Assembly (NCBI RefSeq): GCF_024653915.1
Contig: NZ_JANLGY010000013.1
Coordinates: forward strand, 124,001 to 188,000
Length of the DNA: 64,000 nt
Source: Sulfuricaulis sp.
GTDB taxonomy: Bacteria > Pseudomonadota > Gammaproteobacteria > Acidiferrobacterales > Sulfurifustaceae
Reading direction: 5' to 3'
Below are positions 1 to 64,000 of the stretch, piece after piece (the first letter of the stretch is position 1; each line of letters begins with the position of its first letter). Position numbers and translations under genes: made by a program. The notes under the pieces are model-generated. The model made no database searches. It was not told the origin of the DNA and was given only the letters and a program-made list of their open reading frames with translations.

Positions 1-457
1 GCTCGCGGCGCATATAGTCGAGCGTGCTTGAGATGCGCCCGAAGTCCTGATGCAGATGCCAGTACACCTGCCGCTGCCGGGGGTTCAGCTCACGGTCCGC
101 GCAACGCCAGTAGGCACTGCTCCCATGCGCCAGATAGTAATTCAATTCGCCGCGCGCCATGAGGCGTTCGCGGAATATCCCGCTCATAAACAGCGCATAT
201 TCACCGAGATGGCGCAGGATGGAGCGACCATGGGATGGGCTGGTTGTCTCATTCTGTTGCCAGGTTTCGAGCATGTCCACGATGTATTCGAGCGGTCGTC
301 CTTTCGCATCCTGCAGGGCGTATAAATGTCGCAATTGCGCGAAGCGGGCCAGGATGTCGCTGACGTAATCCACGGTGGCCGGTTCGGCGATGCCGTGGCG
401 GTGAAAGCCGTGGTTCACCTGATGGCGGAAGAACTGGTAGAGCGAAGGCAGCCGCAT
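1..457 (-). CDS. Conserved hypothetical protein, 3' end cut by window edge
   Basis: A reverse-strand reading frame stays open for 152 codons from an ATG at 457 to the window edge, so the C-terminus is missing. A good ribosome site (CAGGAG, 8 nt before the ATG) supports the start. The protein begins MRLPSLYQFFRHQ and is rich in Arg, His, Tyr and Leu, with a helical, soluble look. I see no signal peptide, membrane segment or metal motif. I do not recognise the family. It is divergent from the lipoprotein gene at 598. That this frame is coding rests on its length, its ribosome site and the lack of any convincing competitor on the forward strand. Confidence 0.6.
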   Translation of the reverse strand, partial: MRLPSLYQFFRHQVNHGFHRHGIAEPATVDYVSDILARFAQLRHLYALQDAKGRPLEYIVDMLETWQQNETTSPSHGRSILRHLGEYALFMSGIFRERLMARGELNYYLAHGSSAYWRCADRELNPRQRQVYWHLHQDFGRISSTLDYMRRE

Positions 458-496
458 CGTTCGTACTCCTGTTGCGCATTGATCGTCTGCTACGCA

Positions 497-524
497 TTGA
501 CTCGCCCCCTGTGCCGCGTATCAT
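497..524 (+). promoter_or_regulatory. Possible sigma-70 promoter of the small lipoprotein gene
   Basis: TTGACT (497-502) and TATCAT (519-524) are separated by 16 nt and lie about 75 nt upstream of the lipoprotein start at 598. Each hexamer departs from consensus by one or two bases. This is a by-eye match only. Confidence 0.35.
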
Positions 525-597
525 CTGCACGCTGCGTAGGGGAATTTTGCGTGGCGGACAAGTCTCTATCAATAATAGTCAATTTTCAGGAGCGTGT

Positions 598-891
598 ATG
601 AAGCGTTATATGCTATGGGCGATCCTGGCGGCTTTTCTGCTGGCCGGCCCGGTGGGATGCGGGAAGAAGGAAATCGAGGAACTGACTGCCAAGGTGACCC
701 AGCTGAACAAGGATCTTGCTGCTGCCAAGGAAGATCTCGCTGAAAAGAGCAAGGAAGCGGCAGAAGCGGGTGCCAAGGCCAAGCAGGTGCAAGCCACCGT
801 GGACGCGCAGGCAGCCGAGATAGTCAAGATCAAGGAAGAGCGCAACAAGCTCAAGCAAGACCTGGCCGCCCTGAAAAAGAAGAAGCGCTAG
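598..891 (+). CDS. Small coiled-coil lipoprotein
   Basis: This 97-residue protein starts MKRYMLWAILAAFLLAGPVGC, a short basic end, a hydrophobic stretch and a Cys at residue 21. That fits a lipoprotein signal, although the -3 position (Pro) is not ideal. The rest is almost entirely Lys, Glu, Ala and Gln in heptad-like order (ELTAKVTQLNKDLAAAKEDL), so it should form one long charged coiled coil in the periplasm. The start is fixed by CAGGAG just upstream. It resembles Lpp-like or Alanine-zipper lipoproteins in design, but I cannot assign it to a family. A possible promoter lies at 497-524. Confidence 0.7.
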   Translation: MKRYMLWAILAAFLLAGPVGCGKKEIEELTAKVTQLNKDLAAAKEDLAEKSKEAAEAGAKAKQVQATVDAQAAEIVKIKEERNKLKQDLAALKKKKR

Positions 892-968
892 GATTCTATT
901 CGTATCGCCGGCAGCCGCTCCGGGTTGCCGGACGCAGGCATGACGCAACGAAACTTGCCGCGATCGCT

Positions 969-1295
969 ATGGCAATACCGGCCTGTTTCATGAAGAGTCA
1001 AGTGGAGCAAGGACTTGTGGGAAGTTTTGTCGCTTTCAAGTGCAAGTTTTGCCAATACGAGGAACCCGGTATCAGTGTGGGGCGCGGCAAGGCCGAAATG
1101 CCGTTCCTCGCACTGTATCGCTGCAATCACTGCCTCACCATCGGCAGCACCTGGGTGCACGAAGGAAAAATCCCGCGTTGCGCCAACTGCTATGACGATG
1201 CCATTGTCGTTATGCCGGATGACACCCGGCGCGTGAACTGTCCCAAATGTGGCGAGCCGGCGGTGATCACGCCGAAGGAAGGAAGTTGGGAATAA
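969..1295 (+). CDS. Double zinc-ribbon hypothetical protein
   Basis: A protein of about 108 residues with four CxxC knuckles in order: KCKFC, RCNHC, RCANC and NCPKC. They probably form two zinc ribbons, one from each adjacent pair. There is no catalytic motif and no membrane segment. Three in-frame starts are possible: 969, 990, and a GTG at 1017 that has AAGGA just before it and would begin directly at the first ribbon (GSFVAFKCKFC). I keep the longest form, but the GTG start is attractive. The function is unknown. Zinc-ribbon proteins of this kind often contact nucleic acid or larger complexes, which is inference here. Confidence 0.6.
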   Translation: MAIPACFMKSQVEQGLVGSFVAFKCKFCQYEEPGISVGRGKAEMPFLALYRCNHCLTIGSTWVHEGKIPRCANCYDDAIVVMPDDTRRVNCPKCGEPAVITPKEGSWE

Positions 1296-1310
1296 AAAAG
1301 GGAGAAAAGC

Positions 1311-1415
1311 ATCCGCAGATGAACGCAGATGATAAATTGATAAACGCGGATGAGTTACACGGGTTGTTGTTTTATCAGCTTTAATCCTAAAAATGAATCG
1401 GTGTTTATCAGCGGT
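1311..1415. repeat. Degenerate palindromic repeat, GATGAACGCAGATGA type
   Basis: The left arm (1311-1353) contains repeated units such as ATCCGCAGATGAACGCAGAT followed by a related copy, GATAAACGCGGATGA. The right side (about 1396-1415, GTGTTTATCAGCGG) is a decayed complement of the arm. It looks like an eroded relative of the better preserved copy at 54937-55026. It lies between the zinc-ribbon gene and the 3' end of cyaY. Confidence 0.5.
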
Positions 1416-1430
1416 TCCAAAATATTATAT

Positions 1431-1745
1431 TCAGGATAACGTCACGTCCTCGCCCGATTGTTCGCGCACGAAGCGCGACAGCTCGCTCATCAATTCCCCA
1501 CCGCCCTGATCGTTGATCCAGGCACTGCCAATGAAACCGTAGTGGAAGCCGCCGGACCTGGCGGCGACCCATATCTGTTTGGCCGCGCCTTGTTTGTTGA
1601 TGATGATTTTGCTGCCGTTTCCGAATTCAAGCGTCAGGATGCCACCGGCGGCCTCAAAATCAATGTCCGCGCCGCTTTCCTCGATGGCCTGTTCAATGCG
1701 CAACAGGGTATCGGTGGCGCGTTTGTCGAATTCGGATTCGTTCAT
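1431..1745 (-). CDS. cyaY: Iron-sulfur cluster assembly protein CyaY (frataxin)
   Basis: Bacterial frataxin: a small cytoplasmic iron-binding protein that modulates iron-sulfur cluster assembly on IscS/IscU. At 104 residues it matches the family length (E. coli 106). The N-terminal helix carries the acidic ridge (MNESEFDKRATDTL, then EQAIEESGADIDFE) that binds iron. The beta-sheet core follows with ILTLEFGNGSKIIINKQ and the family motif QIWVAARSGGFHYGF. It is convergent to nothing essential and divergent from the saccharopine-dehydrogenase-like gene. Its place beside the lptM-lysA/dapF-xerC cluster is the usual gammaproteobacterial arrangement. The identification is firm. Confidence 0.95.
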   Translation of the reverse strand: MNESEFDKRATDTLLRIEQAIEESGADIDFEAAGGILTLEFGNGSKIIINKQGAAKQIWVAARSGGFHYGFIGSAWINDQGGGELMSELSRFVREQSGEDVTLS

Positions 1746-1836
1746 GGGGGATATTTCTGCCGATGGTCGGTGGCATGTTAACGAAGCCGGTGTCCGCTGA
1801 ACAGCGGCCCCGATCTGATATGATCACACGGCAAGC

Positions 1837-2922
1837 ATGGGAAAGCGGATTCTAATTCTGGGAGGTGATAGCGCTCTTGGCCGGCATATCAGCCGGGCCA
1901 TTGCCGCGATGCCGTTGGCGGAATGTGTTATCGGAAGCCGTCGTCCCTTGAAACGTAACGGCTTTATTGGGGAAAACATTACCGCGTTGACCGTGAATAT
2001 TCACGATCCCTCGAGCTTGCGACAGGCATTTGGCGGGGTGTTCGCCGTGGTCAACGCCATGGGACCGTTTCAGTTGCATGATTATACCGTGGCGGAAACC
2101 TGCGCCGGCATGGGCATCCATTATGTCGATCTCGCCGAGACACGCGCCCACGTGGACGGCATCACGCGCCTGAACCGCCGTGCGCAACAGAAAAATTGCC
2201 TCATTGTAAGCGGCGCGAGCGCCGTGCCTGCCGTGTCGACAGCGTTGGTGGATTTACTCGCGCCCGAATTCGACCGCATCAGTGACATCCATGCCTGCAT
2301 CTCGCTCGGCAATAAAACTCCTCTCGGCGTAGCCACGTTGCGCACGATCCTGGGTTATGCCGGAAGCTCGTTCAGGTTCAAGGAAAACGGACGCTGGCGG
2401 TATGCTTACGGCTGGAGCGACTCGGAAAAAGTGGTTTTCCCCAGACCGGTCGGCAAGCGGCGCGCGTATCTGTGTGACGCGCCGAATCTCGACATTTTTC
2501 CAACGCGCTACGGCGCGCAAACGGTTACTTTTCGCGCCGGACTGGAGCTGAAGCTGTTCAATCGCGGTCTCTTTGTGCTGGCGAGAATGCGGCGGCTCGG
2601 CTGGATAAAGAATCTGTCGGGTTGGGCGCCGGGCCTGTCTGCCGCCAGCCGCATGTTCCGCGGTTTCGGCAGCGCCACAGGCGGCATGCGGATAGTGGTG
2701 CGCGGCCGCAAGAACGAGGAGGAAACCGAGCACACCGTATTCCTGATATCGCGCGACACCAACGGTCTGGTGATTTCCAGTAGCCCGGCATTGGCGCTTG
2801 TTCGCAAATGGGTCGAGCGCGGCGTGCCGGATGCCGGCGCCGTACCCTGTATCGGCCAGCTCTCCTGGGACGAAATCAGGGCCGAGATGGTCAACCACGA
2901 CATTGTGTTGGTCAGGTCTTGA
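1837..2922 (+). CDS. Saccharopine dehydrogenase-like NAD(P)-binding protein
   Basis: A 361-residue protein with an N-terminal Rossmann fold: MGKRILILGGDSALGRHISR carries a glycine-rich dinucleotide loop, and VVNAMGPF is the typical second motif of saccharopine dehydrogenase-like enzymes. The central part (HYVDLAETRAHVDGI, then SGASAVPAVSTALVD) also follows this superfamily, whose members include trans-acting enoyl reductases and other oxidoreductases of unknown substrate. A Cys/Gly-rich C-terminus without clear motifs follows. It lies between cyaY and lptM-lysA, but it is not a known lysine-biosynthesis step in bacteria using meso-DAP, so a role there should not be assumed. The superfamily call is good and the substrate is unknown. 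Confidence 0.75.
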   Translation: MGKRILILGGDSALGRHISRAIAAMPLAECVIGSRRPLKRNGFIGENITALTVNIHDPSSLRQAFGGVFAVVNAMGPFQLHDYTVAETCAGMGIHYVDLAETRAHVDGITRLNRRAQQKNCLIVSGASAVPAVSTALVDLLAPEFDRISDIHACISLGNKTPLGVATLRTILGYAGSSFRFKENGRWRYAYGWSDSEKVVFPRPVGKRRAYLCDAPNLDIFPTRYGAQTVTFRAGLELKLFNRGLFVLARMRRLGWIKNLSGWAPGLSAASRMFRGFGSATGGMRIVVRGRKNEEETEHTVFLISRDTNGLVISSSPALALVRKWVERGVPDAGAVPCIGQLSWDEIRAEMVNHDIVLVRS

Positions 2923-2968
2923 ATGCTGCCACTGGATGCGGTGTGAACAGGCAAGGTAAGCTTAGGCC

Positions 2969-3166
2969 ATGAATTCGTGCAGAAATCATTTCCCGTCGAG
3001 ACGATGCAAACCGTGGATCATGCGGTTGGGCATGGTATGCGTTGTTATTTTTATCGCTGCCTGCGGCAAGAAGGGGCCTTTATATCTGCCGGACAAGGTT
3101 GACGCGCCGGCAAAGACAGGCGAGCAGACCCTTAATCCATCGCTCACGCAACCCGGAACAAAGTAA
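2969..3166 (+). CDS. lptM: LPS-assembly lipoprotein LptM (YifL)
   Basis: LptM is a tiny outer-membrane lipoprotein that helps the LptD-LptE translocon mature. The defining segment is here: a hydrophobic signal, the lipobox IAAC, then GKKGPLYLPDK directly after the modified Cys, followed by a polar disordered tail. The usual family string is CG-x-KGPLY-x-P. The start is uncertain: 2969 gives a 31-residue leader before the Cys, while the in-frame ATG at 3020 gives a very short one (MRLGMVCVVIFIAAC). It is directly upstream of lysA, as in many gammaproteobacteria, and probably co-transcribed with it. Confidence 0.85.
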   Translation: MNSCRNHFPSRRCKPWIMRLGMVCVVIFIAACGKKGPLYLPDKVDAPAKTGEQTLNPSLTQPGTK

Positions 3167-3182
3167 TTCTATTGCTTCTGTC

Positions 3183-4448
3183 ATGAATCCGTTTACCTAT
3201 CGGGACCGGCAACTGTATGCCGAAGATGTAAGTCTGGCCGACATCGCGCAGAAGGTCGGCACGCCTTGTTACGTCTACTCACGCGCGAGTCTTGAGGCGC
3301 AGTTCCGCGCCTTTGATGACGCGCTGAAGGGCCGCGACCACCTCGTCTGTTACGCCGTCAAGGCGAATTCCAATCTCGCGGTGCTGAATCTGCTGGCGCG
3401 TCTGGGTTCGGGGTTTGACATTGTCTCCGGTGGCGAATTGGAGCGTGTATTGGCGGCAGGCGGCGATCCAGCCAAAGTGGTGTTCTCCGGTGTTGGCAAG
3501 ACACGCGATGAAATGCGGCGTGCACTGGCGGCCGGCATTTATTGCTTCAACGTGGAATCCGAAGCGGAGCTGGAAGTTCTGAACGGCGTGGCCGCAGAGC
3601 TGGGCAAACAGGCGCCGGTAGCGCTGCGCGTCAACCCGGACGTGGACCCGGCGACGCACCCGTATATCGCCACGGGTTTGAAGGAAAGCAAATTTGGCAT
3701 CGATATCGCGCATGCCGCCGCAGCCTATGTGCAGGCCCAGGCGCTGCCGAACCTGCGCGTGACCGGGGTGACCTGCCACATCGGCTCACAGCTTACCGAT
3801 TTGGCGCCGGTGGTTGAGGCGCTGGATCGCATTATCGCGCTTGCCAATGTCCTGCTCGACAAGGGTTTTGCCCTGCAACATCTCGATCTCGGCGGTGGGC
3901 TCGGCATCCGTTATAACCAGGAACAGCCGCCGTCACCGGGCGATTACATCCGTGCGATCCTGGATCGGTTGGCGGCGAAGGGTGGCCGTTGCCAGAAACT
4001 CCGCCTCATCTTCGAGCCCGGTCGCGCGATTGTCGGCAACACCGGCCTGCTGCTGACGCGCGTGCTGTTCCTCAAGCACGGCTCGGAAAAGAATTTCGCC
4101 GTGGTGGATGCTGCCATGAACGATTTGTTGCGCCCGGCATTGTACGAGGCCTGGCACGACATCACACCGGTATCGGTGGACGCGCCACGCACCCTGCGCA
4201 TCTATGATGTCGTCGGCCCGGTGTGCGAGAGCGGAGATTTTCTCGGGCACGACCGTGAACTCGGCATCGAGGCCGGGGATCTGCTTGCCGTGGTTTCTGC
4301 CGGCGCCTACGGCGCTGTCATGAGCTCGAATTACAACACGCGCCCACGCGCGCCCGAGGTGATGGTGGACGATGAAAAGTTCCATGTCGTGCGCCGGCGC
4401 GAAACCGTCGCGGAGCTTATCGCTCCCGAGACCATGCTGCCTAAATAA
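3183..4448 (+). CDS. lysA: Diaminopimelate decarboxylase LysA
   Basis: LysA removes CO2 from meso-diaminopimelate to give L-lysine, the last step of the pathway. It is a PLP-dependent fold-type III enzyme of the cytoplasm. The chosen start gives 421 residues, the family length. The PLP lysine is Lys60 in CYAVKANSN. Further family motifs are GFDIVSGGE, HIGSQ, the phosphate-binding GGGLG, EPGR, and the substrate-binding CESGD near residue 345. Only 16 nt separate it from lptM. DapF, the preceding enzyme in the pathway, follows after a gap containing a repeat and a relic. The identification is firm. Confidence 0.96.
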   Translation: MNPFTYRDRQLYAEDVSLADIAQKVGTPCYVYSRASLEAQFRAFDDALKGRDHLVCYAVKANSNLAVLNLLARLGSGFDIVSGGELERVLAAGGDPAKVVFSGVGKTRDEMRRALAAGIYCFNVESEAELEVLNGVAAELGKQAPVALRVNPDVDPATHPYIATGLKESKFGIDIAHAAAAYVQAQALPNLRVTGVTCHIGSQLTDLAPVVEALDRIIALANVLLDKGFALQHLDLGGGLGIRYNQEQPPSPGDYIRAILDRLAAKGGRCQKLRLIFEPGRAIVGNTGLLLTRVLFLKHGSEKNFAVVDAAMNDLLRPALYEAWHDITPVSVDAPRTLRIYDVVGPVCESGDFLGHDRELGIEAGDLLAVVSAGAYGAVMSSNYNTRPRAPEVMVDDEKFHVVRRRETVAELIAPETMLPK

Positions 4449-4449
4449 A

Positions 4450-4552
4450 AATAGACAGGATTAACAGGATTTTTCAGGATTTACAGAATTAAAGATTTCA
4501 GGAAATAAAAATCCTGTTAATCTTCTTTTCCATCCTGTAAATCCTGTCTATT
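4450..4552. repeat. Palindromic repeat, ACAGGATTAACAGGAT type, copy 1
   Basis: The left arm holds four near-copies of an ACAGGATTA-like unit. The right arm is its complement and ends in ATCCTGTAAATCCTGTCTAT. Two further copies lie at 8311-8405 and 30906-31017. It starts two bases after the lysA stop, so it could act as an mRNA 3' hairpin, but it lacks a typical GC stem. Confidence 0.9.
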
Positions 4553-4660
4553 CGATTTTTTATTAATGTATTGCCCTGGCTGTCCAGGCGATTTGACGTG
4601 CGCCATCCCTGGCGCACGCCCTTCGGGCGCACTGAAGTGCGCCCAATTCTGCTCCCGACA

Positions 4661-4758
4661 GAATTGTGGTTGCAGGAAGGCGTGATGAACATTCCCGCGG
4701 CCGAGCGCGCGAGGCCGGCATGATCGTGGTCATGGACCGCTGCGTCTACCGGGAGTGG
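4661..4758 (+). pseudogene. Frameshifted C-terminal relic of a CoA-binding domain protein (YccU-like)
   Basis: Translated in one frame, 4661-4708 gives ELWLQEGVMNIPAAER. In the next frame, 4711-4758 gives EAGMIVVMDRCVYREW. Joined, these match the C-terminal signature of CoA-binding domain proteins (LW-Q-GV-N-AA--A-EAG--VVMDRC). A one- or two-base indel near 4706-4712 separates the halves, and nothing upstream restores the N-terminal Rossmann part. This is a decayed fragment in the lysA-dapF gap. The rest of that gap (4759-4962) shows no gene I can support. Confidence 0.65.
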
Positions 4759-4962
4759 CCGCCGGATCCCGAGGCGCAGCTCTTTCGGAGACGGCGGCTG
4801 TGGCGCCCATGGATACTTCGTTCATTGCGGCCACCTGCGCCCATTGTCAAAAGAGCATTCGCCTCGGGCACTGGGCGCTACCTGCGTCTGTTCGGACCGG
4901 TGCCGCATCCGTAAGGATGCCCGCGGTTTATTTGGCTCACGGCAACCGGTAAGCTTGCCGCC

Positions 4963-5802
4963 ATGCCTGTTCCCTTTACCAAGATGCACGGCGCCGGAAA
5001 CGACTTCGTGGTGTTCGACGGCGTCTCCCGTCCGATTCAGCTCACGCCCCAGAAAATCCGTCGTCTCGCGGACCGGCATTTCGGCATCGGTTGCGATCAG
5101 GTGCTGCTGGTGGAAAAGCCCACGGGAAGTGGTGCGGATTTCCGCTACCGGATTTTCAACGCCGACGGCGGCGAGGTCGAGCAATGCGGCAACGGTGCGC
5201 GCTGTTTCGCGCGTTTCGTTCGCGACAAGCAGCTGACCGCCAAGGACGAAATCGTAGTGGAAACGCTGAGCGGTATGATTTACCCGCGCCTGGAAGCGGA
5301 CGGCGCTGTCAGCGTCAATATGGGTGTGCCGCGCTTTGAGCCCGCCGAGGTTCCGTTCGAGGCAGGCACACGCGAAAACGTCTATGATTTAAATGTGAAT
5401 GGCCGCACCGTGAACGTGAGTGTACTGTCCATGGGCAATCCACATGCCGTGCAGCTGGTGTCGGACGTGGACGCGGCCCCGGTCAACACGCAGGGACCGC
5501 AGATTGAGCGGCATCCGCGTTTCCCCCAGCGTGTGAACGCCGGTTACATGCAGATTGTGGACCGCCGGCACATCCGCCTGCGGGTCTACGAACGTGGTGC
5601 GGGCGAGACGCTGGCTTGCGGAAGCGGCGCCTGCGCGGCGGCGGTGGCCGGTCGCCAAAGAGGTCTGCTCGATGATAAGGTAGAGGTGAAACTGACCGGT
5701 GGCACACTGCGCGTGTCCTGGGCCAGAGAAGGAGAGCCGGTGTGGATGACGGGACCGGCGATTTCGGTTTTTGAGGGAACTATCGACCTGGATAACCTAT
5801 GA
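4963..5802 (+). CDS. dapF: Diaminopimelate epimerase DapF
   Basis: DapF interconverts LL- and meso-diaminopimelate, supplying both lysine and peptidoglycan synthesis. It is a cytoplasmic, cofactor-independent two-base racemase. The protein has 279 residues (E. coli 274). Both catalytic cysteines are visible: Cys75 in QCGNGARC and Cys219 in ACGSGACA. The N-terminal [15 protein letters not shown] and the mid-protein MGNPHAV are also diagnostic. The stop overlaps the next start by four bases (ATGA), so DUF484 and xerC should be translationally coupled to it. The ribosome site is weak. The identification is firm. Confidence 0.97.
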
Positions 5803-6500
5803 AACAAAAACTGCCAAGCGAAGAACTTCAGAGCGAACTTTCCTGGGAGGAGGCGGTGGCACGCTACCTCGAGGACCATCCCGATTATTTTCAGCGTTAC
5901 CCGGAGACGCTCTCGCGCATTCTGTTGTCGCACGAAACCGGTGGCAAGGCGGTATCGCTCATTGAGCGACAAGTGCAGGTGTTGCGCGAGCAGAATCAGG
6001 CGCTGCAGCGTCAGTTGCGCGAGCTGGTAAATAACGCCCGCGAAAACGACGTGTTGAGTGGTCGCCTGCACCGCTTCGCCACCGCCATGATCGGCTGTAG
6101 CTCGCTCGATGAAGTACTGGACACAACTTATGACTTGCTGCGCCAGGAATTCAAGCTCGACGCCGTGGTGATTCTGCTGCAAGGCCGGCCTACCCAGGGC
6201 GGGCGCGCAGAACTGGTCCCGGAGGACGACAAACGACTCAACACACTGTTTCTGCAGTTCAGTTCCGGCAAACCCATTTGTGGCGGCAAGTTCGAAGACA
6301 GCCTGATGAGTTATCTTTTCAGCGGACGCGCTTCAGAAATCAAGTCATCCGCACTGATCCCGCTGGGCGAAAAACATCCCCACGGCGTGCTTGGCCTTGG
6401 AACCCAGGATCCCTACCGTTTTCATCCCGGCATGGGCACGGTCTATCTCACGCGGCTGGGCGAAATGCTGACGCACAGTCTCGCCCGACACCACGAGTAA
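5799..6500 (+). CDS. DUF484 family protein (YigA-like)
   Basis: A 233-residue member of DUF484, the protein regularly encoded between dapF and xerC. The N-terminal part ([27 protein letters not shown]) is the DUF484 hallmark. A coiled coil follows ([25 protein letters not shown]), then a GAF-like domain from about residue 90 to the end. No ligand or partner is established for the family, and a sensory or scaffold role is only suggested by the fold. It overlaps dapF by four bases. The xerC start lies 18 nt downstream. Confidence 0.9.
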
Positions 6501-6518
6501 TCCCCTTACGCGCCACGG

Positions 6519-7427
6519 ATGCACGAGCGCGCCACGCAATATCTCGACAGTTTTTTCCGCCATCTCGGCGATGAGCGACGCTTGTCCCCGCTCACGCTGA
6601 CGCATTACCGACGCGATCTTTCGCAATGCATGGCGTATTGCGACGTTGCCGGCATTGCCAACTGGGCACAGCTGACGACTGCCGAGGTGCGCGGGTGGGT
6701 GTCGGCTCTGCATCGGCGGGGGCTATCCGGGAAAAGCATCCAGCGCGCACTTTCCGCATTGCGCACCTTTTACCGTTATCTGTTGCGCGAGCAGATCGTT
6801 ATGTGCAATCCCGCAAGTGGGGTGAGTGCGCCCAAATCAACGCGCCGTCTCCCCGCCACGCTGACCCCCGATCAGGCCACACGACTGGTAACGCTGGAGG
6901 CGCGTGATCCGCTCGCGGCGCGAGACCGCGCATTGCTGGAATTGTTGTACTCCTCCGGATTACGCCTTTCCGAGCTGGTGAACCTCAATATTCCTGAGCT
7001 TGATCTTGCCGCCGGCAGCGTGCGTGTCACCGGCAAGGGCCGCAAGGTGCGCGACGTGCCGGTGGGCGCCAAGGCGCGTGAGGCCTTGCGTGACTGGCTG
7101 GTGGCACGCGCGCTATTGACCGGTGCCGGGGAACACGCCGTGTTCATCTCGCGCCATGGCAGGCGTCTGGGCGCGCGTGCGGTACAAGCGCGGCTGCAAG
7201 GTTGGGCGAAGCGCCAGGAGATGGGGGTGCCGGTGCATCCGCACATGCTGCGTCATTCGTTCGCCAGTCATTTGCTGGAATCGAGCGGCGATCTGCGTGC
7301 GGTGCAGGAAATGCTGGGCCACGCCAACATCTCGACCACTCAGATATATACCCATCTCGATTTTCAACACTTGGCGGGTGTCTACGACAAGGCCCACCCG
7401 CGGGCGCGCAAGAAATCCACGGCATGA
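6519..7427 (+). CDS. xerC: Tyrosine recombinase XerC
   Basis: XerC acts with XerD at the chromosomal dif site to resolve chromosome dimers before cell division. The protein has 302 residues. The N-terminal SAM-like core-binding domain spans about 1-90, and the catalytic domain follows. Visible active-site residues are Arg149 (SGLRLSE), Lys in TGKGRK, the HMLRHSF His/Arg pair, His in LGHANIS, and the nucleophile Tyr277 in TQIYTHL. The dapF-DUF484-xerC order identifies it as XerC rather than XerD or a mobile integrase. Its stop overlaps the next start by four bases. Confidence 0.95.
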   Translation: MHERATQYLDSFFRHLGDERRLSPLTLTHYRRDLSQCMAYCDVAGIANWAQLTTAEVRGWVSALHRRGLSGKSIQRALSALRTFYRYLLREQIVMCNPASGVSAPKSTRRLPATLTPDQATRLVTLEARDPLAARDRALLELLYSSGLRLSELVNLNIPELDLAAGSVRVTGKGRKVRDVPVGAKAREALRDWLVARALLTGAGEHAVFISRHGRRLGARAVQARLQGWAKRQEMGVPVHPHMLRHSFASHLLESSGDLRAVQEMLGHANISTTQIYTHLDFQHLAGVYDKAHPRARKKSTA

Positions 7428-8281
7428 GCGCGGTACGTTATTACAGCATGCGGCGATTCTCGCCCTACCAGGGTACGGTGCAGATCACGGAGTTGCCGGA
7501 TTTCCGGGCCGTGACCTCCGATGGCATCGCCTGGCGCGTGCAATTTCTCAATCAACGCTCGCGGCTTTCCAGTCATGCCGTGTGGCGCGCCGACGGTGGT
7601 GGCAACCTGATCGAGACCGCGCGCACGAGTGAATTGATTCAGGCCCTGCAAGAGCATCCGCCTTTCCCTTTTCCACCGCAGGATAAGCTTGAGTTGTGGC
7701 TGCTGGATGCCCGCGAACAAAAACCGCTGGCGATCCTGGCCAGCACGCTCGGCCGTATCAAGCCGCCGCGTTCTGTCGATACCCGCTGGCATGCCACGCT
7801 GGCGGAGGATGACAGTTTTGTCGCGCCGAGCCTTGCGTCGGGAACCGCAGCGATTTCGTCGTCGCACATTCCGCACAGTCAGGTGTTGAGCCGGTGCGTG
7901 CAGAAGGCTGCCGGTCCGCTGGAGCGGGCGCAATGGTTCCGTCGCGAAGACGATGGTAGCGGCATTGGCTTGCATGGTAATCGTCTCGATGATGGGCACG
8001 TGGGCCGAAAACTCGGGTGTGACGTCTTTCCCGAACTGTTGTTGCGCGAGACTTGGGAGGTGGAACAGGAGCAGAGTCTTGTCAGCAACTATCATGACTG
8101 GCAGGCGCCCTGTTTGCTGACGCACAGCAAATTGTTGCGATCCACACGCGACCGCCTCGAGCGTGCCGCCTGCCGTCAGGCCGAGAAGCTATATAAGGTT
8201 CGACATTTTTTGCCGGAGATCATCAACCAGGATCTGCTGAATGTCGCCTTTGTCGAGGCCGTGATCCGACGATCCACTTAA
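7424..8281 (+). CDS. Hypothetical protein coupled to xerC
   Basis: A 285-residue protein beginning MSAVRYYSMRRFSPYQGTVQ. The ATG overlaps the xerC stop (ATGA), which fixes the start and implies translational coupling. It looks soluble and mixed alpha/beta, with many Arg, His and Leu residues. A C-terminal helical part (RSTRDRLERAACRQAEKLYK) ends in VEAVIRRST. There is no signal peptide, membrane segment or recognised active-site motif. I cannot name the family. It is the last gene of the lptM/lysA-dapF-xerC run before a palindromic repeat. Confidence 0.75.
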   Translation: MSAVRYYSMRRFSPYQGTVQITELPDFRAVTSDGIAWRVQFLNQRSRLSSHAVWRADGGGNLIETARTSELIQALQEHPPFPFPPQDKLELWLLDAREQKPLAILASTLGRIKPPRSVDTRWHATLAEDDSFVAPSLASGTAAISSSHIPHSQVLSRCVQKAAGPLERAQWFRREDDGSGIGLHGNRLDDGHVGRKLGCDVFPELLLRETWEVEQEQSLVSNYHDWQAPCLLTHSKLLRSTRDRLERAACRQAEKLYKVRHFLPEIINQDLLNVAFVEAVIRRST

Positions 8282-8310
8282 GTCTGACGTAAAGTAAGTG
8301 AATCCAATGG

Positions 8311-8405
8311 ACAGGATTAACAGGATTTTTCAGGATTTACAGGATTAAAGATTTTTAAGAATTAAGAAATCCTTAATCCTGTTTTTCAATCCTGTAAATC
8401 CTGTT
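8311..8405. repeat. Palindromic repeat, ACAGGATTAACAGGAT type, copy 2
   Basis: Same family as 4450-4552: the left arm contains GACAGGATTAACAGGATTTT and the right arm ATCCTGTAAATCCTGTT. It sits just after the end of the xerC operon. Confidence 0.9.
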
Positions 8406-8487
8406 CTGATTTTTTATTTAGGACTTCTTAACCACCCACCAGGAATGACATAATAATGTCCCGAACCATGTTATGGAGACCGGCGCC

Positions 8488-9111
8488 ATGACGACGAAGG
8501 ACAAGATTCTCGACGCGGCGCTCGATCTTGCCATGCGCAAATCCTGGGAGGGCCTGCGGCTGCACGACGTGGCGGCGGAGCTGCAACTGGGCCTGAATGA
8601 TGTGCGCGCCTGTTTCCGCGAAAAGGAAGATATCTCGGATGCGTGGTTTGACCGCGCGGATGCCGCCATGCTGCAAGCCGGCACCCGGCCCGGGTTTGCC
8701 GATCTGTTGCCGCGCGAACGCCTGCACCGGCTGATCATGGCATGGCTCGCGGTGTTGTCCTCGCACCGTCGCGTGACGCGAGAGATGATTTACGGAAAAT
8801 TCGAGCCGGGCCACGTGCATTACCAGTTCGCGGGGCTGCTGCGCGTGAGCCGCACGGTACAATGGCTGCGCGAGGCGGCGCATTGTGACGCCGAGTTGCC
8901 ATGGCGCGCCTTCGAGGAAACGGGCCTGACGGCGATATATCTCGCGACGTTCTTTTACTGGATGCGTGACGAGTCGGGAAATGCCGCGCGCACTTCGGTG
9001 TTTCTCGACAGGATGCTGGGGCGAGCGGAATGTTTGACGCGATACTTCCCGGGGTTTTCCGGGCCGCGCGCGAAGGCCGACGCACCAGCCCCGGCCACGC
9101 CGAAGACCTGA
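8488..9111 (+). CDS. TetR-family transcriptional regulator
   Basis: A 207-residue protein with an N-terminal TetR DNA-binding domain: KDKILDAALDLAMRKSWEGLRLHDVAAELQ, split by the turn into a helix-turn-helix that continues LGLNDVRACFREKED. The C-terminal part is all-helical and presumably binds a ligand; it has a COQ9-like look (FYWMRDES near residue 155). GGAG at 8475 supports the ATG at 8488 rather than the in-frame ATG at 8473. It is followed 28 nt later by an S24-type peptidase, so the two may form a unit. The ligand and targets are not visible. Confidence 0.75.
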   Translation: MTTKDKILDAALDLAMRKSWEGLRLHDVAAELQLGLNDVRACFREKEDISDAWFDRADAAMLQAGTRPGFADLLPRERLHRLIMAWLAVLSSHRRVTREMIYGKFEPGHVHYQFAGLLRVSRTVQWLREAAHCDAELPWRAFEETGLTAIYLATFFYWMRDESGNAARTSVFLDRMLGRAECLTRYFPGFSGPRAKADAPAPATPKT

Positions 9112-9139
9112 GCCTCATTTCAACCTGGAGACCCGGCCC

Positions 9140-9511
9140 ATGGCCGATACATTCAAGAGCATTCCCATCAAAATCACCACCGGCAGTCAGGAACATGCCG
9201 AGATCAAGAGCTGTGCGGAGGCGGAGCCCTACGCGCTGCGGGTCATCGGCGACAGCATGGAACCGGAATTTCTGGAAGGCCATATTCTGATCATCGATCC
9301 GGCCATGCCGCCGCAGCACGGCGCCTACGTGATCATCGATTATCAGGGCGAAACCACGTTCCGGCAGTTTATCGTCGAAAACGGCAGGAAATTCCTCAAG
9401 GCGCTTAACAGCACCTATCCTGCGGTAGAGTTGGTGGAGAATTACTCAGTGCGCGGCGTGGTGATACAGCGCGCCAGCCGCCGGCGCAAGGACCACAAGC
9501 ATTATTATTGA
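9140..9511 (+). CDS. S24 (LexA-like) serine peptidase domain protein without DNA-binding domain
   Basis: A 123-residue protein that is essentially the LexA/UmuD C-terminal self-cleavage domain alone. The catalytic serine sits in VIGDSMEPEF and the general-base lysine in KFLKALNS, in the usual order. There is no helix-turn-helix and no obvious Ala-Gly cleavage site before the Ser. It ends in a basic tail (RRRKDHKHYY). UmuD-like proteins are usually about 140 residues, so it is a short relative. It may work with the TetR protein just upstream. Whether it cleaves itself, or another protein, cannot be told. Confidence 0.8.
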   Translation: MADTFKSIPIKITTGSQEHAEIKSCAEAEPYALRVIGDSMEPEFLEGHILIIDPAMPPQHGAYVIIDYQGETTFRQFIVENGRKFLKALNSTYPAVELVENYSVRGVVIQRASRRRKDHKHYY

Positions 9512-9704
9512 TCCGCCGGGTAAGCGGCATTTCGGCATGGCGGATTGTCAATCTTTTGTAGAGAGGGGGCCACTGCTCTTTCAGGATGTCATTTATTCTG
9601 TCTTGCCCGTGTATTCCATTGCCGACACGAGATTTCATAAAATTTGGAAAATTACACTGACCACGATGACTCCCCGGAGCTGAGATAAAGTGTAAAATGG
9701 CAGC

Positions 9705-10844
9705 ATGAAATACCGGTGGCATTCACGAATCGCGATTTTTTTGCTTGGAGCCCCGTGGCGGATATTTTTGGGCGCGCTGATGGTCGGAGTGGCATGGGCA
9801 CCGGCTGGAGCCGGTGAACCGGAAGAATATCTGCGCGGCTACGTCAATTCGCTGCTCGACAGCCGTTATCCCGGTCTGGGGCTGCGATCGCAGGTCGTCT
9901 CGGTGGACGGCACGGTGAAATTGACTTCCAGCACCTGTCTCGGCTCTTCCCAGAAACGCGACGTGGCCTATCTGCTCACAAAAACTGGCCGCGTGAAAAC
10001 CATTCAGTGGGGCGCGTCGACGGATTGCGATAAATCTGGCGAGACGGCGGAGCAGGATAGGGCGAGAGCGGAGCGCGAAGCAGCGACTCCCGTTGATCTT
10101 TATGCCTTGCCTGAACAGGAACTGTTCGCGCCATTGCTCGCGGATCCGCGCCATCCCCGATTTTCAGTAAGCTACCTGCACTATCGCAGTCCTGCGGCTG
10201 AATTTTCAGCCGCCAGTGTCGCTTTCGGCGAGTATTTCGGCCTGGCTTCGGGATTTTTCGGAGGCTCAGGCAATTCGCAAATCGGGATTCAGGGCGGTGT
10301 ATTCGCATTGTTCAATCTCGATGCCCCATCAATCGATTTGATCAACGCGGATTACTCGATCGGATTGCCGATCAGTTACCGCAGGGGCCCGTGGTCTTAT
10401 TTGTTGCGTGTCTATCATCAAAGTTCGCATCTGGGTGATGAGTTAATTCTGGGCAACCCGGGAATCAATCGGGTGAATTTGAGCTATGAGGACATGGAGT
10501 TCCTTGTGTCTCATGAATGGGAGCGGTGGCGTCTCTATGGTGGGGGTGGTTATTTGTTGAACAGCGAGCCGGATCTGGCGCCCAAACATCTTCAGGGCGG
10601 GGTCGAATACGTGCGACCGCGTGCGGCCGGGAGATTGAGCTTCATTGCCGCGGTGGATGTACAGGCCTCCGAGGAGCTCGATTGGCGTCGCAGCCGCTCG
10701 TACCAGGCCGGGTTCGAGCTCCGAAGCGGCAGTGCACGGCGGGCACGCCTCATGTTTGAGTATTTCCGCGGCCATTCACCCGATGGGCAGTTTTACCGGG
10801 AATCTCTGCGTTACACGGGACTGGGGCTTTACTTTGGCTTTTGA
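9705..10844 (+). CDS. DUF1207 outer-membrane beta-barrel protein
   Basis: A 379-residue protein with a long signal peptide (hydrophobic FLGALMVGVAWAPAGAG, cleavage near residue 36). A small periplasmic part resembling a BON-type domain follows (YLRGYVNSLLDSRYPGLGL to about residue 100). The rest is alternating aromatic and polar strands ending in GLGLYFGF, with a C-terminal Phe as in outer-membrane barrels. The segment VNLSYEDMEFLVSHEWERWRLYGGGGY is typical of DUF1207. The substrate is unknown. It stands alone, between the S24 gene and a membrane-anchored protein. Confidence 0.75.
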   Translation: MKYRWHSRIAIFLLGAPWRIFLGALMVGVAWAPAGAGEPEEYLRGYVNSLLDSRYPGLGLRSQVVSVDGTVKLTSSTCLGSSQKRDVAYLLTKTGRVKTIQWGASTDCDKSGETAEQDRARAEREAATPVDLYALPEQELFAPLLADPRHPRFSVSYLHYRSPAAEFSAASVAFGEYFGLASGFFGGSGNSQIGIQGGVFALFNLDAPSIDLINADYSIGLPISYRRGPWSYLLRVYHQSSHLGDELILGNPGINRVNLSYEDMEFLVSHEWERWRLYGGGGYLLNSEPDLAPKHLQGGVEYVRPRAAGRLSFIAAVDVQASEELDWRRSRSYQAGFELRSGSARRARLMFEYFRGHSPDGQFYRESLRYTGLGLYFGF

Positions 10845-10964
10845 AAAAAAGCCCGGCCGAAATGGCTGATTTACACAATAAAAGCGATTGGCGGACGACA
10901 CCGGGCATACTATCCTTAGGGTTAAATTGTTAGGATTAAATTGGAACTCACAGGCAGGTGGTCC

Positions 10965-12197
10965 ATGGATCTAAAAATGAAACTCGATAAAAAATCCCTG
11001 ATTCAAATCGTCATCCTCGTGGTACTCATCGCCGGCGGCGCGGGGGCCTATCTCATGCAGCAGGATGGTGGTCTGGATTTCATCAGCGGTTTGTTTGAGA
11101 GCGAACCGGCCACTATCCGGGCGCCCGCCGCTGACAAGAAGCTTGCACCAGGCCCGACCGCGCCTTCCGCCGCTCCTGCGCGCGGTGTCTCCGAGATTCC
11201 TGCCGCACCTGCCAAGGGACAGATTCATGGCAAACCGTTTGCTGTAGAGAACAGTGATATCGAAAGTGGCGTGCTGACTCTGCGGTTGGGCAAGGACGTC
11301 ACCGCCGACCTGGAAGTGAAAGTGCTGCTGCCCGGTACACCGTGGGAAACGCCAGCCGGAAAAAAATACAAGGTAACGGAAGCGGGCGGAGCGGGCATTC
11401 CTCAAGTAATGCTCGCGTGGAAAGAGAATGGTCAGACTACTCCCACGGAACAGAAATTTACCGACAAGTACACCATGGCGCTCGAATTCGGTCAGGAGAA
11501 GGATAAAAAGTTACCGGGAAAAATTCTGCTCAACCTTCCGGACGAAACCAAGAGTAATGTGGCCGGCACCTTTGAGGCAGACATTCATGGGTTCCGTATT
11601 GTGGACGGCAAGCCTGACCTGTCTGCCGACTCGGTGGATACCCTGCAGTATCTGGCGTTGCACGAACTACTGAAGGACGATCCGAATAAATCCCTCGAAG
11701 TGTTGTCGTTCCGCGATGGACGCTATGCCCAGTCGGAATCCGCCACAAATAACATGAACGGATACATCGAGGCGGAGTACCGCGTCGGACCGAATTCACC
11801 CAGCGTGCAACGGTATCAATTCGAAAAGCAGAGCGGGACCTGGAAGGTGGTGCGTACGCTTAACGGGAACCAGCTGGATGAAGCACGCCCGCTGCAAACG
11901 CCGGGTGCGAAAGACTCGCCTTCGAAAATACTGACTTATCTGGCCGCCAAAAAACTGGAGGCTGACGTTCAGAAGAAACATCCGGGCAAGAATATCTACC
12001 AACCCGAATTTATGTCGCGTCACAGCGAGAAATTCAAGATTGGCGTTTGCGAGGCCACCTACAAGCTCGATACCTCCGGCGACCCGGTGAAAATCGCCTA
12101 TCTGTTCCGACTTCAGCCGGGTGGCTGGAAGTTTGAGCGTGCACTCGGCAAAAAAGAGAAGGTCAATTTCGACACCGGACGTATCGACAAACGCTGA
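10965..12197 (+). CDS. Membrane-anchored periplasmic hypothetical protein
   Basis: A 410-residue protein with one N-terminal membrane segment (IQIVILVVLIAGGAGAYLM) after a Lys-rich start, then a Pro/Ala linker (residues about 50-90) and a large periplasmic part of probable beta structure. I see no catalytic motif. The start at 10965 has AGGTGG close upstream. A TTG 24 nt earlier is also in frame. A perfect 20-bp terminator follows the stop. The protein is not recognisable to me. Confidence 0.7.
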   Translation: MDLKMKLDKKSLIQIVILVVLIAGGAGAYLMQQDGGLDFISGLFESEPATIRAPAADKKLAPGPTAPSAAPARGVSEIPAAPAKGQIHGKPFAVENSDIESGVLTLRLGKDVTADLEVKVLLPGTPWETPAGKKYKVTEAGGAGIPQVMLAWKENGQTTPTEQKFTDKYTMALEFGQEKDKKLPGKILLNLPDETKSNVAGTFEADIHGFRIVDGKPDLSADSVDTLQYLALHELLKDDPNKSLEVLSFRDGRYAQSESATNNMNGYIEAEYRVGPNSPSVQRYQFEKQSGTWKVVRTLNGNQLDEARPLQTPGAKDSPSKILTYLAAKKLEADVQKKHPGKNIYQPEFMSRHSEKFKIGVCEATYKLDTSGDPVKIAYLFRLQPGGWKFERALGKKEKVNFDTGRIDKR

Positions 12198-12212
12198 CGT
12201 TTGATGGTCCCC

Positions 12213-12257
12213 GAGCGAACAAAAACCCCGCCGACATGGCGGGGTTTTTGTTCGCTC
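12213..12257. terminator. Strong bidirectional intrinsic terminator
   Basis: A perfect 20-bp stem (GAGCGAACAAAAACCCCGCC with its complement) around a 5-nt loop. The AAAAA/TTTTT stretch inside the stem lets it end transcription from both sides, serving the forward gene before it and the reverse cold-shock gene. Confidence 0.95.
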
Positions 12258-12324
12258 GCCTCATCCTTGGGGCTCGTCCCTTCTGGGTGCTGAACAAGCC
12301 GGTAATCCGGCAAACCAGTCTGAA

Positions 12325-12531
12325 TCAGCCGACCGGTTTTACCACCGTAGCCTGCATCCCCTTCGGTCCCTTCTGGCTTTCAAACTCGACCTCCTGACCT
12401 TCGGCCAGTTTCTTGTAACCTTCAGCCTGAATCACGGAATAGTGTACGAACACATCCGCGCTGCCATCCTGTGGGGAAATGAATCCAAAACCCTTAGCCT
12501 CGTTGAACCACTTTACAGTTCCCATGTGCAT
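12325..12531 (-). CDS. CspA-family cold-shock protein
   Basis: A single cold-shock domain of 68 residues: [20 protein letters not shown], then DVFVHYSVI, with RNP1 (KGFGFI) and RNP2 (VFVHY) motifs for single-stranded nucleic acid binding. GAGG nine nt before supports the ATG at 12531; the usual family start MGTVKW is two codons in, at 12525. The upstream leader appears long (promoter candidate at 12666-12693, about 130 nt of 5' UTR), as is usual for cspA genes where the leader controls translation. Which Csp paralogue this is cannot be told. Confidence 0.93.
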
Positions 12532-12665
12532 GACGAATAACCTCACTAATGATGAATTTCTTATAAAAAATTTTTACGTGCTGTGATGGTGGAGTTCGCC
12601 AGGACCAACGCGGATGCCTGTAAATACCAGCATGACAACATACGGCAGTGCAGCACTGCGAAATC

Positions 12666-12693
12666 AGTATAACGAAAATGCTAATTGTGTACA
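12666..12693 (-). promoter_or_regulatory. Candidate promoter of the cold-shock gene
   Basis: On the reverse strand, TGTACA (12693-12688) and TATACT (12671-12666) are separated by 16 nt. This would put the transcript start about 130 nt ahead of the cold-shock ATG, giving the long leader expected for this family. It is a by-eye match. Confidence 0.4.
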
Positions 12694-12820
12694 GCCGTGA
12701 ACCACGCGTGGGCTCGTCAAATTCGGTATGAAACTTGCCGAAATCGCACTTCACATTGTGAAAAGTGTAAACTTTTCTGACACGGAGGGCTAAATGTGAG
12801 AATTCCATGGCAAATCATAG

Positions 12821-13078
12821 CGATCGGTACTGCGCTGTCTGGCGCGCGCGTTACCCAATGCTGAATCACGCATAAAAGACATTACTGTCGCCAAGCTGCT
12901 GTTGACGGCGCTACCGATAGGTATCCTGGTGTTCTTTTATATCGGTTCAATGGCCGCCCGGCTTCGTGGCAGGTTTTGCCTGTCTGCTGTTTCGCAAAAT
13001 TTACATAACCAGAATGTGATCATCGGTAGCCTGCTGGTGTTCGCCGGCCTGGGGATAATCAGCTGGAACAATCCCTGA
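12821..13078 (+). other. Open frame without a start: possible relic of a small membrane protein gene
   Basis: The frame is open for 85 codons to a TGA at 13076 and encodes two hydrophobic stretches (AKLLLTALPIGILVFFYIG and IIGSLLVFAGLGIIS). There is no ATG in the first half, no ribosome site, and a stop directly before it. It could be a truncated membrane-protein gene or chance. The remaining cspA-amtB gap (12532-12820) holds only the candidate promoter. Confidence 0.3.
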
Positions 13079-13092
13079 AGGATTTCAGGAAA

Positions 13093-13120
13093 AAAAACGG
13101 ACGCATGCACGTCCGTTTTT
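13093..13120. terminator. Bidirectional terminator after amtB
   Basis: An 11-bp perfect stem (AAAAACGGACG with CGTCCGTTTTT) and a 6-nt loop, with A- and T-runs at the ends. It lies 22 nt past the amtB stop. Confidence 0.9.
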
Positions 13121-13142
13121 CACACTGATGGTGATTATCTTG

Positions 13143-14447
13143 TTAGAGATTATACCCCGTCTCGTTGTGCAGCACGGTGTCCAGACCTTCGGTTTCCTGC
13201 TCAATCGTGACGCGCAGACCCAGTGTGAGGTCAATCAACTTGAGAAGAATGAAGGTGACAATTCCGCACCAGGCGGCCGTGGCAAGAATGCCGGTAAGCT
13301 GGGTCGTGACTTGCTTGCCCATGGTAACGCCTTCGGCAAAACCGACACCGCCCAGGGCCGTGGCGGCGAACACGCCTGTCAGTAGTGTGCCGATAATGCC
13401 GCCTACGCCGTGCACGGGAAACACGTCGAGCGAATCGTCCACGCGCAGTGAACGCTTCATGTAGTTGGTCGCCACGAAGCATATGAGCCCGGCGGTGACA
13501 CCGATCACGAGTGCTCCGAGCGGGCCGACGAAACCCGAGGCCGGCGTGATGGTGCCGAGCCCCGCCACCATGCCGGTGACGATGCCCAGCACGGACGGTT
13601 TCCCGAAACGGACCCATTCGCAGAACATCCACGTCAGCGAACCGGCGGCCGCGCCGATGTGCGTAACCAGCATGGTCATGCCGGCGGTGCCATTGGCCGC
13701 GAGCGCGCTGCCGGCGTTAAAGCCAAACCAGCCGACCCACAGCATGCAGGCGCCGATCACGGTCATGGTGAGGTTGTGTGGCGGCATGGCGGTTTCCGGG
13801 AAACCCTTGCGCCGGCCCAGCACCAGCGCGGCGACCACTGCGGCGACACCGGCATTGATGTGCACCACGGTGCCGCCGGCGAAATCCATCACGCCCAGCT
13901 TTTGCAACCAGCCGTCGCCCCAGACCCAGTGACATACCGGGACGTACACCAGCAGCAGCCATAGCAGGCTGAATATCATCATGGAGGAAAACTTCATGCG
14001 CTCGGCGAAGGCACCGACCACGAGCGCGGGCGTGATGATGGCGAATGTCATCTGGAACATGGCGAACACGGTTTCCGGGATGTCACCCTTGAGCGTGTCA
14101 ACGCCGATACCGGCCATGAGCGCCTTGGCCATGCCGCCGATCCAGGCGTTGTTGACGCCGCCGTCGCCGAAGGCGAGGCTGTAGGCAAACAGCACCCACA
14201 CGATCGACACCATGCAGGTGATGGCGAAGCACTGCATCAACACGGACAGCACGTTTTTCGTTCGCACCAGACCGCCGTAGAAGAGGGCCAGACCCGGGAT
14301 GGTCATGAACAGCACAAGCACCGAGGAAGTCAGCAGCCAGGCCGTATTGGCCGCGTTGAGGGTAGGCGCTTCCTGCGAGTATGCCAATGAAGGGAGGATG
14401 AGCAACAGCGAGGCAATAAACAGTCTCGTGGTTTTGCCGAGAGTCAT
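13143..14447 (-). CDS. amtB: Ammonium transporter AmtB
   Basis: AmtB is a trimeric inner-membrane channel for ammonium. The 434-residue protein has a cleavable signal (LFIASLLLILPSLAYSQEA) and eleven hydrophobic segments. Typical Amt motifs include GLALFYGGLVRTKNVLS, FAMFQMTFAIITPALVVGAFAER (split by membrane boundaries), DFAGGTVVHINAG with a pore histidine, and VFPVHGVGGIIG with the second pore-region His. It lies 27 nt downstream of glnK on the reverse strand. This glnK-amtB pair is a standard nitrogen-limitation operon in which GlnK plugs the channel when ammonium is plentiful. Confidence 0.97.
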   Translation of the reverse strand: MTLGKTTRLFIASLLLILPSLAYSQEAPTLNAANTAWLLTSSVLVLFMTIPGLALFYGGLVRTKNVLSVLMQCFAITCMVSIVWVLFAYSLAFGDGGVNNAWIGGMAKALMAGIGVDTLKGDIPETVFAMFQMTFAIITPALVVGAFAERMKFSSMMIFSLLWLLLVYVPVCHWVWGDGWLQKLGVMDFAGGTVVHINAGVAAVVAALVLGRRKGFPETAMPPHNLTMTVIGACMLWVGWFGFNAGSALAANGTAGMTMLVTHIGAAAGSLTWMFCEWVRFGKPSVLGIVTGMVAGLGTITPASGFVGPLGALVIGVTAGLICFVATNYMKRSLRVDDSLDVFPVHGVGGIIGTLLTGVFAATALGGVGFAEGVTMGKQVTTQLTGILATAAWCGIVTFILLKLIDLTLGLRVTIEQETEGLDTVLHNETGYNL

Positions 14448-14474
14448 GTGATTTTCTCCTTTGGTATTTTTTGT

Positions 14475-14840
<366 letters not shown>

Positions 14841-15043
14841 TTATGTCCAACCCCGCCCCGGGAGGCGGGTACGCTTTCCCCACGAAGCAGGTTCCCCGGC
14901 CGTGGGTTAGCCTGCGGCATCATACAAAAACACGGGCGTTTCCCGAAATACCCGTCTGGCACTAAAGGCGCCTGAAAGCAGGCAGATCAGCACCGGCCCA
15001 GGCCTCCAATTCATGCTATTCCTGTAAAAAATTTGGGCCTATA

Positions 15044-15060
15044 TGCACCAAAATGGCACA
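15044..15060 (-). promoter_or_regulatory. NtrC-like binding site between glnK and the rhodanese gene
   Basis: On the reverse strand this reads TGTGCCATTTTGGTGCA. The right half (TGGTGCA) is a perfect NtrC half-site and the left half (TGTGCC for TGCACC) is two bases off. It lies about 230 nt upstream of glnK, a workable enhancer distance, but it overlaps the -24 box of the divergent promoter, where a bound regulator would rather block than activate. Confidence 0.4.
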
Positions 15061-15068
15061 TATATTGC
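15054..15068 (+). promoter_or_regulatory. Sigma-54 (RpoN) -24/-12 promoter
   Basis: TGGCAC, five bases, TTGC: an exact match to the -24/-12 consensus, with ten bases between the invariant GG and GC. It points at the rhodanese gene whose ATG (15108) is 40 nt downstream. Sigma-54 control requires an enhancer-binding activator. Confidence 0.85.
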
Positions 15069-15107
15069 CCTTCAGTTAGGAATTACATCGAAAAGTGGGT
15101 ACCCATC

Positions 15108-15545
15108 ATGAACCGAAGACGCCTTCCGGCAGTTGTCGTATTGGCGTGGCTCTTGGCAAATGCGGGGCCCGCCCAGGCAGAGAAGGAAGTGGTTTCGCCT
15201 GACACTGTTCCCGGCACCACGAAAGTGGATGCTGAGGGCGTGATCAACCTGGTGGAGAAGATTTCCCAATTCGTGATTGTGGATGCACGTATCCGTCACG
15301 ACAGGTTGCAGGGATATATCGAAGGCTCCGTCAGCCTGCCGGATGTCGAAACGACCTGCGAATCGCTCGCCAGCGTCATTCCCAAGAAGTCGTCGCCTGT
15401 TTTGTTTTACTGCAACGGTCCCAAATGTGGGCGCAGTGTCCATTCGTCAAACAAGGCACTGGCTTGCGGATACACCCAAGTTTACTGGTTTCGTGGCGGG
15501 TTCGAAGAGTGGAAGAACAAGAATTATCCGTACCTGAAAAAATAA
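15108..15545 (+). CDS. Exported rhodanese-like sulfurtransferase domain protein
   Basis: A 145-residue protein with a basic signal peptide (MNRRRLPAVVVLAWLLANAG, cleaved near AQA-EK) and one rhodanese domain. The catalytic cysteine heads the active-site loop YCNGPKCGRS. FVIVDARIRHDRLQGYIEGS is the typical early strand and the CDC25-like region. It should carry sulfane sulfur, or bind an anion, in the periplasm. The ATG at 15108 is chosen because the sigma-54 promoter lies between it and the more upstream in-frame codon at 15033. A GGDEF-EAL gene follows 20 nt later, probably in the same transcript. Confidence 0.85.
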   Translation: MNRRRLPAVVVLAWLLANAGPAQAEKEVVSPDTVPGTTKVDAEGVINLVEKISQFVIVDARIRHDRLQGYIEGSVSLPDVETTCESLASVIPKKSSPVLFYCNGPKCGRSVHSSNKALACGYTQVYWFRGGFEEWKNKNYPYLKK

Positions 15546-15565
15546 CCGGGAAATAATAATCCATC

Positions 15566-18037
15566 ATGCTGACACAGCATTTGACCATGCGGGCCTCGCT
15601 GAGCCTTACCATCGTGGTAATGGGCATGCTCGGCCTGGCTCTGGCGCTGGTGACCGGCGAGGTGTACCGGCAGCAGACGCTGGATAACCAGCGTGCGGCC
15701 ATGGTCGATATGCTGCGTCTCAAGACAGATGACTTGCTGAAGGAGCTTGAGGTCAAATCGCGGGACCTTGCCCTGGCTATCCAGCACGCGCCCGAATTTC
15801 AGCGTAGCTTCGCCGCGCGTGACTCGGCTTCCCTGTCACGTCTGATGGACAGCCAGTTCCACCAGTATTTCGAGACTGCCAATGTCATCAAACTTGAGAA
15901 ACTGAGGACATTCGATACCAGCTTTTCATTCGTGGCGGAATCCAGTGAAGGCAGCCCGATGCTGGCGGGTGGGAAAAGCATCTGCCCTGGGCTGATCAAA
16001 CAAGCACGCTCGCGCCAAGGGCCCGCGCGGGTGCAAACCATCTCTGATTTGTGCCCGGTGGGCGACAGGCTGTATTACGCAGTGATCGTTCCCATCGGTG
16101 GATTGCGGCCGAAGGGATATCTGCAGATCATCACCGACCCCATTCACAACCTTTCCGCCATCGAGAAGGCATTGGGAATGCCGGTCAAGATAACCCTGGC
16201 CTCCGGACAGGGATTGTATAAGTCCCGGGAATGGTTTCCCCCGCACGCCATGGAACGCACACTGGTGGCGGTATATCCGTTGGAGACATCCCTATCCGGA
16301 AAGGTGATGAATCTTGCCATCATGCAAGACATTCGTGCTCTCCATGAAAAGCTCTCCATGACACGTTACATGATCATGATGGTTGCCGGACTTGTCACCC
16401 TACTGGTCATCGCGATTGCCCTGCTGGTGCTGCAAAGCACAACGTTGCGGCCGCTGATGGCCCTGCACGATCAACTGCGCAACGTGCGCAAGGATCGCAC
16501 GCGTTTGAGCGAGTCACTTACGCCCGCCGGTACCCTCGAAATCAAGGAGCTGGCGCAGGACTTCAATGCCCTCAGCGCTGAACTGGGAGACGTGCACCGG
16601 ATGCTCGAGCGTCAGGCATTTACTGACACACTGACGGATCTCCCCAATCGCAGCCATTTCCACGAACGATTGAGACAATGCACCGCGGTGGTCCGCGCCA
16701 CCCAGCGTCCATTTGCCCTGTTTGTCATGGATCTCGATCGCTTCAAGGAGGTCAACGATTCCTTCGGCCATGATATCGGCGACCAGTTGCTGAAGCAGGT
16801 CAGTACGCGCCTGCGCGGAGTGTTACGCCGCTCTGACGTGTTCATGCGGCTGGGTCAGGAAACCGCGACAAAGCTCGAGGATGAAATCATTGCGCGCCTG
16901 GGTGGAGACGAGTTCGCCGCCATTGTGCCGGATATTGCTGATGAAAAGCCGGCCATCCTGATTGCCCAGAAGTTCATTAAATCGATGCAGCAACCGTTCA
17001 TTATCGGCATGCACCGTTTCAACATTGGAGTCAGCATCGGCATTGCCTTGTACCCGCATCATGGCGCGGACCCGATGACGCTGTTGCGTCAGGCGGACGT
17101 TGCCATGTACCAGGCCAAGCAGGGTAAATCCGGTTACGCCTTTTTCGACAGCGTGCGCGATCATCACAAATTACAGTTGCTGACTCTGGAGCGCGATCTG
17201 CGTCTGGCGATCGAGAGCGACAGCCTCGATCTGCATTTCCAGCCGATGGTGGATATCCGCACCACCAAGGTGAGCTGCGTGGAAGCGCTGGTGCGCTGGC
17301 GCTACCCGGACCTTGACCTGAAGTCGCCGGACAAGTTTATTCATGTTGCCGAACAGTGTGGGCTGATCCAGCCGCTCACCCGCTGGGTGCTCAATCACGC
17401 GGTTGAACAATGCGCGCGCTGGCGCAGGGCGGGATACCTGTTCGATGTCTCGGTCAACCTGTCCGTGATGAATCTGCACGAAGTGGACTTTGTCGAATAC
17501 GTTATGGACACGCTCCATCGCTGGGAGGTCGAGCCATCCTGGTTATCGCTCGAAGTCACCGAAAGCGCGGTCATGTCCGATCCGAATCACGCGCTGGAGG
17601 TACTGTCGCGCCTGGACACCATGGGCGTGCGGATATCCATCGACGATTTCGGCACGGGATATTCGTCGCTGGCCTACCTCAAGCGGCTTCCGGTGGATGA
17701 AATCAAGATTGACCGCTCCTTCGTCTTCGACATGAAGCAGGACAGTAACGATGCGGTCATCGTGCGCTCCACTATCGACCTGGCGCATAACATGAGTCTG
17801 CGCGTGGTGGCCGAGGGCGTGGAAAATCCGGAAACCCTGCGGCTGCTGACAGCACTCGGTTGCGACGTGGTGCAGGGGTTCTTCGTCAGCCGACCGATAC
17901 CCTATGACGAACTGATCCAGTGGCTGAGCAAGTCCGCCTGGAGTGCCAAGCAACGTCCGGGCGCTTCGGCCACGGGTTCCGGAAAGAAGAGCTCGGTGGT
18001 GGCGCTACGCCGCCCACGTCCGGGATCAGGTCCCTGA
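15566..18037 (+). CDS. Membrane-bound GGDEF-EAL cyclic-di-GMP enzyme
   Basis: An 823-residue protein. Residues about 12-32 form the first membrane helix, 33-265 a periplasmic sensor region, 270-292 a second helix (MIMMVAGLVTLLVIAIALLVL), 293-350 a HAMP-like linker, 355-530 GGDEF and 545-805 EAL. The synthase motif is intact (RLGGDEF) but has no RxxD inhibitory site just before it. A short insertion (RLGQETATKLEDEIIA) precedes the motif. The phosphodiesterase motifs are intact: EALVRW, the DDFGTGYSSL loop and EGVEN. Either or both activities are possible. It follows the rhodanese gene and is likely under the same sigma-54 promoter. Confidence 0.92.
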   Translation: MLTQHLTMRASLSLTIVVMGMLGLALALVTGEVYRQQTLDNQRAAMVDMLRLKTDDLLKELEVKSRDLALAIQHAPEFQRSFAARDSASLSRLMDSQFHQYFETANVIKLEKLRTFDTSFSFVAESSEGSPMLAGGKSICPGLIKQARSRQGPARVQTISDLCPVGDRLYYAVIVPIGGLRPKGYLQIITDPIHNLSAIEKALGMPVKITLASGQGLYKSREWFPPHAMERTLVAVYPLETSLSGKVMNLAIMQDIRALHEKLSMTRYMIMMVAGLVTLLVIAIALLVLQSTTLRPLMALHDQLRNVRKDRTRLSESLTPAGTLEIKELAQDFNALSAELGDVHRMLERQAFTDTLTDLPNRSHFHERLRQCTAVVRATQRPFALFVMDLDRFKEVNDSFGHDIGDQLLKQVSTRLRGVLRRSDVFMRLGQETATKLEDEIIARLGGDEFAAIVPDIADEKPAILIAQKFIKSMQQPFIIGMHRFNIGVSIGIALYPHHGADPMTLLRQADVAMYQAKQGKSGYAFFDSVRDHHKLQLLTLERDLRLAIESDSLDLHFQPMVDIRTTKVSCVEALVRWRYPDLDLKSPDKFIHVAEQCGLIQPLTRWVLNHAVEQCARWRRAGYLFDVSVNLSVMNLHEVDFVEYVMDTLHRWEVEPSWLSLEVTESAVMSDPNHALEVLSRLDTMGVRISIDDFGTGYSSLAYLKRLPVDEIKIDRSFVFDMKQDSNDAVIVRSTIDLAHNMSLRVVAEGVENPETLRLLTALGCDVVQGFFVSRPIPYDELIQWLSKSAWSAKQRPGASATGSGKKSSVVALRRPRPGSGP

Positions 18038-18183
18038 CAGCGCATTTCTGCTTCACAAGCATTTTTCCATTCATCTCCGCGGCATGGCCAATCGGTCTTG
18101 CTGAGGCGGTATCTCGGTGCGATTATCGTCCTGGAAACAGAGTGGCCCGCCATGAGGCCCGTGTCTACTCCAGGAAATAAGGA

Positions 18184-18537
18184 ATGAATGCGCCGAAAAT
18201 CCAGACAGCGATTCCCCAGCGACGCTACCAGTTTGGTGAATACACCGGTGTAGTGCTCGGCGAGATCGAAAGCGGGGATGGAGTGAAATACCAGTACATC
18301 CTGGCGCTCGTGCGCGAAGGTGAAGACCGGCCCTCGTTTTACGTGACCGCGGAGAAGAATCCGCGAAGCCGTGCACAGGAAGGCTCCCATCGCCTGCGCG
18401 TCATCACACAAGGGTTGGACGAAGAGGTCGGTTGTTCGAACGCGTGGGTCGAGCTCGACGCCTTCTGCGCGGAGGCCTTTACCGTCGTGGCCAAGGTGTT
18501 GGGCCTGTCAGACGAGCAACCTGTGGCGATTGCCTGA
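18184..18537 (+). CDS. Small hypothetical protein
   Basis: A 117-residue soluble protein with a strong ribosome site (AGGAAATAAGGA just before the ATG). It starts MNAPKIQTAIPQRRYQFGEY and continues with strands such as YTGVVLGEIESGDGVKYQYIL and PSFYVTAEKNPR, so it is probably a small beta-rich fold. There is no signal, membrane segment or metal motif. I do not recognise it. It stands alone between the GGDEF-EAL gene and a repeat. Confidence 0.75.
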   Translation: MNAPKIQTAIPQRRYQFGEYTGVVLGEIESGDGVKYQYILALVREGEDRPSFYVTAEKNPRSRAQEGSHRLRVITQGLDEEVGCSNAWVELDAFCAEAFTVVAKVLGLSDEQPVAIA

Positions 18538-18591
18538 CCGGCGCTTTGCCTGCTGACACTAACTGTGGGAGAGATCCTGCGTTCGGTGTTT

Positions 18592-18632
18592 CCCCCTCAC
18601 CCTTGCCCTCTCCCGCCGGGGGAGAGGGGGAG
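18592..18632. repeat. CTCTCCC/GGGAGAG hairpin repeat, copy 1
   Basis: CCCCTCACCCTTGCCCTCTCCCG, a short turn and GGGGGAGAGGGGGAG. It is the same family as 26330-26374 and 38271-38325. Hairpins of this composition are widespread between genes in proteobacteria. Confidence 0.8.
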
Positions 18633-18685
18633 TCGGTCGGCTTCAAGCCAACAGTTAAAAACTGCCGGCTTGAAGCCGATCATAC

Positions 18686-19171
18686 TTAGTGGTGATGGCC
18701 ACCCGCACCGTGCACGTGACCGTGCTCAAGCTCTTCCTTCGTGGCCGTGCGGACTTCGGTAATCTCAACATCGAAATGCAGGGTCTTCCCGGCCAGCGGG
18801 TGGTTGGCGTCGAGAACGGCTCCGGTTTCCGTCATGCTGACGATGGCAAAAGTGATGGGTCCGTTTGGCCCGTCGGCTGAGACGCGTGCGCCGACTTCGA
18901 GCTTCATGTCTGGCGGGAAATGTTCACGCGGGGCCTCGAAAATGGCCTCAGGATTTTTCTCGCCGTAGCCCTCCGCGGGCGCTACCGTGACTTTGGATTT
19001 GTGGCCAGCCGAAACGCCTTCCAGCGCTTTTTCCAGTCCTGGAATGATGTTGCTGTGACCGTGCAGATAGTTAAGCGGTTCACTGCCACGGCTCGAGTCG
19101 AGCACTTCGCCACTGTCGTCGGTCAGGGTGTAATGCATCGACACAACCATACCCTGGGCTGCCTTCATCAT
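18686..19171 (-). CDS. slyD: FKBP-type peptidyl-prolyl isomerase, SlyD-like
   Basis: A 161-residue cytoplasmic SlyD-type prolyl isomerase and chaperone. The FKBP domain is split by an insert-in-flap region: AQGMVVSMHYTLTDDSGEVLDSS, then PLNYLHGHSNIIPGLEKAL, then VAPAEGYGEKNPEAI. The C-terminus is His-rich (HGHVHGAGGHHH) and would bind nickel or other metals, as in E. coli SlyD. I set the start at the first ATG of an ATGATG pair (19171), preceded by GAGGATTTC. An upstream extension in the same frame has no ribosome site. Confidence 0.9.
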   Translation of the reverse strand: MMKAAQGMVVSMHYTLTDDSGEVLDSSRGSEPLNYLHGHSNIIPGLEKALEGVSAGHKSKVTVAPAEGYGEKNPEAIFEAPREHFPPDMKLEVGARVSADGPNGPITFAIVSMTETGAVLDANHPLAGKTLHFDVEITEVRTATKEELEHGHVHGAGGHHH

Positions 19172-19357
19172 GAAATCCTCATGGATATTTGGTAAGAAGA
19201 GTGCGCCACTATATCGCAGATGGGGGCCGACGCCCAAGCAGGATTGGCACTGCCTGTCACGTGCGGGGGTTTGCCGAACCGGCAAGACAGCCTCCATGGA
19301 CGGGCTTATACTTCCATGTGAAATTTCCCGGTGATTCATTCGGATAAATTATTTCTC

Positions 19358-19765
19358 ATGATCAAACATCTCGATGTTAATGTCTCCGGACAGGGCCTGC
19401 ATGAAATCACCGATCGGATCCAGGCTGTGGTGCGCGAGGTCGGAATCAATGAAGGTCTGTGCACACTCTTTGTGCAGCACACCTCTGCCAGCCTGTTAAT
19501 TCAGGAAAATGCCGATCCAGCGGTGAAGCACGATCTGGAGCACTGGTTTAACCGGCTGGCGCCGGAGAACGATCCGCTATATACCCACCAGAACGAAGGC
19601 CCGGATGACATGCCGGGACACATCAAGTCGGCGCTTACAGCAACACACCTTTGCATCCCGGTTTTCGGCGGACGTCTGGCGCTCGGCACCTGGCAGGGCG
19701 TGTATCTGTGGGAGCACCGGCACAAGCGCGGCACGCGTCAGATCGTGGTGCATCTCGGCGAGTGA
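19358..19765 (+). CDS. yjbQ: YjbQ/UPF0047 family protein
   Basis: A 135-residue UPF0047 protein. The signature is clear: EGLCTLFVQHTSASLLIQENADPAV, HDLEHWFNRLAP, GPDDMPGHIKSALT and LGTWQGVYLWEHR. Some members replace thiamine-phosphate synthase when overproduced, but the real role is not settled. The ATG at 19358 gives the normal family length. A GTG at 19331 is also in frame. The stop overlaps the GTG of the following peptidase gene by three bases. Confidence 0.9.
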   Translation: MIKHLDVNVSGQGLHEITDRIQAVVREVGINEGLCTLFVQHTSASLLIQENADPAVKHDLEHWFNRLAPENDPLYTHQNEGPDDMPGHIKSALTATHLCIPVFGGRLALGTWQGVYLWEHRHKRGTRQIVVHLGE

Positions 19766-21696
19766 GCATTCGCCAGACAATCGCGCCGTACGGTTCCTGG
19801 AAATCGCCGATCACTGCGGATCGTATCGTCGAGGGCGGCGTTGGCCTGGGACAGGTCGCACTCGACGGTTCCGATATTTACTGGAGTGAAATGCGCCCCG
19901 CAGAAGGTGGGCGCCATGTCATCCTGCGTTGGCGAGAGGGCACCGTGGAGGAAATATTGCCCGCGCCTTTCAGCGCACGCACGCGAGTGCATGAATATGG
20001 CGGCGGAGCCTTTGCGGTGGATGAGGGCGTGCTGTATTTCAGCAACGACAACGATCAACTTCTGTATCGTCTGGCACCGGGTAATCCGCCACATGCAATT
20101 ACTACGGGCACGGAAAAACGCTACGCTGACGCTGTGATTGACCGCCGACATCATCGCCTGCTCTGTGTTGGCGAGGATCACAGCGTCGGGGGCGAGCCCG
20201 TCAATACGATCGTAGCCATCGATCTGGAGGGCCAATGCGAGGCACGCGTTTTGGTGGCGGGGCAGGATTTTTACGCCTCCCCACGCCTGAGCCCGGATGG
20301 CAGGCAACTCGCGTGGCTTTCCTGGAATCACCCGGACATGCCGTGGGATGGCACAGAGCTGTGGCTGGCAGACATGGGGCCGGATGGCTTGCCCGTTAAC
20401 CCTCAATGTGTGGCGGGCAACCGCGAAGAATCGGTATTTCAGCCGTTGTTCGCGCCGGATGGCACGCTGTATTTTGTTTCCGACCGCAGCAATTGGTGGA
20501 ATCTTTACCGCCTGCAGCAGGGGCGCGTCAAGGCACTGGCGCCCATGGAAGCGGAGTTTGGCCTGCCCCAGTGGATTTTCGGACTGTCCACCTATGCCTT
20601 CGATTCGGCCCAGCGTCTGGTTTGCACGTTCAACCGCGCGGGCGCGTGGCATCTCGCCGTGCTCGACACCAGCACGCTCAGGATGGAGGAAATTGAGACA
20701 CCATTCAGCGACATCAGTCATGTCACGGCCGCTGATGGTATGGCGATTTTTGTGGCGGCCTCAGCCACGCTGCCGGCGGCAATCGTGCGTCTCGACTTGG
20801 TAACTCACCAATATGAAATCCTGCGCGCATCCCTTACCGATATTCCGGAGTCCGGTTATCTGTCCGCGCCGCAGACACTGACCTATCCTACGGCCCACGG
20901 CGATACAGCGCACGCCTGGTATTACCCGCCCACGAACCAGGATTTCCATGCAACCGCGGACTCAATGCCACCCTTGCTGGTATTGAGTCATGGCGGTCCG
21001 ACATCGGCGGCATCGTCGTCACTGAATCTCAGAATCCAATACTGGACCAGCCGCGGTTTTGCCGTGGTGGATGTGAACTACCGTGGATCGACGGGTTATG
21101 GTCGTGCCTACCGCCACCGTCTCGACGGACAATGGGGCGTTGCCGATGTGGAGGATTGCATGGCGGCAGCGCAACATATCGTGGAGCGCGGGCTGGCGGA
21201 CAAAGATCGTCTCGCCATACGCGGGGGCAGTGCCGGTGGATACACTACGCTGTGCGCGTTGACGTTCCACCGTTTGTTTCGCGTCGGCGCGGCTTACTAT
21301 GGCGTGAGCGACCTCGAAGCACTGGTGCGGGACACGCATAAATTCGAGGCGCGATATCTGGATCGTCTGATCGGGCCTTATCCTGCCAGTCGAGACCTAT
21401 ATCTTGAGCGTTCACCGATTCATCATGTAGATCGTTTGAGTAGTCCGGTAATTTTCTTTCAGGGGCTGGAGGACAAGGTGGTGCCGCCGGATCAAACGGA
21501 GAAGATGGTAAACGCGCTACGCGCGCGCCACATACCCGTGGCTTACGTGCCGTTTGAAGGCGAGCAGCACGGCTTCCGCCGCGCGGAAAATATCCGTCGT
21601 GCACTGGAGGCGGAGTTTTATTTTTATTCCCGACTGTTTGGTTTTACGCCGGCCGATTCCATCATGCCGGTAACGATCGAGAATCTCCAGCCGTAA
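19762..21696 (+). CDS. S9-family prolyl oligopeptidase
   Basis: A 644-residue peptidase with an N-terminal beta-propeller (about 1-380) and a C-terminal alpha/beta hydrolase (about 390-644). The nucleophile is Ser490 in RGGSAGGYTTL, the acid lies in GLEDKVVPP, and the His in GEQHGF. PLLVLSHGGPT and FAVVDVNYRGSTGYGR are family landmarks of the S9C (acylaminoacyl peptidase-like) group. No signal peptide, so cytoplasmic. The GTG at 19762 overlaps the yjbQ stop and gives the normal N-terminus (IAPYGSWKSPITAD). Confidence 0.9.
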   Translation: MSIRQTIAPYGSWKSPITADRIVEGGVGLGQVALDGSDIYWSEMRPAEGGRHVILRWREGTVEEILPAPFSARTRVHEYGGGAFAVDEGVLYFSNDNDQLLYRLAPGNPPHAITTGTEKRYADAVIDRRHHRLLCVGEDHSVGGEPVNTIVAIDLEGQCEARVLVAGQDFYASPRLSPDGRQLAWLSWNHPDMPWDGTELWLADMGPDGLPVNPQCVAGNREESVFQPLFAPDGTLYFVSDRSNWWNLYRLQQGRVKALAPMEAEFGLPQWIFGLSTYAFDSAQRLVCTFNRAGAWHLAVLDTSTLRMEEIETPFSDISHVTAADGMAIFVAASATLPAAIVRLDLVTHQYEILRASLTDIPESGYLSAPQTLTYPTAHGDTAHAWYYPPTNQDFHATADSMPPLLVLSHGGPTSAASSSLNLRIQYWTSRGFAVVDVNYRGSTGYGRAYRHRLDGQWGVADVEDCMAAAQHIVERGLADKDRLAIRGGSAGGYTTLCALTFHRLFRVGAAYYGVSDLEALVRDTHKFEARYLDRLIGPYPASRDLYLERSPIHHVDRLSSPVIFFQGLEDKVVPPDQTEKMVNALRARHIPVAYVPFEGEQHGFRRAENIRRALEAEFYFYSRLFGFTPADSIMPVTIENLQP

Positions 21697-21701
21697 AAAA
21701 A

Positions 21702-23186
21702 TCAGTCCACGCGGCTGGTGATCAGCTGGTTATCCGGAAATTTATTGTCGCGCAGGTATTTATTCACCGATGTCAGAAAGGCTTCGGGTCCGGCGGCGTA
21801 GATATCGAAGCCGCTGAGATCGGGATGATCCTTCGTGAGCTGCTTGAGGGCCAAGTCCGATTTGGCCGCCCCCGCCGTCAATGATGTGTACTGGAAATTA
21901 TCCAGCGCGTCTGTCCAGGAACGGCAGAGATTGTTGAGGTAATGACCGCCGTCGTCGCTGAGCCAATACAGGTGCAGGCTCTCGGCCACGTCCCGCGCCA
22001 TGGCGTGTTCGATGAGGCTTTTGATCGGCGCGAATCCCGTTCCATGGGCCAGAAAAATCAGGGAACGTGGCGATTCCTCGCCCAACTTGAATTCCCCTTT
22101 GGGTCCGACGAGCGAAACGATATCCCCTGGTTTCAGTTTTTTGAAGACATAATCGGCGAGGCGATTGCCGGGCAGACGCTGCACGTGAAACTGGAGATTG
22201 CGGTCGTCACACGGGCAACTGGCGACCGGGTAATCCGCCTCGGCGCCGTTGGCGGTTTCGAGCGTCACCGCCTGGCCGGCGAGGAACTGCAGCCGCTTCG
22301 TGCGTGGCGTCTGCAAGTGCAACAGCGCCATGTTATCGCCAAGCAACTCTATCTTCTTGACCCGCGTCGCGATTTGTTGTGCCGGAATATCCTGCGCGCC
22401 GCCGATCTCGGCGGCCTCGATCTCCAGATCGTTCACCGCCGTGTGGGAACACAGCAGCACATAGCCCTGATTCTTTTCGGCCTCGCTGAAAGCGTAATCG
22501 GAGTGGCGCATCGGGAGCGTCTTCCCGGAAACCACCCTGGCCTTGCACAAACCGCAGTTGCCGTTGCTGCAACCATAACGCAGCGAGATGCCGGCACGCA
22601 GGGCGGCATCCAGGATGGTGTCCGAACCTTCCACGAAAAACTCGCGTTGGCCCGGAACGAGGCGAACATGGGCGGTCATGAGGCGGAGAAAACTCTCCTT
22701 GACGACGTAGGATTGAAGATAGTCGTTGGGCGACTGCTTCTCCAGTTCATGCCGTAGCCACAGCTTGAGAGGCCCCATGATATTGCGGATATCCTGACCG
22801 CCGGACCTTTCATGCTCACTGAATTTGTCATACAGCCAGTCGGTGATGGTTTTGTAGCGCCCCACCTGCATCCGTGTTTTTGCCAGTTCCTTGCTCAGCC
22901 CGGAGAGACGTTCGGCCAGCACCTCGGGTCCGGGCAGCAGTACTTCACGCACACGGTGGGCAAAGGCATCGTCCTTGATGTGGGTGAAGCGCTCCAGTTC
23001 ACCGCTGTTGTCCAGTTGTGTATCCGGATAGGCGCGCAGCAAATCCTCGGGCTTGACCATGCCCTCGAAGGTTTCCAGCTCGCCTTTCTTGATTTTTTTC
23101 TGGAGCGCGCCACGCGTGACGCCCACAAGACGCGCGGCGCGCGTCAAGCTAAGTAACTGTGCGCCGTTATTTGACTGGTCTGGCAT
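21702..23186 (-). CDS. Fusion: helix-turn-helix + [2Fe-2S] ferredoxin + ferredoxin reductase
   Basis: A 494-residue protein with three parts. Residues about 11-55 (LLSLTRAARLVGVTRGALQK, then IKKGELETFEG) read as a DNA-binding helix-turn-helix like those of MerR/excisionase or Fis-type proteins. Residues 60-165 are helical. Residues 172-260 are a plant-type [2Fe-2S] ferredoxin with cluster ligands Cys206, Cys211, Cys214 and Cys246. Residues 270-494 are a ferredoxin-NAD(P)+ reductase-like module with the nucleotide motif HGTGFAPIKSLIEHA. The FAD-binding RxYS motif is altered (ADYPVAS, no Arg). A redox-sensing regulator is one reading; an oxidoreductase with a protein-binding head is another. 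Confidence 0.8.
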   Translation of the reverse strand: MPDQSNNGAQLLSLTRAARLVGVTRGALQKKIKKGELETFEGMVKPEDLLRAYPDTQLDNSGELERFTHIKDDAFAHRVREVLLPGPEVLAERLSGLSKELAKTRMQVGRYKTITDWLYDKFSEHERSGGQDIRNIMGPLKLWLRHELEKQSPNDYLQSYVVKESFLRLMTAHVRLVPGQREFFVEGSDTILDAALRAGISLRYGCSNGNCGLCKARVVSGKTLPMRHSDYAFSEAEKNQGYVLLCSHTAVNDLEIEAAEIGGAQDIPAQQIATRVKKIELLGDNMALLHLQTPRTKRLQFLAGQAVTLETANGAEADYPVASCPCDDRNLQFHVQRLPGNRLADYVFKKLKPGDIVSLVGPKGEFKLGEESPRSLIFLAHGTGFAPIKSLIEHAMARDVAESLHLYWLSDDGGHYLNNLCRSWTDALDNFQYTSLTAGAAKSDLALKQLTKDHPDLSGFDIYAAGPEAFLTSVNKYLRDNKFPDNQLITSRVD

Positions 23187-23237
23187 GGATCAATCCCACC
23201 AACGTGTCTGGGCCGTGTCGGTTGAATTAAATCACCC

Positions 23238-23247
23238 GACTATAGTC
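23238..23247. promoter_or_regulatory. Short palindrome upstream of the fusion gene
   Basis: GACTATAGTC is a perfect 10-bp palindrome 52-61 nt upstream of the fusion-protein start. It could be an operator for that protein or part of a promoter. Nothing else supports it. Confidence 0.25.
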
Positions 23248-23365
23248 AGCATGACAACCTTACAGAGAGGCATGAGGCGCGGTTTACTGCAGAGATAATT
23301 GGGGAAATATAAAACGTCATGGCAAATGCCGTATGCCAAGTATCGGGGATATAAAAAACCGGCTT

Positions 23366-23397
23366 GCGGGGCAAGCCATTGTCTGGCTTTGCCCCGC
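23366..23397. terminator. GC-rich hairpin after the RNA-binding protein gene
   Basis: GCGGGGCAAGCCA pairs with TGGCTTTGCCCCGC (13 pairs, one bulge) around a 5-nt loop. An A-run at 23353-23358 would be a T-run on the reverse strand a few bases past the stem, so it probably ends the reverse gene at 23460. Confidence 0.55.
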
Positions 23398-23459
23398 TCC
23401 GACGTCAGATGGAGAAAGATGAGTTGAGACTGTCTGGCTAAATAGGCAGATCGGGAGGT

Positions 23460-23861
23460 CTAGTAACTCCGTCGCCCGCCACCGCCACCACCACCGCCAC
23501 CACCGCCGCGATTTCCCCAGCCGCCACCACCGCCACCACCACCACGATTCCCAAAGCCACCGCGGCCACCACCACCGCCACCACCACCACCACCACCACC
23601 ACCGCCACCAGGACGATCAGTCTTGGGCCGGGCTTCGTTGACATTCAGCGCGCGACCTTTCAGGTCTTTCTGGTTCATGCCGTTGATGGCGGCCGTTGCC
23701 TCGGCCTTCGCCGGCATTTCAACAAATCCGAAACCACGCGGCTCGCCACTGAACTTGTCTTTGAGAATGGTGACCTTGCTGATCTGCCCGAAGGCGCTGA
23801 AGGCCTCGCGCAAGTCTTCTTCCGTGACATCGCGCGACAGATTTCCTACGAAGATATTCAT
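23460..23861 (-). CDS. Glycine-rich RRM RNA-binding protein
   Basis: A 133-residue protein. Residues 1-79 are one RNA-recognition motif with RNP2 (IFVGNL) and RNP1 (RGFGFVEM). Residues about 84-130 are a low-complexity tail of glycine runs broken by RGGFGNRGG and GWGNRGG, ending RRSY. AGGAG precedes the ATG. It resembles cyanobacterial and proteobacterial cold-inducible Rbp proteins. The tail is encoded by long GGC/GGT tracts prone to slippage, so its length may vary between strains or assemblies. The divergence of GC and codon use in the tail follows from the repeat. It lies next to the RNA helicase gene rhlE. Confidence 0.92.
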   Translation of the reverse strand: MNIFVGNLSRDVTEEDLREAFSAFGQISKVTILKDKFSGEPRGFGFVEMPAKAEATAAINGMNQKDLKGRALNVNEARPKTDRPGGGGGGGGGGGGGGGRGGFGNRGGGGGGGGWGNRGGGGGGGGGGGRRSY

Positions 23862-24124
23862 ATCAAACTCCTGGATTGAAAGGGTAAGGCATCGTGGACC
23901 GTGCTTCGCTTTCGGAAACGATGGCTGTGAAAGTGCGCGGTCGGATAGGCGAATGATCGGGCGTGAACCAGTTCCTTGGCATCAATGTAAGGAAGGGTGG
24001 GCTTCAGTGACCCAGCTTCTTCGGCATCCGCGACGGATAATACGCCTGTGATTTGCCGGCGTCCAAGTGTCCAAAGAACTCCACCCGATCATCGGCCTGC
24101 CGGGGGGCAGGAGCGGCGCGCCGG

Positions 24125-25444
24125 TTAGCCGAATGCCTTTACAGTGCGGCCGGTGCCACCCGAGCCATGGCGCGGGCCTTGGCCGTGACGAGGATGATTC
24201 CCGCCGTTTTTTGCTTTGAAATGGTGCGGCGCACCGTTTTGGCGATGCGGTTTGTTGCTAGACGGGCCGCCGCGACGGTGGGCCGAGGGTGCGTGCTGTC
24301 GCGGGCGCAGGGTCGGTTCCATGCCGGGTATGACATGGGCCGGAATCGCCTGGCGGGTGTAACGCTCGATATCCCGCAGCTGCTGGAAATTATCCGGCGC
24401 GGCGAACGAGATGGCGATGCCCTTGGCGCCTGCGCGGCCGGTGCGGCCGATGCGATGCACATAATCCTCCGCGCTTTTCGGGAGATCGAAGTTGATGACA
24501 TGGGTAATGCCGGAGACGTCGATACCGCGAGCGGCCACGTCGGTGGCCACCAGCAAGCGCACCGAGCCTGAACGCAAATTGGTGATCGCGCGGTTACGCT
24601 GGTTCTGGTTCATGTCACCGTGCAGTGCCGCGGCCGGGTGCCCCTTGGCGTGCAGGGTTTTGGCAAGACGATCCGCTCCCCGCTTGGTAGCGGTGAACAC
24701 GATGGCCTTGTTCATGTTGATATCATCCAACAGGTGAGTCAGCAGGCGCTGCTTGTGCGCGCCATCGTCCACGTGATGCAGGCGTTGCTCGATATTTTCA
24801 TGTCGTTCCTGCGGTGTCGCGATCTGGATGAGCTTGGGGTTTTTCAGCAGGCGGCGTGCCAGTTTGGCGATATTGCCTTCGAGCGTCGCGGAAAACAGCA
24901 GTGTCTGACGGGTGGCCGGTGTGGCGGCGGCGATTTCTTCCACCGCGTGAATGAAACCCATGTCGAGCATGCGGTCGGCCTCGTCCAGCACCAGTATTTC
25001 CAGGCGCGAGTAGTCGATGCGTCCACGTTCCATGTGGTCCAGCAGCCGTCCGGGTGTCGCCACCAGAATATCCAGCGGTTGGGACAGCAGCCGCATCTGC
25101 GGCGGATAGGGCATGCCGCCGACGACGCTGCCGATGCGAAAACGCATGTGCTTGCCGTATTTGATGGCGGCCGCTGTTACCTGGTTGGCGAGCTCGCGTG
25201 TGGGTGTCAGCACCAGCACGCGCGGGCCGCGGGAATTTTTGGTCGACGGCGTGCTCAGCCGTTGCAGCGAGGGCATGACGAATGCGGCTGTCTTGCCGGT
25301 GCCGGTCTGGGCCGAAGCCATGAGGTCGTGGCCTTCCAGTGCCGCGGGGATTGCCTGCGCCTGGATTGGAGTAGGCACGGTGTAACCGCTCTCGCTGATG
25401 GCCTTGAGGATAGACGGGTGTAAAGCTAGTTTTTCAAAAGTCAC
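24125..25444 (-). CDS. rhlE: DEAD-box RNA helicase RhlE
   Basis: A 439-residue ATP-dependent RNA helicase. Motifs in order: the Q motif (GYTVPTPIQAQAIP), motif I (AQTGTGKTA), Ia (TPTRELANQ), DEAD (VLDEADRML), SAT (LFSATLE), and domain 2 motifs (VATDVAARGIDV, HRIGRTGRAG). A basic, His/Asn-rich tail follows (from about residue 375), as in RhlE proteins. The GTG at 25444 is chosen over an ATG 78 nt upstream, because AAGGA precedes it and VTFEKLALHPSIL aligns with family N-termini. It lies 263 nt from the RRM-protein gene, in the same direction; that gap holds no gene I can support. Confidence 0.92.
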   Translation of the reverse strand: MTFEKLALHPSILKAISESGYTVPTPIQAQAIPAALEGHDLMASAQTGTGKTAAFVMPSLQRLSTPSTKNSRGPRVLVLTPTRELANQVTAAAIKYGKHMRFRIGSVVGGMPYPPQMRLLSQPLDILVATPGRLLDHMERGRIDYSRLEILVLDEADRMLDMGFIHAVEEIAAATPATRQTLLFSATLEGNIAKLARRLLKNPKLIQIATPQERHENIEQRLHHVDDGAHKQRLLTHLLDDINMNKAIVFTATKRGADRLAKTLHAKGHPAAALHGDMNQNQRNRAITNLRSGSVRLLVATDVAARGIDVSGITHVINFDLPKSAEDYVHRIGRTGRAGAKGIAISFAAPDNFQQLRDIERYTRQAIPAHVIPGMEPTLRPRQHAPSAHRRGGPSSNKPHRQNGAPHHFKAKNGGNHPRHGQGPRHGSGGTGRTVKAFG

Positions 25445-25722
25445 AATATTTCCTTGAATGAGATAAATGGTGCGTGCAGATAAGCGCAACCGTTTACCTG
25501 CATCAGGCAACGGTGGTGACAAACTGCTGGCGCGAACACATCGTCGCCAACCGTTTAATTGCTGAAATTCCAGGGAAACTGAAACCAGAAGGTGGGTCAG
25601 AGAGCGATGAACTTATTGGCTGAATCCAACATTACTGTCTGGATCGTTTAGCCGGCGCGAACCATACAGGAATACTCGGGGGAAAGCCAGTTTGCGCTCG
25701 CGGACAGGGTGTCCACGGAGGA

Positions 25723-25992
25723 TTATTCCTTGACCAAGGGGACCCACAGCAAATGCAGCCCTACCATAAGCGCCAGGCCAATCAGGCTCAGGCCATAAAC
25801 CATCAGGTTGGTGTCGAAGAACAGGGCGGCGACCATGACGGCAGCGCCCGGCAGGGCGGCCTTCAACCAGTCCGGAAAGGAGACCTTGACGGCTTTTTCG
25901 CAGGCCTGGCAGGGTACGGGAGCGCCGGGCCCCAAAAAAATCTTGCGCAACGAACTTATCGCGGGTTTTCCGCAATGAGGACACTGATACAT
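25723..25992 (-). CDS. Zinc-ribbon membrane protein, small hypothetical
   Basis: An 89-residue protein with an N-terminal zinc ribbon made from CPHC (residues 4-7) and CQAC (about 28-31). Two predicted membrane helices follow (ALPGAAVMVAALFFD and MVYGLSLIGLALMVGLHLLWV), ending at PLVKE. The layout is like small zinc-ribbon membrane proteins of unknown role. The gap between it and rhlE (25445-25722) contains nothing I can support. Confidence 0.7.
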   Translation of the reverse strand: MYQCPHCGKPAISSLRKIFLGPGAPVPCQACEKAVKVSFPDWLKAALPGAAVMVAALFFDTNLMVYGLSLIGLALMVGLHLLWVPLVKE

Positions 25993-26151
25993 CTTTCTCT
26001 ACCCTATGCTGTAGTGCTGACGCTATATATCAAAAGATTGAAATCGCCCTTTTGATTAGCTCGCGTGAATGAGTCAGATCAACAGGCCGGAATACAATAT
26101 CCACCTGTCCGGGAAAAGGCAAATTGGCCCGGCCGGGAACCGGCATCGAGG

Positions 26152-26571
26152 ATGTATCGTACATTGATATGTGACGGGCAGGGGTTGGCGCACCCGCGGC
26201 GGTTCGGACTGGCCTGTCATCTCGGTTTGTTGCTCGATATTCCCAGCATCGGCGTGGCCAAGTCGCGACTGATCGGAACGCATGGCGAAGTGCCGGACAC
26301 GAAGGGCGCATGGACGCCGCTGCTCGGTCACCCCTCATCCCCATCCCTTCTCCCGCAAGGGGAGAAGGGGGCGAGACGTGGCGCGCTTCGCGCGCACTCA
26401 GAAATCATCGGCGCGGTGCTGCGAACGCGCACCGGCGTGATGCCGGTTTATGTGTCCATCGGCCATCGAATCAGTCTCGCCACCGCCATTGATTATGTTC
26501 TGCGCAGCACGACGCGCTTCCGCTTGCCGGAAACAACGCGTCGCGCGCATCGGCTGGCCTCCGCGGTTTAA
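26152..26571 (+). pseudogene. nfi: Endonuclease V (Nfi) relic with an inserted hairpin repeat
   Basis: The reading frame matches only the C-terminal half of endonuclease [21 protein letters not shown], then [38 protein letters not shown] and [11 protein letters not shown]. The first 110 or so residues, including the first catalytic Asp, are absent upstream. Between GAWTPLLGH and EIIGAVLRT lies an in-frame stretch ([17 protein letters not shown] and more) encoded by a CTCTCCC-type hairpin repeat. So this gene lost its N-terminus and also gained a repeat. I expect no deaminated-DNA repair activity. Confidence 0.8.
26330..26374. repeat. CTTCTCCC/GGGAGAAG hairpin repeat inside the nfi relic, copy 2
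   Basis: CCCCTCATCCCCATCCCTTC then TCCCGCAAGGGGAGAAGGGG. Same family as 18592-18632 and 38271-38325. The nfi reading frame runs through it unbroken. Confidence 0.8.
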
Positions 26572-26695
26572 TTGCCGCGCGCTGTTTTTTTGATCAGGGT
26601 CAACGACCCGCGGGGGTATCTCTGTACCATGGCATCAATGTTGCGTCTGATAATGCCGTACGCTATTTCTCCAATTCATCTGATGGATCATGACC

Positions 26696-27493
26696 ATGAA
26701 AAATGTTTTGTGTTATCGGAATCATCTGTTTTCTGCGCTGGCCCTGGCAGTATTATGTGTCGTATTGCCGCAGGCGCAGGCGGCAACCCCCGGCGAGACC
26801 AGTATCAGCCTGGGGGCGGAATACACCTCGGGTGATTACGGAACTTCCAGCAAAACCAAGATGTGGTATTTCCCGGCCACGCTCCGGTATGAAACGGACC
26901 GCAACATGATGGCGCTGACCATGCCTTATGTCGTCGTCGAGGGGGCCGGCAATGTCGTGGCGTCGGGCAGTATGCAAGGCATGCCGCGTACAACGATGTC
27001 CACAACGAGCCGGACGGAATCCGGGCTGGGCGATATCGAATTGTCGGCCTCGCACGTGATCGCGCAGGACGCCGGCTGGCGCGTGGGTCTGGGCGGACTC
27101 ATCAAGCTTGGCACCGCCGATGAGCAGGATAACCTGAGTACGGGAGAGGACGACGTCTCCATTCAGCTGGAGGCGGAAAAGACCAGTGACAATAACACGA
27201 TCTTTGGTACTGCCGGGTACAAGATGCTCGGTGATCCACCGGGTATTGATTACGACGATATCTTTTATGGATCGGTGGGAGTATCTCGACGTCTCAATGC
27301 CTCCCGTGCTGCCGGCGTGGAATTGTATGCACAGCAGGCGCCGCTGCCTGGCGTGGATGGAAAGTCGGAATTGATGCTGTTTTTGAGCGACAAGCCAGGG
27401 CCGAAGACACGGCTCACAGTATATTTGATTGCCGGCTTCGCCGATGGCAGCCCCGACTGGGGAGTGGGCGTCACGCTCAAGTTGAGTCAGTAG
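26696..27493 (+). CDS. Putative outer-membrane beta-barrel protein
   Basis: A 265-residue protein with a signal peptide (HLFSALALAVLCVVLPQAQA, cleaved before ATPGE). After it come alternating strands such as TSISLGAEYTSGDYG, MWYFPATLRYETDRNMMALT and WRVGLGGLIKLG, with aromatic girdles, ending in WGVGVTLKLSQ. This suits a small outer-membrane barrel of about 12 strands. I cannot name the family; the layout resembles DUF3187 or transporter-like barrel proteins. An alternative ATG lies six bases earlier. It is flanked by the nfi relic and an empty region. Confidence 0.65.
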   Translation: MKNVLCYRNHLFSALALAVLCVVLPQAQAATPGETSISLGAEYTSGDYGTSSKTKMWYFPATLRYETDRNMMALTMPYVVVEGAGNVVASGSMQGMPRTTMSTTSRTESGLGDIELSASHVIAQDAGWRVGLGGLIKLGTADEQDNLSTGEDDVSIQLEAEKTSDNNTIFGTAGYKMLGDPPGIDYDDIFYGSVGVSRRLNASRAAGVELYAQQAPLPGVDGKSELMLFLSDKPGPKTRLTVYLIAGFADGSPDWGVGVTLKLSQ

Positions 27494-27864
27494 CGGCGCG
27501 AATTGTTTTCTTCTTTGCTGTTCTTGCTTCCATCCGACCGTCCACATTCAGTTGTGCCGCTTCTGCAGTAGCTTTCCTGTTTAACAGAGACAACTTCGTG
27601 GTTGCATATTTCCCCGACGCGTGTGGTTGACTCCTTGGTTTAAAATTATTCCAGAATGACGACACGACGTCTTCTTGATCTGTGTCAAAGCATCAGGGGG
27701 ATGTTTCTGCCAGAGTTCGCGCGTTGTTGCCTCAGTAGGGCAATCCGCCGCTCGTGTCTCCACACGGCCGTCACTTCTCCCTGGTGGCCTGGTTTAGAGC
27801 GGCGGAATTTTTTTTGCCCGCGAATTTCCACGTCATTATCAAGAACCGTAACAAAATGAACTTC
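27494..27864. other. Gap with no recognisable gene
   Basis: No reading frame here has a ribosome site, a start and family-like content. The stretch is a little AT-richer than its flanks, and it leads into the repeat at 27865. Confidence 0.5.
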
Positions 27865-27955
27865 AAACCACGGGGAACACGGGGAAAGCAGATAAAAACA
27901 TAAATAGCCTCCCCGTTTTTCCGGCACTTTTCACTCCCCGTGCTCCCCGTGGTTT
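27865..27955. repeat. Palindromic repeat, CCACGGGGAGCACGGGG type, copy 1
   Basis: The left arm is AAACCACGGGGAACACGGGG and the right arm CCCCGTGCTCCCCGTGGTTT. Other copies are 38101-38190 and 45591-45680. Each arm has two near-copies of an (A)CACGGGG unit. Confidence 0.92.
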
Positions 27956-28075
27956 AAGGTTTTAGTTTCGATTTTGTTGGAAACTCCAATGAATCTCCCG
28001 CCTCCACGGTCACGGTTTTGCGGATTGCCGCGCACAGGGTAGAGTTAGACTCATTCTCACGCGAAGGGAGGCGCC

Positions 28076-28735
28076 GTGTTCGACCTGTTTGTGGATTCGC
28101 TGATTATCCTGCTCGTGGTGGTTGACCCGGTGGCCGTGGCCCCGCTTTTTGCGGCGCTGACGCACGGTGAATCGGTGACCACCAAACGCCGTATCGCCAT
28201 CCGTGGAACGACTATCGCGGGGGGGATTCTGGTGGTGTTCGCGTTGGCCGGCGGCATGCTGCTGGATGCGCTTGGCATCGGCATGCCGGCGTTTCAAATC
28301 GCGGGTGGGTTGCTGCTGTTTCTGCTCGCGGTCGACATGGTGTTTGCCCGCCATTCCGGGTTGCGCTCCACTACCGAACGCGAACAGCGCGAGGCGGAGA
28401 CGAAAAAGGATATCTCGGTTTTCCCCCTGGCCATTCCGCTCATTGCCGGTCCGGGCGCATTGACCTCGGTGCTGCTCATGGTGGGCGACCAGGGCGATGA
28501 TCCGCTTGTGATCGGCACGGTGCTGGCGGTGATCCTGGTAGTGCTGCTGGTGACACTGGTTTCGTTGATTTTTTCGGCGCGCATCATGGCGCTCATGGGC
28601 GAGACCGGCGCGAACGTTATCAGCCGCGTACTCGGCGTGGTGCTCGCGGCACTGGCGGTTCAGTTCGTGCTGAACGGCTGGCAGGAAGGTTTTATGATGA
28701 TCGGGGAAAACGCGTCACAGATGTTGACGATCTGA
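28076..28735 (+). CDS. MarC-family integral membrane protein
   Basis: A 219-residue inner-membrane protein of the MarC (UPF0056) family with six hydrophobic segments. Family landmarks: VVVDPVAVAPLFAALT near the N-terminus, FQIAGGLLLFLLAVDMVF, and FPLAIPLIAGPGALTSVL. The GTG start has GGGAGG five nt ahead. The family has no proven transport substrate, and the old multiple-antibiotic-resistance role of MarC has been withdrawn. Confidence 0.9.
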   Translation: MFDLFVDSLIILLVVVDPVAVAPLFAALTHGESVTTKRRIAIRGTTIAGGILVVFALAGGMLLDALGIGMPAFQIAGGLLLFLLAVDMVFARHSGLRSTTEREQREAETKKDISVFPLAIPLIAGPGALTSVLLMVGDQGDDPLVIGTVLAVILVVLLVTLVSLIFSARIMALMGETGANVISRVLGVVLAALAVQFVLNGWQEGFMMIGENASQMLTI

Positions 28736-28745
28736 TCCGATAACA

Positions 28746-30017
28746 TCAGGCGGCGGTGTCGACGGGGAGATATTGCACCGGATTGATGCCGTAGGTACCC
28801 GGATCGAGCACGCGGTCAATCTCGCACGGCCGTCCATCGCGCGTCTTGTAGTCGGTGAGGTCCACGGTCGTGGCGCCCGGGACCGGGTAGTAGTCGGGTT
28901 GCAGTACCAGTGCCACCTGGGGTTTCAGCCGGCGCACGCGGTTCATGGTCACGACCACGCCGATCTCGCCGGTGTTGAGTTCCACCACGCTCCCGATCGG
29001 ATAAATTCCCATGCACTGGATGAATTGCTCCACCAAGCCGGGGTGGAAGTCGCGGTGGCGCCACTCATACATCTTTTTCAGCGCGGCATGGGCTGACATG
29101 CCGGTGTGATAGGCGCGGTCGCTGGAGATGGCATCGTAGCAGTCCACGATGCCTCCGATCATGCCGAACATTCCGATATCGTCCCCTTTAAGGCCGCCGA
29201 TGTAACCGCCGCCGCTGTAACGTTCGTGATGGCAGCGCGCCACCTGGACGGCGGGGGGTGGAATCCCGGAGGATTTTTCCAGAATGGCCACGCCGTGCGG
29301 CACGTGGCTTTTCATTTGTGCATATTCATATTCAGTGAGCGCGCCGGGTTTGTTCAAAATCTCGTTCGGCACCCTCATCTTTCCGATGTCGTGCAGCAAC
29401 GCGCCAAGGCCTAGCAGGTTGAGCTCGTGTTGATCCAGTCCAAGATGACGACCGAAGGAGAGCGCCAGAATGCAGACGCGCATACTGTGTTGCGCGGTGT
29501 ATTCGTCTTTCTTTTTCAGCTGAGCGAAGCTGGTGAGCGCATCCGGATTGCGAATAACGCTTTCCACCATCTCGGCGACCACCTTTTTGGCGCCAAGACT
29601 GTTGATGTTTTTTCCGAGGCGCACATCCTCCAGCAGGGTGTATACCAGCTCCCGGGTTTCATGATGAATTTCTCGGGCGGCTTCGATCTCCTGCTCCAGG
29701 CGGGTTTGATCGTGGTAGACCGGCTTGAGCAGTGGATGACTGGCAACCTTGATGAGAAGATCGCGTTCGACTTTCCTGTGTTGTAACACTTCCTCGGCGA
29801 CGGCCTTTTCCGCCGGAGTACGTGGAATTGGCTTTTGGTAGACTTCGGGGATATCGACGTAGACGTGCTGGCAGTAGCGCTGCAGGTCGCGGATTTCATC
29901 TTCGCTGCGGATTTCGAAGCCTTGGAAGATGAAGGGAGTTTCGCGCCAGGGACGGTCCAGTTCGCGGACGTACATCCCTATCTTGAGTTGCTGTACCTCG
30001 AGCTTTCTTTTACCCAT
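28746..30017 (-). CDS. HD-GYP cyclic-di-GMP phosphodiesterase-like protein
   Basis: A 423-residue cytoplasmic protein. Residues 1-130 are a DUF3391 domain (KLEVQQLKIGMYVRELDRPW). Residues about 160-350 are HD-GYP with the metal-binding HD (GALLHDIGKMRVP), a His further on (MKSHVPHG) and HHERYSGGGYIGGLKG where canonical enzymes have HHExxDGxGYP. So GYP is replaced by GYI and the D of DGxGYP by S. The following DCYDAISSDRAY is normal. The metal residues look intact, so activity is possible, but the GYP change may alter specificity. It is convergent with marC. Confidence 0.88.
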   Translation of the reverse strand: MGKRKLEVQQLKIGMYVRELDRPWRETPFIFQGFEIRSEDEIRDLQRYCQHVYVDIPEVYQKPIPRTPAEKAVAEEVLQHRKVERDLLIKVASHPLLKPVYHDQTRLEQEIEAAREIHHETRELVYTLLEDVRLGKNINSLGAKKVVAEMVESVIRNPDALTSFAQLKKKDEYTAQHSMRVCILALSFGRHLGLDQHELNLLGLGALLHDIGKMRVPNEILNKPGALTEYEYAQMKSHVPHGVAILEKSSGIPPPAVQVARCHHERYSGGGYIGGLKGDDIGMFGMIGGIVDCYDAISSDRAYHTGMSAHAALKKMYEWRHRDFHPGLVEQFIQCMGIYPIGSVVELNTGEIGVVVTMNRVRRLKPQVALVLQPDYYPVPGATTVDLTDYKTRDGRPCEIDRVLDPGTYGINPVQYLPVDTAA

Positions 30018-30214
30018 TCTTGACCCGCGGGTTCCCTGTCATTCCGTGATTCCGTACGAAACCACTGCCACAGCCACTAAACATATTGTAGGACAGAAAT
30101 ATTCATACCCCCAAGGAAAGCAATCGGGTGTTGCCAGTCAGTGCCGGCAGCGGACAGAATCGGGAGAAGCTGCCACAATGGGTCCGTCTTAACACTCCAT
30201 GGAGGAAATCGAGC

Positions 30215-30424
30215 ATGAGCGAACATACCTATAAGGTGGTGGAACTGGTGGGCTCGTCCACCCAGAGCACAGACATGGCCATCCAGAATGCCATCTCCCG
30301 TGCCGCCAAGTCCCTGCGGAATCTGGACTGGTTCGAGGTTGTTGAAACTCGTGGCCATCTCGAGAAAGGCAAGATCGCCCACTGGCAGGTCAAGATAAAG
30401 CTTGGTTTCCGCATGGAGGATTAG
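30215..30424 (+). CDS. Dodecin flavoprotein
   Basis: A 69-residue dodecin, the dodecameric flavin-storage protein. Recognisable segments: YKVVELVGSSTQSTDMAIQN, AISRAAKSLRNLDWFEVVET and QVKIKLGFRMED. The Trp of LDWFEV stacks on the bound flavin in this family. GGAGG nine nt before the ATG fixes the start. It is a single-gene unit divergent from the HD-GYP gene. Confidence 0.93.
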   Translation: MSEHTYKVVELVGSSTQSTDMAIQNAISRAAKSLRNLDWFEVVETRGHLEKGKIAHWQVKIKLGFRMED

Positions 30425-30447
30425 GAATTTCTGAAATATGAATTTTC

Positions 30448-30518
30448 ACCGCAGAGATCGCAGAGGGTTTTCTGTTAATTTCATGATTTTTCTCCGCGTA
30501 CTCTGCGTTCTCTGCGGT
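30448..30518. repeat. Palindromic repeat, ACCGCAGAGATCGCAGAG type
   Basis: Arms ACCGCAGAGATCGCAGAG and CTCTGCGTTCTCTGCGGT differ at a single position. The loop is about 35 nt. Each arm is two copies of a CGCAGAG unit. Single copy in the window. Confidence 0.92.
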
Positions 30519-30549
30519 AGATAATCATATAAATCAGGACTTCTTCAGG

Positions 30550-30864
30550 ATGCTTCGTCTGTGCACTGCGGCCAATCTGCCGGAGGCCCATCTGCTTCTG
30601 CACCAACTGGCGCAGGCCGGTATTGAGGCGCGAGTGCTCAATGAGCACGCGCAAGGCGGTCTCGGCGAACTTCCTTTCACCCACGCTTATCCTGAAATCT
30701 GGATCATGGAACCGGCCCAGGAGATGCGGGCGCGCAAGATTCTTGTGGAGTTTGAGCGCGCTCCCGCCTCGACAATTCCGTTGCGGTGTACGGGCTGCGG
30801 TGAATCCAATCCGCCGGGATTTGAAATCTGCTGGCAGTGTGGCAAGCCCTTGCCGGTTTCATGA
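30550..30864 (+). CDS. DUF2007 protein with C-terminal zinc ribbon
   Basis: A 104-residue protein. Residues 1-67 form a DUF2007-like ferredoxin-fold domain (LRLCTAANLPEAHLLLHQLA, then GIEARVLNEHAQGG and PEIWIMEPAQEMRARKILVE). Residues 78-100 are a zinc ribbon (RCTGCG and ICWQCG). Both parts occur often in proteins of unknown, possibly signal-transducing, role. It lies between two different palindromic repeats. Confidence 0.8.
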   Translation: MLRLCTAANLPEAHLLLHQLAQAGIEARVLNEHAQGGLGELPFTHAYPEIWIMEPAQEMRARKILVEFERAPASTIPLRCTGCGESNPPGFEICWQCGKPLPVS

Positions 30865-30905
30865 AACCACGAAGCACAAATGTTCGGAGTTTCCGATAGA
30901 GAGAA

Positions 30906-31017
30906 ATAGACAGGATTAACAGGATTTTTCAGGATTTACAGGATTAAGAATTAGATGATGTTGGAAATTATATCTAAATCCTGTTAATCCTGTTTTTGAT
31001 CCTGTGAATCCTGTCTG
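30906..31017. repeat. Palindromic repeat, ACAGGATTAACAGGAT type, copy 3
   Basis: Left arm with four ACAGGATTA-type units, right arm AATCCTGTTAATCCTG followed by TGATCCTGTGAATCCTGTCT. It matches the copies at 4450 and 8311. Confidence 0.92.
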
Positions 31018-31032
31018 TTGTTTTTTGGATAA

Positions 31033-32256
31033 TTACAAACGCGTGCTGAGGTCGGCCTCGGCCTGCACCTTGGCGCGCAGCAGGTATTCGGCGACATGCG
31101 CCCACGGCGCACGCTTTTCTGAAATGATGTCGGAAATCTTGCGCGAAAATCGTCCATAACTCAGAACCGTGTCTTCGGTCATGGCCACGGCGGTATGCTC
31201 CAGGAAGGGGATCAGGCCCTCAATCATCTTGAGCTTCTCGCGCTTGGTGCGGATGTCCTGGTCCTCTTCTTTGGCTTCGAAATAGGCCAGGGAATTGTCA
31301 AACATGGTTTCGATGGCCTTGGTGAGGCTGTTGCAATCCAGGCGGAGCATTCCGTAGGAATGCTGATAGAGCTTGAACAGTTCCAGCACAATGTCCTTGA
31401 GATGCAGCAGCCGCGGGTGCGCACGCAGGGCCTTGGCGAACATGGCGAATACGTCATCGTACTCAACCTTGGACTTGGTTCTGTTGGTTGCCGGTGCAGC
31501 GGAGAGCGATGAAACCGTAACCGATATATTGGTCGAGTCTTCGTTCTTTTCCCGCATCGAGGGATTCTTGGCCATCAGGCACATCGCCCGGATATCCTCG
31601 AGTTGTTCCAGGATTTCCTCCGCCTTGTTATGCGCGTCACGCCGTGCGAATTGAAGGTTGGTTTCCGCTTCGCTGTAGTCAAAGGAGCTGACGACGTTCT
31701 GACGGATACGGTTTTCGACCTCGCTCCCGGTCTTGGAGCCGAGCACGCCGGCGAGACGCTGTTTCAGGCGTTCGCGCGCCTCCATGGCGATGTGGTGGAT
31801 GCTCGTATAGCGCGCCTCGGTCTCCTTGAACTCGACGTACTGGTGCATGTTTTCGTCGAAGGTTTCCATTTTCTGCAACAGTGCTTGTGAGAACGACAGG
31901 AACGGACCGGCGAAGGCGGTGTTTTCCTCGGCGCTCAGGGTCATCGTTGCCAGCGCCTGCTTGTAGGCGGCGACCTTGTCGTCCACCGTCTGCACGCCGC
32001 GAGTGATGCCGGAGAGGACATTGGAGATGCTGGCAAACGACTGGTGAATCTGCTTGGTAATTTTGAGGATATCAATGAGCTTGCGCAGCATGGTTTCCTC
32101 GCCGCTGGTATGCAGGAACAGCGCCTGCAAGCTGTTTTTTGCATCTCCTAACTGGTCGGGTCGCAGCAACGCATGCTCTTCAATGAAGACAAGCGCCGTC
32201 ATCGAAACAAGCGCTTCGCGGTATTGGGGTTCAGCGGGTTTGTCTTCAAGCTTCAT
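31033..32256 (-). CDS. Helical hypothetical protein of about 407 residues
   Basis: A cytoplasmic-looking, almost wholly helical protein. It opens MKLEDKPAEPQYREALVSMT and contains long amphipathic stretches (KLIDILKITKQIHQSFASI, LQKMETFDENMHQYVEFKE, RLKQRLAGVLGSKTGSEVEN). A Thr/Ser-rich linker sits near residue 240, followed by a second helical half. There are no signal, membrane or catalytic motifs. A TTG at 32301 is also possible as a start. I do not recognise the family. It is divergent from htpX. Confidence 0.7.
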   Translation of the reverse strand: MKLEDKPAEPQYREALVSMTALVFIEEHALLRPDQLGDAKNSLQALFLHTSGEETMLRKLIDILKITKQIHQSFASISNVLSGITRGVQTVDDKVAAYKQALATMTLSAEENTAFAGPFLSFSQALLQKMETFDENMHQYVEFKETEARYTSIHHIAMEARERLKQRLAGVLGSKTGSEVENRIRQNVVSSFDYSEAETNLQFARRDAHNKAEEILEQLEDIRAMCLMAKNPSMREKNEDSTNISVTVSSLSAAPATNRTKSKVEYDDVFAMFAKALRAHPRLLHLKDIVLELFKLYQHSYGMLRLDCNSLTKAIETMFDNSLAYFEAKEEDQDIRTKREKLKMIEGLIPFLEHTAVAMTEDTVLSYGRFSRKISDIISEKRAPWAHVAEYLLRAKVQAEADLSTRL

Positions 32257-32497
32257 GGGCGGCACGCGGCGAGTAGGGCGCTTCTGGAATGACGCGGCCA
32301 AATTGCGTGATTACACGGTCAAGCTGGCTTTATCCAGGCGCTTCATTATAAATTATACAACACTTGTGCTGTCTTAATCGGCCTGACTGGGCGGATGCAG
32401 GAAGGACGGCGACAGACGGCTGGGGATTGAACTTGTGGGACGTTGCCCCCATCTAACGGCTTGGAAACTGTTTATTTCACTGGAGAATCCAAATTTT

Positions 32498-33382
32498 ATG
32501 AAGCGCGTATTCCTGTTCTTGGTGACCAACATCGCTGTCCTGCTGGTGCTCAGTGTTGCTGCCAGTATCCTGATTCGCGTACTGGGCGTTGAGGAGATAC
32601 CGGGCGGGCTGAATCTGCAGTCTCTTATTATTTTCGCGGCGGTGATCGGTTTCGGCGGCTCGTTCATTTCGCTGGCCATGTCCAAGTGGATGGCAAAACG
32701 TGCCACCGGTGCGAAGGTCATCGAGCAACCGCGCAATGCCACGGAGCAGTGGCTATTTGAAACAGTGCGGCGCCAGGCCAAGCAGGCCGGCATCGGCATG
32801 CCGGAAGTGGCGGTTTATGAGGCTCCGGACATTAACGCCTTCGCCACCGGCATGCGCCGCGACGCGGCGCTGGTCGCCGTCAGCACCGGCCTGTTGCAGT
32901 CCATGGACAAGGACGAGGCCGAAGCCGTGCTGGGTCATGAGATTACGCACGTAGCGAACGGCGACATGGTGACACTGGCGCTGATTCAGGGCGTGCTCAA
33001 CACCTTCGTGATCGTTTTGTCTCGCGTGATCGGATATTTCGTCGATCGCGTGCTGCTCAAGAACGATCGCGGTTTCGGGATAGGGTATTTTGTCACCAGC
33101 ATCGTGGCGCAGATCGTGCTTGGCATCCTGGCGAGCATGATCGTCATGTGGTTCAGCCGCCAACGTGAATTCCGCGCTGACCGGGGCGGTGCCAAACTCG
33201 CCGGCCGCGAGAAGATGATTGCGGCGCTGCAGCGCCTCAAGACAATGCACGAACCGGCGCAACTGCCCGAGCAATTGGCCGCCTTCGGTATCTCCAGCGG
33301 GCAGGTCGGTGGCTGGAAGCGCTTATTCATGTCGCATCCGCCGCTGGATGAACGCATCGCCGCCTTGCAACAGTCGCGCTGA
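32498..33382 (+). CDS. htpX: Membrane protease HtpX
   Basis: HtpX is a zinc metalloprotease of the inner membrane that degrades misfolded membrane proteins under stress. The 294-residue length is typical. There are two N-terminal membrane segments ([20 protein letters not shown] and a second near residue 40). The zinc site HEITH lies in [14 protein letters not shown], with a third ligand Glu in [10 protein letters not shown]. Two more hydrophobic segments follow. TGGAG precedes the ATG, and a good terminator follows the stop. Confidence 0.95.
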
Positions 33383-33404
33383 TTGTTGAGAGGTAGACGA
33401 ACAG

Positions 33405-33436
33405 AAACCCGCCGGGCCTCGCTCGGCGGGTTTTTT
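33405..33436 (+). terminator. Intrinsic terminator of htpX
   Basis: A 10-bp stem (AAACCCGCCG with CGGCGGGTTT), a 9-nt loop and a following T-run. Confidence 0.9.
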
Positions 33437-33438
33437 GC

Positions 33439-33470
33439 CCTACACGGATGTAGTAATGTCGCGAGAGCGC
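33439..33470. repeat. Partial copy of the GTACAGGGACGTACTAATGTCGC repeat
   Basis: CTACACGGATGTAGTAATGT then CGCGAGAGCG resembles the element at 52171-52220 (GTACAGGGACGTACTAATGT then CGCGGGAGG) and the one inside miaB. It directly follows the htpX terminator. The remaining gap to msrP shows nothing else. Confidence 0.55.
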
Positions 33471-33629
33471 GATACTGAAGTCCTGCTCGCCACGCTCGCT
33501 CGTCATGTCATTAGAGTAGCGCGTAGCGACCATTGACGAACCGCCCGCCGTGCCCGGCAGCAACTATTATTCAAAAGAACGGTCGCAATACGGGGACTAC
33601 CCAGTCCGAATAACTCCCGGGGACAAGAT

Positions 33630-34601
33630 ATGCTCATCATCCGCAAGCCTGCCGATATCAACCCGAGCGAGATTACTCCCAGGGACGTCTATCTGAATCG
33701 CCGGCGCTTCCTACGCGAGGCCGCCGCCGTGGCCGCCGCTGGCGCCACCGCGGCTCTGTTACCCAATGTGGTATCAGCCGGGCAGAAAATTCCCAACGTG
33801 CGCAAGAGCCCGCTTTCCACGGTCGAGAAGCTGACTTCCTTCCAGGACATCACGACCTATAACAATTTCTACGAGTTCGGCACGGACAAAAGCGATCCTG
33901 CCCGACATGCACAGAATTTCCGCACCTTTCCCTGGACCATCAGCATCGAAGGCGAGATCAAAAAGCCTGCCCAGTATCAGTTCGAGGAACTTCTCAAGCA
34001 CTATCCGCTGGAGGAACGTATTTATCGCCTGCGTTGCGTTGAGGCCTGGTCCATGGTGGTTCCGTGGGTGGGGTTTCCCCTGCGCGACCTGATCCGCCGC
34101 CTCGGGCCAACCTCGCGCGCCAAGTATGTCGAGTTCACCACGTTACAAGATCCTGCGCAGATGCCCGGCCAGAGACCGGGATTGTTGGGCGCCGGTCTCG
34201 ACTGGCCGTACGTCGAAGGACTGCGCCTTGACGAGGCCATGCACTCGCTGACTATCCTGGCCGTGGGCCTTTACGGCGAAGTCATGCCGAGCCAGAACGG
34301 AGCGCCGATTCGGCTCGTGGTGCCATGGAAATACGGTTTCAAGAGCATCAAGTCCATCGTGAAAATCCGTTTTGTCGAAAAGCAGCCGTTAACCACCTGG
34401 ATGAAGTCCGGTCCGCGCGAATATGGTTTCTATTCGAACGTGAATCCCACGGTGGATCATCCGCGCTGGAGCCAGGCCGCCGAGCGGCGCATTGGCGAGG
34501 ACTCGCTGTTTTCACCCAAGCGCAAAACGCCCATGTTCAACGGCTATGCCGAGCAGGTGGCCTCGCTGTATACCGGTATGGACCTGAAAAAGTTTTTCTG
34601 A
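33630..34601 (+). CDS. msrP: Methionine sulfoxide reductase catalytic subunit MsrP
   Basis: MsrP is a periplasmic molybdoenzyme that repairs oxidised methionine in envelope proteins. The Tat signal is plain ([20 protein letters not shown]). The molybdenum ligand is Cys136 in [13 protein letters not shown]. Other landmarks are FEFGTDK-like [16 protein letters not shown] and [14 protein letters not shown]. 323 residues (E. coli 334). It is followed 19 nt later by its membrane partner msrQ. Confidence 0.95.
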
Positions 34602-34620
34602 GCCTTGTCCTGCGGCGATC

Positions 34621-35244
34621 ATGTCGAGTCCTGCCATCCATAAATTTCTGAAATCCGCGTTGTTTGTTGTAGCGCTGATTCCGCTGGCGTATCTCGTCTT
34701 CCGGGCTGTTAATAATCATTTAGGCGCCAATCCCATCGAAACGATCAACCGTTATACTGGTGACTGGGTGCTGCGTTTTCTGATGCTCACGCTGGCGGTA
34801 ACGCCATTGAGAAAACTGACTGGCTGGAATTCTTTATTGCGTTACCGGCGCATGCTGGGACTGTTCGTCTTTTTTTATGTCTGCCTGCATTTCCTGTCCT
34901 ACGTCTGGCTCGACCAGTATTTCGTGCTCGCGGATATCGTTAAAGACGTGATCAAGCGGCCGTATATCACGGTGGGCTTTGCCAGTTTTCTGATGCTGAT
35001 ACCGCTGGCCGTGACCTCCACGAATGCCATGGTCCGCCGGCTGGGCGCGAAACGCTGGCAGCAATTACATCGCCTGGTTTATCTCATCGGCATCGGCGGT
35101 GTGGTGCATTTCCTGTGGCTGGTGAAGTCCGATATCAGCGAGCCGCTGGTTTACGCTGCCATCCTGGCTTTGTTATTGGGGTTCCGGTTGTGGGTCCGGG
35201 CACGCCGGTTAAACAGTGCGATCGTGCCTGGCACGTCAACGTAA
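34621..35244 (+). CDS. msrQ: Haem-binding membrane subunit MsrQ
   Basis: MsrQ passes electrons from the quinone pool to MsrP. This 207-residue protein has about six hydrophobic segments of the ferric-reductase-like fold, with haem-ligand histidines in VCLHFLSYVW and LHRLVYLIGIGGVVHFLW. WVLRFLMLTLAVTPL and LRYRRMLGLFVF are typical of the family. It follows msrP, the standard operon. The gap to hslV (35245-35491) shows no gene. Confidence 0.95.
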   Translation: MSSPAIHKFLKSALFVVALIPLAYLVFRAVNNHLGANPIETINRYTGDWVLRFLMLTLAVTPLRKLTGWNSLLRYRRMLGLFVFFYVCLHFLSYVWLDQYFVLADIVKDVIKRPYITVGFASFLMLIPLAVTSTNAMVRRLGAKRWQQLHRLVYLIGIGGVVHFLWLVKSDISEPLVYAAILALLLGFRLWVRARRLNSAIVPGTST

Positions 35245-35491
35245 CTTCTTCTCGCTGCACCTGCCGCTGGATCCCCGGAATCAGTGCATACTTGCCAGTT
35301 ACAAGGCAAAGTGGAATGATTTGCCCAAGAAGAGAAATTGTCGGATCGAGACGGAGATGAACCTCTTAAGGTCTGCCCGCATCCAGGGCTTTCCCGATAA
35401 TCAAGGCTACACACCGGCACTCTGATTCACACTATTGCGCCTGATGTCGCTTGAGGCGCGCGAGCCCAATTTCACTGCAGAGGAACTGGCG

Positions 35492-36034
35492 TTGAAAACC
35501 CAGCTTCACGGAACAACTATTTTATCGGTTCGCCGCAATGGTCATGTGGCCATCGGCGGCGATGGCCAGGTCACCATGGGTAATACGGTCATGAAGTCGA
35601 ACGCGCGCAAGGTGCGCCGTCTGTACAAGGATCAGGTGATCGCCGGGTTTGCCGGCGGCACGGCCGATGCCTTCACGCTGTTCGAGCGCTTTGAGGGCAA
35701 GCTGGAAAAGCACCAGGGGCAGCTGACGCGCGCGGCGGTGGAACTGGCCAAGGACTGGCGCACCGACCGCATCCTGCGCCGCCTCGAGGCGGTGCTGGCG
35801 GTGGCGGACAAGACCGACTCGCTTGTCATCACCGGTCAGGGCGATGTTATCGAACCTGAAGGTGGGCTCATTGCCATCGGTTCCGGCGGGCCCTACGCAC
35901 AGGCGGCGGCGCGCGCCCTGATGGAAAATACCGAGCTGAATGCGCGTGCCATTGTTGAACAGGCCTTGAATATCGCCGCCGATATCTGCATCTATACCAA
36001 TCGCAGTCTGACCATCGAGGAGCTTCAGAGTTGA
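35492..36034 (+). CDS. hslV: ATP-dependent protease peptidase subunit HslV
   Basis: HslV is the threonine peptidase of the HslUV protease, a two-ring dodecamer in the cytoplasm. The catalytic N-terminal threonine comes from [11 protein letters not shown]. The TTG at 35492 gives MKTQLHG ahead of TTIL, matching the short leader many HslV proteins carry (MEQFHG). AGAGGA sits seven nt before it. Starts further upstream (ATG 35444, TTG 35435) would give a 20-odd residue leader. Length is 180 (E. coli 176). HslU follows two nt after the stop. Confidence 0.93.
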
Positions 36035-36036
36035 CC

Positions 36037-37377
36037 ATGTCGGAAATGACCCCGCGGGAAATCGTCCAGGAGCTGGACAAGCACATCATCGGTCAGTCGG
36101 CGGCCAAGCGCGCCGTCGCCATCGCGTTGCGCAACCGCTGGCGCCGCTCGCAGGTCGAGGATGAATCGTTGCGCGCCGAGATCACGCCCAAAAATATTTT
36201 GATGATCGGTCCGACCGGCGTCGGCAAGACCGAAATTGCGCGCCGGCTGGCTAAACTCGCCAATGCGCCCTTCATCAAGGTCGAGGCGACCAAATTCACG
36301 GAAGTGGGCTATGTCGGACGCGAGGTCGATTCGATCATCCGCGACCTCGTGGACATGGCAGTCAAGATGATGCGCGTGGAGGAAATGGCCAAGGTCCGTG
36401 CTCGCGCCGAGGACGCCGCCGAGGACCGGATTCTGGATATCCTGGTTACACCGGCGCGCGAGATGGATTTCGCCGTGGGTGAGACGGCGCGCCCGGCCGA
36501 CGGCGCGGCGCGCCAGATGTTCCGCAAGAAGCTGCGCGAAGGCTCGATGGACGATCAGGAGATCGAAGTCGAGCTGTCGGCACCGGCCATGGGCGTGGAA
36601 ATCATCACACCGCCCGGCATGGAGGAAATGACCAGTCAGTTGCAGGGACTGTTTCAAAACATGGGCGGTCGCCGTTCCCGCCCACGCAAGGTGAAAATCC
36701 GCGAGGCCCGGAAACTATTGACCGAGGATGAAGCGTCAAGACTCGTCAACGAGGAAGACATCAAGGGCCGGGCCTTGCAGCGCGTCGAGCAGCACGGCAT
36801 TGTGTTTATTGACGAGATCGACAAGATCGTTGGCCGCAACGAAGGGCGCGCCCCGGATGTTTCGCGCGAAGGCGTACAGCGCGATCTGCTGCCGCTGGTG
36901 GAAGGCTGCACGGTTTCAACCAAATACGGCATGGTTAAATCCGATCACATCCTTTTTATCGCCTCGGGCGCGTTTCATCTCTCCAAACCCTCTGATCTCA
37001 TTCCCGAGCTGCAGGGTCGTCTGCCGATTCGCGTCGAGCTCGACCCGCTTAATGCGGATGATTTCGAGCGCATCCTGACCGAGCCCGACGCCTCGCTGAC
37101 CGAGCAGTACAGCGCCTTACTGGCGACCGAAGGGCACAGACTCGAATATAAACCCGACGGCGTGCGCCGTATCGCCGAGGTGGCATGGCAGGTGAATGAG
37201 CGTACCGAGAATATCGGCGCGCGCCGCCTGCACACCGTCATGGAGCGCCTGCTCGAGACAGTATCCTTTGAAGCCACTGATCGCGGCAATGAAAATACCG
37301 TGGTGGATGCCGCCTACGTCGATCAGCACCTGGGCAGCCTGGTCGACAACGAAGATCTTGCGCGTTATATCCTCTGA
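36037..37377 (+). CDS. hslU: HslU ATPase subunit
   Basis: HslU is the AAA+ unfoldase that feeds substrates to HslV. 446 residues (E. coli 443). It opens [20 protein letters not shown]. The Walker A is GPTGVGKTE, pore loop GYVGRE, Walker B FIDEIDKI, and sensor regions IASGAFH and [21 protein letters not shown] follow. The I domain (about residues 110-240) separates the Walker motifs as usual. It is coupled to hslV. Confidence 0.97.
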
Positions 37378-37430
37378 CGGCCGTTCCGGTCGTTTCAAAT
37401 TATCTGATTTTGCGCGATTTTTTTTGCGCG

Positions 37431-37458
37431 CTTGAAATTTTCCCCGTCGTCCCCATTA
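37431..37458 (+). promoter_or_regulatory. Sigma-32 heat-shock promoter of the Hsp20 gene
   Basis: CTTGAAA (37431-37437), 13 nt, CCCCATTA (37451-37458): a near-perfect match to the sigma-32 consensus. It lies about 90 nt before the hsp20 ATG, leaving a leader long enough for an RNA thermometer, though I cannot show one. Confidence 0.88.
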
Positions 37459-37548
37459 AAAATACCGCAAACGGCAGATGAGCTTGTGGATGGTGAAATC
37501 AGGTTCAGCGGATGCCGGGAATTTAATTGATTTATTTGGAGGTGTTTT

Positions 37549-38010
37549 ATGACCAGACTGATACGACGTGAAAACGGCGCCCCGCTGACCCGCTGGGGTT
37601 TGTGGGACAATGATATCGACCGGATGTTTCAGGGTTTCTTGAACCCGATGCGCGAGGTGGAAGAGGCGCGCGATGAGGACCTGTTCCCGGCCATGGACGT
37701 GAAAGAGCGTGCTGATGCCTATGTCATCGTCGCCGATGTACCGGGCGCGAAGAAAGAGGACATCGACGTAAGCCTGGAAAACGGCATTCTCACCATCAGC
37801 GCGGAAACCAAGAGCGAAAAGGAAGAAAAGGATGGCGAACGTGTTCTGCGCCAGGAACGCCGTTACGGCAAATATGTCCGCAGTCTGCGGTTGGGCACGC
37901 AGGTCGACGAAAAGGGTATCAAGGCCAACTACAAGGACGGGGTATTGGAACTGACCCTGCCCAAGGCCGAAGCAGTGAAGCCCAAGAAGATTACTGTGGA
38001 TGTAGCCTAA
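37549..38010 (+). CDS. Small heat-shock protein Hsp20
   Basis: A 153-residue alpha-crystallin-domain chaperone. The N-terminal arm is short (residues 1-45). The alpha-crystallin domain runs about 46-140: PAMDVKERADAYVIVADVPG, ENGILTISAETKSEKEEKDG, and KYVRSLRLGTQVDEKGIKAN then YKDGVLELTLPKAE. The C-terminus KPKKITVDVA carries the IxV motif (ITV) that docks neighbouring subunits. GGAGG precedes the ATG and a sigma-32 promoter lies upstream. Confidence 0.95.
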   Translation: MTRLIRRENGAPLTRWGLWDNDIDRMFQGFLNPMREVEEARDEDLFPAMDVKERADAYVIVADVPGAKKEDIDVSLENGILTISAETKSEKEEKDGERVLRQERRYGKYVRSLRLGTQVDEKGIKANYKDGVLELTLPKAEAVKPKKITVDVA

Positions 38011-38046
38011 CTCCTCCGATGTCTCCGGGACGGACCCCGGAGGGGG

Positions 38047-38077
38047 AAAGGCCGCGCGAGCGGCCTTTCTTTTTTTT
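38047..38077 (+). terminator. Intrinsic terminator of hsp20
   Basis: A 9-bp stem (AAAGGCCGC with GCGGCCTTT), GCGA loop, and a long T-run. A second GC hairpin lies just before it. Confidence 0.9.
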
Positions 38078-38100
38078 GAACTCGTGACAAAATGATTTCG

Positions 38101-38190
38101 AACCACGGGGAGCACGGGGGAGAGAGAAAAAAGGCAAGAAAGGGTATCTTCATCTTTCCATTACCTTTCATCCCCGTGTTCCCCGTGGTT
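38101..38190. repeat. Palindromic repeat, CCACGGGGAGCACGGGG type, copy 2
   Basis: AACCACGGGGAGCACGGGGG and TCCCCGTGTTCCCCGTGGTT pair with two mismatches. Same family as 27865 and 45591. Confidence 0.93.
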
Positions 38191-38232
38191 TAAGACGCTT
38201 AATCTTTTTTAATACTAGCCTGCTGACTTTAA

Positions 38233-39255
<1,023 letters not shown>

Positions 39256-39265
39256 TCGCCCGCCC

Positions 39266-39847
39266 ATGGCCCGACCGCGCCGCGGCGAACGCCGCCAGAC
39301 CATCCTCGAAACACTGGCGCACATGCTCGCGAAAAACCACGGCGAGCACATCACCACGGCCCAGCTGGCGCGCGCCGTCGGCGTTTCCGAGGCCGCGCTG
39401 TACCGCCATTTTGCGAGCAAGGCCAAGATGTTCGAGGGCCTGCTCGAATTCATCGAAGAGACGCTGTTCACCCGCATCAACAAGATTCTCGCGGAAGAAA
39501 CCCGCGCCGAGGCGCGGGTGCAGAGCATCCTGTTCCTGCTGCTCGGCTTCGCCGACAAAAACCCCGGCATGGCGCGCCTGCTGTACGGCGATGTGCTGGT
39601 GGGCGAAACAGAACGCCTGCGCCAGCGTGTAGTGCAGATTTACGAACGCATCGAAACCCAGCTGAAACAGGTATTGCGAGAGGGAGAAGCGAGTGAAAAC
39701 CTGCGAGTCCCGATAGCCGATACGGCGGCGCTATTGCTCTCGGTGGTCGAAGGTGCGATCACGCGGTTCGTCAGGAGTGAATTCAAATCTTCGCCAGTGG
39801 CGGGATGGGATAAACAGTGGGAGTTGCTGCGGAAGGGAGTTTTTTAA
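39266..39847 (+). CDS. slmA: Nucleoid occlusion factor SlmA
   Basis: SlmA is a TetR-type protein that blocks FtsZ assembly over the chromosome. 193 residues (E. coli 198). The DNA-binding part is RRQTILETLAHMLAKNHGEH then ITTAQLARAVGVSEAALYRH with FASKAKMFEGLLEFIEE, the characteristic SlmA stretch. The C-terminal dimerisation helices follow. It is close behind argB. Confidence 0.94.
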   Translation: MARPRRGERRQTILETLAHMLAKNHGEHITTAQLARAVGVSEAALYRHFASKAKMFEGLLEFIEETLFTRINKILAEETRAEARVQSILFLLLGFADKNPGMARLLYGDVLVGETERLRQRVVQIYERIETQLKQVLREGEASENLRVPIADTAALLLSVVEGAITRFVRSEFKSSPVAGWDKQWELLRKGVF

Positions 39848-39886
39848 TTGAATCGCTTTCAGCGATGGATTTACGTTTCGCAGAAC

Positions 39887-39960
39887 CTGACGGTCTTACA
39901 CAGAGCGTAGTGCAACGAAGCGGCGTGTAAAACCGGTCAGAGTTAATGCGCTTGTTAGGT
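39887..39960 (-). other. attC-like recombination site (integron type), partly degraded
   Basis: Read on the reverse strand, ACCTAAC (39960-39954) is a perfect RYYYAAC core. An imperfect hairpin follows: CTGACCGGTTTTACAC with GTGTAAGACCGTCAG, with bulged bases. The expected far GTTRRRY core is not seen (GTTCTGC instead). It lies directly after the stop of the small gene at 39971, where a cassette attC belongs. Confidence 0.5.
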
Positions 39961-39970
39961 ATGTGGCAGC

Positions 39971-40213
39971 TCATTTTTCCTCTGTGGGTTGAGAAACGCC
40001 AGTGAACTTAAAAATGAGTTTGCTAAAGGGTTTATCCATTGGGCGAAAAACATAAGCTGCTGCTGCAGGCATTAACCCGTAGAAAAACTTTTCTTCGTTG
40101 TCCTGAGCGACAAATAGTACTAATACAGCAATAATGGCAATGGTTATTAGGGTATAAATAGTCCATGCCATTTTAGTATAGAAAATATACTTATCATTTT
40201 GATTGTCTGTCAT
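39971..40213 (-). CDS. Small two-helix membrane protein on a probable integron-type cassette
   Basis: An 80-residue protein, MTDNQNDKYIFYTKMAWTIY, with one clear membrane segment (TLITIAIIAVLVLFVAQD) and a second probable one (FFYGLMPAAAAYVF). I do not recognise it. The gene is clearly AT-richer than its neighbours. A GTTAGGT core lies upstream on its strand (40277-40271) and ACCTAAC with a hairpin follows its stop. That is the layout of a gene cassette, so horizontal arrival is likely. Confidence 0.6.
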   Translation of the reverse strand: MTDNQNDKYIFYTKMAWTIYTLITIAIIAVLVLFVAQDNEEKFFYGLMPAAAAYVFRPMDKPFSKLIFKFTGVSQPTEEK

Positions 40214-40270
40214 ATTCTTCGATTCCTGGTAACTCGTATTGGAATTACACGATTAGTGTTTATAAATATT

Positions 40271-40277
40271 ACCTAAC
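40271..40277 (-). other. GTTRRRY core site upstream of the small cassette-like gene
   Basis: On the reverse strand this is GTTAGGT, preceded by CCGTTCAATCATC, the usual look of the right end of an attC site. The left end and the hairpin expected at higher coordinates are not recognisable. Confidence 0.45.
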
Positions 40278-40470
40278 GATGATTGAACGGCCCAAGTACG
40301 GGATATTCAATATAGCGTGGGCAGAAAATATCTGAAAGCCGTTTGAGGTCAGACATTTGGGACGAATACCTCGGAGAACGTGTATCCGCAATATACTGCA
40401 AACTCACGGGATAAGTGAATTGAACTGCAATGTGACGGTATAACATTGTCTTTGCACGAGCGAAGACAAA

Positions 40471-40573
40471 TTCGATGGGATCGAATTTGGACAGCCGAAG
40501 GCTGCCCGAAGGGCGAGGACCAAGGATGGTCCGAGTCCAAGTAACCCAAGGCGCAGGGGCGGAGCCACCCGCC
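40471..40573. repeat. Run of four small hairpins, probably a structured repeat
   Basis: In order: TTCGATGGGATCGAA, CAGCCGAAGGCTG, GGACCAAGGATGGTCC, and GGCGG-AGCCA-CCCGCC. No reading frame across 40278-40620 is convincing. I take it as a structured non-coding repeat beside the cassette-like gene, and see nothing else in the gap. Confidence 0.5.
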
Positions 40574-40624
40574 ATTAGTTTTTAAATCGTGCGCGGAGCA
40601 CACACTACAGATTGTTTTTCGATG

Positions 40625-40650
40625 ACAAAAAATATGCCGGGACCGGCATA
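40625..40650 (-). terminator. Terminator of the reverse GIDE-protein gene
   Basis: AATATGCCGG / CCGGCATATT stem followed, on the reverse strand, by a T-run, immediately after the stop at 40652. Confidence 0.8.
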
Positions 40651-40651
40651 T

Positions 40652-41641
40652 TCAGATGAATTTCGCGTTAAACACCCACACTGCCGCCAGGCCCAATAAG
40701 AAACATCCACCGGCGTATAACGCCGCCCAAAGTTTATAGCGCTTCGTCAATTCCGCCTGCGTGAAGGCCGACAGAATATACGGTCGTGAGCCGTCGCGCG
40801 TGGGGCCGAGGACGCTGAGGCCGTCGGCGGAGTGGATGACCTGTTCCTGGCGGTTCTTCATGGTTTCGCGCCGGGCCTGGGCGCGGGCGAGGCGCCATTC
40901 GATCTCGTCGATTTTTCCGTCCTTGTTCAGATCGAAGCGCTGCAACATAGTGGGTTGGTCTTTTTTCCAGTCCCTGAGCATTTCGCGCACGTCTTCGTCC
41001 ACGGTCGGCATACTGGTATAGCTGCTCACACTTTTCAGTAGACCCAGCGCGTAGAGTGACTCGCCGGAGTTGATGCGCTCCTCGGTCAGGCGATAGTTGC
41101 CGTGACCGACATTGGAGGCAAAAAAACGGGAGGCGCCGGCAGGTTGACGGGCTATGCCACCCAGGCGGGAGCCAGATCGCCACCGGTCCTTGTGTCGTGG
41201 CGTGACGTCCGCGTCTTCAGGGTCGATGACCACGCGACCGGTATCATCCTGCATCCAGAAGGTTTCAGTGCTTTCGCCTTTCTCCACCACTTGCCAGCGG
41301 GTTTGGGTGCGCCCCTTGTGATAGGACTTCACCAATTCCTCGACCTGGTAGCGGAACCACACGCACGGCAGGCCGGAAAGCTTGGCAATAATCGGCGGGC
41401 CGTCCATGAGTTTGCCCGCGCCTTCCAGTTCGACATAGCCTTGCGGCGCGGAACGGATTTTGGCGGTGGGAGTATCTTCAATCAGGCGGATGTGACTGAC
41501 GTTGCGCCAGGTGCGCCACGAGGTGTAGGCGCAACCGGCGACGAGCAGCACCACGCCGATGCCAACGGTGGCGGGATCGCTTTGGTTGATGTTGCGGGCG
41601 AGTTCCGACAGCCACTGCATCAGCGGACCGGAGGACGACAT
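40652..41641 (-). CDS. GIDE-domain membrane protein with an EF-hand
   Basis: A 329-residue protein. Residues about 25-42 (VGIGVVLLVAGCAYTSW) are a first membrane helix. A GIDE-like domain follows (GYVELEGAGKLMDGPPIIAK, then VWFRYQVEEL and ETFWMQDDTGRVVIDPEDA), named from the domain of the mitochondrial MULAN/GIDE ligase but without a RING here. An EF-hand loop is clear at DLNKDGKIDEIEW (near residue 240). A C-terminal helix (LWAALYAGGCFLLGLAAVWV) ends it. It lies downstream of lemA on the same strand, a recurrent bacterial pairing of unknown function. Confidence 0.78.
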   Translation of the reverse strand: MSSSGPLMQWLSELARNINQSDPATVGIGVVLLVAGCAYTSWRTWRNVSHIRLIEDTPTAKIRSAPQGYVELEGAGKLMDGPPIIAKLSGLPCVWFRYQVEELVKSYHKGRTQTRWQVVEKGESTETFWMQDDTGRVVIDPEDADVTPRHKDRWRSGSRLGGIARQPAGASRFFASNVGHGNYRLTEERINSGESLYALGLLKSVSSYTSMPTVDEDVREMLRDWKKDQPTMLQRFDLNKDGKIDEIEWRLARAQARRETMKNRQEQVIHSADGLSVLGPTRDGSRPYILSAFTQAELTKRYKLWAALYAGGCFLLGLAAVWVFNAKFI

Positions 41642-41671
41642 CCTTTAAGAACCCCTAACAAAAAGCAATTT

Positions 41672-41750
41672 AACCGCCAAGACGCCAAGAACGCCAAGTT
41701 TTTACTGTTGAAAAAATAGCCTTCCTTGGCGCCTTGGCGTCTTGGCGGTT
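41672..41750. repeat. Palindromic repeat, CCGCCAAGACGCCAAG type
   Basis: Left arm AACCGCCAAGACGCCAAGAA then CGCCAAG; right arm CTTGGCGCCTTGGCGTCTTG then GCGGTT. Each arm has three near-copies of a CGCCAAGA unit. It sits between lemA and the GIDE gene. Confidence 0.93.
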
Positions 41751-41776
41751 CAGAATCATATTCATTTTGTTAAAAA

Positions 41777-42352
41777 CTAAGTGTTAAAGAGCGCCTTGAC
41801 GCTGACGTCCTGAATTTCGCTTTCCTTGAACTTGAGCAAAGGCTTCTGCTCGAAGCGGAACAGCGTGGCGATGACATTGTCCGGGAAGGTCTCGATGCGA
41901 ATATTGTTGGCATTGACCGAGTCGTTGTAGAACTCGCGGCGGTCGGCGATCTGTGCCTCGAGCTGCGAGATTCGGTTTTGCAGGTGCTGGAAATTCTCAT
42001 TCGCGCGCAGTTCGGGATAATTCTCCGCCACGGCGAAAAGATTCATCAAGCCTGTGCGCAACTGAGTCTCGGCCGCGCCGACAGCGGCCACGTCACCAGC
42101 TGCACGTGCCTGGCCCACGGCCGCGCGTGCCTGGGTCACGGCCTCCAGCACGCCGCGCTCATGCTTCATGTATTGCTTGCAGGCCTCGACCAGCTTGGGC
42201 AGCTCGTCATGGCGCTGCTTCATTAACACGTCGATATTCGACCAGGCTTGGGCGACGTTATTCTTGAGCCGCACGAAGTTGTTGAACATGGTCACGGCAT
42301 AGAGAAACAGCGCGCCGAAAATACCGAGGAAAACGAAGGTCGCGATGGACAT
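41777..42352 (-). CDS. lemA: LemA family protein
   Basis: A 191-residue LemA protein: one N-terminal membrane helix (IATFVFLGIFGALFLYAVTM) followed by a long helical bundle. Family motifs: NNFVRLKNNVAQAWSNIDVL (residues 24-43), MKQRHDELPKLVEACKQYM and NFQHLQNRISQLEAQIADRR, and EFYNDSVNANNIRIETFPDN. LemA proteins are envelope-anchored with no agreed function. The GIDE-domain gene follows on the same strand. Confidence 0.92.
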   Translation of the reverse strand: MSIATFVFLGIFGALFLYAVTMFNNFVRLKNNVAQAWSNIDVLMKQRHDELPKLVEACKQYMKHERGVLEAVTQARAAVGQARAAGDVAAVGAAETQLRTGLMNLFAVAENYPELRANENFQHLQNRISQLEAQIADRREFYNDSVNANNIRIETFPDNVIATLFRFEQKPLLKFKESEIQDVSVKALFNT

Positions 42353-42417
42353 GATTGCTCCTTTACTGAAGCCCGAAGTGGCTTTAAAAAAGAGTATAGA
42401 CGCGGGCGCAGCCTGCG

Positions 42418-42840
42418 CTAGTGTGCGGGTTCTTCCTGCAGGCCGATGGCGATTTCCTCGATGGCCGGCCCGCGAATTTGAAAGCCGCGCATTTCCAGCA
42501 CACCCTTGGTACCGAGCGAGATAATCAGGTAAAGCACGGCGGGATATTCATGCTGTTCGACATCGGCCAGTGAGGGCAGGGGCGGGGAATCCGGGTGGGA
42601 GTGATAAATCGCGGCCAGTTCCTCGCCATCGCTGCGCATGGCGCGCATGGCATCGATCTGCGCCTTGGGGTCGAGCGTGAAAAAGCGTTTTCTGTCGCCG
42701 GCCCGGTTGGAGACGGGGTAGCATTTCCGGAAACCGCGGCTGTCACGCGAGATCAGCCCGCAGATTTCCTCGTCCGATGATTTCTGCGCCAGGTGCAGTA
42801 ACTGGTTGACGATGGGGCGCGGTAGGCGGATGACATTCAT
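42418..42840 (-). CDS. JAMM/Mov34-type metallopeptidase (M67)
   Basis: A 140-residue JAMM zinc peptidase. The motif is complete: the Glu in DEEICGLISRD, HxH in YHSHPDSPPLPS, and the Asp in LADVEQHEYPAV. Stand-alone bacterial JAMM proteins of this size trim ubiquitin-like proteins such as ThiS/MoaD-type sulfur carriers. The ATG at 42840 overlaps the preceding MoeB/ThiF stop by four bases, which fixes the start and points to a joint role. Confidence 0.88.
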   Translation of the reverse strand: MNVIRLPRPIVNQLLHLAQKSSDEEICGLISRDSRGFRKCYPVSNRAGDRKRFFTLDPKAQIDAMRAMRSDGEELAAIYHSHPDSPPLPSLADVEQHEYPAVLYLIISLGTKGVLEMRGFQIRGPAIEEIAIGLQEEPAH

Positions 42841-43583
42841 ACCTTGCCGCACACCGGGCAGGCCGGGTCTTTGCGCAGTTTCATTTCGCGCCATTCCATG
42901 GTCTGGGCATCGAGAAGGAGCAGGCGGCCGTTCAGCGTTTGGCCGACGCCGGTCAAGACCTTTAATGTTTCCGTGGCCTGAATGCTCCCGATGATACCGG
43001 CGGCGGGCGCGAGTACGCCGGTTTCGGAACAGCTCTCGGCAATCTCGTCCATGTCCTGGTACAGGCAGCGGTAGCAGGCGCTGTCCGGCAGGTCGGCACG
43101 GAAAGTCGTCACCTGGCCTTCGAGGCGGATCACCGCTCCCGAGATCAGCGGCTTTTTATATTCCACGCAAAGACGATTGAGGCTGAAGCGCGTGGCAAAG
43201 TTGTCGCTCGCGTCCACCACGGCATCGGCGAGCTTCACCTGATCGGCGAGTTCATCCGCGTCCAGTTTTTTGTTGAAGGCCGTGACCTGAATATCAGGAT
43301 TGAGTTGTTGCAGGTTTGCCTGCGCTGATACAACCTTGTCCTGGCCGATGGTTTCCGTGGTGTGCACGATCTGGCGCTGAAGGTTGGAAAGTTCCACGCG
43401 GTCGTGATCGACAATGACCAGATGCCCCACGCCGGAGGCGGCGAGGTACATCGCCACCGGCGAACCCAACCCGCCGAGGCCGATGATGAGCACGCGCGCA
43501 TCGAGCAGTTTCTGCTGGCCGTCCACGCCCACCTGCGGCAATAAAATATGCCGGCTATAGCGCAGCAGCTGTTTGTCGTCCAT
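42837..43583 (-). CDS. moeB: MoeB/ThiF-type adenylyltransferase (E1-like)
   Basis: A 248-residue E1-like enzyme that adenylates the C-terminus of a ubiquitin-like sulfur carrier. The nucleotide loop is VLIIGLGGLGSPVAMYLAAS (residues about 31-50), with NLQRQIVHTTETIGQDK and DASDNFATR. Zinc Cys pairs are ACYRC and CPVCGKV. Family members are called MoeB, ThiF or HesA; no carrier gene lies next to it to decide between them. The gene order with a JAMM peptidase is found in bacteria where a carrier is first trimmed and then activated. Confidence 0.88.
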   Translation of the reverse strand: MDDKQLLRYSRHILLPQVGVDGQQKLLDARVLIIGLGGLGSPVAMYLAASGVGHLVIVDHDRVELSNLQRQIVHTTETIGQDKVVSAQANLQQLNPDIQVTAFNKKLDADELADQVKLADAVVDASDNFATRFSLNRLCVEYKKPLISGAVIRLEGQVTTFRADLPDSACYRCLYQDMDEIAESCSETGVLAPAAGIIGSIQATETLKVLTGVGQTLNGRLLLLDAQTMEWREMKLRKDPACPVCGKV

Positions 43584-43603
43584 CGCGATTTAACCAGGTT
43601 GTG

Positions 43604-44467
43604 TTACCGGCGGCACGCCGCGACACGGGCGTGTCCGGCCAGATCCTGATGATAAACCATGTCGCTGTAATCGTACTGGCGCAGAAGCTCACCGACAGCC
43701 ACAACCTGATCCCAGCCGTGTTCAAACAGAAGCCAGCCGCCGGGCTTGAGAACAGTCCGTGCATGCCGCGCGATATGTTGAATCGCATCGAGCCCATCGG
43801 CGCCGGAGACAAGCGCAACGGCTGGTTCAAAACGTACATCGCCTTGTGATAAATGCGGGTCACGGGCGCGGATGTAGGGCGGGTTGCTCACGATCAGGTC
43901 CAGCTTCTCGCTTGCAAGTGGCACGAACCAGTCACCTTCACGAAACTCAATATTGGTCAGGCCGAATTTTCTGGCGTTGGATTTACCAACTTCCAGCGCC
44001 GCGGATGAATGGTCGGTCGCAATCACATGACAGCGTGGAAGTTCCTTTGCCAGGGCCAGCGCAATGGCACCGCTGCCGGTGCCGAGATCGGCGATAGTCC
44101 ATGCGGCGTCGTTTGGAATATGCTCCAGTGCCTTTTCCACCAACAGTTCTGTTTCCGGACGTGGTATCAGTGTTGCCGGCGAGACATTGAGTTCCATGGA
44201 CCAGAATTCACGCTTGCCGGTGATATAGGCGACAGGTTCTCCACGCTTGCGCCGATCAAGCAGCCTGTCCATTCTCTGTTGCTGTTCGTCGGTCATGGCC
44301 ATTTCGTTGCGTGTTATAAGACCGCTTCGGTCCAAGCCGCACGCGTGCATCAGCAACACTTCCGCATCGAGTCGCGGTGTGGGGCTGGTCAATTCCAGTG
44401 CATGCAGCGCCTTGCGCAAGGCCGCGCCAACGGTAACGATGGATGGATGCAGGACGGCCGGTTCCAT
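43604..44467 (-). CDS. prmC: Release-factor glutamine methyltransferase PrmC
   Basis: PrmC methylates the Gln of the GGQ motif in release factors. 287 residues. An N-terminal helical domain binds the release factor. The SAM-binding part has IADLGTGSGAIALALAKELP, and the catalytic NPPY is in DLIVSNPPYIRARD. FWSMELNVSPATLIPRPETE is a further family stretch. It directly follows its substrate gene prfA, two nt apart. Confidence 0.95.
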   Translation of the reverse strand: MEPAVLHPSIVTVGAALRKALHALELTSPTPRLDAEVLLMHACGLDRSGLITRNEMAMTDEQQQRMDRLLDRRKRGEPVAYITGKREFWSMELNVSPATLIPRPETELLVEKALEHIPNDAAWTIADLGTGSGAIALALAKELPRCHVIATDHSSAALEVGKSNARKFGLTNIEFREGDWFVPLASEKLDLIVSNPPYIRARDPHLSQGDVRFEPAVALVSGADGLDAIQHIARHARTVLKPGGWLLFEHGWDQVVAVGELLRQYDYSDMVYHQDLAGHARVAACRR

Positions 44468-44469
44468 GC

Positions 44470-45552
44470 TCAGCCGTTCAGCGCTGCGAGCAGATCCGCC
44501 TGATCGGCAGTACGCAGTGCGTCAATGAGTTCGTCGAGCTTGCCTTCCATGGCCTGATCGAGCTTGTAGAGCGTGAGGTTGATACGGTGATCGGTCACGC
44601 GCCCCTGCGGAAAATTGTAGGTGCGGATGCGCTCGGAGCGGTCGCCGGTGCCGACCAGGCTCTTGCGTGTGGCCGCCTCCTGCTCGCGCTGTTTACGCTG
44701 CTCGGCTTCGAGCAGGCGCGCCGAAAGTATCGACATGGCACGGGAGCGGTTTTTGTGTTGCGAACGTTCGTCCTGGCATTCGACCACGATGCCCGTGGGC
44801 AAATGTGTGATGCGGATCGCCGAGTCGGTTTTGTTCACGTGTTGGCCGCCGGCACCGGAGGCGCGGAAGGTGTCCACTTTCAGCTCCGCAGGATTAATGG
44901 CAATGGCGTCAATTTCCTCCGCCTCCGGCAATACTGCCACGGTGCAGGTCGAGGTATGGATGCGACCCTGGGCCTCGGTCGCGGGAACGCGTTGCACGCG
45001 GTGAGCGCCGGATTCGAACTTGAGCCGCGAGTACACGTCCTTCCCCGAAATGCGAGTAATGACATCCTTGTAACCGCCGTGTTCGCCGGGGCTCTGGCTC
45101 ATAACTTCCACTTCCCAGCCATGCGCCGTGGCGTAATAGCTGTACATGCGATACAGGTCGCCGGCAAAGAGTGCCGACTCGTCGCCGCCGGCGGCGGCGC
45201 GGATCTCAAGAAAAATGTTGCGGTTGTCGTTCGGGTCTTTCGGCAGCAGCAGGGTCTGGATTTCGGCTTCCAGCCTGGTGATCAGCTGCTGGGCATACGT
45301 GAGTTCCTCCTGCGCCATTTCGCGGATGGAGGCATCCTTGTCCTTGAGCATGGCGCGCGCGGATTCCTTTTGATCGCTGGCCGAGCAATAGTCGCCGTAA
45401 AGCTTCACCACCGGATTGATCTCGGCGTATTCCTGCGACAGCTTGCGGAATTGATCCTGTTTGCCGATGACTTTCGGGTCGGAGAGCAGGCGTTCGATTT
45501 CCTCAAAGCGCTGCGCCAGGCCGGTGAGCCTTGTTTCGATGGATGGATTCAT
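44470..45552 (-). CDS. prfA: Peptide chain release factor 1
   Basis: RF1 ends translation at UAA and UAG. 360 residues, the exact family length. The peptidyl-release motif is [16 protein letters not shown]-like (here [19 protein letters not shown]). The stop-codon reading tripeptide is in [14 protein letters not shown] (PAT). An N-terminal coiled coil opens the protein. The hemA-prfA-prmC order is standard, although here a repeat separates hemA from prfA. Confidence 0.97.
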
Positions 45553-45590
45553 CTTTCAAGAATTCTATGAAAATAAAAAAACAAATCTTA

Positions 45591-45680
45591 AACCACGGGG
45601 AGCACGGGGAGTGAAAAGTATTGAAGACAGAGAGGCCGTTCTTGTCCTTTTACATGTCTTTCCCCGTGATCCCCGTGGTT
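45591..45680. repeat. Palindromic repeat, CCACGGGGAGCACGGGG type, copy 3
   Basis: AACCACGGGGAGCACGGGGA pairs with TCCCCGTGATCCCCGTGGTT with one mismatch. It lies between hemA and prfA, and transcription of the operon must pass through it. Confidence 0.93.
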
Positions 45681-45699
45681 TGATCATCATTAATGAGTT

Positions 45700-46956
45700 C
45701 TAGTCTTCGTGGAGGTCGAACAGCCGGCGGGCGGCTTCGAGCAGGGCCTTGTTGCCCTCATGGTCGGCCTTGCGCAGCACGTCGGTGGGCGTGTGCGTGA
45801 ACTTGTTGGTCAGTGCGCGCGCGAGATGCTCGATCACCTTGGCCGGATCGTCGCCGTGGGCGAGACGTTGCCGTGCGCGCTCGACCTCGGATTCACGCAG
45901 GGCATCGGCGGATTCGCGCAGGGCGCGGATGGTCGGCACCGCATCCAGCGATTTGACCCATTGCATGAAATCCACAACCCGCGTGTCGATGATCTTTTCT
46001 GCCTCGAGCGCCGCTTCCTGGCGGGATTCCATGTTTTCCTGCACCACTTCCTTGAGATCGTCGATGGTGTAGAGGTAAATGTCTTCGAGTTCACCGACCT
46101 CGGTCTCGATGTCGCGCGGCACGGCGATATCCAGCATGAATATGGGCCGATGCTTGCGTGCCTTCAGGGCGCTTTCCACGGCGCCCTTGCCCAGAATGGG
46201 CAATTGACTGGCGGTAGAGGAGATCACGATATCCACATCGGCCAGGCGTGTTGGCATTTCCGCGAGTGAAATCGCCTCGGCGCCGAAAACGGTAGCCACC
46301 TGCTGGGCGCGCTCGACCGTGCGGTTGGCAACGATCATGTGGCCGATACCCTGTTCCTTGAGATGGCGCGCGCACAGCTCGATCATGTCGCCGGCGCCGA
46401 TCAGCAGCACAGTCTGCTCCGACAGTTTGCTGAAAATCTGCCGCGCGAGCCGCACCGCGGCCGAGGCGACCGACACGGCGCTGGCGCCGATGGCGGTGTC
46501 GGTGCGCACCTGCTTGGCCACCGTGAAGGTCTGCTGAAACAGCCGGTTCAGAATCTTGCCGGTGGCGCCGGCCTTGTGCGCGGTGGCGAAGGCTTCTTTC
46601 ATTTGTCCGAGGATTTGCGGTTCGCCCAGGATCATGGAATCGAGTCCGGCGGCGACGCGGAAAGCGTGCTTGACCGCCGCCTGGTCCGGGTGGCGGTACA
46701 GGTAGGGATGAATGTCAGAGCGGTTGAGGTGGTGATAGTGGCAGAACCAGTCGATGACGTGGTCTTCGTGCGCAGGCTCGAGGCCGCAGTAGAGCTCGGT
46801 GCGATTACAGGTGGAGACGATCGCTGCCTCGTCGGCGCCGCCGTTGCCGGTGACTTCATGCAGCGCGCCAATCAGCTTATCGGAGGCAAACGCCGCCTTC
46901 TCGCGGATATCGACCGGCGCGGTGTGATGATTGATGCCAAAGGCGAGCAGACGCAT
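45700..46956 (-). CDS. hemA: Glutamyl-tRNA reductase HemA
   Basis: HemA reduces glutamyl-tRNA to glutamate-1-semialdehyde, the first committed step of haem synthesis. The start MRLLAFGINHHTAPVDIREK gives 418 residues, as in E. coli. The catalytic Cys lies in VSTCNRTELYC. LGEPQILGQMKEAF and the NADPH loop VLLIGAGDMIELCARHL follow, then the C-terminal helical dimerisation spine. Upstream in-frame codons add 15 residues without a ribosome site. Confidence 0.96.
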   Translation of the reverse strand: MRLLAFGINHHTAPVDIREKAAFASDKLIGALHEVTGNGGADEAAIVSTCNRTELYCGLEPAHEDHVIDWFCHYHHLNRSDIHPYLYRHPDQAAVKHAFRVAAGLDSMILGEPQILGQMKEAFATAHKAGATGKILNRLFQQTFTVAKQVRTDTAIGASAVSVASAAVRLARQIFSKLSEQTVLLIGAGDMIELCARHLKEQGIGHMIVANRTVERAQQVATVFGAEAISLAEMPTRLADVDIVISSTASQLPILGKGAVESALKARKHRPIFMLDIAVPRDIETEVGELEDIYLYTIDDLKEVVQENMESRQEAALEAEKIIDTRVVDFMQWVKSLDAVPTIRALRESADALRESEVERARQRLAHGDDPAKVIEHLARALTNKFTHTPTDVLRKADHEGNKALLEAARRLFDLHED

Positions 46957-47013
46957 GTGAAAACCGGGAAATGGCTCTGGATGCCCGCGATTTTGACCCA
47001 TCAGGGTCCAGTG

Positions 47014-48705
47014 TCAAGTTGGGGAAGAAGCAGATGTTTTTAATACGTTCACTGCCAGCAGGGCCAGCGCGATTTCAATTGCCAGCAGCAGAGCGCCAAG
47101 GCTTAACAGCAGCCACTCACCCTCCGCCCACCACTGCATGGCCAGCGTGGCAAACGCCCAGTGGGCAACTACCGCCATGAAAATCAATGGCACCAGCACC
47201 CAGATGACAGGCCGTCCGCTGCGATGCAGCGCCAACGCCAACAGCGAAAAACCCAGCACGGCCAGTATCTGGTCAGCCACGCCAAACAGCGGCCACCACG
47301 AAAGCCCGCCCAGTCCGTGGCCGTCGTGCAACGCCAGCATGGCCGACAGCAGCACGACAGTAATAATCTGGTTCTTTTCATTTCCCGGCAGAAGCGACGG
47401 AAAACGTTCCGTCAGGCCGGTGAGTAATTGCTTTTGCACGCGCAGACCGGCTTCCAGGGTGGCGACGAGGAGACCCAGCATTACCACCGCGGCGAGCGTG
47501 CGGGCAAATGCCTGATCCAGTCCGATACTCGCGGCCATTCGCGCAAAGCCATTGATGTAAAGCGCAAGGACCTTATGCAGGTCATGAAATACTTCCCACG
47601 CGGCGTAATGCTGACTCCATTCCTGGGTGGTGGCGGAGCTGGTAGCGCCGATGATGATGGCGCTTAACGCCAATAGCCCCAGCGCGAGCGCGCCGCCGTA
47701 ACCGATATAGCGCGCGTCGGTTTCATGCTTGAGCTGGCGCGCGGTGATGCCATTGGCAATCAACAGATGAAAACCCGCGACGGCGCCTGAGGTGAGGGTG
47801 ACGAATAGCCACGGGAGCGTCGCGGGAATGCCCGGTCCGGTATGGAATTCCGGCGCGACCAGAACCGGGTGATCGATTATCACCGCGGTGTAACAGATAA
47901 AAAGCATGATGCCGAGCAGCAGGGCCGTGAGATAACCGCGTGGGCGTATCAGTTTCCACATCGGCTGACGCGTGGCATGGTAGGCGTAGACGAACAGGAT
48001 CAAGACCCACACCATGTTGGCGTCGAATGCCAGATAGGTTGTTTGGGTCTCAAAATTAAGCGCGCCAGTAAACGCCAGCGGGAATTCCCCAAGCAGCCAG
48101 ACGGCCATCAGGCCCAGGGTCAGGGCAATCAGCGAGGCAAAAATGATTTCGAAATTATTTCGGCCGCGCAGAAATCCCCCGAGCAGCCAGGCCAGCACCG
48201 CAATGGCCCAGAAAGGCAAAACCGCTTGCGGGAAACCGGACAGCAGTTGTGCCGCCAGCGCGGCACAGGCGGCGTTCATGATAAGCAGCAGTAGAAAAGC
48301 AAACAGGGCGAAAAGTGCATGTGCCCGGGTGGAGAGCAGGCGCGCGGCGATTTCCGCCGGGTTCAGCCCCGGATAGCGCAGGGACAGCCACAAGGAACCC
48401 AATCCGTAGGTGCCGGCGGCCGTTACCGTGGCCACGACGGCCCATAGAAAGGCTGGAATCCATCCCCATATTAAAGAGACAACACTTCCCGTGACAGCCG
48501 TGCCGGCCCCGAGGGAAGCGAGGTGATGACCGAATATCAGGTGACGTTTGGCGCTGCGCTGTTCGTCTTCGGCGGGGGGATTCTGGGCGGGTATACTATA
48601 ATTGTTCTCAAGGTGGAAAACGCCGAGCGCCAGAAGCCTGGAATAGAATCGATAGCCGAAGACAAAGGCCACCGTCGCCGCCAGCAGCAGAAAAAGCGAA
48701 TTCAT
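47014..48705 (-). CDS. CstA-family carbon starvation/peptide transporter
   Basis: A 563-residue inner-membrane protein with about 15 hydrophobic segments, of the CstA family, some of which import pyruvate or peptides. Family landmarks are FGHHLASLGAGTAVTGSVVS near residue 60, GLNPAEIAARLL, and LFGVADQILAVLGFSLLALA. E. coli CstA is longer (701), so this is a shorter member. It lies upstream of hemA on the reverse strand and is divergent from the TPR lipoprotein gene. Confidence 0.82.
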   Translation of the reverse strand: MNSLFLLLAATVAFVFGYRFYSRLLALGVFHLENNYSIPAQNPPAEDEQRSAKRHLIFGHHLASLGAGTAVTGSVVSLIWGWIPAFLWAVVATVTAAGTYGLGSLWLSLRYPGLNPAEIAARLLSTRAHALFALFAFLLLLIMNAACAALAAQLLSGFPQAVLPFWAIAVLAWLLGGFLRGRNNFEIIFASLIALTLGLMAVWLLGEFPLAFTGALNFETQTTYLAFDANMVWVLILFVYAYHATRQPMWKLIRPRGYLTALLLGIMLFICYTAVIIDHPVLVAPEFHTGPGIPATLPWLFVTLTSGAVAGFHLLIANGITARQLKHETDARYIGYGGALALGLLALSAIIIGATSSATTQEWSQHYAAWEVFHDLHKVLALYINGFARMAASIGLDQAFARTLAAVVMLGLLVATLEAGLRVQKQLLTGLTERFPSLLPGNEKNQIITVVLLSAMLALHDGHGLGGLSWWPLFGVADQILAVLGFSLLALALHRSGRPVIWVLVPLIFMAVVAHWAFATLAMQWWAEGEWLLLSLGALLLAIEIALALLAVNVLKTSASSPT

Positions 48706-48890
48706 GGCTTATTCCCGTTGCTGAATGTCACGCCAAGGATCATTTCGATATCGTTCCGTTTGCTGTCCGTGCTGTTTTCTGGATGTTAGAGGCTGTAACG
48801 ACTATTTTAAATGGTAGGCGAATATCCGCCCACCGCGACGGTCATAGGGATACTCGTACCACCATGACAGATTTGGGCTTATCTATATAT

Positions 48891-50633
48891 ATGATTACTT
48901 CCCGTTTGCGTCGTTTACGCCCGTATCTGCTGTTGTCGCTTGTGTCGTTGCTGACGGCCTGTGCCGGCACGGTTAAACCCGACCCGCTGGCCGAAACCGC
49001 CCCTCCCAAGTCCGCCAACTCCGACGAAACACTGCCACGGGTCGCGCTGGAACCGGAGATTCTCTATGACCTGCTGCTGGGCGAGATCGCCGGGCAACGG
49101 GGACAGATCGGAGTGGCGGCCGCCACCTTGGGTAAAGTTGCCCAGCAGACACGTGACCCACGTCTCGCTGAACGCGCCACACTGGCGTCTCTGTTTGCCA
49201 AGCGTTACGACGATGCGTTCCAGTCGGCCCGTTTGTGGTCCGAGCTACGTCCGCACGACAACGAGGCGAGAGAGGCGCTGATCACGGCCCTGCTCGAACT
49301 CGACCGCGTCGCGGAAGCCAAGGAGCATTTTCAAACTCTCTTTGCCTCGGAGGAAACCCGCCGGAATCTCGACCAAACTTATCTGCGTGTGGCCGCTGTG
49401 CTCGGCCGGGCGAGCAATCGCGCCTCGGCCATCGATGTCATGCAATCCCTGGTGGCGCTGAACCCGCGCCTCGCCGCGGCCCATTTTGCCATGGCGCATC
49501 TGCTGGTCCGTGGCGGCGATCTGGAAAAGGCGCTGGTCTCCGCTGATGAGGCTCTGAAACAGCGCCCGGAGTGGGAGGAGGCGGCGCTATTCAAGGCGCG
49601 CATCCTGCTGTCGCAGAAGGAGCCGCAAAAGGCGCGCGCCTTTTATGAATCGTTTCTGGGCGACAATCGCGGCGCGAACAACGTCCGACTGAATTACGCG
49701 CGTTTTCTGGTCGACCAGAAGGAATGGCAGAAGGCGCTCGCAGAATTCAAGCGTGTTACTGACAACGCTCCGGACGATGCCGATACGGTTTATGCCGTGG
49801 GCCTGCTTTCACTGCAGACCAACAATCTGGAGGATGCGGATAAATATCTGAAGCAGGCGCTGAAATTGCGACCACAGAACGATCAGGCACGCCTCTATCT
49901 CGGACAGGTTGCGGAACAGCGCAAGCTGCACGACGAGGCAGTGCATTGGTATCTTGAGGTGAGGGAAGGCGAATATTATTTTGAGGCACAAGCCCGTCTG
50001 GGCGTGGCACTGGCCAAGCAGGGCGATCTGGCGCGGGCGCGCCGCCATCTGGAAGACATCAAGTCGCAAAACGATCCCCAGCGTGTACAGGTGGCGCTGG
50101 CGCAAGAACAGATTTTGCGCGATGCAAAGCAATTTAATGAAGCGCTGGCCGTGCTGAATGCGGCAATTCAAACCGTTCCGGGCGACAAGGACCTGCTGTA
50201 CGCCCGCGCTTTGATGGCGGAAAAACTCCACATGCTGGACGTTACCGAACACGATCTGCGCGAAATCCTCAAAAAGGATCCAAAAAACGTCAACGCGTTG
50301 AATGCTCTGGGCTACACCCTCACGGATCGCACCAATCGCTATGACGAGGCGCATGAACTGTTGCAGCAAGCCATGGAGCTCAAGCCGGATGACGCCTTTA
50401 TTATGGACAGTATGGGATGGTTGCAATACCGGCGTGGCAACAGTGCGGAGGCGGTGAAATATCTGCGGCGTGCTCTCGATATCCGCAATGACGCCGAAAT
50501 TGCGGCGCATCTCGGCGAGGTGTTGTGGGTGACAGGCGACCGTCACGAGGCTGAATCGGTGTGGGATCGTGCGCTGCGCGAGACGCCGGACAACGAGGCG
50601 CTGAACGGCGTCATCAAAAAATTCAAACCATGA
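48891..50633 (+). CDS. Tetratricopeptide-repeat lipoprotein
   Basis: A 580-residue protein with a lipoprotein signal (MITSRLRRLRPYLLLSLVSL then LTAC, lipobox LTAC) and about twelve TPR-like helical pairs. Examples are YARFLVDQKEWQKALAEFKR, LQTNNLEDADKYLKQALKLR, and TNRYDEAHELLQQAMELKPD then YRRGNSAEAVKYLRRALDIR. It should scaffold a complex at the outer membrane. The start at 48891 fits the signal; an ATG at 48864 is also possible. The stop overlaps the lolB start by four bases, so a link to lipoprotein handling is plausible. Confidence 0.88.
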   Translation: MITSRLRRLRPYLLLSLVSLLTACAGTVKPDPLAETAPPKSANSDETLPRVALEPEILYDLLLGEIAGQRGQIGVAAATLGKVAQQTRDPRLAERATLASLFAKRYDDAFQSARLWSELRPHDNEAREALITALLELDRVAEAKEHFQTLFASEETRRNLDQTYLRVAAVLGRASNRASAIDVMQSLVALNPRLAAAHFAMAHLLVRGGDLEKALVSADEALKQRPEWEEAALFKARILLSQKEPQKARAFYESFLGDNRGANNVRLNYARFLVDQKEWQKALAEFKRVTDNAPDDADTVYAVGLLSLQTNNLEDADKYLKQALKLRPQNDQARLYLGQVAEQRKLHDEAVHWYLEVREGEYYFEAQARLGVALAKQGDLARARRHLEDIKSQNDPQRVQVALAQEQILRDAKQFNEALAVLNAAIQTVPGDKDLLYARALMAEKLHMLDVTEHDLREILKKDPKNVNALNALGYTLTDRTNRYDEAHELLQQAMELKPDDAFIMDSMGWLQYRRGNSAEAVKYLRRALDIRNDAEIAAHLGEVLWVTGDRHEAESVWDRALRETPDNEALNGVIKKFKP

Positions 50634-51265
50634 GGAAGGTTGTTGGGCTCCTCATTCTCATTGCCTTCATTTCCAGTTGTGCCACTGCTGTTCCGCTTCC
50701 TTCCGTCGCGGATGTCGACGCCGCATGGCATCTGCGGCAAGCAACATTAAAGCCCGTAACCTCCTGGCAGGTCCGGGGAAGACTGGCCTTGCGTGCCGCC
50801 GATCAGGGCTGGCATGCGACATTGAATTGGGAACGCAGCGGCGAACGGCATCGCCTGGATTTCACGGGTCCGCTCGGTCGCGGCCATCTGCGGTTGGTGC
50901 AGGACGAACACGGTGCCGAGCTGCAAGACGCCGAACAGCGCATCTGGCGCGCCGGCAATGCCGAAACGCTGCTGTATCGCGCCACGGGTTGGAGGGTGCC
51001 GCTGGATGGCTTGAATTACTGGATAGTCGGGTTGGCCGCGCCCGAATCAGTGTCGAATCAACAGTTAGACGCGCAGGGTCGCCTGAAAAGGCTGGCGCAG
51101 TCAGGTTGGGACATTCAGTTTCTCGAATACACCCATTACGGTTCTTTCGATCTGCCGAGTAAACTGTATATCACGAGGCAGGGGGGCCGCGTGGAGGGAA
51201 ACCCTGCTGCAGATGAAGCGATCGAGGTGCGGCTCAGTATCGAACGCTGGACATTCAAACAATAA
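50630..51265 (+). CDS. lolB: Outer-membrane lipoprotein receptor LolB
   Basis: LolB takes lipoproteins from LolA and inserts them into the outer membrane, and is itself a lipoprotein. 211 residues (E. coli 207). The signal is MRKVVGLLILIAFISSC, lipobox ISSC. Landmarks: WQVRGRLALRAADQGWHATL, WERSGERHRLDFTGPLGRG and GWRVPLDGLNYWIVGLAAP. It precedes ispE, the usual arrangement. Confidence 0.94.
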   Translation: MRKVVGLLILIAFISSCATAVPLPSVADVDAAWHLRQATLKPVTSWQVRGRLALRAADQGWHATLNWERSGERHRLDFTGPLGRGHLRLVQDEHGAELQDAEQRIWRAGNAETLLYRATGWRVPLDGLNYWIVGLAAPESVSNQQLDAQGRLKRLAQSGWDIQFLEYTHYGSFDLPSKLYITRQGGRVEGNPAADEAIEVRLSIERWTFKQ

Positions 51266-51283
51266 TCAAGGAGTTTTCCGCGC

Positions 51284-52105
51284 ATGCGAACCTGGCCGGC
51301 GCCAGCCAAGCTGAATCTGTTTCTGCATATCACCGGTCGTCGTGCGGACGGCTATCACACGCTGCAAACGGTTTACCAATTTCTCGACTACGGCGATGAA
51401 CTGGCGTTCGTCGTGACCGACGACGGCCGCATCACGCGCGCGACCCCGGTTACCGGCGTGACGGAGGAAAGCGACCTGACACTGCGTGCGGCACGCCTAT
51501 TAAAGGAATCGCGTGGCGTCATGAAAGGCGCGCAGATCCATCTCACCAAACGCCTTCCCATTGGCGGTGGGCTCGGCGGCGGCAGTTCCGACGCTGCCAC
51601 GACCCTGCTGGCGCTTAACGAATTATGGGATACGCGTCTGAGCATCCCGGAACTGGCGGCACTGGGGTTGAAGCTGGGGGCCGATGTGCCGGTCTTCATC
51701 CATGGCCATGCCGCCTGGGCCGAGGGAATTGGCGAGGTTCTGACGCCGATTGAGCCGGAAGAGGCGTGGTATCTGGTGGTGGTGCCACCGGTACATGTTT
51801 CGACGACGCAGGTTTTTGCCGACCCCGAATTGACACGCTATAGCCCGCCCCTCACAATACGCGACTTTCGCGAAGGGCGCGGCCTGCGAAACGACCTTGA
51901 ACGGGTGGTGCGAGGCCGCTATCCGGAAGTGGATAGCGCGATGCGGCTGTTGGCGGAGTTCGGCGAGCCGCGCATGTCAGGTTCCGGTGGTTGTGTGTTT
52001 CTGAATGTGACGGACGCAGACCGGGGCCGTCAGATACTGGAAAGAATTCCCAAACCGTTTACCGGCTTCGTGGCTCGGGGAATGAACCGGCACCCTTGTC
52101 GGTAA
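51284..52105 (+). CDS. ispE: 4-diphosphocytidyl-2-C-methylerythritol kinase IspE
   Basis: IspE phosphorylates CDP-methylerythritol in the MEP pathway of isoprenoid synthesis. 273 residues. GHMP-kinase motifs: WPAPAKLNLFLHITGRRADG at the start, PIGGGLGGGSSDAATTLLAL (ATP binding), and RMSGSGGCVF near the end. A ribosome site (AAGGAG) lies nine nt before the ATG. tRNA-Gln and prs follow. Confidence 0.96.
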   Translation: MRTWPAPAKLNLFLHITGRRADGYHTLQTVYQFLDYGDELAFVVTDDGRITRATPVTGVTEESDLTLRAARLLKESRGVMKGAQIHLTKRLPIGGGLGGGSSDAATTLLALNELWDTRLSIPELAALGLKLGADVPVFIHGHAAWAEGIGEVLTPIEPEEAWYLVVVPPVHVSTTQVFADPELTRYSPPLTIRDFREGRGLRNDLERVVRGRYPEVDSAMRLLAEFGEPRMSGSGGCVFLNVTDADRGRQILERIPKPFTGFVARGMNRHPCR

Positions 52106-52124
52106 ACGCGGCGACAGTTCACCT

Positions 52125-52234
52125 TGGGGCGTAGCCAAGCGGTAAGGCACTGAATTCATCCCCGGCATTCTGACGTACAGGGACGTACTAATGTCGCGGG
52201 AGGCATGGATGCCGAGAGCGACCCAGGTTCGAAT
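52125..52234 (+). pseudogene. tRNA-Gln relic interrupted by a repeat
   Basis: TGGGGCGTAGCCAAGCGGTA through GGCAC is identical to the start of the intact tRNA-Gln at 52276. The anticodon arm has decayed (TTCATC loop). After CATTC comes a 50-nt foreign repeat, then CCCAGGTTCGAAT, the T-arm, and nothing after it. So an old duplicate tRNA gene was split in the variable loop and its 3' end lost. Confidence 0.85.
52171..52220. repeat. Inserted repeat, GTACAGGGACGTACTAATGTCGC type
   Basis: Contains GACGTACAGGGACGTACTAA then TGTCGCGGGAGGCATGGATG and CC, with an internal inverted pair (GTAC copies, GGCAT/ATGCC). A relative lies within miaB (63366-63414) and a partial one at 33439-33470. Confidence 0.8.
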
Positions 52235-52275
52235 TGCTGCACGAGATGCGCGGTGATATGTGGGGCTCAGGTTTC

Positions 52276-52350
52276 TGGGGCGTAGCCAAGCGGTAAGGCA
52301 CCGGATTTTGATTCCGGCATTCCCAGGTTCGAATCCTGGCGCCCCAACCA
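52276..52350 (+). tRNA. tRNA-Gln (anticodon TTG)
   Basis: A complete cloverleaf of 75 nt including an encoded CCA. The acceptor stem is TGGGGCG with CGCCCCA. The D-arm is GCCAAGCGGTAAGGC, the anticodon loop TTTTGAT with anticodon TTG, and the T-arm CCAGGTTCGAATCCTGG. The first base pair T-A is normal for tRNA-Gln. Confidence 0.97.
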
Positions 52351-52437
52351 GACAATGTTTGTGACGGGGTGAACAATCGGCGCCCCAACCAGTACAATGC
52401 GCAGGCATTAACGGGGTAGATGGCGCGCCCCAACCAG
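52340..52437 (+). repeat. Three direct copies of the tRNA-Gln 3' end
   Basis: GCGCCCCAACCAG occurs at 52340-52352 (the tRNA itself), 52380-52392 and 52425-52437, followed each time by a related ACAATG/ATTTTG tail. The spacings are 40 and 45 nt. They may be remnants of attachment sites or of lost tRNA copies. Confidence 0.8.
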
Positions 52438-52475
52438 ATTTTGTCGTGGACCATCCGACTCACAGGGGAAATCAC

Positions 52476-53426
52476 GTGTCCTTGGACAACATGGTGGTGT
52501 TTACCGGGAATGCCAACCCGGCACTCGCAGAACTGGTGGTGCGGCATCTGGGATTGCCGCTCGGGAAGGCGGTCATCGGCCGTTTCTCGGATGGCGAGAT
52601 CCAGGTCGAGATCATGGAGCACGTGCGCGGGAAGGATGTGTTCATCATCCAGCCGACCTGCGCGCCCAGCAACGACCATCTGATGGAGTTGCTGATCATG
52701 ATCGATGCGGTGAAACGCTCCTCGGCGCAGCGCATCACCGCAGTGATACCTTATTATGGTTACGCACGCCAGGACCGCCGCCCGCGCACCGCGCGCGTGG
52801 CGATCACGGCCAAGCTGGTGGCGGACATGATCACCGTCTCGGGCGCGCATCGGGGGTTGACGATGGATCTGCATGCCGATCAGATCCAGGGGTTTTTCAA
52901 CATCCCGACAGACAATATTTATTCGTCGCTGGTGTTGCTGGGCGACATCTGGCGGCAGGAGATCAAGGATCTGCTCGTGGTGTCGCCGGACGTGGGCGGT
53001 GTGGTGCGGGCCCGTGCCATGGCCAAGCATTTGGAGGCGGATCTCGCTATCATCGACAAGCGGCGTCCGAAGCCGAACGAGGCCAAGGTGATGCACATCA
53101 TCGGCGAGGTCGAGGGCCGTACTTGCGTGCTGATGGACGACCTCGTGGATACCGCCGGAACACTGTGCGAGGCGGCGGCGGCGCTCAAGGAGCACGGCGC
53201 GAAAAAGGTATTAGCTTATTGCACGCACCCGGTGCTGTCGGGAAGCGCGGTGGAGCGGATCGGCAAATCCCAGCTCGATGAGCTGGTGGTGACCGACACA
53301 ATTCCGCTCAAGCCGGAGGCCAAGGCCTGCCGGCGCATCCGTCAGCTGAGCGTGGCCGAGCTGTTGGCCGAATCCATGCGGCGCATCGCGGAAGAAGATT
53401 CGGTCAGCGAGCTGTTTATGGAATAA
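52476..53426 (+). CDS. prs: Ribose-phosphate pyrophosphokinase Prs
   Basis: Prs makes PRPP from ribose 5-phosphate and ATP, for nucleotides, histidine and NAD. The GTG at 52476 (AGGGGA upstream) gives 316 residues (E. coli 315). Motifs: [41 protein letters not shown] (catalytic loop), [11 protein letters not shown], and the PRPP-binding [17 protein letters not shown]. It follows tRNA-Gln and precedes rplY, the common gammaproteobacterial order. Confidence 0.96.
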
Positions 53427-53430
53427 ATTC

Positions 53431-53485
53431 AGTAGCAAGTTTCAAGTGGCAAGTAGCAAGGTAAAAAATCGTATTACTTGCTACT
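53431..53485. repeat. Palindromic repeat, AAGTAGCAAG type
   Basis: The left side has AGTAGCAAG, AAGTGGCAAG and AGTAGCAAG in tandem; the right side has CTTGCTACT. Design is the same as the other repeat families but the right arm is short. It lies between prs and rplY. Confidence 0.8.
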
Positions 53486-53548
53486 CGTGGTTCCGGCTTT
53501 CTTGGTCGCAGGAAAGACGGGTATTTGACTAACTTTGTGGAGACGACA

Positions 53549-54325
53549 ATGAGCGCTAAATTTGAATTGACTGCCGAGCCACGCTCAGCGAAAGGTACGG
53601 GTGCGAGCCGCCGCCTTCGCCGCAGTGGCAAAGTACCCGCCGTGCTTTATGGCGCGGGCAAGCAACCGACGATGGTTGCGCTGGACCACAACCTGATGAC
53701 GCGCCACCTGGCGAATGAAAAATTTCACACCTCGATTCTGACCGTGAATGTCGGCGGTGAAACCGACCAGGCCATTTTGCGCGATTATAATATGCATCCC
53801 TACAAACCCATCGTGATGCACGTGGATTTGCAGCGCATCAGCGCCACCGAGAAAATCCACATGAAGATACCCATCCACTTCGTGGGTGGTGATGTGGCCC
53901 CGGGCGTGAAGGTCGACGGCGGTGTCGTGACGCATCTCATGAATGAAATTGACATTACCTGTCTGCCCAAGGATCTCCCGGAATTCCTCACGGTGGACAT
54001 GTCGGCCCTGCTCATCAATGAGTCGGTGCACTTGAAGGACATCAAACTGCCAGAGGGTGTTGCCATCACGAGTCTGTCGCACGGCGGTGACAACCTCGCC
54101 GTGGCGGCCATTTCGGTCATCAAGGTGGTGGAAGAGGCACCGGTGGTGGTGGCTCCGGTGGAAGGCGTGGCGGCTGCGGCGGTTCCGGCGGAAGGCGAGG
54201 CCAAGGCCGGCGAAGCGAAAGCAGGCGAGGCCAAGCCCGGCGAGGCGAAGAAAGGCGAAGCCCCCAAGGCGGATGCCAAGAAGTCGGAGGCCAAGAAACC
54301 CGAAGGTAAGAAGGAAGGAAAGTAA
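53549..54325 (+). CDS. rplY: 50S ribosomal protein L25/general stress protein Ctc
   Basis: The long Ctc-type L25 that binds 5S rRNA. 258 residues: the L25 domain (residues 1-95: AKFELTAEPRSAKGTGASRR, LRRSGKVPAVLYG), the TL5 C-terminal beta-domain (about 96-188), and an unusual Ala/Lys/Glu-rich tail from about 195 with GEAKAGEAKPGEAKKGEA repeats. GGAG precedes the ATG. E. coli L25 has only the first domain (94 residues). pth follows, as is typical. Confidence 0.95.
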   Translation: MSAKFELTAEPRSAKGTGASRRLRRSGKVPAVLYGAGKQPTMVALDHNLMTRHLANEKFHTSILTVNVGGETDQAILRDYNMHPYKPIVMHVDLQRISATEKIHMKIPIHFVGGDVAPGVKVDGGVVTHLMNEIDITCLPKDLPEFLTVDMSALLINESVHLKDIKLPEGVAITSLSHGGDNLAVAAISVIKVVEEAPVVVAPVEGVAAAAVPAEGEAKAGEAKAGEAKPGEAKKGEAPKADAKKSEAKKPEGKKEGK

Positions 54326-54346
54326 TCCCTTTCTCGGAGGCGCAAC

Positions 54347-54928
54347 GTGGCGCAAGGGATTTCCCTCATCGTCGGCCTGGGAAACCCGGGCGCGGAGTAC
54401 GCGGAGACCCGGCACAATGCCGGGTTCCGTTTTCTGGATGTCCTGTTGGACGCCACCGGCGGAAAATTGCGCGCCGAATCTCGCTTCACTGCGAATGCCG
54501 GCAAGATCAGTCTCAGCGGCAAGGACATCTGGCTGCTTGAGCCTCAGACCTTCATGAATCACAGCGGTGAATCCGTTTCGAAGTTTGCCCACTATTTCAA
54601 AATCCCGGCATCGGAAATCCTGGTAGCGCACGACGACCTCGACCTGCCGCCGGGAACCATAAGATTGAAAGTCGGTGGCGGCGACGGCGGCCACAACGGA
54701 CTTGCCGACATCACCGAGAAATTGGGCACCTCCGATTATGCGCGGTTGCGCATCGGCATCGGCCATCCCGGCAACGCCGCGCAAGTGGTGTCGTATGTTC
54801 TGAAAAGGGCGCCCGCGGCGGAGCAGACATTAATAGAGGCGGCTATCGGGAATGGCAAAGCGCACTTGGCGGAGATGGTGCACGGTGAGCTCCAGAAGGT
54901 CATGAACAGCCTGCACACGCATAAGTAA
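54347..54928 (+). CDS. pth: Peptidyl-tRNA hydrolase
   Basis: Pth frees tRNA from stalled peptidyl-tRNA. 193 residues (E. coli 194). LIVGLGNPGAEYAETRHNAG holds the catalytic His. GKDIWLLEPQTFMNHSGESV and AHDDLDLPPGTIRLKVGGGD then GGHNGLADI are family stretches. The GTG start has GGAGG just upstream. It follows rplY. Confidence 0.96.
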   Translation: MAQGISLIVGLGNPGAEYAETRHNAGFRFLDVLLDATGGKLRAESRFTANAGKISLSGKDIWLLEPQTFMNHSGESVSKFAHYFKIPASEILVAHDDLDLPPGTIRLKVGGGDGGHNGLADITEKLGTSDYARLRIGIGHPGNAAQVVSYVLKRAPAAEQTLIEAAIGNGKAHLAEMVHGELQKVMNSLHTHK

Positions 54929-54936
54929 TATCTTCA

Positions 54937-55026
54937 AACCACCGATGAACACAGATAAACACAGATGTGAGCCAGTGAAATGCACGGTTTTTTTGATCCG
55001 TGTGCATCCGTGTTCATCTGTGGTTA
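54937..55026. repeat. Palindromic repeat, GATGAACACAGATAAACACAGAT type
   Basis: Left arm AACCACCGATGAACACAGAT then AAACACAGATG. Right arm GATCCGTGTGCATCCGTGTT then CATCTGTGGTTA. Each arm has three near-copies of an (A)ACACAGATG unit. A decayed relative is at 1311-1415. Located between pth and ychF. Confidence 0.93.
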
Positions 55027-55040
55027 CAAGGGATTTATAA

Positions 55041-56132
55041 ATGGGTTTCAAATGCGGTATTGTCGGCCTGCCGAACGTGGGCAAATCCACGCTGTTCAAT
55101 GCGCTCACCAAGGCGGGGATTGCGGCAGAGAATTATCCTTTTTGCACCATCGACCCGAACATTGGCATCGTCGAGGTGCCGGACCCGCGCCTGCAAAATC
55201 TGGCTGGCATCGCCAAGCCGGAAAAAATCCTTCCCACCACCATTGAATTCGTCGACATCGCGGGCTTGGTCGCTGGCGCCTCCAAGGGTGAGGGGCTGGG
55301 CAACAAATTTCTCGCCCACATCCGCGAGGTGGACGCCATCGCACACGTCGTGCGCTGTTTCGAGGATGAGAACATCGTGCATGTTGCGGGCGGCATCGAC
55401 CCGCTGGCCGACATTGAAACCATCAACACTGAACTCGCGCTCGCCGACCTCGAGGCAGCCGACAAAGGCACGCAGCGCGCCGACAAGAATGCCAAAAGCG
55501 GCAGCAAGGAAGACATCAAACTGCGTGAGCTGCTTGTCCGCGTGCACAAACATTTGGATGGCGGCAAGCCAGTACGCAGCATGGTTTTGAGTGAAGAGGA
55601 GCACAAGCTGCTCAAGCCCTTGTGTCTGCTGACTGACAAGCCGCTCATGTACATTGCCAACGTGAGCGAAAAGGGATTCAGCAGCAATCCCCATCTCGAT
55701 CAGGTGGACAAGCTCGCGCGTTCGGAAAACTCCGTTGCGGTACCGATCTGTGCCCGGATTGAAGCGGAGCTGGCCGATATGGATACTGAAGAAAAGAAGG
55801 TGTTCCTCGCCGATATGGGGCTGGAAGAACCGGGCCTGAGTCGCGTCATCCGCGCCGGGTACCAGTTGCTCGGCCTGCAAACGTTTTTTACCGTCGGCCC
55901 CAAGGAAGTGCGCGCCTGGACCGTGCGTAAGGGCGCACACGCACCCCAGGCGGCTGGGGTGATCCATACCGATTTCGAGCGGGGGTTCATCCGCGCTGAA
56001 ACCGTTGCCTACGATGATTTTGTGCGATTCAAGGGCGAGCACGGTTCGCGCGAGGCCGGCAAGCTGCGCCTGGAAGGCAAGGATTACGTGGTGCACGATG
56101 GCGATGTCATGCACTTCCGTTTTAATGTCTAG
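55041..56132 (+). CDS. ychF: Ribosome-binding ATPase YchF
   Basis: YchF is a TRAFAC GTPase-like protein that binds ATP and the ribosome and modulates stress responses. 363 residues, identical to E. coli in length. G1 is [16 protein letters not shown]3 is [19 protein letters not shown]; a NxxE G4-like stretch (NVSEKG) replaces NKxD, which explains its ATP preference. The C-terminal TGS-like domain has [17 protein letters not shown]. It follows pth. Confidence 0.97.
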
Positions 56133-56215
56133 AGAGATTGTTCTATAGTCAGGCCATCACCGGCGTGATTCCCTTGTCAGCCTCCGCGGATATCGGTATC
56201 TTTTGCGCCCCTTTC

Positions 56216-56292
56216 GGCTAGGTAGCTCAGACGGTTAGAGCGCGGCACTCATAATGCTGAGGTCGGCGGTTCGATTCCGCCCCTAGCCACCA
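56216..56292 (+). tRNA. tRNA-Met (anticodon CAT), elongator type
   Basis: A 77-nt cloverleaf with encoded CCA. The acceptor stem is GGCTAGG with CCTAGCC. The anticodon stem-loop is CGGCA-CTCATAA-TGCTG, anticodon CAT. The T-arm is GGCGGTTCGATTCCGCC. The layout follows elongator tRNA-Met; tRNA-Ile2 (lysidine-modified CAT) is a less likely alternative. The following 233 nt up to soeA show no gene. Confidence 0.95.
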
Positions 56293-56525
56293 TTTTCTGT
56301 TCTTCTCGCGTACCCATCATTTATGTGGGCTCTCAATTAGCGATCCTCAGTAAGAAATTAAATCCACGTTCGCATGCGGCGATTCATTTGTTACACGAAA
56401 TCAAGCTTCCCTCAATTCTTATTGCCACATTCAATATTATTAATTGCGGATAGCTCCCGGGCTTAGTATCTTAACTGGCGCAAAATATTTTGTGTCCAAC
56501 CTTCTTGCTGGATTGCTCATCTCTT

Positions 56526-59405
56526 ATGACCCAAGCTTCCACTGGCCGCAGCGAGACCAAGAACACGACCTGCTACATGTGCGCCTGTCGTTGCGGAATC
56601 CGCGTGACGCTCAAGGATGGTGAGATGCGTTACATCGATGGCAATCCCGAGCACCCGATCAACAAGGGTGTGATTTGTGCCAAGGGTGCCTCGGGCATCA
56701 TGAAGCAGCATTCGCCTGCGCGCCTGACCAAGCCGCTCCGGCGCAAACCAGGCAGCGAGCGCGGCGCTAACGAGTTTGAAGCGATTTCCTGGGATGAGGC
56801 ATTTGCCATTCTGGAAGAGCGCCTGGCGAAAATCCGCGCTACCGATCCGAAGAAGTTCGCGTTATTCACCGGCCGCGACCAGATGCAGGCGCTGACCGGC
56901 CTGTTCGCCAAGCAGTTCGGCACGCCCAACTACGCGGCGCACGGCGGTTTCTGCTCGGTCAACATGGCCGCGGGCATGATCTACACCATCGGTGGCTCGT
57001 TCTGGGAGTTCGGCGGACCGGATCTCGACCGCGCCAAGCTGTTCGTGATGATCGGCACCGCCGAAGATCATCACTCCAACCCGCTCAAGATCGCCATTTC
57101 CAAATTCAAACGCAACGGCGGCAAGTTCATCTCGGTCAATCCGGTGCGCACCGGTTACTCGGCGATCGCCGACGAGTGGGTTCCAATCAAACCCGGCACC
57201 GACGGCGCACTGTTTCTGGCGCTCATCCACCAGCTCATCAAGCAGGGTCTGTACGATCGCGATTTCCTGGTGCAATACACCAATTCCGCGCAGCTGGTGA
57301 ACATGGACAACGATTCGAGCGAGAACGGCATGTTCGTGCGCGCCGAGGTGCCGGAGGAGGAGGGCTGTTTCGATCCGCAGAACAAACTGTGGTGGGATCG
57401 CCTGACGAACAAGGCTGTGCTCACGCATAGTGCCGGAGCCGATCCCAATCTGCTCGGCGAGTTCGCGCTGCCGGATGGCACCAAGGTTAAACCGTCATTC
57501 CAGTTGCTGGTGGATCGCGTCAAGGACCACACGCCCGAGTGGGCCAGCAAGATTACCGGCATCCCGGTGGAAACCATCAAGCGTCTGGCGAACGAAATGG
57601 GCGTCACGGCGCGCGACCAGAAAATCGAGCTGCCCATCGCCTGGACCGATATCTGGGGCAAGGACCATGAGACCGTGACTGGCAACCCGGTGGCGTTTCA
57701 CGCCATGCGCGGCCTGGCCGCGCACTCGAACGGTTTTCACACCATCCGTGCGCTCTCCATACTAATGAGTATTCTTGGCACCATTGACCGGCCGGGCGGC
57801 TTTCGCCACAAGGCGCCGTTCCCGCGCCCGATTCCGCCTTGCGCCAAGACGCCGAAAGGCCCGGAAGGCGTGCGCGCGGGCAAGCCGCTGGACGGCATGG
57901 CGCTCGGCTGGCCGGCCGACCCGGATGATTTATTTGTCGACCAGGACGGCACGCCGGTTCGCATCGACAAGGCCTTTTCCTGGGAGTATCCACTGTCGGT
58001 GCATGGGCTGATGCACAACGTCATCACCAATGCCTGGCGCGGCGATCCCTATAAGCTCGACACACTGATGATCTTCATGGCCAACATGGCCTGGAACTCG
58101 ACCATGAACACGGTCGAGGTACGCAAGATGCTGAACGACAAGGATGAGAAGGGTGAATTCAAAATCCCGTTCATTGTCGTGTGCGATGCGTTCCAATCGG
58201 AGATGGTGGCGTACGCCGATCTGGTGTTGCCGGATACCACTTATCTGGAACGCCATGATGTCATGGGCATGCTCGACCGGCCGGTGTCCGAGTTCGACGG
58301 TCCGATGGATTCCGTGCGCATCCCGGTGGTGCCACCCAAGGGCGAGTGCAAACCGTTCCAGGAAGTGCTGATCGAGCTCGCGACACGCCTCAAATTCCCG
58401 GCCTTTGTCGATACGCGTGGGCAACGTAAATTCAAGAATTATCCGGATTTCATCATCAACTACGAGATCGAGCCGGGCTCGGGTATTGGTTTTCTCGCCG
58501 GCTGGCGCGGCAAGGGCGGCGAGAAATTCATGAAAGGCGAGCCTAACCCGAACCAGTGGGAGATGTACGAGAAGAACAACTGCGTGTTCCGCTACGAGTT
58601 GCCCAAGTCCTACCAGTACATGCGCAACTGGAACAAGGGCTATCTCGAATGGGCGCAGCGCCACCGCCTGACGCGCTATGCCGAGCCGATCCTGATTCAT
58701 GTCTATTCCGATATTTTGCAGCAATTCCGCCTCGCGGCGCAGGGCAAGACCCAGGGCAAGCAACCACCCCAGCATTTGCGCGAGCGTATCGAGACCTATT
58801 TCGACCCACTGCCGTTTTACTATGAACCGCTCGAAACACAACTGACCGACAAGAAGAAGTATCCGCTCAATGCGGTAACACAACGGCCGATGGCGATGTA
58901 CCACTCGTGGGATTCGCAGAACGCCTGGCTGCGCCAGATTCACACGCACAACTATTTATTCGTGAATCCAAAAACCGCCAAGACCGAAGGCATCGCGGAT
59001 GGCGATTGGGTCTGGATCGAGTCGCCGTGGGGCAAGGTGCGCGGCATGTGTCGTTACAGCGAGGCTACCGAGCCCGGCACAGTCTGGACCTGGAACGCCA
59101 TCGGCAAACAACCGGGCGCATGGAATCTTGAACCGCGCGCGAATGAAGCGCGCAAGGGTTTTATACTCAATCATCTGATCACCGATGAGCTCCCGCCGCA
59201 GCCGGAGGGAAATCATCTTTCCAACTCCGATCCGGTGACCGGGCAGGCGGGGTGGTACGACGTGCGTGTGCGGATTTACAAGGCCGATCCGGCGGAAGAA
59301 AAAGTAACCATGCCGCAGTTCGAAATACTGTTACCGGTGCCCGGCGAACCGACTCGCCTTAAAAACTGGTTGGCCTATGTGGCCGGCAAGCTCACGGGAA
59401 CCTGA
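56526..59405 (+). CDS. soeA: Sulfite dehydrogenase SoeA, molybdopterin subunit
   Basis: A 959-residue DMSO-reductase-family molybdoenzyme. Residues 16-60 hold the [4Fe-4S] ligands (CYMCACRCG, then CAKG). There is no Tat signal, so it is cytoplasmic. That feature, the size and the partner genes match SoeA, the catalytic subunit oxidising sulfite to sulfate. Further landmarks: FALFTGRDQMQALTGLFAKQ, WEFGGPDLDRAKLFVMIGTA, LPDTTYLERHDVMGMLDRPV and a C-terminal molybdopterin-binding part. The alternative is another cytoplasm-facing DMSO-reductase-type enzyme. The ATG at 56526 is preferred over an ATG 36 nt upstream because relatives begin near it. soeB follows immediately. Confidence 0.88.
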   Translation: MTQASTGRSETKNTTCYMCACRCGIRVTLKDGEMRYIDGNPEHPINKGVICAKGASGIMKQHSPARLTKPLRRKPGSERGANEFEAISWDEAFAILEERLAKIRATDPKKFALFTGRDQMQALTGLFAKQFGTPNYAAHGGFCSVNMAAGMIYTIGGSFWEFGGPDLDRAKLFVMIGTAEDHHSNPLKIAISKFKRNGGKFISVNPVRTGYSAIADEWVPIKPGTDGALFLALIHQLIKQGLYDRDFLVQYTNSAQLVNMDNDSSENGMFVRAEVPEEEGCFDPQNKLWWDRLTNKAVLTHSAGADPNLLGEFALPDGTKVKPSFQLLVDRVKDHTPEWASKITGIPVETIKRLANEMGVTARDQKIELPIAWTDIWGKDHETVTGNPVAFHAMRGLAAHSNGFHTIRALSILMSILGTIDRPGGFRHKAPFPRPIPPCAKTPKGPEGVRAGKPLDGMALGWPADPDDLFVDQDGTPVRIDKAFSWEYPLSVHGLMHNVITNAWRGDPYKLDTLMIFMANMAWNSTMNTVEVRKMLNDKDEKGEFKIPFIVVCDAFQSEMVAYADLVLPDTTYLERHDVMGMLDRPVSEFDGPMDSVRIPVVPPKGECKPFQEVLIELATRLKFPAFVDTRGQRKFKNYPDFIINYEIEPGSGIGFLAGWRGKGGEKFMKGEPNPNQWEMYEKNNCVFRYELPKSYQYMRNWNKGYLEWAQRHRLTRYAEPILIHVYSDILQQFRLAAQGKTQGKQPPQHLRERIETYFDPLPFYYEPLETQLTDKKKYPLNAVTQRPMAMYHSWDSQNAWLRQIHTHNYLFVNPKTAKTEGIADGDWVWIESPWGKVRGMCRYSEATEPGTVWTWNAIGKQPGAWNLEPRANEARKGFILNHLITDELPPQPEGNHLSNSDPVTGQAGWYDVRVRIYKADPAEEKVTMPQFEILLPVPGEPTRLKNWLAYVAGKLTGT

Positions 59406-59406
59406 C

Positions 59407-60138
59407 GTGACCCAGCTCGCCTTGGTCATCGATCTCAATGTTTGTGTCGGCTGCCACGCCTGCGTCACGAGTTGCAAGGAATGGAACACCTCGGGTGTGG
59501 CCGGCTACCTGTCCGACGACCGTCCGTACGGTGAGGATCCGACCGGTACTTTCTTCAATCGGGTGCAGACCTTCGAGGTGGGTGAGTTCCCGAATACCGA
59601 AACCGTGCATTTTCCGAAGTCGTGCCTGCACTGCGAGGACCCACCGTGCGTGCCGGTGTGTCCCACCGGCGCCAGCTACAAACGCCCCGAGGACGGTATC
59701 GTGCTGGTCGATTACGACAAGTGCATCGGTTGCAAGTACTGCGCGTGGGCCTGCCCCTACGGCGTGCGCGAGATCGACGAACACCAGAAGGTCATGAAAA
59801 AGTGCACTCTGTGTGTGGATCGCATCTACGATACGACGCTGCCCGAGACGGAACGCAAACCGGCCTGCGTGATGGCGTGCCCGACCAGCGCGCGCCTGTT
59901 CGGCGACGTGCACGATCCGGACTCGGCGGTATCGATCGCGATCGGCGAGAGCGGTGGTTACGCACTGATGCCGGAGTGGGGTACCAAGCCGGCCAATCAT
60001 TATCTGCCGCGGCGTAAGACGCGTATCAAGATCCACGACGACGAGCTCATGCGCGCTGATAATCCACTCAAGAAAGAGGGGGCGCAGCCCAAGCCGGATG
60101 TCAAAGAACCGTCGCTGGACGACGTCACTTCTTGGTAA
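59407..60138 (+). CDS. soeB: Sulfite dehydrogenase SoeB, iron-sulfur subunit
   Basis: A 243-residue electron-transfer subunit with four [4Fe-4S] sites: CVGCHACVTSCKEWN, CLHCEDPPCVPVCPTGA, CIGCKYCAWACPYGVRE and CTLCVDRIYD with CVMACPT. There is no signal peptide. It passes electrons from SoeA to the membrane anchor. The GTG lies one nt after the soeA stop. In the usual order soeC follows directly, but here a broken gene and two repeat arms separate them. Confidence 0.92.
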   Translation: MTQLALVIDLNVCVGCHACVTSCKEWNTSGVAGYLSDDRPYGEDPTGTFFNRVQTFEVGEFPNTETVHFPKSCLHCEDPPCVPVCPTGASYKRPEDGIVLVDYDKCIGCKYCAWACPYGVREIDEHQKVMKKCTLCVDRIYDTTLPETERKPACVMACPTSARLFGDVHDPDSAVSIAIGESGGYALMPEWGTKPANHYLPRRKTRIKIHDDELMRADNPLKKEGAQPKPDVKEPSLDDVTSW

Positions 60139-60139
60139 G

Positions 60140-60605
60140 GCAGTGACAAGTTAAAGTGCTAAGTGATAAGTTCAGAAGCGCGCTGTTTTGAAACACTTGA
60201 GTGAGGCGAGATGAAAGAGAGTCCGTTAAGAAGCAAGAGTTATGAATTTTCACTCAAGGTTGTCCGGATTGTCAGGGGGCATGCGGGAGAGAAAACCCGA
60301 GCACGAACTGACATCCCAGCTTTTACGTTCAGCAACGAGTGTGGGCGCCAACATCGAGGAAGCGGGTGCTGGTCAGAGCCGCAGGGATTTTATCTCCAAG
60401 CTGTCGATTGCACGGAAGGAAGCGAATGAATCAAGGTACTGGCTGCGGTTGATGCGCGACGCGATGTTATTGATAACGACGTGGCATCGAATTTGATCGA
60501 GGACTGCGAAGAGTTGATCCGGATGTTGACAGCGAGCATAAAAACCGCCCAACGGAGTACGAATAGGACATAGCACTCATCACTTATCACTTGCAACTGG
60601 TTCAC
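60140..60605. repeat. Inverted repeat arms around the broken four-helix-bundle gene
   Basis: The left arm (about 60141-60173) holds GACAAGTTAAAGTGCTAAGT then GATAAGTTC. The right arm (about 60574-60604) holds CACTCATCACTTATCACTTG then CAACTGG. Both contain AAGTGATAAGT, in opposite orientation. The design resembles rRNA intervening sequences, in which a four-helix-bundle gene lies in the loop of a long stem. Confidence 0.6.
60211..60573 (+). pseudogene. Frameshifted four-helix-bundle protein (rRNA intervening-sequence type)
   Basis: Three segments in two frames rebuild a four-helix-bundle protein of the intervening-sequence type (TIGR02436-like). Frame 1 gives MKESPLRSKSYEFSLKVVRI. Frame 2 gives LRSATSVGANIEEAGAGQSR then RDFISKLSIARKEANESRYW. 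Frame 1 again gives SNLIEDCEELIRMLTASIK. The shifts lie near a GGGGG run at about 60275 and near 60470. Such proteins have no agreed function. The gene interrupts soeBC. Confidence 0.8.
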
Positions 60606-60609
60606 CAAT

Positions 60610-61587
60610 ATGAATCCAGCATTCTCGGTTATTTTTCTGACGACACTGATTGGAGCCGGTCAGGGCCTGTTTCTGGCGCTATACACCGCACAGGTCTATT
60701 CGGCGGTTGAGTTGCTTCCGGAACAATCAAACAGTTTTTACGTGCTGGGTAGCGCCATATCGTTTGCATTACTAATCGCCGGGCTGGTGGCATCATTCTT
60801 CCATCTCGGTCATCCGGAGCGCGCGTGGCGCTCGGCCGCGCGCTGGCGTACCTCCTGGTTGTCACGCGAGGTGATTGTGTTGCCGGCGCTGATGGGTGCC
60901 GTGGCGGCCTATGGCCTGATTCATTATTACGAATGGGACCTGAGTCTTATCGGTATCGATAGCTCGGCCCAAGGCGGCCTTTCGCTCGTCGTCGGCGCCG
61001 GGGGTACGGCGCTGGCTTTTCTGTTGTTTCTCTGTACCGGTATGATTTACGCGTGCATCAAGTTTCTGCAGGAGTGGGCGACGTGGCTGACGGTGGTGAA
61101 TTACACGCTGTTCGGACTGGCCTCCGGTTTCCTGCTGGCGACCGCGTACGCGGCGTACCAGGCGCCGGCGCTGATGTACTTCTACGGGGGCTGGACCATC
61201 GTTGCCACACTGGCTGTTTTGATGACGCGCATTGTTTCGCTGGTCCGTAATCGTCGCATTAAGCACAAGTCGACGATCCAGACCGCTATCGGCGTGCGTC
61301 ATGCCCGTATCGTCCAGAAGTCACAGGGATTCATGGGTGGGTCATTTAATACGCGTGATTTTTTCCATAACGCCACGCCATGGGTGTTCCGTTCGATTAA
61401 ATGGATTTTTCTGGTGCTGGTGTTCCCGGTGCCAATGGGAATGCTTTTCGCCGGCATGATTCACAGCAGCGCTACGCTGATTACCGCCGCCTTTGTTGTT
61501 CAGTACCTCGGTTTGCTTGCGGAGCGCTGGTTTTTCTTTGCCCAGGCCAATCACCCGCAGAATCTCTATTACCAGACTATCTCCTGA
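60610..61587 (+). CDS. soeC: Sulfite dehydrogenase SoeC, membrane anchor
   Basis: A 325-residue DmsC/NrfD-type membrane anchor with about eight hydrophobic segments. It starts MNPAFSVIFLTTLIGAGQGL and carries ASFFHLGHPERAWRSAARWR, SWLSREVIVLPALMG, and FSVFCTGMIYAC-like LFLCTGMIYACIKFLQEW, typical of DmsC. It delivers electrons to the quinone pool. Although separated from soeB by the broken gene, it completes the soeABC set. Confidence 0.9.
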   Translation: MNPAFSVIFLTTLIGAGQGLFLALYTAQVYSAVELLPEQSNSFYVLGSAISFALLIAGLVASFFHLGHPERAWRSAARWRTSWLSREVIVLPALMGAVAAYGLIHYYEWDLSLIGIDSSAQGGLSLVVGAGGTALAFLLFLCTGMIYACIKFLQEWATWLTVVNYTLFGLASGFLLATAYAAYQAPALMYFYGGWTIVATLAVLMTRIVSLVRNRRIKHKSTIQTAIGVRHARIVQKSQGFMGGSFNTRDFFHNATPWVFRSIKWIFLVLVFPVPMGMLFAGMIHSSATLITAAFVVQYLGLLAERWFFFAQANHPQNLYYQTIS

Positions 61588-61762
61588 TAAAGCCGCGCGA
61601 TTTTCCTGCCATTCATCGGCCGGGACACGACGCCTGTTCGCTGCCGGTGATCTAAGACCCTGACGTACAAGGAAATCACCGGTTGTCCCCGCTGGAGTGC
61701 CACGTATCGGTACTGGCTTGTGGTATGAGCAGCCCCGGCCAAGACTCTGTCCTAAGGGACGA

Positions 61763-61805
61763 TCTGCGGGTAGAAAGGATTGACGGGCCAGCCCCCTCCC
61801 GCAGA
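61763..61805 (+). promoter_or_regulatory. Hairpin in the leader of the small membrane protein gene
   Basis: TCTGCGGG pairs perfectly with CCCGCAGA across 27 nt and ends 26 nt before the ATG. A second pair, CCGGTGAT with ATCACCGG, lies further upstream (about 61644-61681). Rest of the gap 61588-61831: no gene seen. Confidence 0.4.
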
Positions 61806-61831
61806 CTGTATTTCCTGAGGAGGAAAGTATT

Positions 61832-61993
61832 ATGCTGAAGCTGAGTTTTTGGATTGGTACCCCGTCGATTATCACTTACCTGGCATCGACCTATTCCCAA
61901 CTTCTGGAAAATATCTTTTTTATCTTTGCCCTATCAGTGTTGGCGTTGTTCGTGGCGATTCTGTCGCAGATCGGCGAAAAAGCCAGGCCCTGA
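61832..61993 (+). CDS. Small membrane protein (53 residues)
   Basis: A short gene with a strong ribosome site (GAGGAGGAAAG, 6 nt before the ATG). The protein starts MLKLSFWIGTPSIITYLAST and has one membrane helix (NIFFIFALSVLALFVAILSQ), ending GEKARP. A likely terminator follows. Too short for automatic gene calling, but the signals around it are good. Function unknown; no family recognised. Confidence 0.7.
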   Translation: MLKLSFWIGTPSIITYLASTYSQLLENIFFIFALSVLALFVAILSQIGEKARP

Positions 61994-62017
61994 CGATTAT
62001 TGGCGGTCCTCCGAACA

Positions 62018-62050
62018 ATGCGGGTGGCGAGAGCCATCCGCATTTTTATT
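62018..62050 (+). terminator. Intrinsic terminator of the small membrane protein gene
   Basis: ATGCGGGTGGC with GCCATCCGCAT (11 pairs, one G-T) around GAGA, followed by TTTTATT. Confidence 0.85.
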
Positions 62051-62129
62051 GTGCTTATTTTGCCTTAATGGGTGATTTCTCCTTTTGGCAGTAGATTTAC
62101 CCACCATCCATGCTGTTTAATTCCACTTA

Positions 62130-63530
62130 ATGTCCCGCAAGCTGCACATCAAGACCTTCGGTTGCCAGATGAACGAGTACGACTCCGCGCGCATGGCGGA
62201 CGCGCTGGCGGCCAGTCACGGCTTCGAGGCCACCGACAACCCGGCCGAGGCTGATGTACTGTTGCTCAATACCTGCTCCATCCGCGAAAAGGCGCAGGAA
62301 AAAGTGTTCTCCCAGCTTGGCATGTGGCGGGAACTGAAGTTGGCCCGGCCCAAACTTATTATTGGCGTCGGCGGCTGTGTCGCCAGCCAGGAAGGGGCAG
62401 CGATTCTCCGGCGCGCACCGTATGTGAACATGGTGTTTGGTCCGCAGACCTTGCACCGTCTGCCGCAGATGCTCGACAGCGTGCTGGCCACACAGCGTCC
62501 GGCCGTGGACGTGTCGTTTCCCGAGATCGAGAAATTCGACCGCCTGCCCGAGCCGCGCGTGGACGGCGTGCGCGCGCTGGTATCGATCATGGAAGGATGC
62601 AGCAAGTACTGTAGCTTTTGCGTCGTGCCCTACACCCGTGGCGAAGAATTCAGCCGGCCCTTCGATGACGTGATCGCGGAGGTCGTGCACCTGGCGGAAC
62701 AGGGTGGGCGCGAAGTGATTCTGCTGGGACAGAATGTCAACGCCTATCACGGAGCCATGCACACCGGCGAGTTTGCCGATCTGGCGCGTCTCATCCATTA
62801 TCTCGCCGAGATCGACGGGATCGGTCGCATCCGTTTCACCACCTCGCACCCGCAGGTGTTCAGTGAGCGGCTCATCACGGCTTATGCCGAGGTGGCGAAG
62901 CTGGCCGGTCATCTGCATCTGCCGGTGCAAAGCGGGTCGGACCGGATTCTGGCGCTCATGAAGCGCCACCACACCGTGCTGGAATATAAATCGAAAATAC
63001 GCCGGCTGCGCGAGGTGCGACCGGACATCAGCGTGACGACGGATATCATCGTTGGTTTTCCGGGCGAGACCGATACCGACTTTGCCGCTACCATGAATCT
63101 CGTGGAGGAAATGAATTTCGATACCTCCTTCAGTTTCCTCTACAGCGCCCGCCCCGGGACGCCGGCGGCCGAACTCGCCGATGACACACCGCGCGAGGTC
63201 AAGGAGGCGCGACTGTTGCGTTTGCAGGGCCGCAACATCGAAATGGCGTCCGCCATCAGCCGGCGCATGGTGGGAACAACGCAGCGCATTTTGGTCGAAG
63301 GCCCGTCACGCAAGTCCCCGCAACAGATGTGCGGGCGCACGGAGAACAATCGTGTTGTCAATTTTGATGTACAGGGAAGTACAAATGCCATGGGAGGCGG
63401 GATGCCGGGAGTGGTGGAATGCACCGACGCGAGTTTGATTGGCTGTTTTGCCGACGTGGTAATCACCGAGGCGATGACTAATTCCCTGCGTGGACGGTTG
63501 CTTGTCGAGTCTCAGGCACGCCGCGCTTGA
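62130..63530 (+). CDS. miaB: tRNA-2-methylthio-N6-dimethylallyladenosine synthase MiaB, with an in-frame repeat insert
   Basis: MiaB is a radical-SAM enzyme that adds a methylthio group to i6A37 in tRNAs. 466 residues. The N-terminal cluster ligands are in [23 protein letters not shown] and GVGGCVAS. The radical-SAM triad is CSKYCSFC (in [17 protein letters not shown]). The TRAM domain ends the protein. Between [10 protein letters not shown] and [10 protein letters not shown] lie about 24 residues (with [19 protein letters not shown]), where relatives have about six. They are encoded by a repeat. The active-site part is intact, so function is likely kept. Confidence 0.93.
63366..63414. repeat. 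Repeat of the GTACAGGGACGTACTAATGTCGC family, in frame within miaB
   Basis: GATGTACAGGGAAGTACAAA then TGCCATGGGAGGCGGGATGC and CGGGAG aligns with the tRNA-Gln insert at 52171-52220 at about 38 of 49 positions by eye. Confidence 0.75.
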
Positions 63531-63591
63531 TTTATTCCCCGAATTTGCTCTTAATCATGGGTCGAGACCCATTCGGAATTGCCTTGCACGC

Positions 63592-64000
63592 TTGAAACCC
63601 AAACCCAAGCACGTTGAACTCAGTCTTACCCCCGCGGATAACCGGCGCCTGGCCAGTCTGTGCGGGAGTCACGACGAACATCTCAAACAGATCGAGGAAT
63701 ATCTGGGAGTAGAGATCGCCAACCGCGGCAATCTCTTCCGTGTCACGGGTAGCCCGGAGGAAAGCCACGCGGCTTCGCAGTTGTTGCAAGACCTTTACGG
63801 TGTTACCGAGGGCAAAGGGGAGCTGACGCTTGCCGGCGTGCACGCGGCTTTGCAGCAACTGGCAATGCGCTTGCCGGACGAGGAGAAGGATCGCGAAAGC
63901 ACACTGCGCACGCCCAAGCGCATCGTGCGCGGTCGCGGACCCCGCCAACGGCAGTACATTCGGAACATTTTGACTCATGACATCAGTTTTGGTGTCGGCC
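63592..64000 (+). CDS. phoH: PhoH-family ATPase (YbeZ-like), 5' part only
   Basis: The frame runs from a TTG at 63592 through the window end, so the C-terminus is missing. It begins LKPKPKHVELSLTPADNRRL and continues with HDEHLKQIEEYLGVEIANRG, RGPRQRQYIRNILTHDISFG, which are the YbeZ-type N-terminus. The Walker A would come right after the window edge. In gammaproteobacteria miaB is followed by ybeZ, ybeY and lnt-linked genes, so this fits. TTG is the only start candidate I see in frame. Confidence 0.88.
   Translation, partial: MKPKPKHVELSLTPADNRRLASLCGSHDEHLKQIEEYLGVEIANRGNLFRVTGSPEESHAASQLLQDLYGVTEGKGELTLAGVHAALQQLAMRLPDEEKDRESTLRTPKRIVRGRGPRQRQYIRNILTHDISFGVG

Follow-up and report, generated by a model that had tools for sequence, protein, structure and literature searches.

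One gene of Sulfuricaulis encodes a protein of 494 amino acids in which a DNA-binding-type head is joined to long helices, a [2Fe-2S] ferredoxin domain and an FNR-like module, and we are highly confident that the family to which it belongs is associated with Dsr sulfur oxidation. The architecture, its conservation, a single fusion clade, a split two-gene form and the dsr association are directly established. Two of these results, the separability of the head as a module and the family's tie to Dsr sulfur oxidation, go beyond the reading of an earlier note on this DNA. As to function, we give about an even chance to the proposal that the protein regulates Dsr sulfur oxidation as a DNA-binding protein that responds to redox state or sulfur, or is an enzyme of that pathway with a regulatory head.

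The gene and its surroundings

The features discussed below are located as follows in the window, which is the whole stretch of 64,000 nucleotides that was analysed.

21702..23186, minus strand: gene for the fusion protein (494 aa), with winged helix-turn-helix (HTH), long helices, [2Fe-2S] ferredoxin domain and FNR-like module
23016..23159, minus strand: predicted winged HTH, residues 10-57 (fold prediction, conservation)
22740..22928, minus strand: long helices, probable coiled coil, residues 87-149 (AlphaFold2)
22413..22667, minus strand: plant-type [2Fe-2S] domain, residues 174-258, with ligands C206, C211, C214 and C246 invariant
22086..22379, minus strand: FAD-binding-type barrel without RxYS, residues 270-367 (Pfam, alignment)
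22209..22223, minus strand: Cys-Pro-Cys signature ASCPC at the flavin motif, residues 322-326
21717..22061, minus strand: NAD(P)-binding-type domain, residues 376-490, with HGTGFAP kept and the usual C-terminal aromatic motif absent
23217..23240, no strand: imperfect 24-bp palindrome GTCGGGTGATTTAATTCAACCGAC upstream of the fusion gene, a candidate element
23360..23397, minus strand: terminator-like hairpin with a T run, behind the upstream RNA-binding-protein gene and between that gene and the fusion gene

The open reading frame of the earlier note is exact at 21702..23186 and lies on the minus strand, which was not stated there. That a DNA-binding-type head, a [2Fe-2S] domain and a reductase-like part form one chain, as the same note had claimed, is borne out by Pfam domains over cut-off and by the AlphaFold2 prediction of the head. 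The fusion gene begins 273 bases past the end of the RNA-binding-protein gene, and a convergent gene for a presumed S9-type peptidase ends 5 bases from it. Among the loci compared, these neighbors and a presumed DEAD helicase gene are shared only by genus members, and they gave no clue to function. Farther away on the plus strand (56490-61587), the window carries genes for a molybdopterin oxidoreductase of 971 aa, a 4Fe-4S subunit of 253 aa and a membrane-type subunit of 325 aa. We presume that this trio resembles the sulfite:quinone oxidoreductase SoeABC; in NCBIfam the first two genes have relatives below cut-off and the third has none.

The palindrome that had been noticed upstream of the gene is present, with 10 of its 12 pairs matched, 54 to 31 bases before the ATG. 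Its standing as an element is weak, however, because 5 of 40 shuffles of the upstream region match its score and because, of the eight other genus members, three have it at the corresponding place and then only as a degraded copy; five of the nine genus members lack it. It was rejected as the operator of a regulon: when one mismatch is tolerated it matches at 7 genomic places vs. 12 for the reversed control, and the matches are more than 24 kb from both dsrA copies or on other contigs (the nearest, C11, at 24.6 kb).

The N-terminal head

The earlier note had made its reading depend on a structure prediction of the N-terminus, which now places a predicted winged HTH of the excisionase/MerR kind at residues 12-52. 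AlphaFold2, which was given alignments of 30 and 29 rows, predicts a short strand, helices at residues 14-21 and 25-33, a hairpin and a helix at 46-52, and the pLDDT of this block is 74-83. Further helices start at residue 62 and run from 87 to 149; they are a probable coiled coil, and they may serve in dimerization. The mean pLDDT is 82.1 for the whole protein and 72.6 for the N-terminal part, which has a pTM of 0.36, and the arrangement of the helices is therefore unreliable.

The best matches of the head with VIA-align are the Pukovnik Xis protein (4j2n; Z 7.0, 1.5 A over 47 residues) and BldC (Z 7.0, 2.2 A over 50), both of which are DNA-binding kinds. They are followed by RdfS (Z 6.3), CbpM (3ucs; Z 5.9), HiNmlR (Z 5.8) and SoxR (2zhg; Z 5.5, 2.6 A over 48), so that the MerR-type proteins HiNmlR and SoxR stand at Z 5-6 beside Xis and BldC at Z 7. 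These values are modest: none of the head's fold matches reaches Z 8 in VIA-align or a Foldseek E below 0.001. The FNR part and the HTH between them take up the fold-match lists.

Profile matches to the head are weak. On residues 15-34 of the whole window protein the Pfam HTH models stay below cut-off (HTH_8, E 0.024), and with residues 1-170 alone the HTH_8-type match improves to E 0.003, still below cut-off. With E values up to 1 allowed, HTH_17 matches the N-terminal part in 23 of 29 members, the best at 6.9e-5, and the window protein, with 13.4 bits, does not reach its curated cut-off of 27. No MerR model of Pfam was listed for the window protein.

Conservation in the head is strong, with R16, A17, L20, G22, R25, Q29, G35, G42, L49 and P54 invariant in all 30 aligned fused sequences. 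Residues 14-35 of the window protein have a net charge of +7, and over roughly comparable stretches the mean charge is +5.4 in fused heads (30 rows) vs. +2.3 in stand-alone heads (20 rows), and this lower charge counts against the regulator reading. We consider the winged-HTH reading of the head to be good. DNA binding is likely, as judged from the predicted fold and from the basic, conserved HTH, and we word it with caution because CbpM, a MerR-like head that binds protein, sits among the fold matches.

The ferredoxin and FNR-like modules

Three Pfam domains are over cut-off in the remainder of the protein: Fer2 at residues 181-248, FAD_binding_6 at 275-367 and NAD_binding_1 at 378-475. The best NCBIfam match is BenC, with 141 bits vs. 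a cut-off of 430. Among PDB entries, the best by sequence are GcoB (5ogx) and benzoate dioxygenase reductase (1krh), and the same two lead by fold. The [2Fe-2S] reductases of oxygenases of the BenC/AntC type have the same order of Fer2, FAD-barrel and NAD-domain, and the genome from which the window comes holds two paralogous genes of this ordinary type.

The earlier note had pointed out that the flavin motif RxYS is altered, and in the window protein the stretch indeed reads A317 D Y P V A S C P C326. This is a trait of the family rather than a private change, because counts over 110 rows reveal the same loss with a conserved dithiol in place of the motif. The subfamily counted was defined as rows with at least 310 bits to profile A4, a line set post hoc at a gap between 317 and 306.5 bits. 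The ordinary group of ten relatives leaves out L184 and L054, both of which carry ASCPC; L054 is incomplete and has a run of N.

The four cluster cysteines are kept in 110/110 subfamily rows and in 10/10 ordinary relatives. The flavin motif R.[YF][ST], in contrast, is found in 4/110 rows vs. 10/10, G[GS]TG[FIL] in 1/110 vs. 8/10, and the C-terminal aromatic motif, in the pattern used, in 0/110 vs. 10/10. An aromatic C-terminal residue over the flavin is a motif of ordinary reductases. Cys-Pro-Cys has the opposite pattern, with 109/110 subfamily rows and 0/10 ordinary relatives, and the 30 fused sequences show no variation at A322 S C P C326 or at the cluster cysteines. An earlier count on a narrower stretch gave R.[YF][ST] in 2/110 vs. 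10/13 and ASCPC in 102/110. The FNR-like module thus appears to be without the ordinary FAD signatures, and its flavin site is probably degenerate. In comparison with the BenC/AntC type and with the paralogs in the same genome, the subfamily has mostly lost RxYS, GGTG and the C-terminal aromatic residue, has gained CPC, and has the HTH and the long helices added.

Distribution and fusion history

The family search for the same architecture that the earlier note had proposed finds full-length relatives in 9/9 genus genomes searched (71-88% identity, the window's own aside), in further families of the order and as far away as the Betaproteobacteria; metagenome-assembled genomes named Sulfurimicrobium, Sulfuritalea, Rhodocyclaceae, Gallionellales and Rhodoferax are among the carriers. 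Of 369 genomes from the class (Gammaproteobacteria as GTDB defines it), 67 match a profile of residues 1-170, and after two weak matches (G303, G131) were dropped, 65 genomes with a head remained, 34 with the fusion and 31 with separate heads only. In a wider scan of the phylum with the head profile, 9 of 349 genomes match, five of them, including the window's, at E <1e-30, and one of those five is outside the class.

The stand-alone heads are 143-178 residues long (13 examined). Eight of them, in loci L085, L086, L087, L090, L093, L096, L097 and L098, have C-x-x-[KQ]-[QD]-K and then W near the C-terminus; the Cys of this motif is absent from the window protein.

The head also occurs as a neighbor of the reductase. 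A separate head gene is directly followed by a separate reductase gene in G339, G302, G156, G246, G164, G123, G278 and G373, that is, the two adjoin in 7 of the 31 genomes with a head and no fusion, plus G302, which has both forms. Among the 369 genomes, head and reductase are both present in 53, the head only in 12, the reductase only in 17 and neither in 287 (Fisher 3e-37, uncorrected for shared descent). Without the 34 fusion genomes the numbers are 20, 11, 17 and 287 (Fisher 1e-14, likewise uncorrected). Reductase matches below 310 bits were left out of these counts, so the fused reductase of G107 (270 bits) was dropped and G107 was counted as having a head. The dsrA and soxB counts given below leave out the same matches and the two weak heads.

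In a tree of 116 rows (a quick maximum-likelihood search with no bootstrap, rooted on six ordinary relatives), 64/64 fused rows fall in one clade of 73 with an SH-aLRT of 98. The other nine rows of this clade are head-less, the genomes of some of them also hold a fused copy (e.g., G011), and the two-gene forms fall outside the clade. The simplest history would be one fusion of two neighboring genes and then losses of the head.

Association with Dsr sulfur oxidation

Sulfur oxidation by Dsr, the reverse dissimilatory sulfite reductase, is a major route of the sulfur cycle. The dsrA profile TIGR02064 was run on the 369 class genomes, where 112 were over cut-off and 6 partial matches were counted as present, which gives 118. 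To control for general sulfur oxidation, the soxB profile TIGR04486 was run as well, with a best E up to 1e-100 counted as present (150 genomes; 148 are over the cut-off). dsrA is present in 74/82 genomes with a head or a reductase and in 44/287 with neither, a comparison uncorrected for shared descent. By family, 40 of the 42 families with a head or a reductase have dsrA; the Fisher test at this level assumes 187 family codes. The link is specific: within the 150 soxB-positive genomes dsrA is found in 66/72 carriers vs. 39/78 others (p 1e-8), and within the 118 dsrA-positive genomes soxB is found in 66/74 carriers vs. 39/44 others, i.e., with no link (p 1), shared descent being uncorrected in both. 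The eight carriers without dsrA include three genomes of 72-81% completeness (G217, G323, G225) and five of 90-100% (G107, G132, G308, G354, G393). Because 44 dsrA-positive genomes have neither gene, Dsr does not need the head or the reductase.

Gene order gives a second kind of evidence. In G127 the order is dsrA-B-E-F-H-C-M-K-L-J-O-P-N-R-S, and the reductase gene comes next, its start codon sharing TGATG with the stop codon of dsrS. In this genome the products of dsrA, B, C, K and O are over their NCBIfam cut-offs and DsrM is below its own; for dsrE, F, H, L, J, P, N, R and S the names are presumed, mainly from gene order. The dsrS gene is followed by the reductase at the end of the dsr cluster in G055, G082 and G222 as well, and all four of these genomes carry a head gene elsewhere. 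Looser linkages are a reductase about 0.8 kb from dsrS (G285) or about 1.2 kb behind a dsrAB pair (G011), a head-only gene about 4 kb behind dsrR (G148) and the two-gene form about 8 kb behind dsrS (G156). A DsrC-like gene adjoins the reductase in L166, L168 and L181 (PF04358 tested on L168). Overall, a head or a reductase shares a contig with dsrA in 18 of 74 genomes, and in 11 of these 18 the two are at most 25 kb apart.

For the fused form one dsr linkage was seen, in Rhodoferax (L050), where the gene is beside dsrE-B-A and a dsrC-like gene and begins within the stop codon of a TauD-type gene (overlap ATGA; L050:5087-5989). Elsewhere the nearest dsrA is 411 kb (G005), 243 kb (G011) or 586 kb (G285) away, and the two dsrA copies of the window genome are on contigs other than that of the fusion gene. 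The case for the window gene suffers most from this distance to dsr, which the fused gene shows both in the window genome and in these others.

Some other genes were seen around these loci. A TauD-type dioxygenase gene is divergent to dsrA in six loci (L199-L203, L207); the TauD-type calls rest on PF02668 for L050 and L199 and on similarity for the others. A DUF2201 VWA-type protein and a MoxR-like AAA ATPase are encoded between dsrR and dsrS in L202, L203 and L164 (Pfam on L203). A thioredoxin-like gene with HEAT repeats is 12-37 bases upstream of head-less reductases (L049:5320-5964, L051:249-881) and also near fused copies in L104, L112, L113 and L044 (Pfam tested on L104); this protein (c6) recurs beside some copies, but its order is not fixed, and it would be a tentative partner at most. 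The same applies to the Xre/MbcA/ParS-like c5 (below cut-off) and to the small proteins c8, c12, c15 and c17. The small protein c18 is encoded within about 15 bases upstream of the fused gene, or overlapping it, in L046, L104 and L112, and had no Pfam match in L104 or in the L046 part. Genes presumed from their sequence to encode GGDEF/EAL proteins lie near many copies, and one protein cluster of this kind occurs in 19 of the loci compared, but such genes are common and they were set aside.

Known systems and literature

Some known proteins combine similar parts. SoxR and IscR are [2Fe-2S] transcription factors with an HTH and a cluster in one chain, and the head of SoxR is of a similar winged type, as indicated above. 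In the protein described here, the cluster domain is instead a complete ferredoxin domain of the plant type, and a reductase-like module comes with it. The enzyme PutA likewise unites a flavoenzyme-type body with a head that binds DNA; it differs in the kind of head and in the enzyme family, and the flavin site of the fusion protein is probably degenerate.

DsrR and DsrS offer a parallel of position, as the reductase form is likewise at the end of the dsr cluster, after dsrR-dsrS. Unlike the reductase, DsrS matches no Pfam or NCBIfam family. In passages of the Allochromatium (A.) vinosum genome paper the functions of DsrL, DsrR and DsrS are called unresolved, and extra promoters are reported for dsrC and dsrS (PMC3368242). 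Excerpts of a 2024 paper state that DsrR takes part in regulation (PMC11406059), and according to part of another text, the dsr cluster of Sulfuricaulis limicola ends with dsrR, with dsrS apart (PMC5024460).

In Hyphomicrobium, passages of two papers describe sHdrR and an ArsR-type SoxR as sulfane-sulfur-responsive repressors (PMC10451225, PMC12423496). Sulfane-sulfur-responsive regulation of sulfur oxidation, as those passages describe it, resembles the role that we propose. Both proteins differ in being of the ArsR type and in acting on sHdr/Sox genes, and a ferredoxin or reductase part is not mentioned in the text examined. The authors of one of these papers suggest, in the same passages, that dedicated sulfur oxidizers with a truncated Sox may need little transcriptional regulation (PMC10451225), which speaks against a regulator here. 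Among the abstract openings and passages returned by a literature search there was no HTH-ferredoxin-reductase fusion and no DNA-binding dsr regulator, which is no proof of absence.

Proposed role and alternatives

If the protein is a regulator, the winged HTH would bind DNA in dimeric form, with the long helices holding the two subunits together, as the predicted fold and the basic, conserved HTH suggest. The plant-type ferredoxin domain would carry a [2Fe-2S] cluster, all of its ligands being kept. The FNR-like module would most likely sense or dock, reading the electron supply or sulfane sulfur, and not be an ordinary NADH reductase, because the ordinary FAD signatures are lost and a conserved Cys-Pro-Cys stands in their place. 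The state of the ferredoxin and FNR-like modules would then alter DNA binding by the head and so adjust sulfur-oxidation genes. A more specific version is that this family is the missing transcriptional sensor of Dsr, with the flavin site rebuilt as a Cys-Pro-Cys sulfane-sulfur switch that is read together with the [2Fe-2S] cluster and passed to the winged HTH, first by two neighboring proteins that were fused later. We regard this version as unlikely, and offer it as speculation.

The reductase could also be a real electron-transfer component of Dsr, for example towards DsrL or the DsrC persulfide, with a head that autoregulates or places it, so that the whole would be a trigger enzyme like PutA. 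This is possible, if somewhat doubtful in our judgment. In the four genomes mentioned above the dsr cluster ends with the reductase gene, which has no head beside it there (though a head is present elsewhere in all four), it has a DsrC-like neighbor in L166, L168 and L181, head-less rows inside the fusion clade, some of them from Betaproteobacteria, have kept it, and its FAD and NAD domains are still over the Pfam cut-offs. It is harder to reconcile with the loss of R.[YF][ST], G[GS]TG[FIL] and the C-terminal aromatic motif, which are retained in 4, 1 and 0 of 110 subfamily rows vs. 10, 8 and 10 of the 10 ordinary relatives.

Two further explanations concern the head and the association. The head might be a CbpM-like protein-protein module, with no transcriptional role, through which the redox protein docks on a partner; CbpM (3ucs) is among the fold matches, and head positions that are invariant over distant families would be equally expected from one conserved partner. 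However, the heads with the highest Z, Xis and BldC, are DNA-binding kinds and the HTH is basic in the fused forms, and we consider this explanation rather improbable. Alternatively, the protein might have a general function, and the dsr association would only mirror the shared descent of sulfur oxidizers: the 44 dsrA-positive genomes without the family, the mostly unlinked fused gene and counts that ignore the tree all fit it, but dsrA in 40/42 families, the specificity for dsrA over soxB and the operon position behind dsrS make it very unlikely.

Conclusions

If true, the regulator reading, to which we return, would make this family an example of an electron-transfer enzyme that became a sensor and was joined to a DNA-binding head. 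A simple marker, the CPC at the flavin-motif position, separates this subfamily from the ordinary ferredoxin reductases compared. In several lineages the family supplies an additional gene at the end of the dsr cluster, and it is a candidate for the little-studied control of the Dsr pathway.
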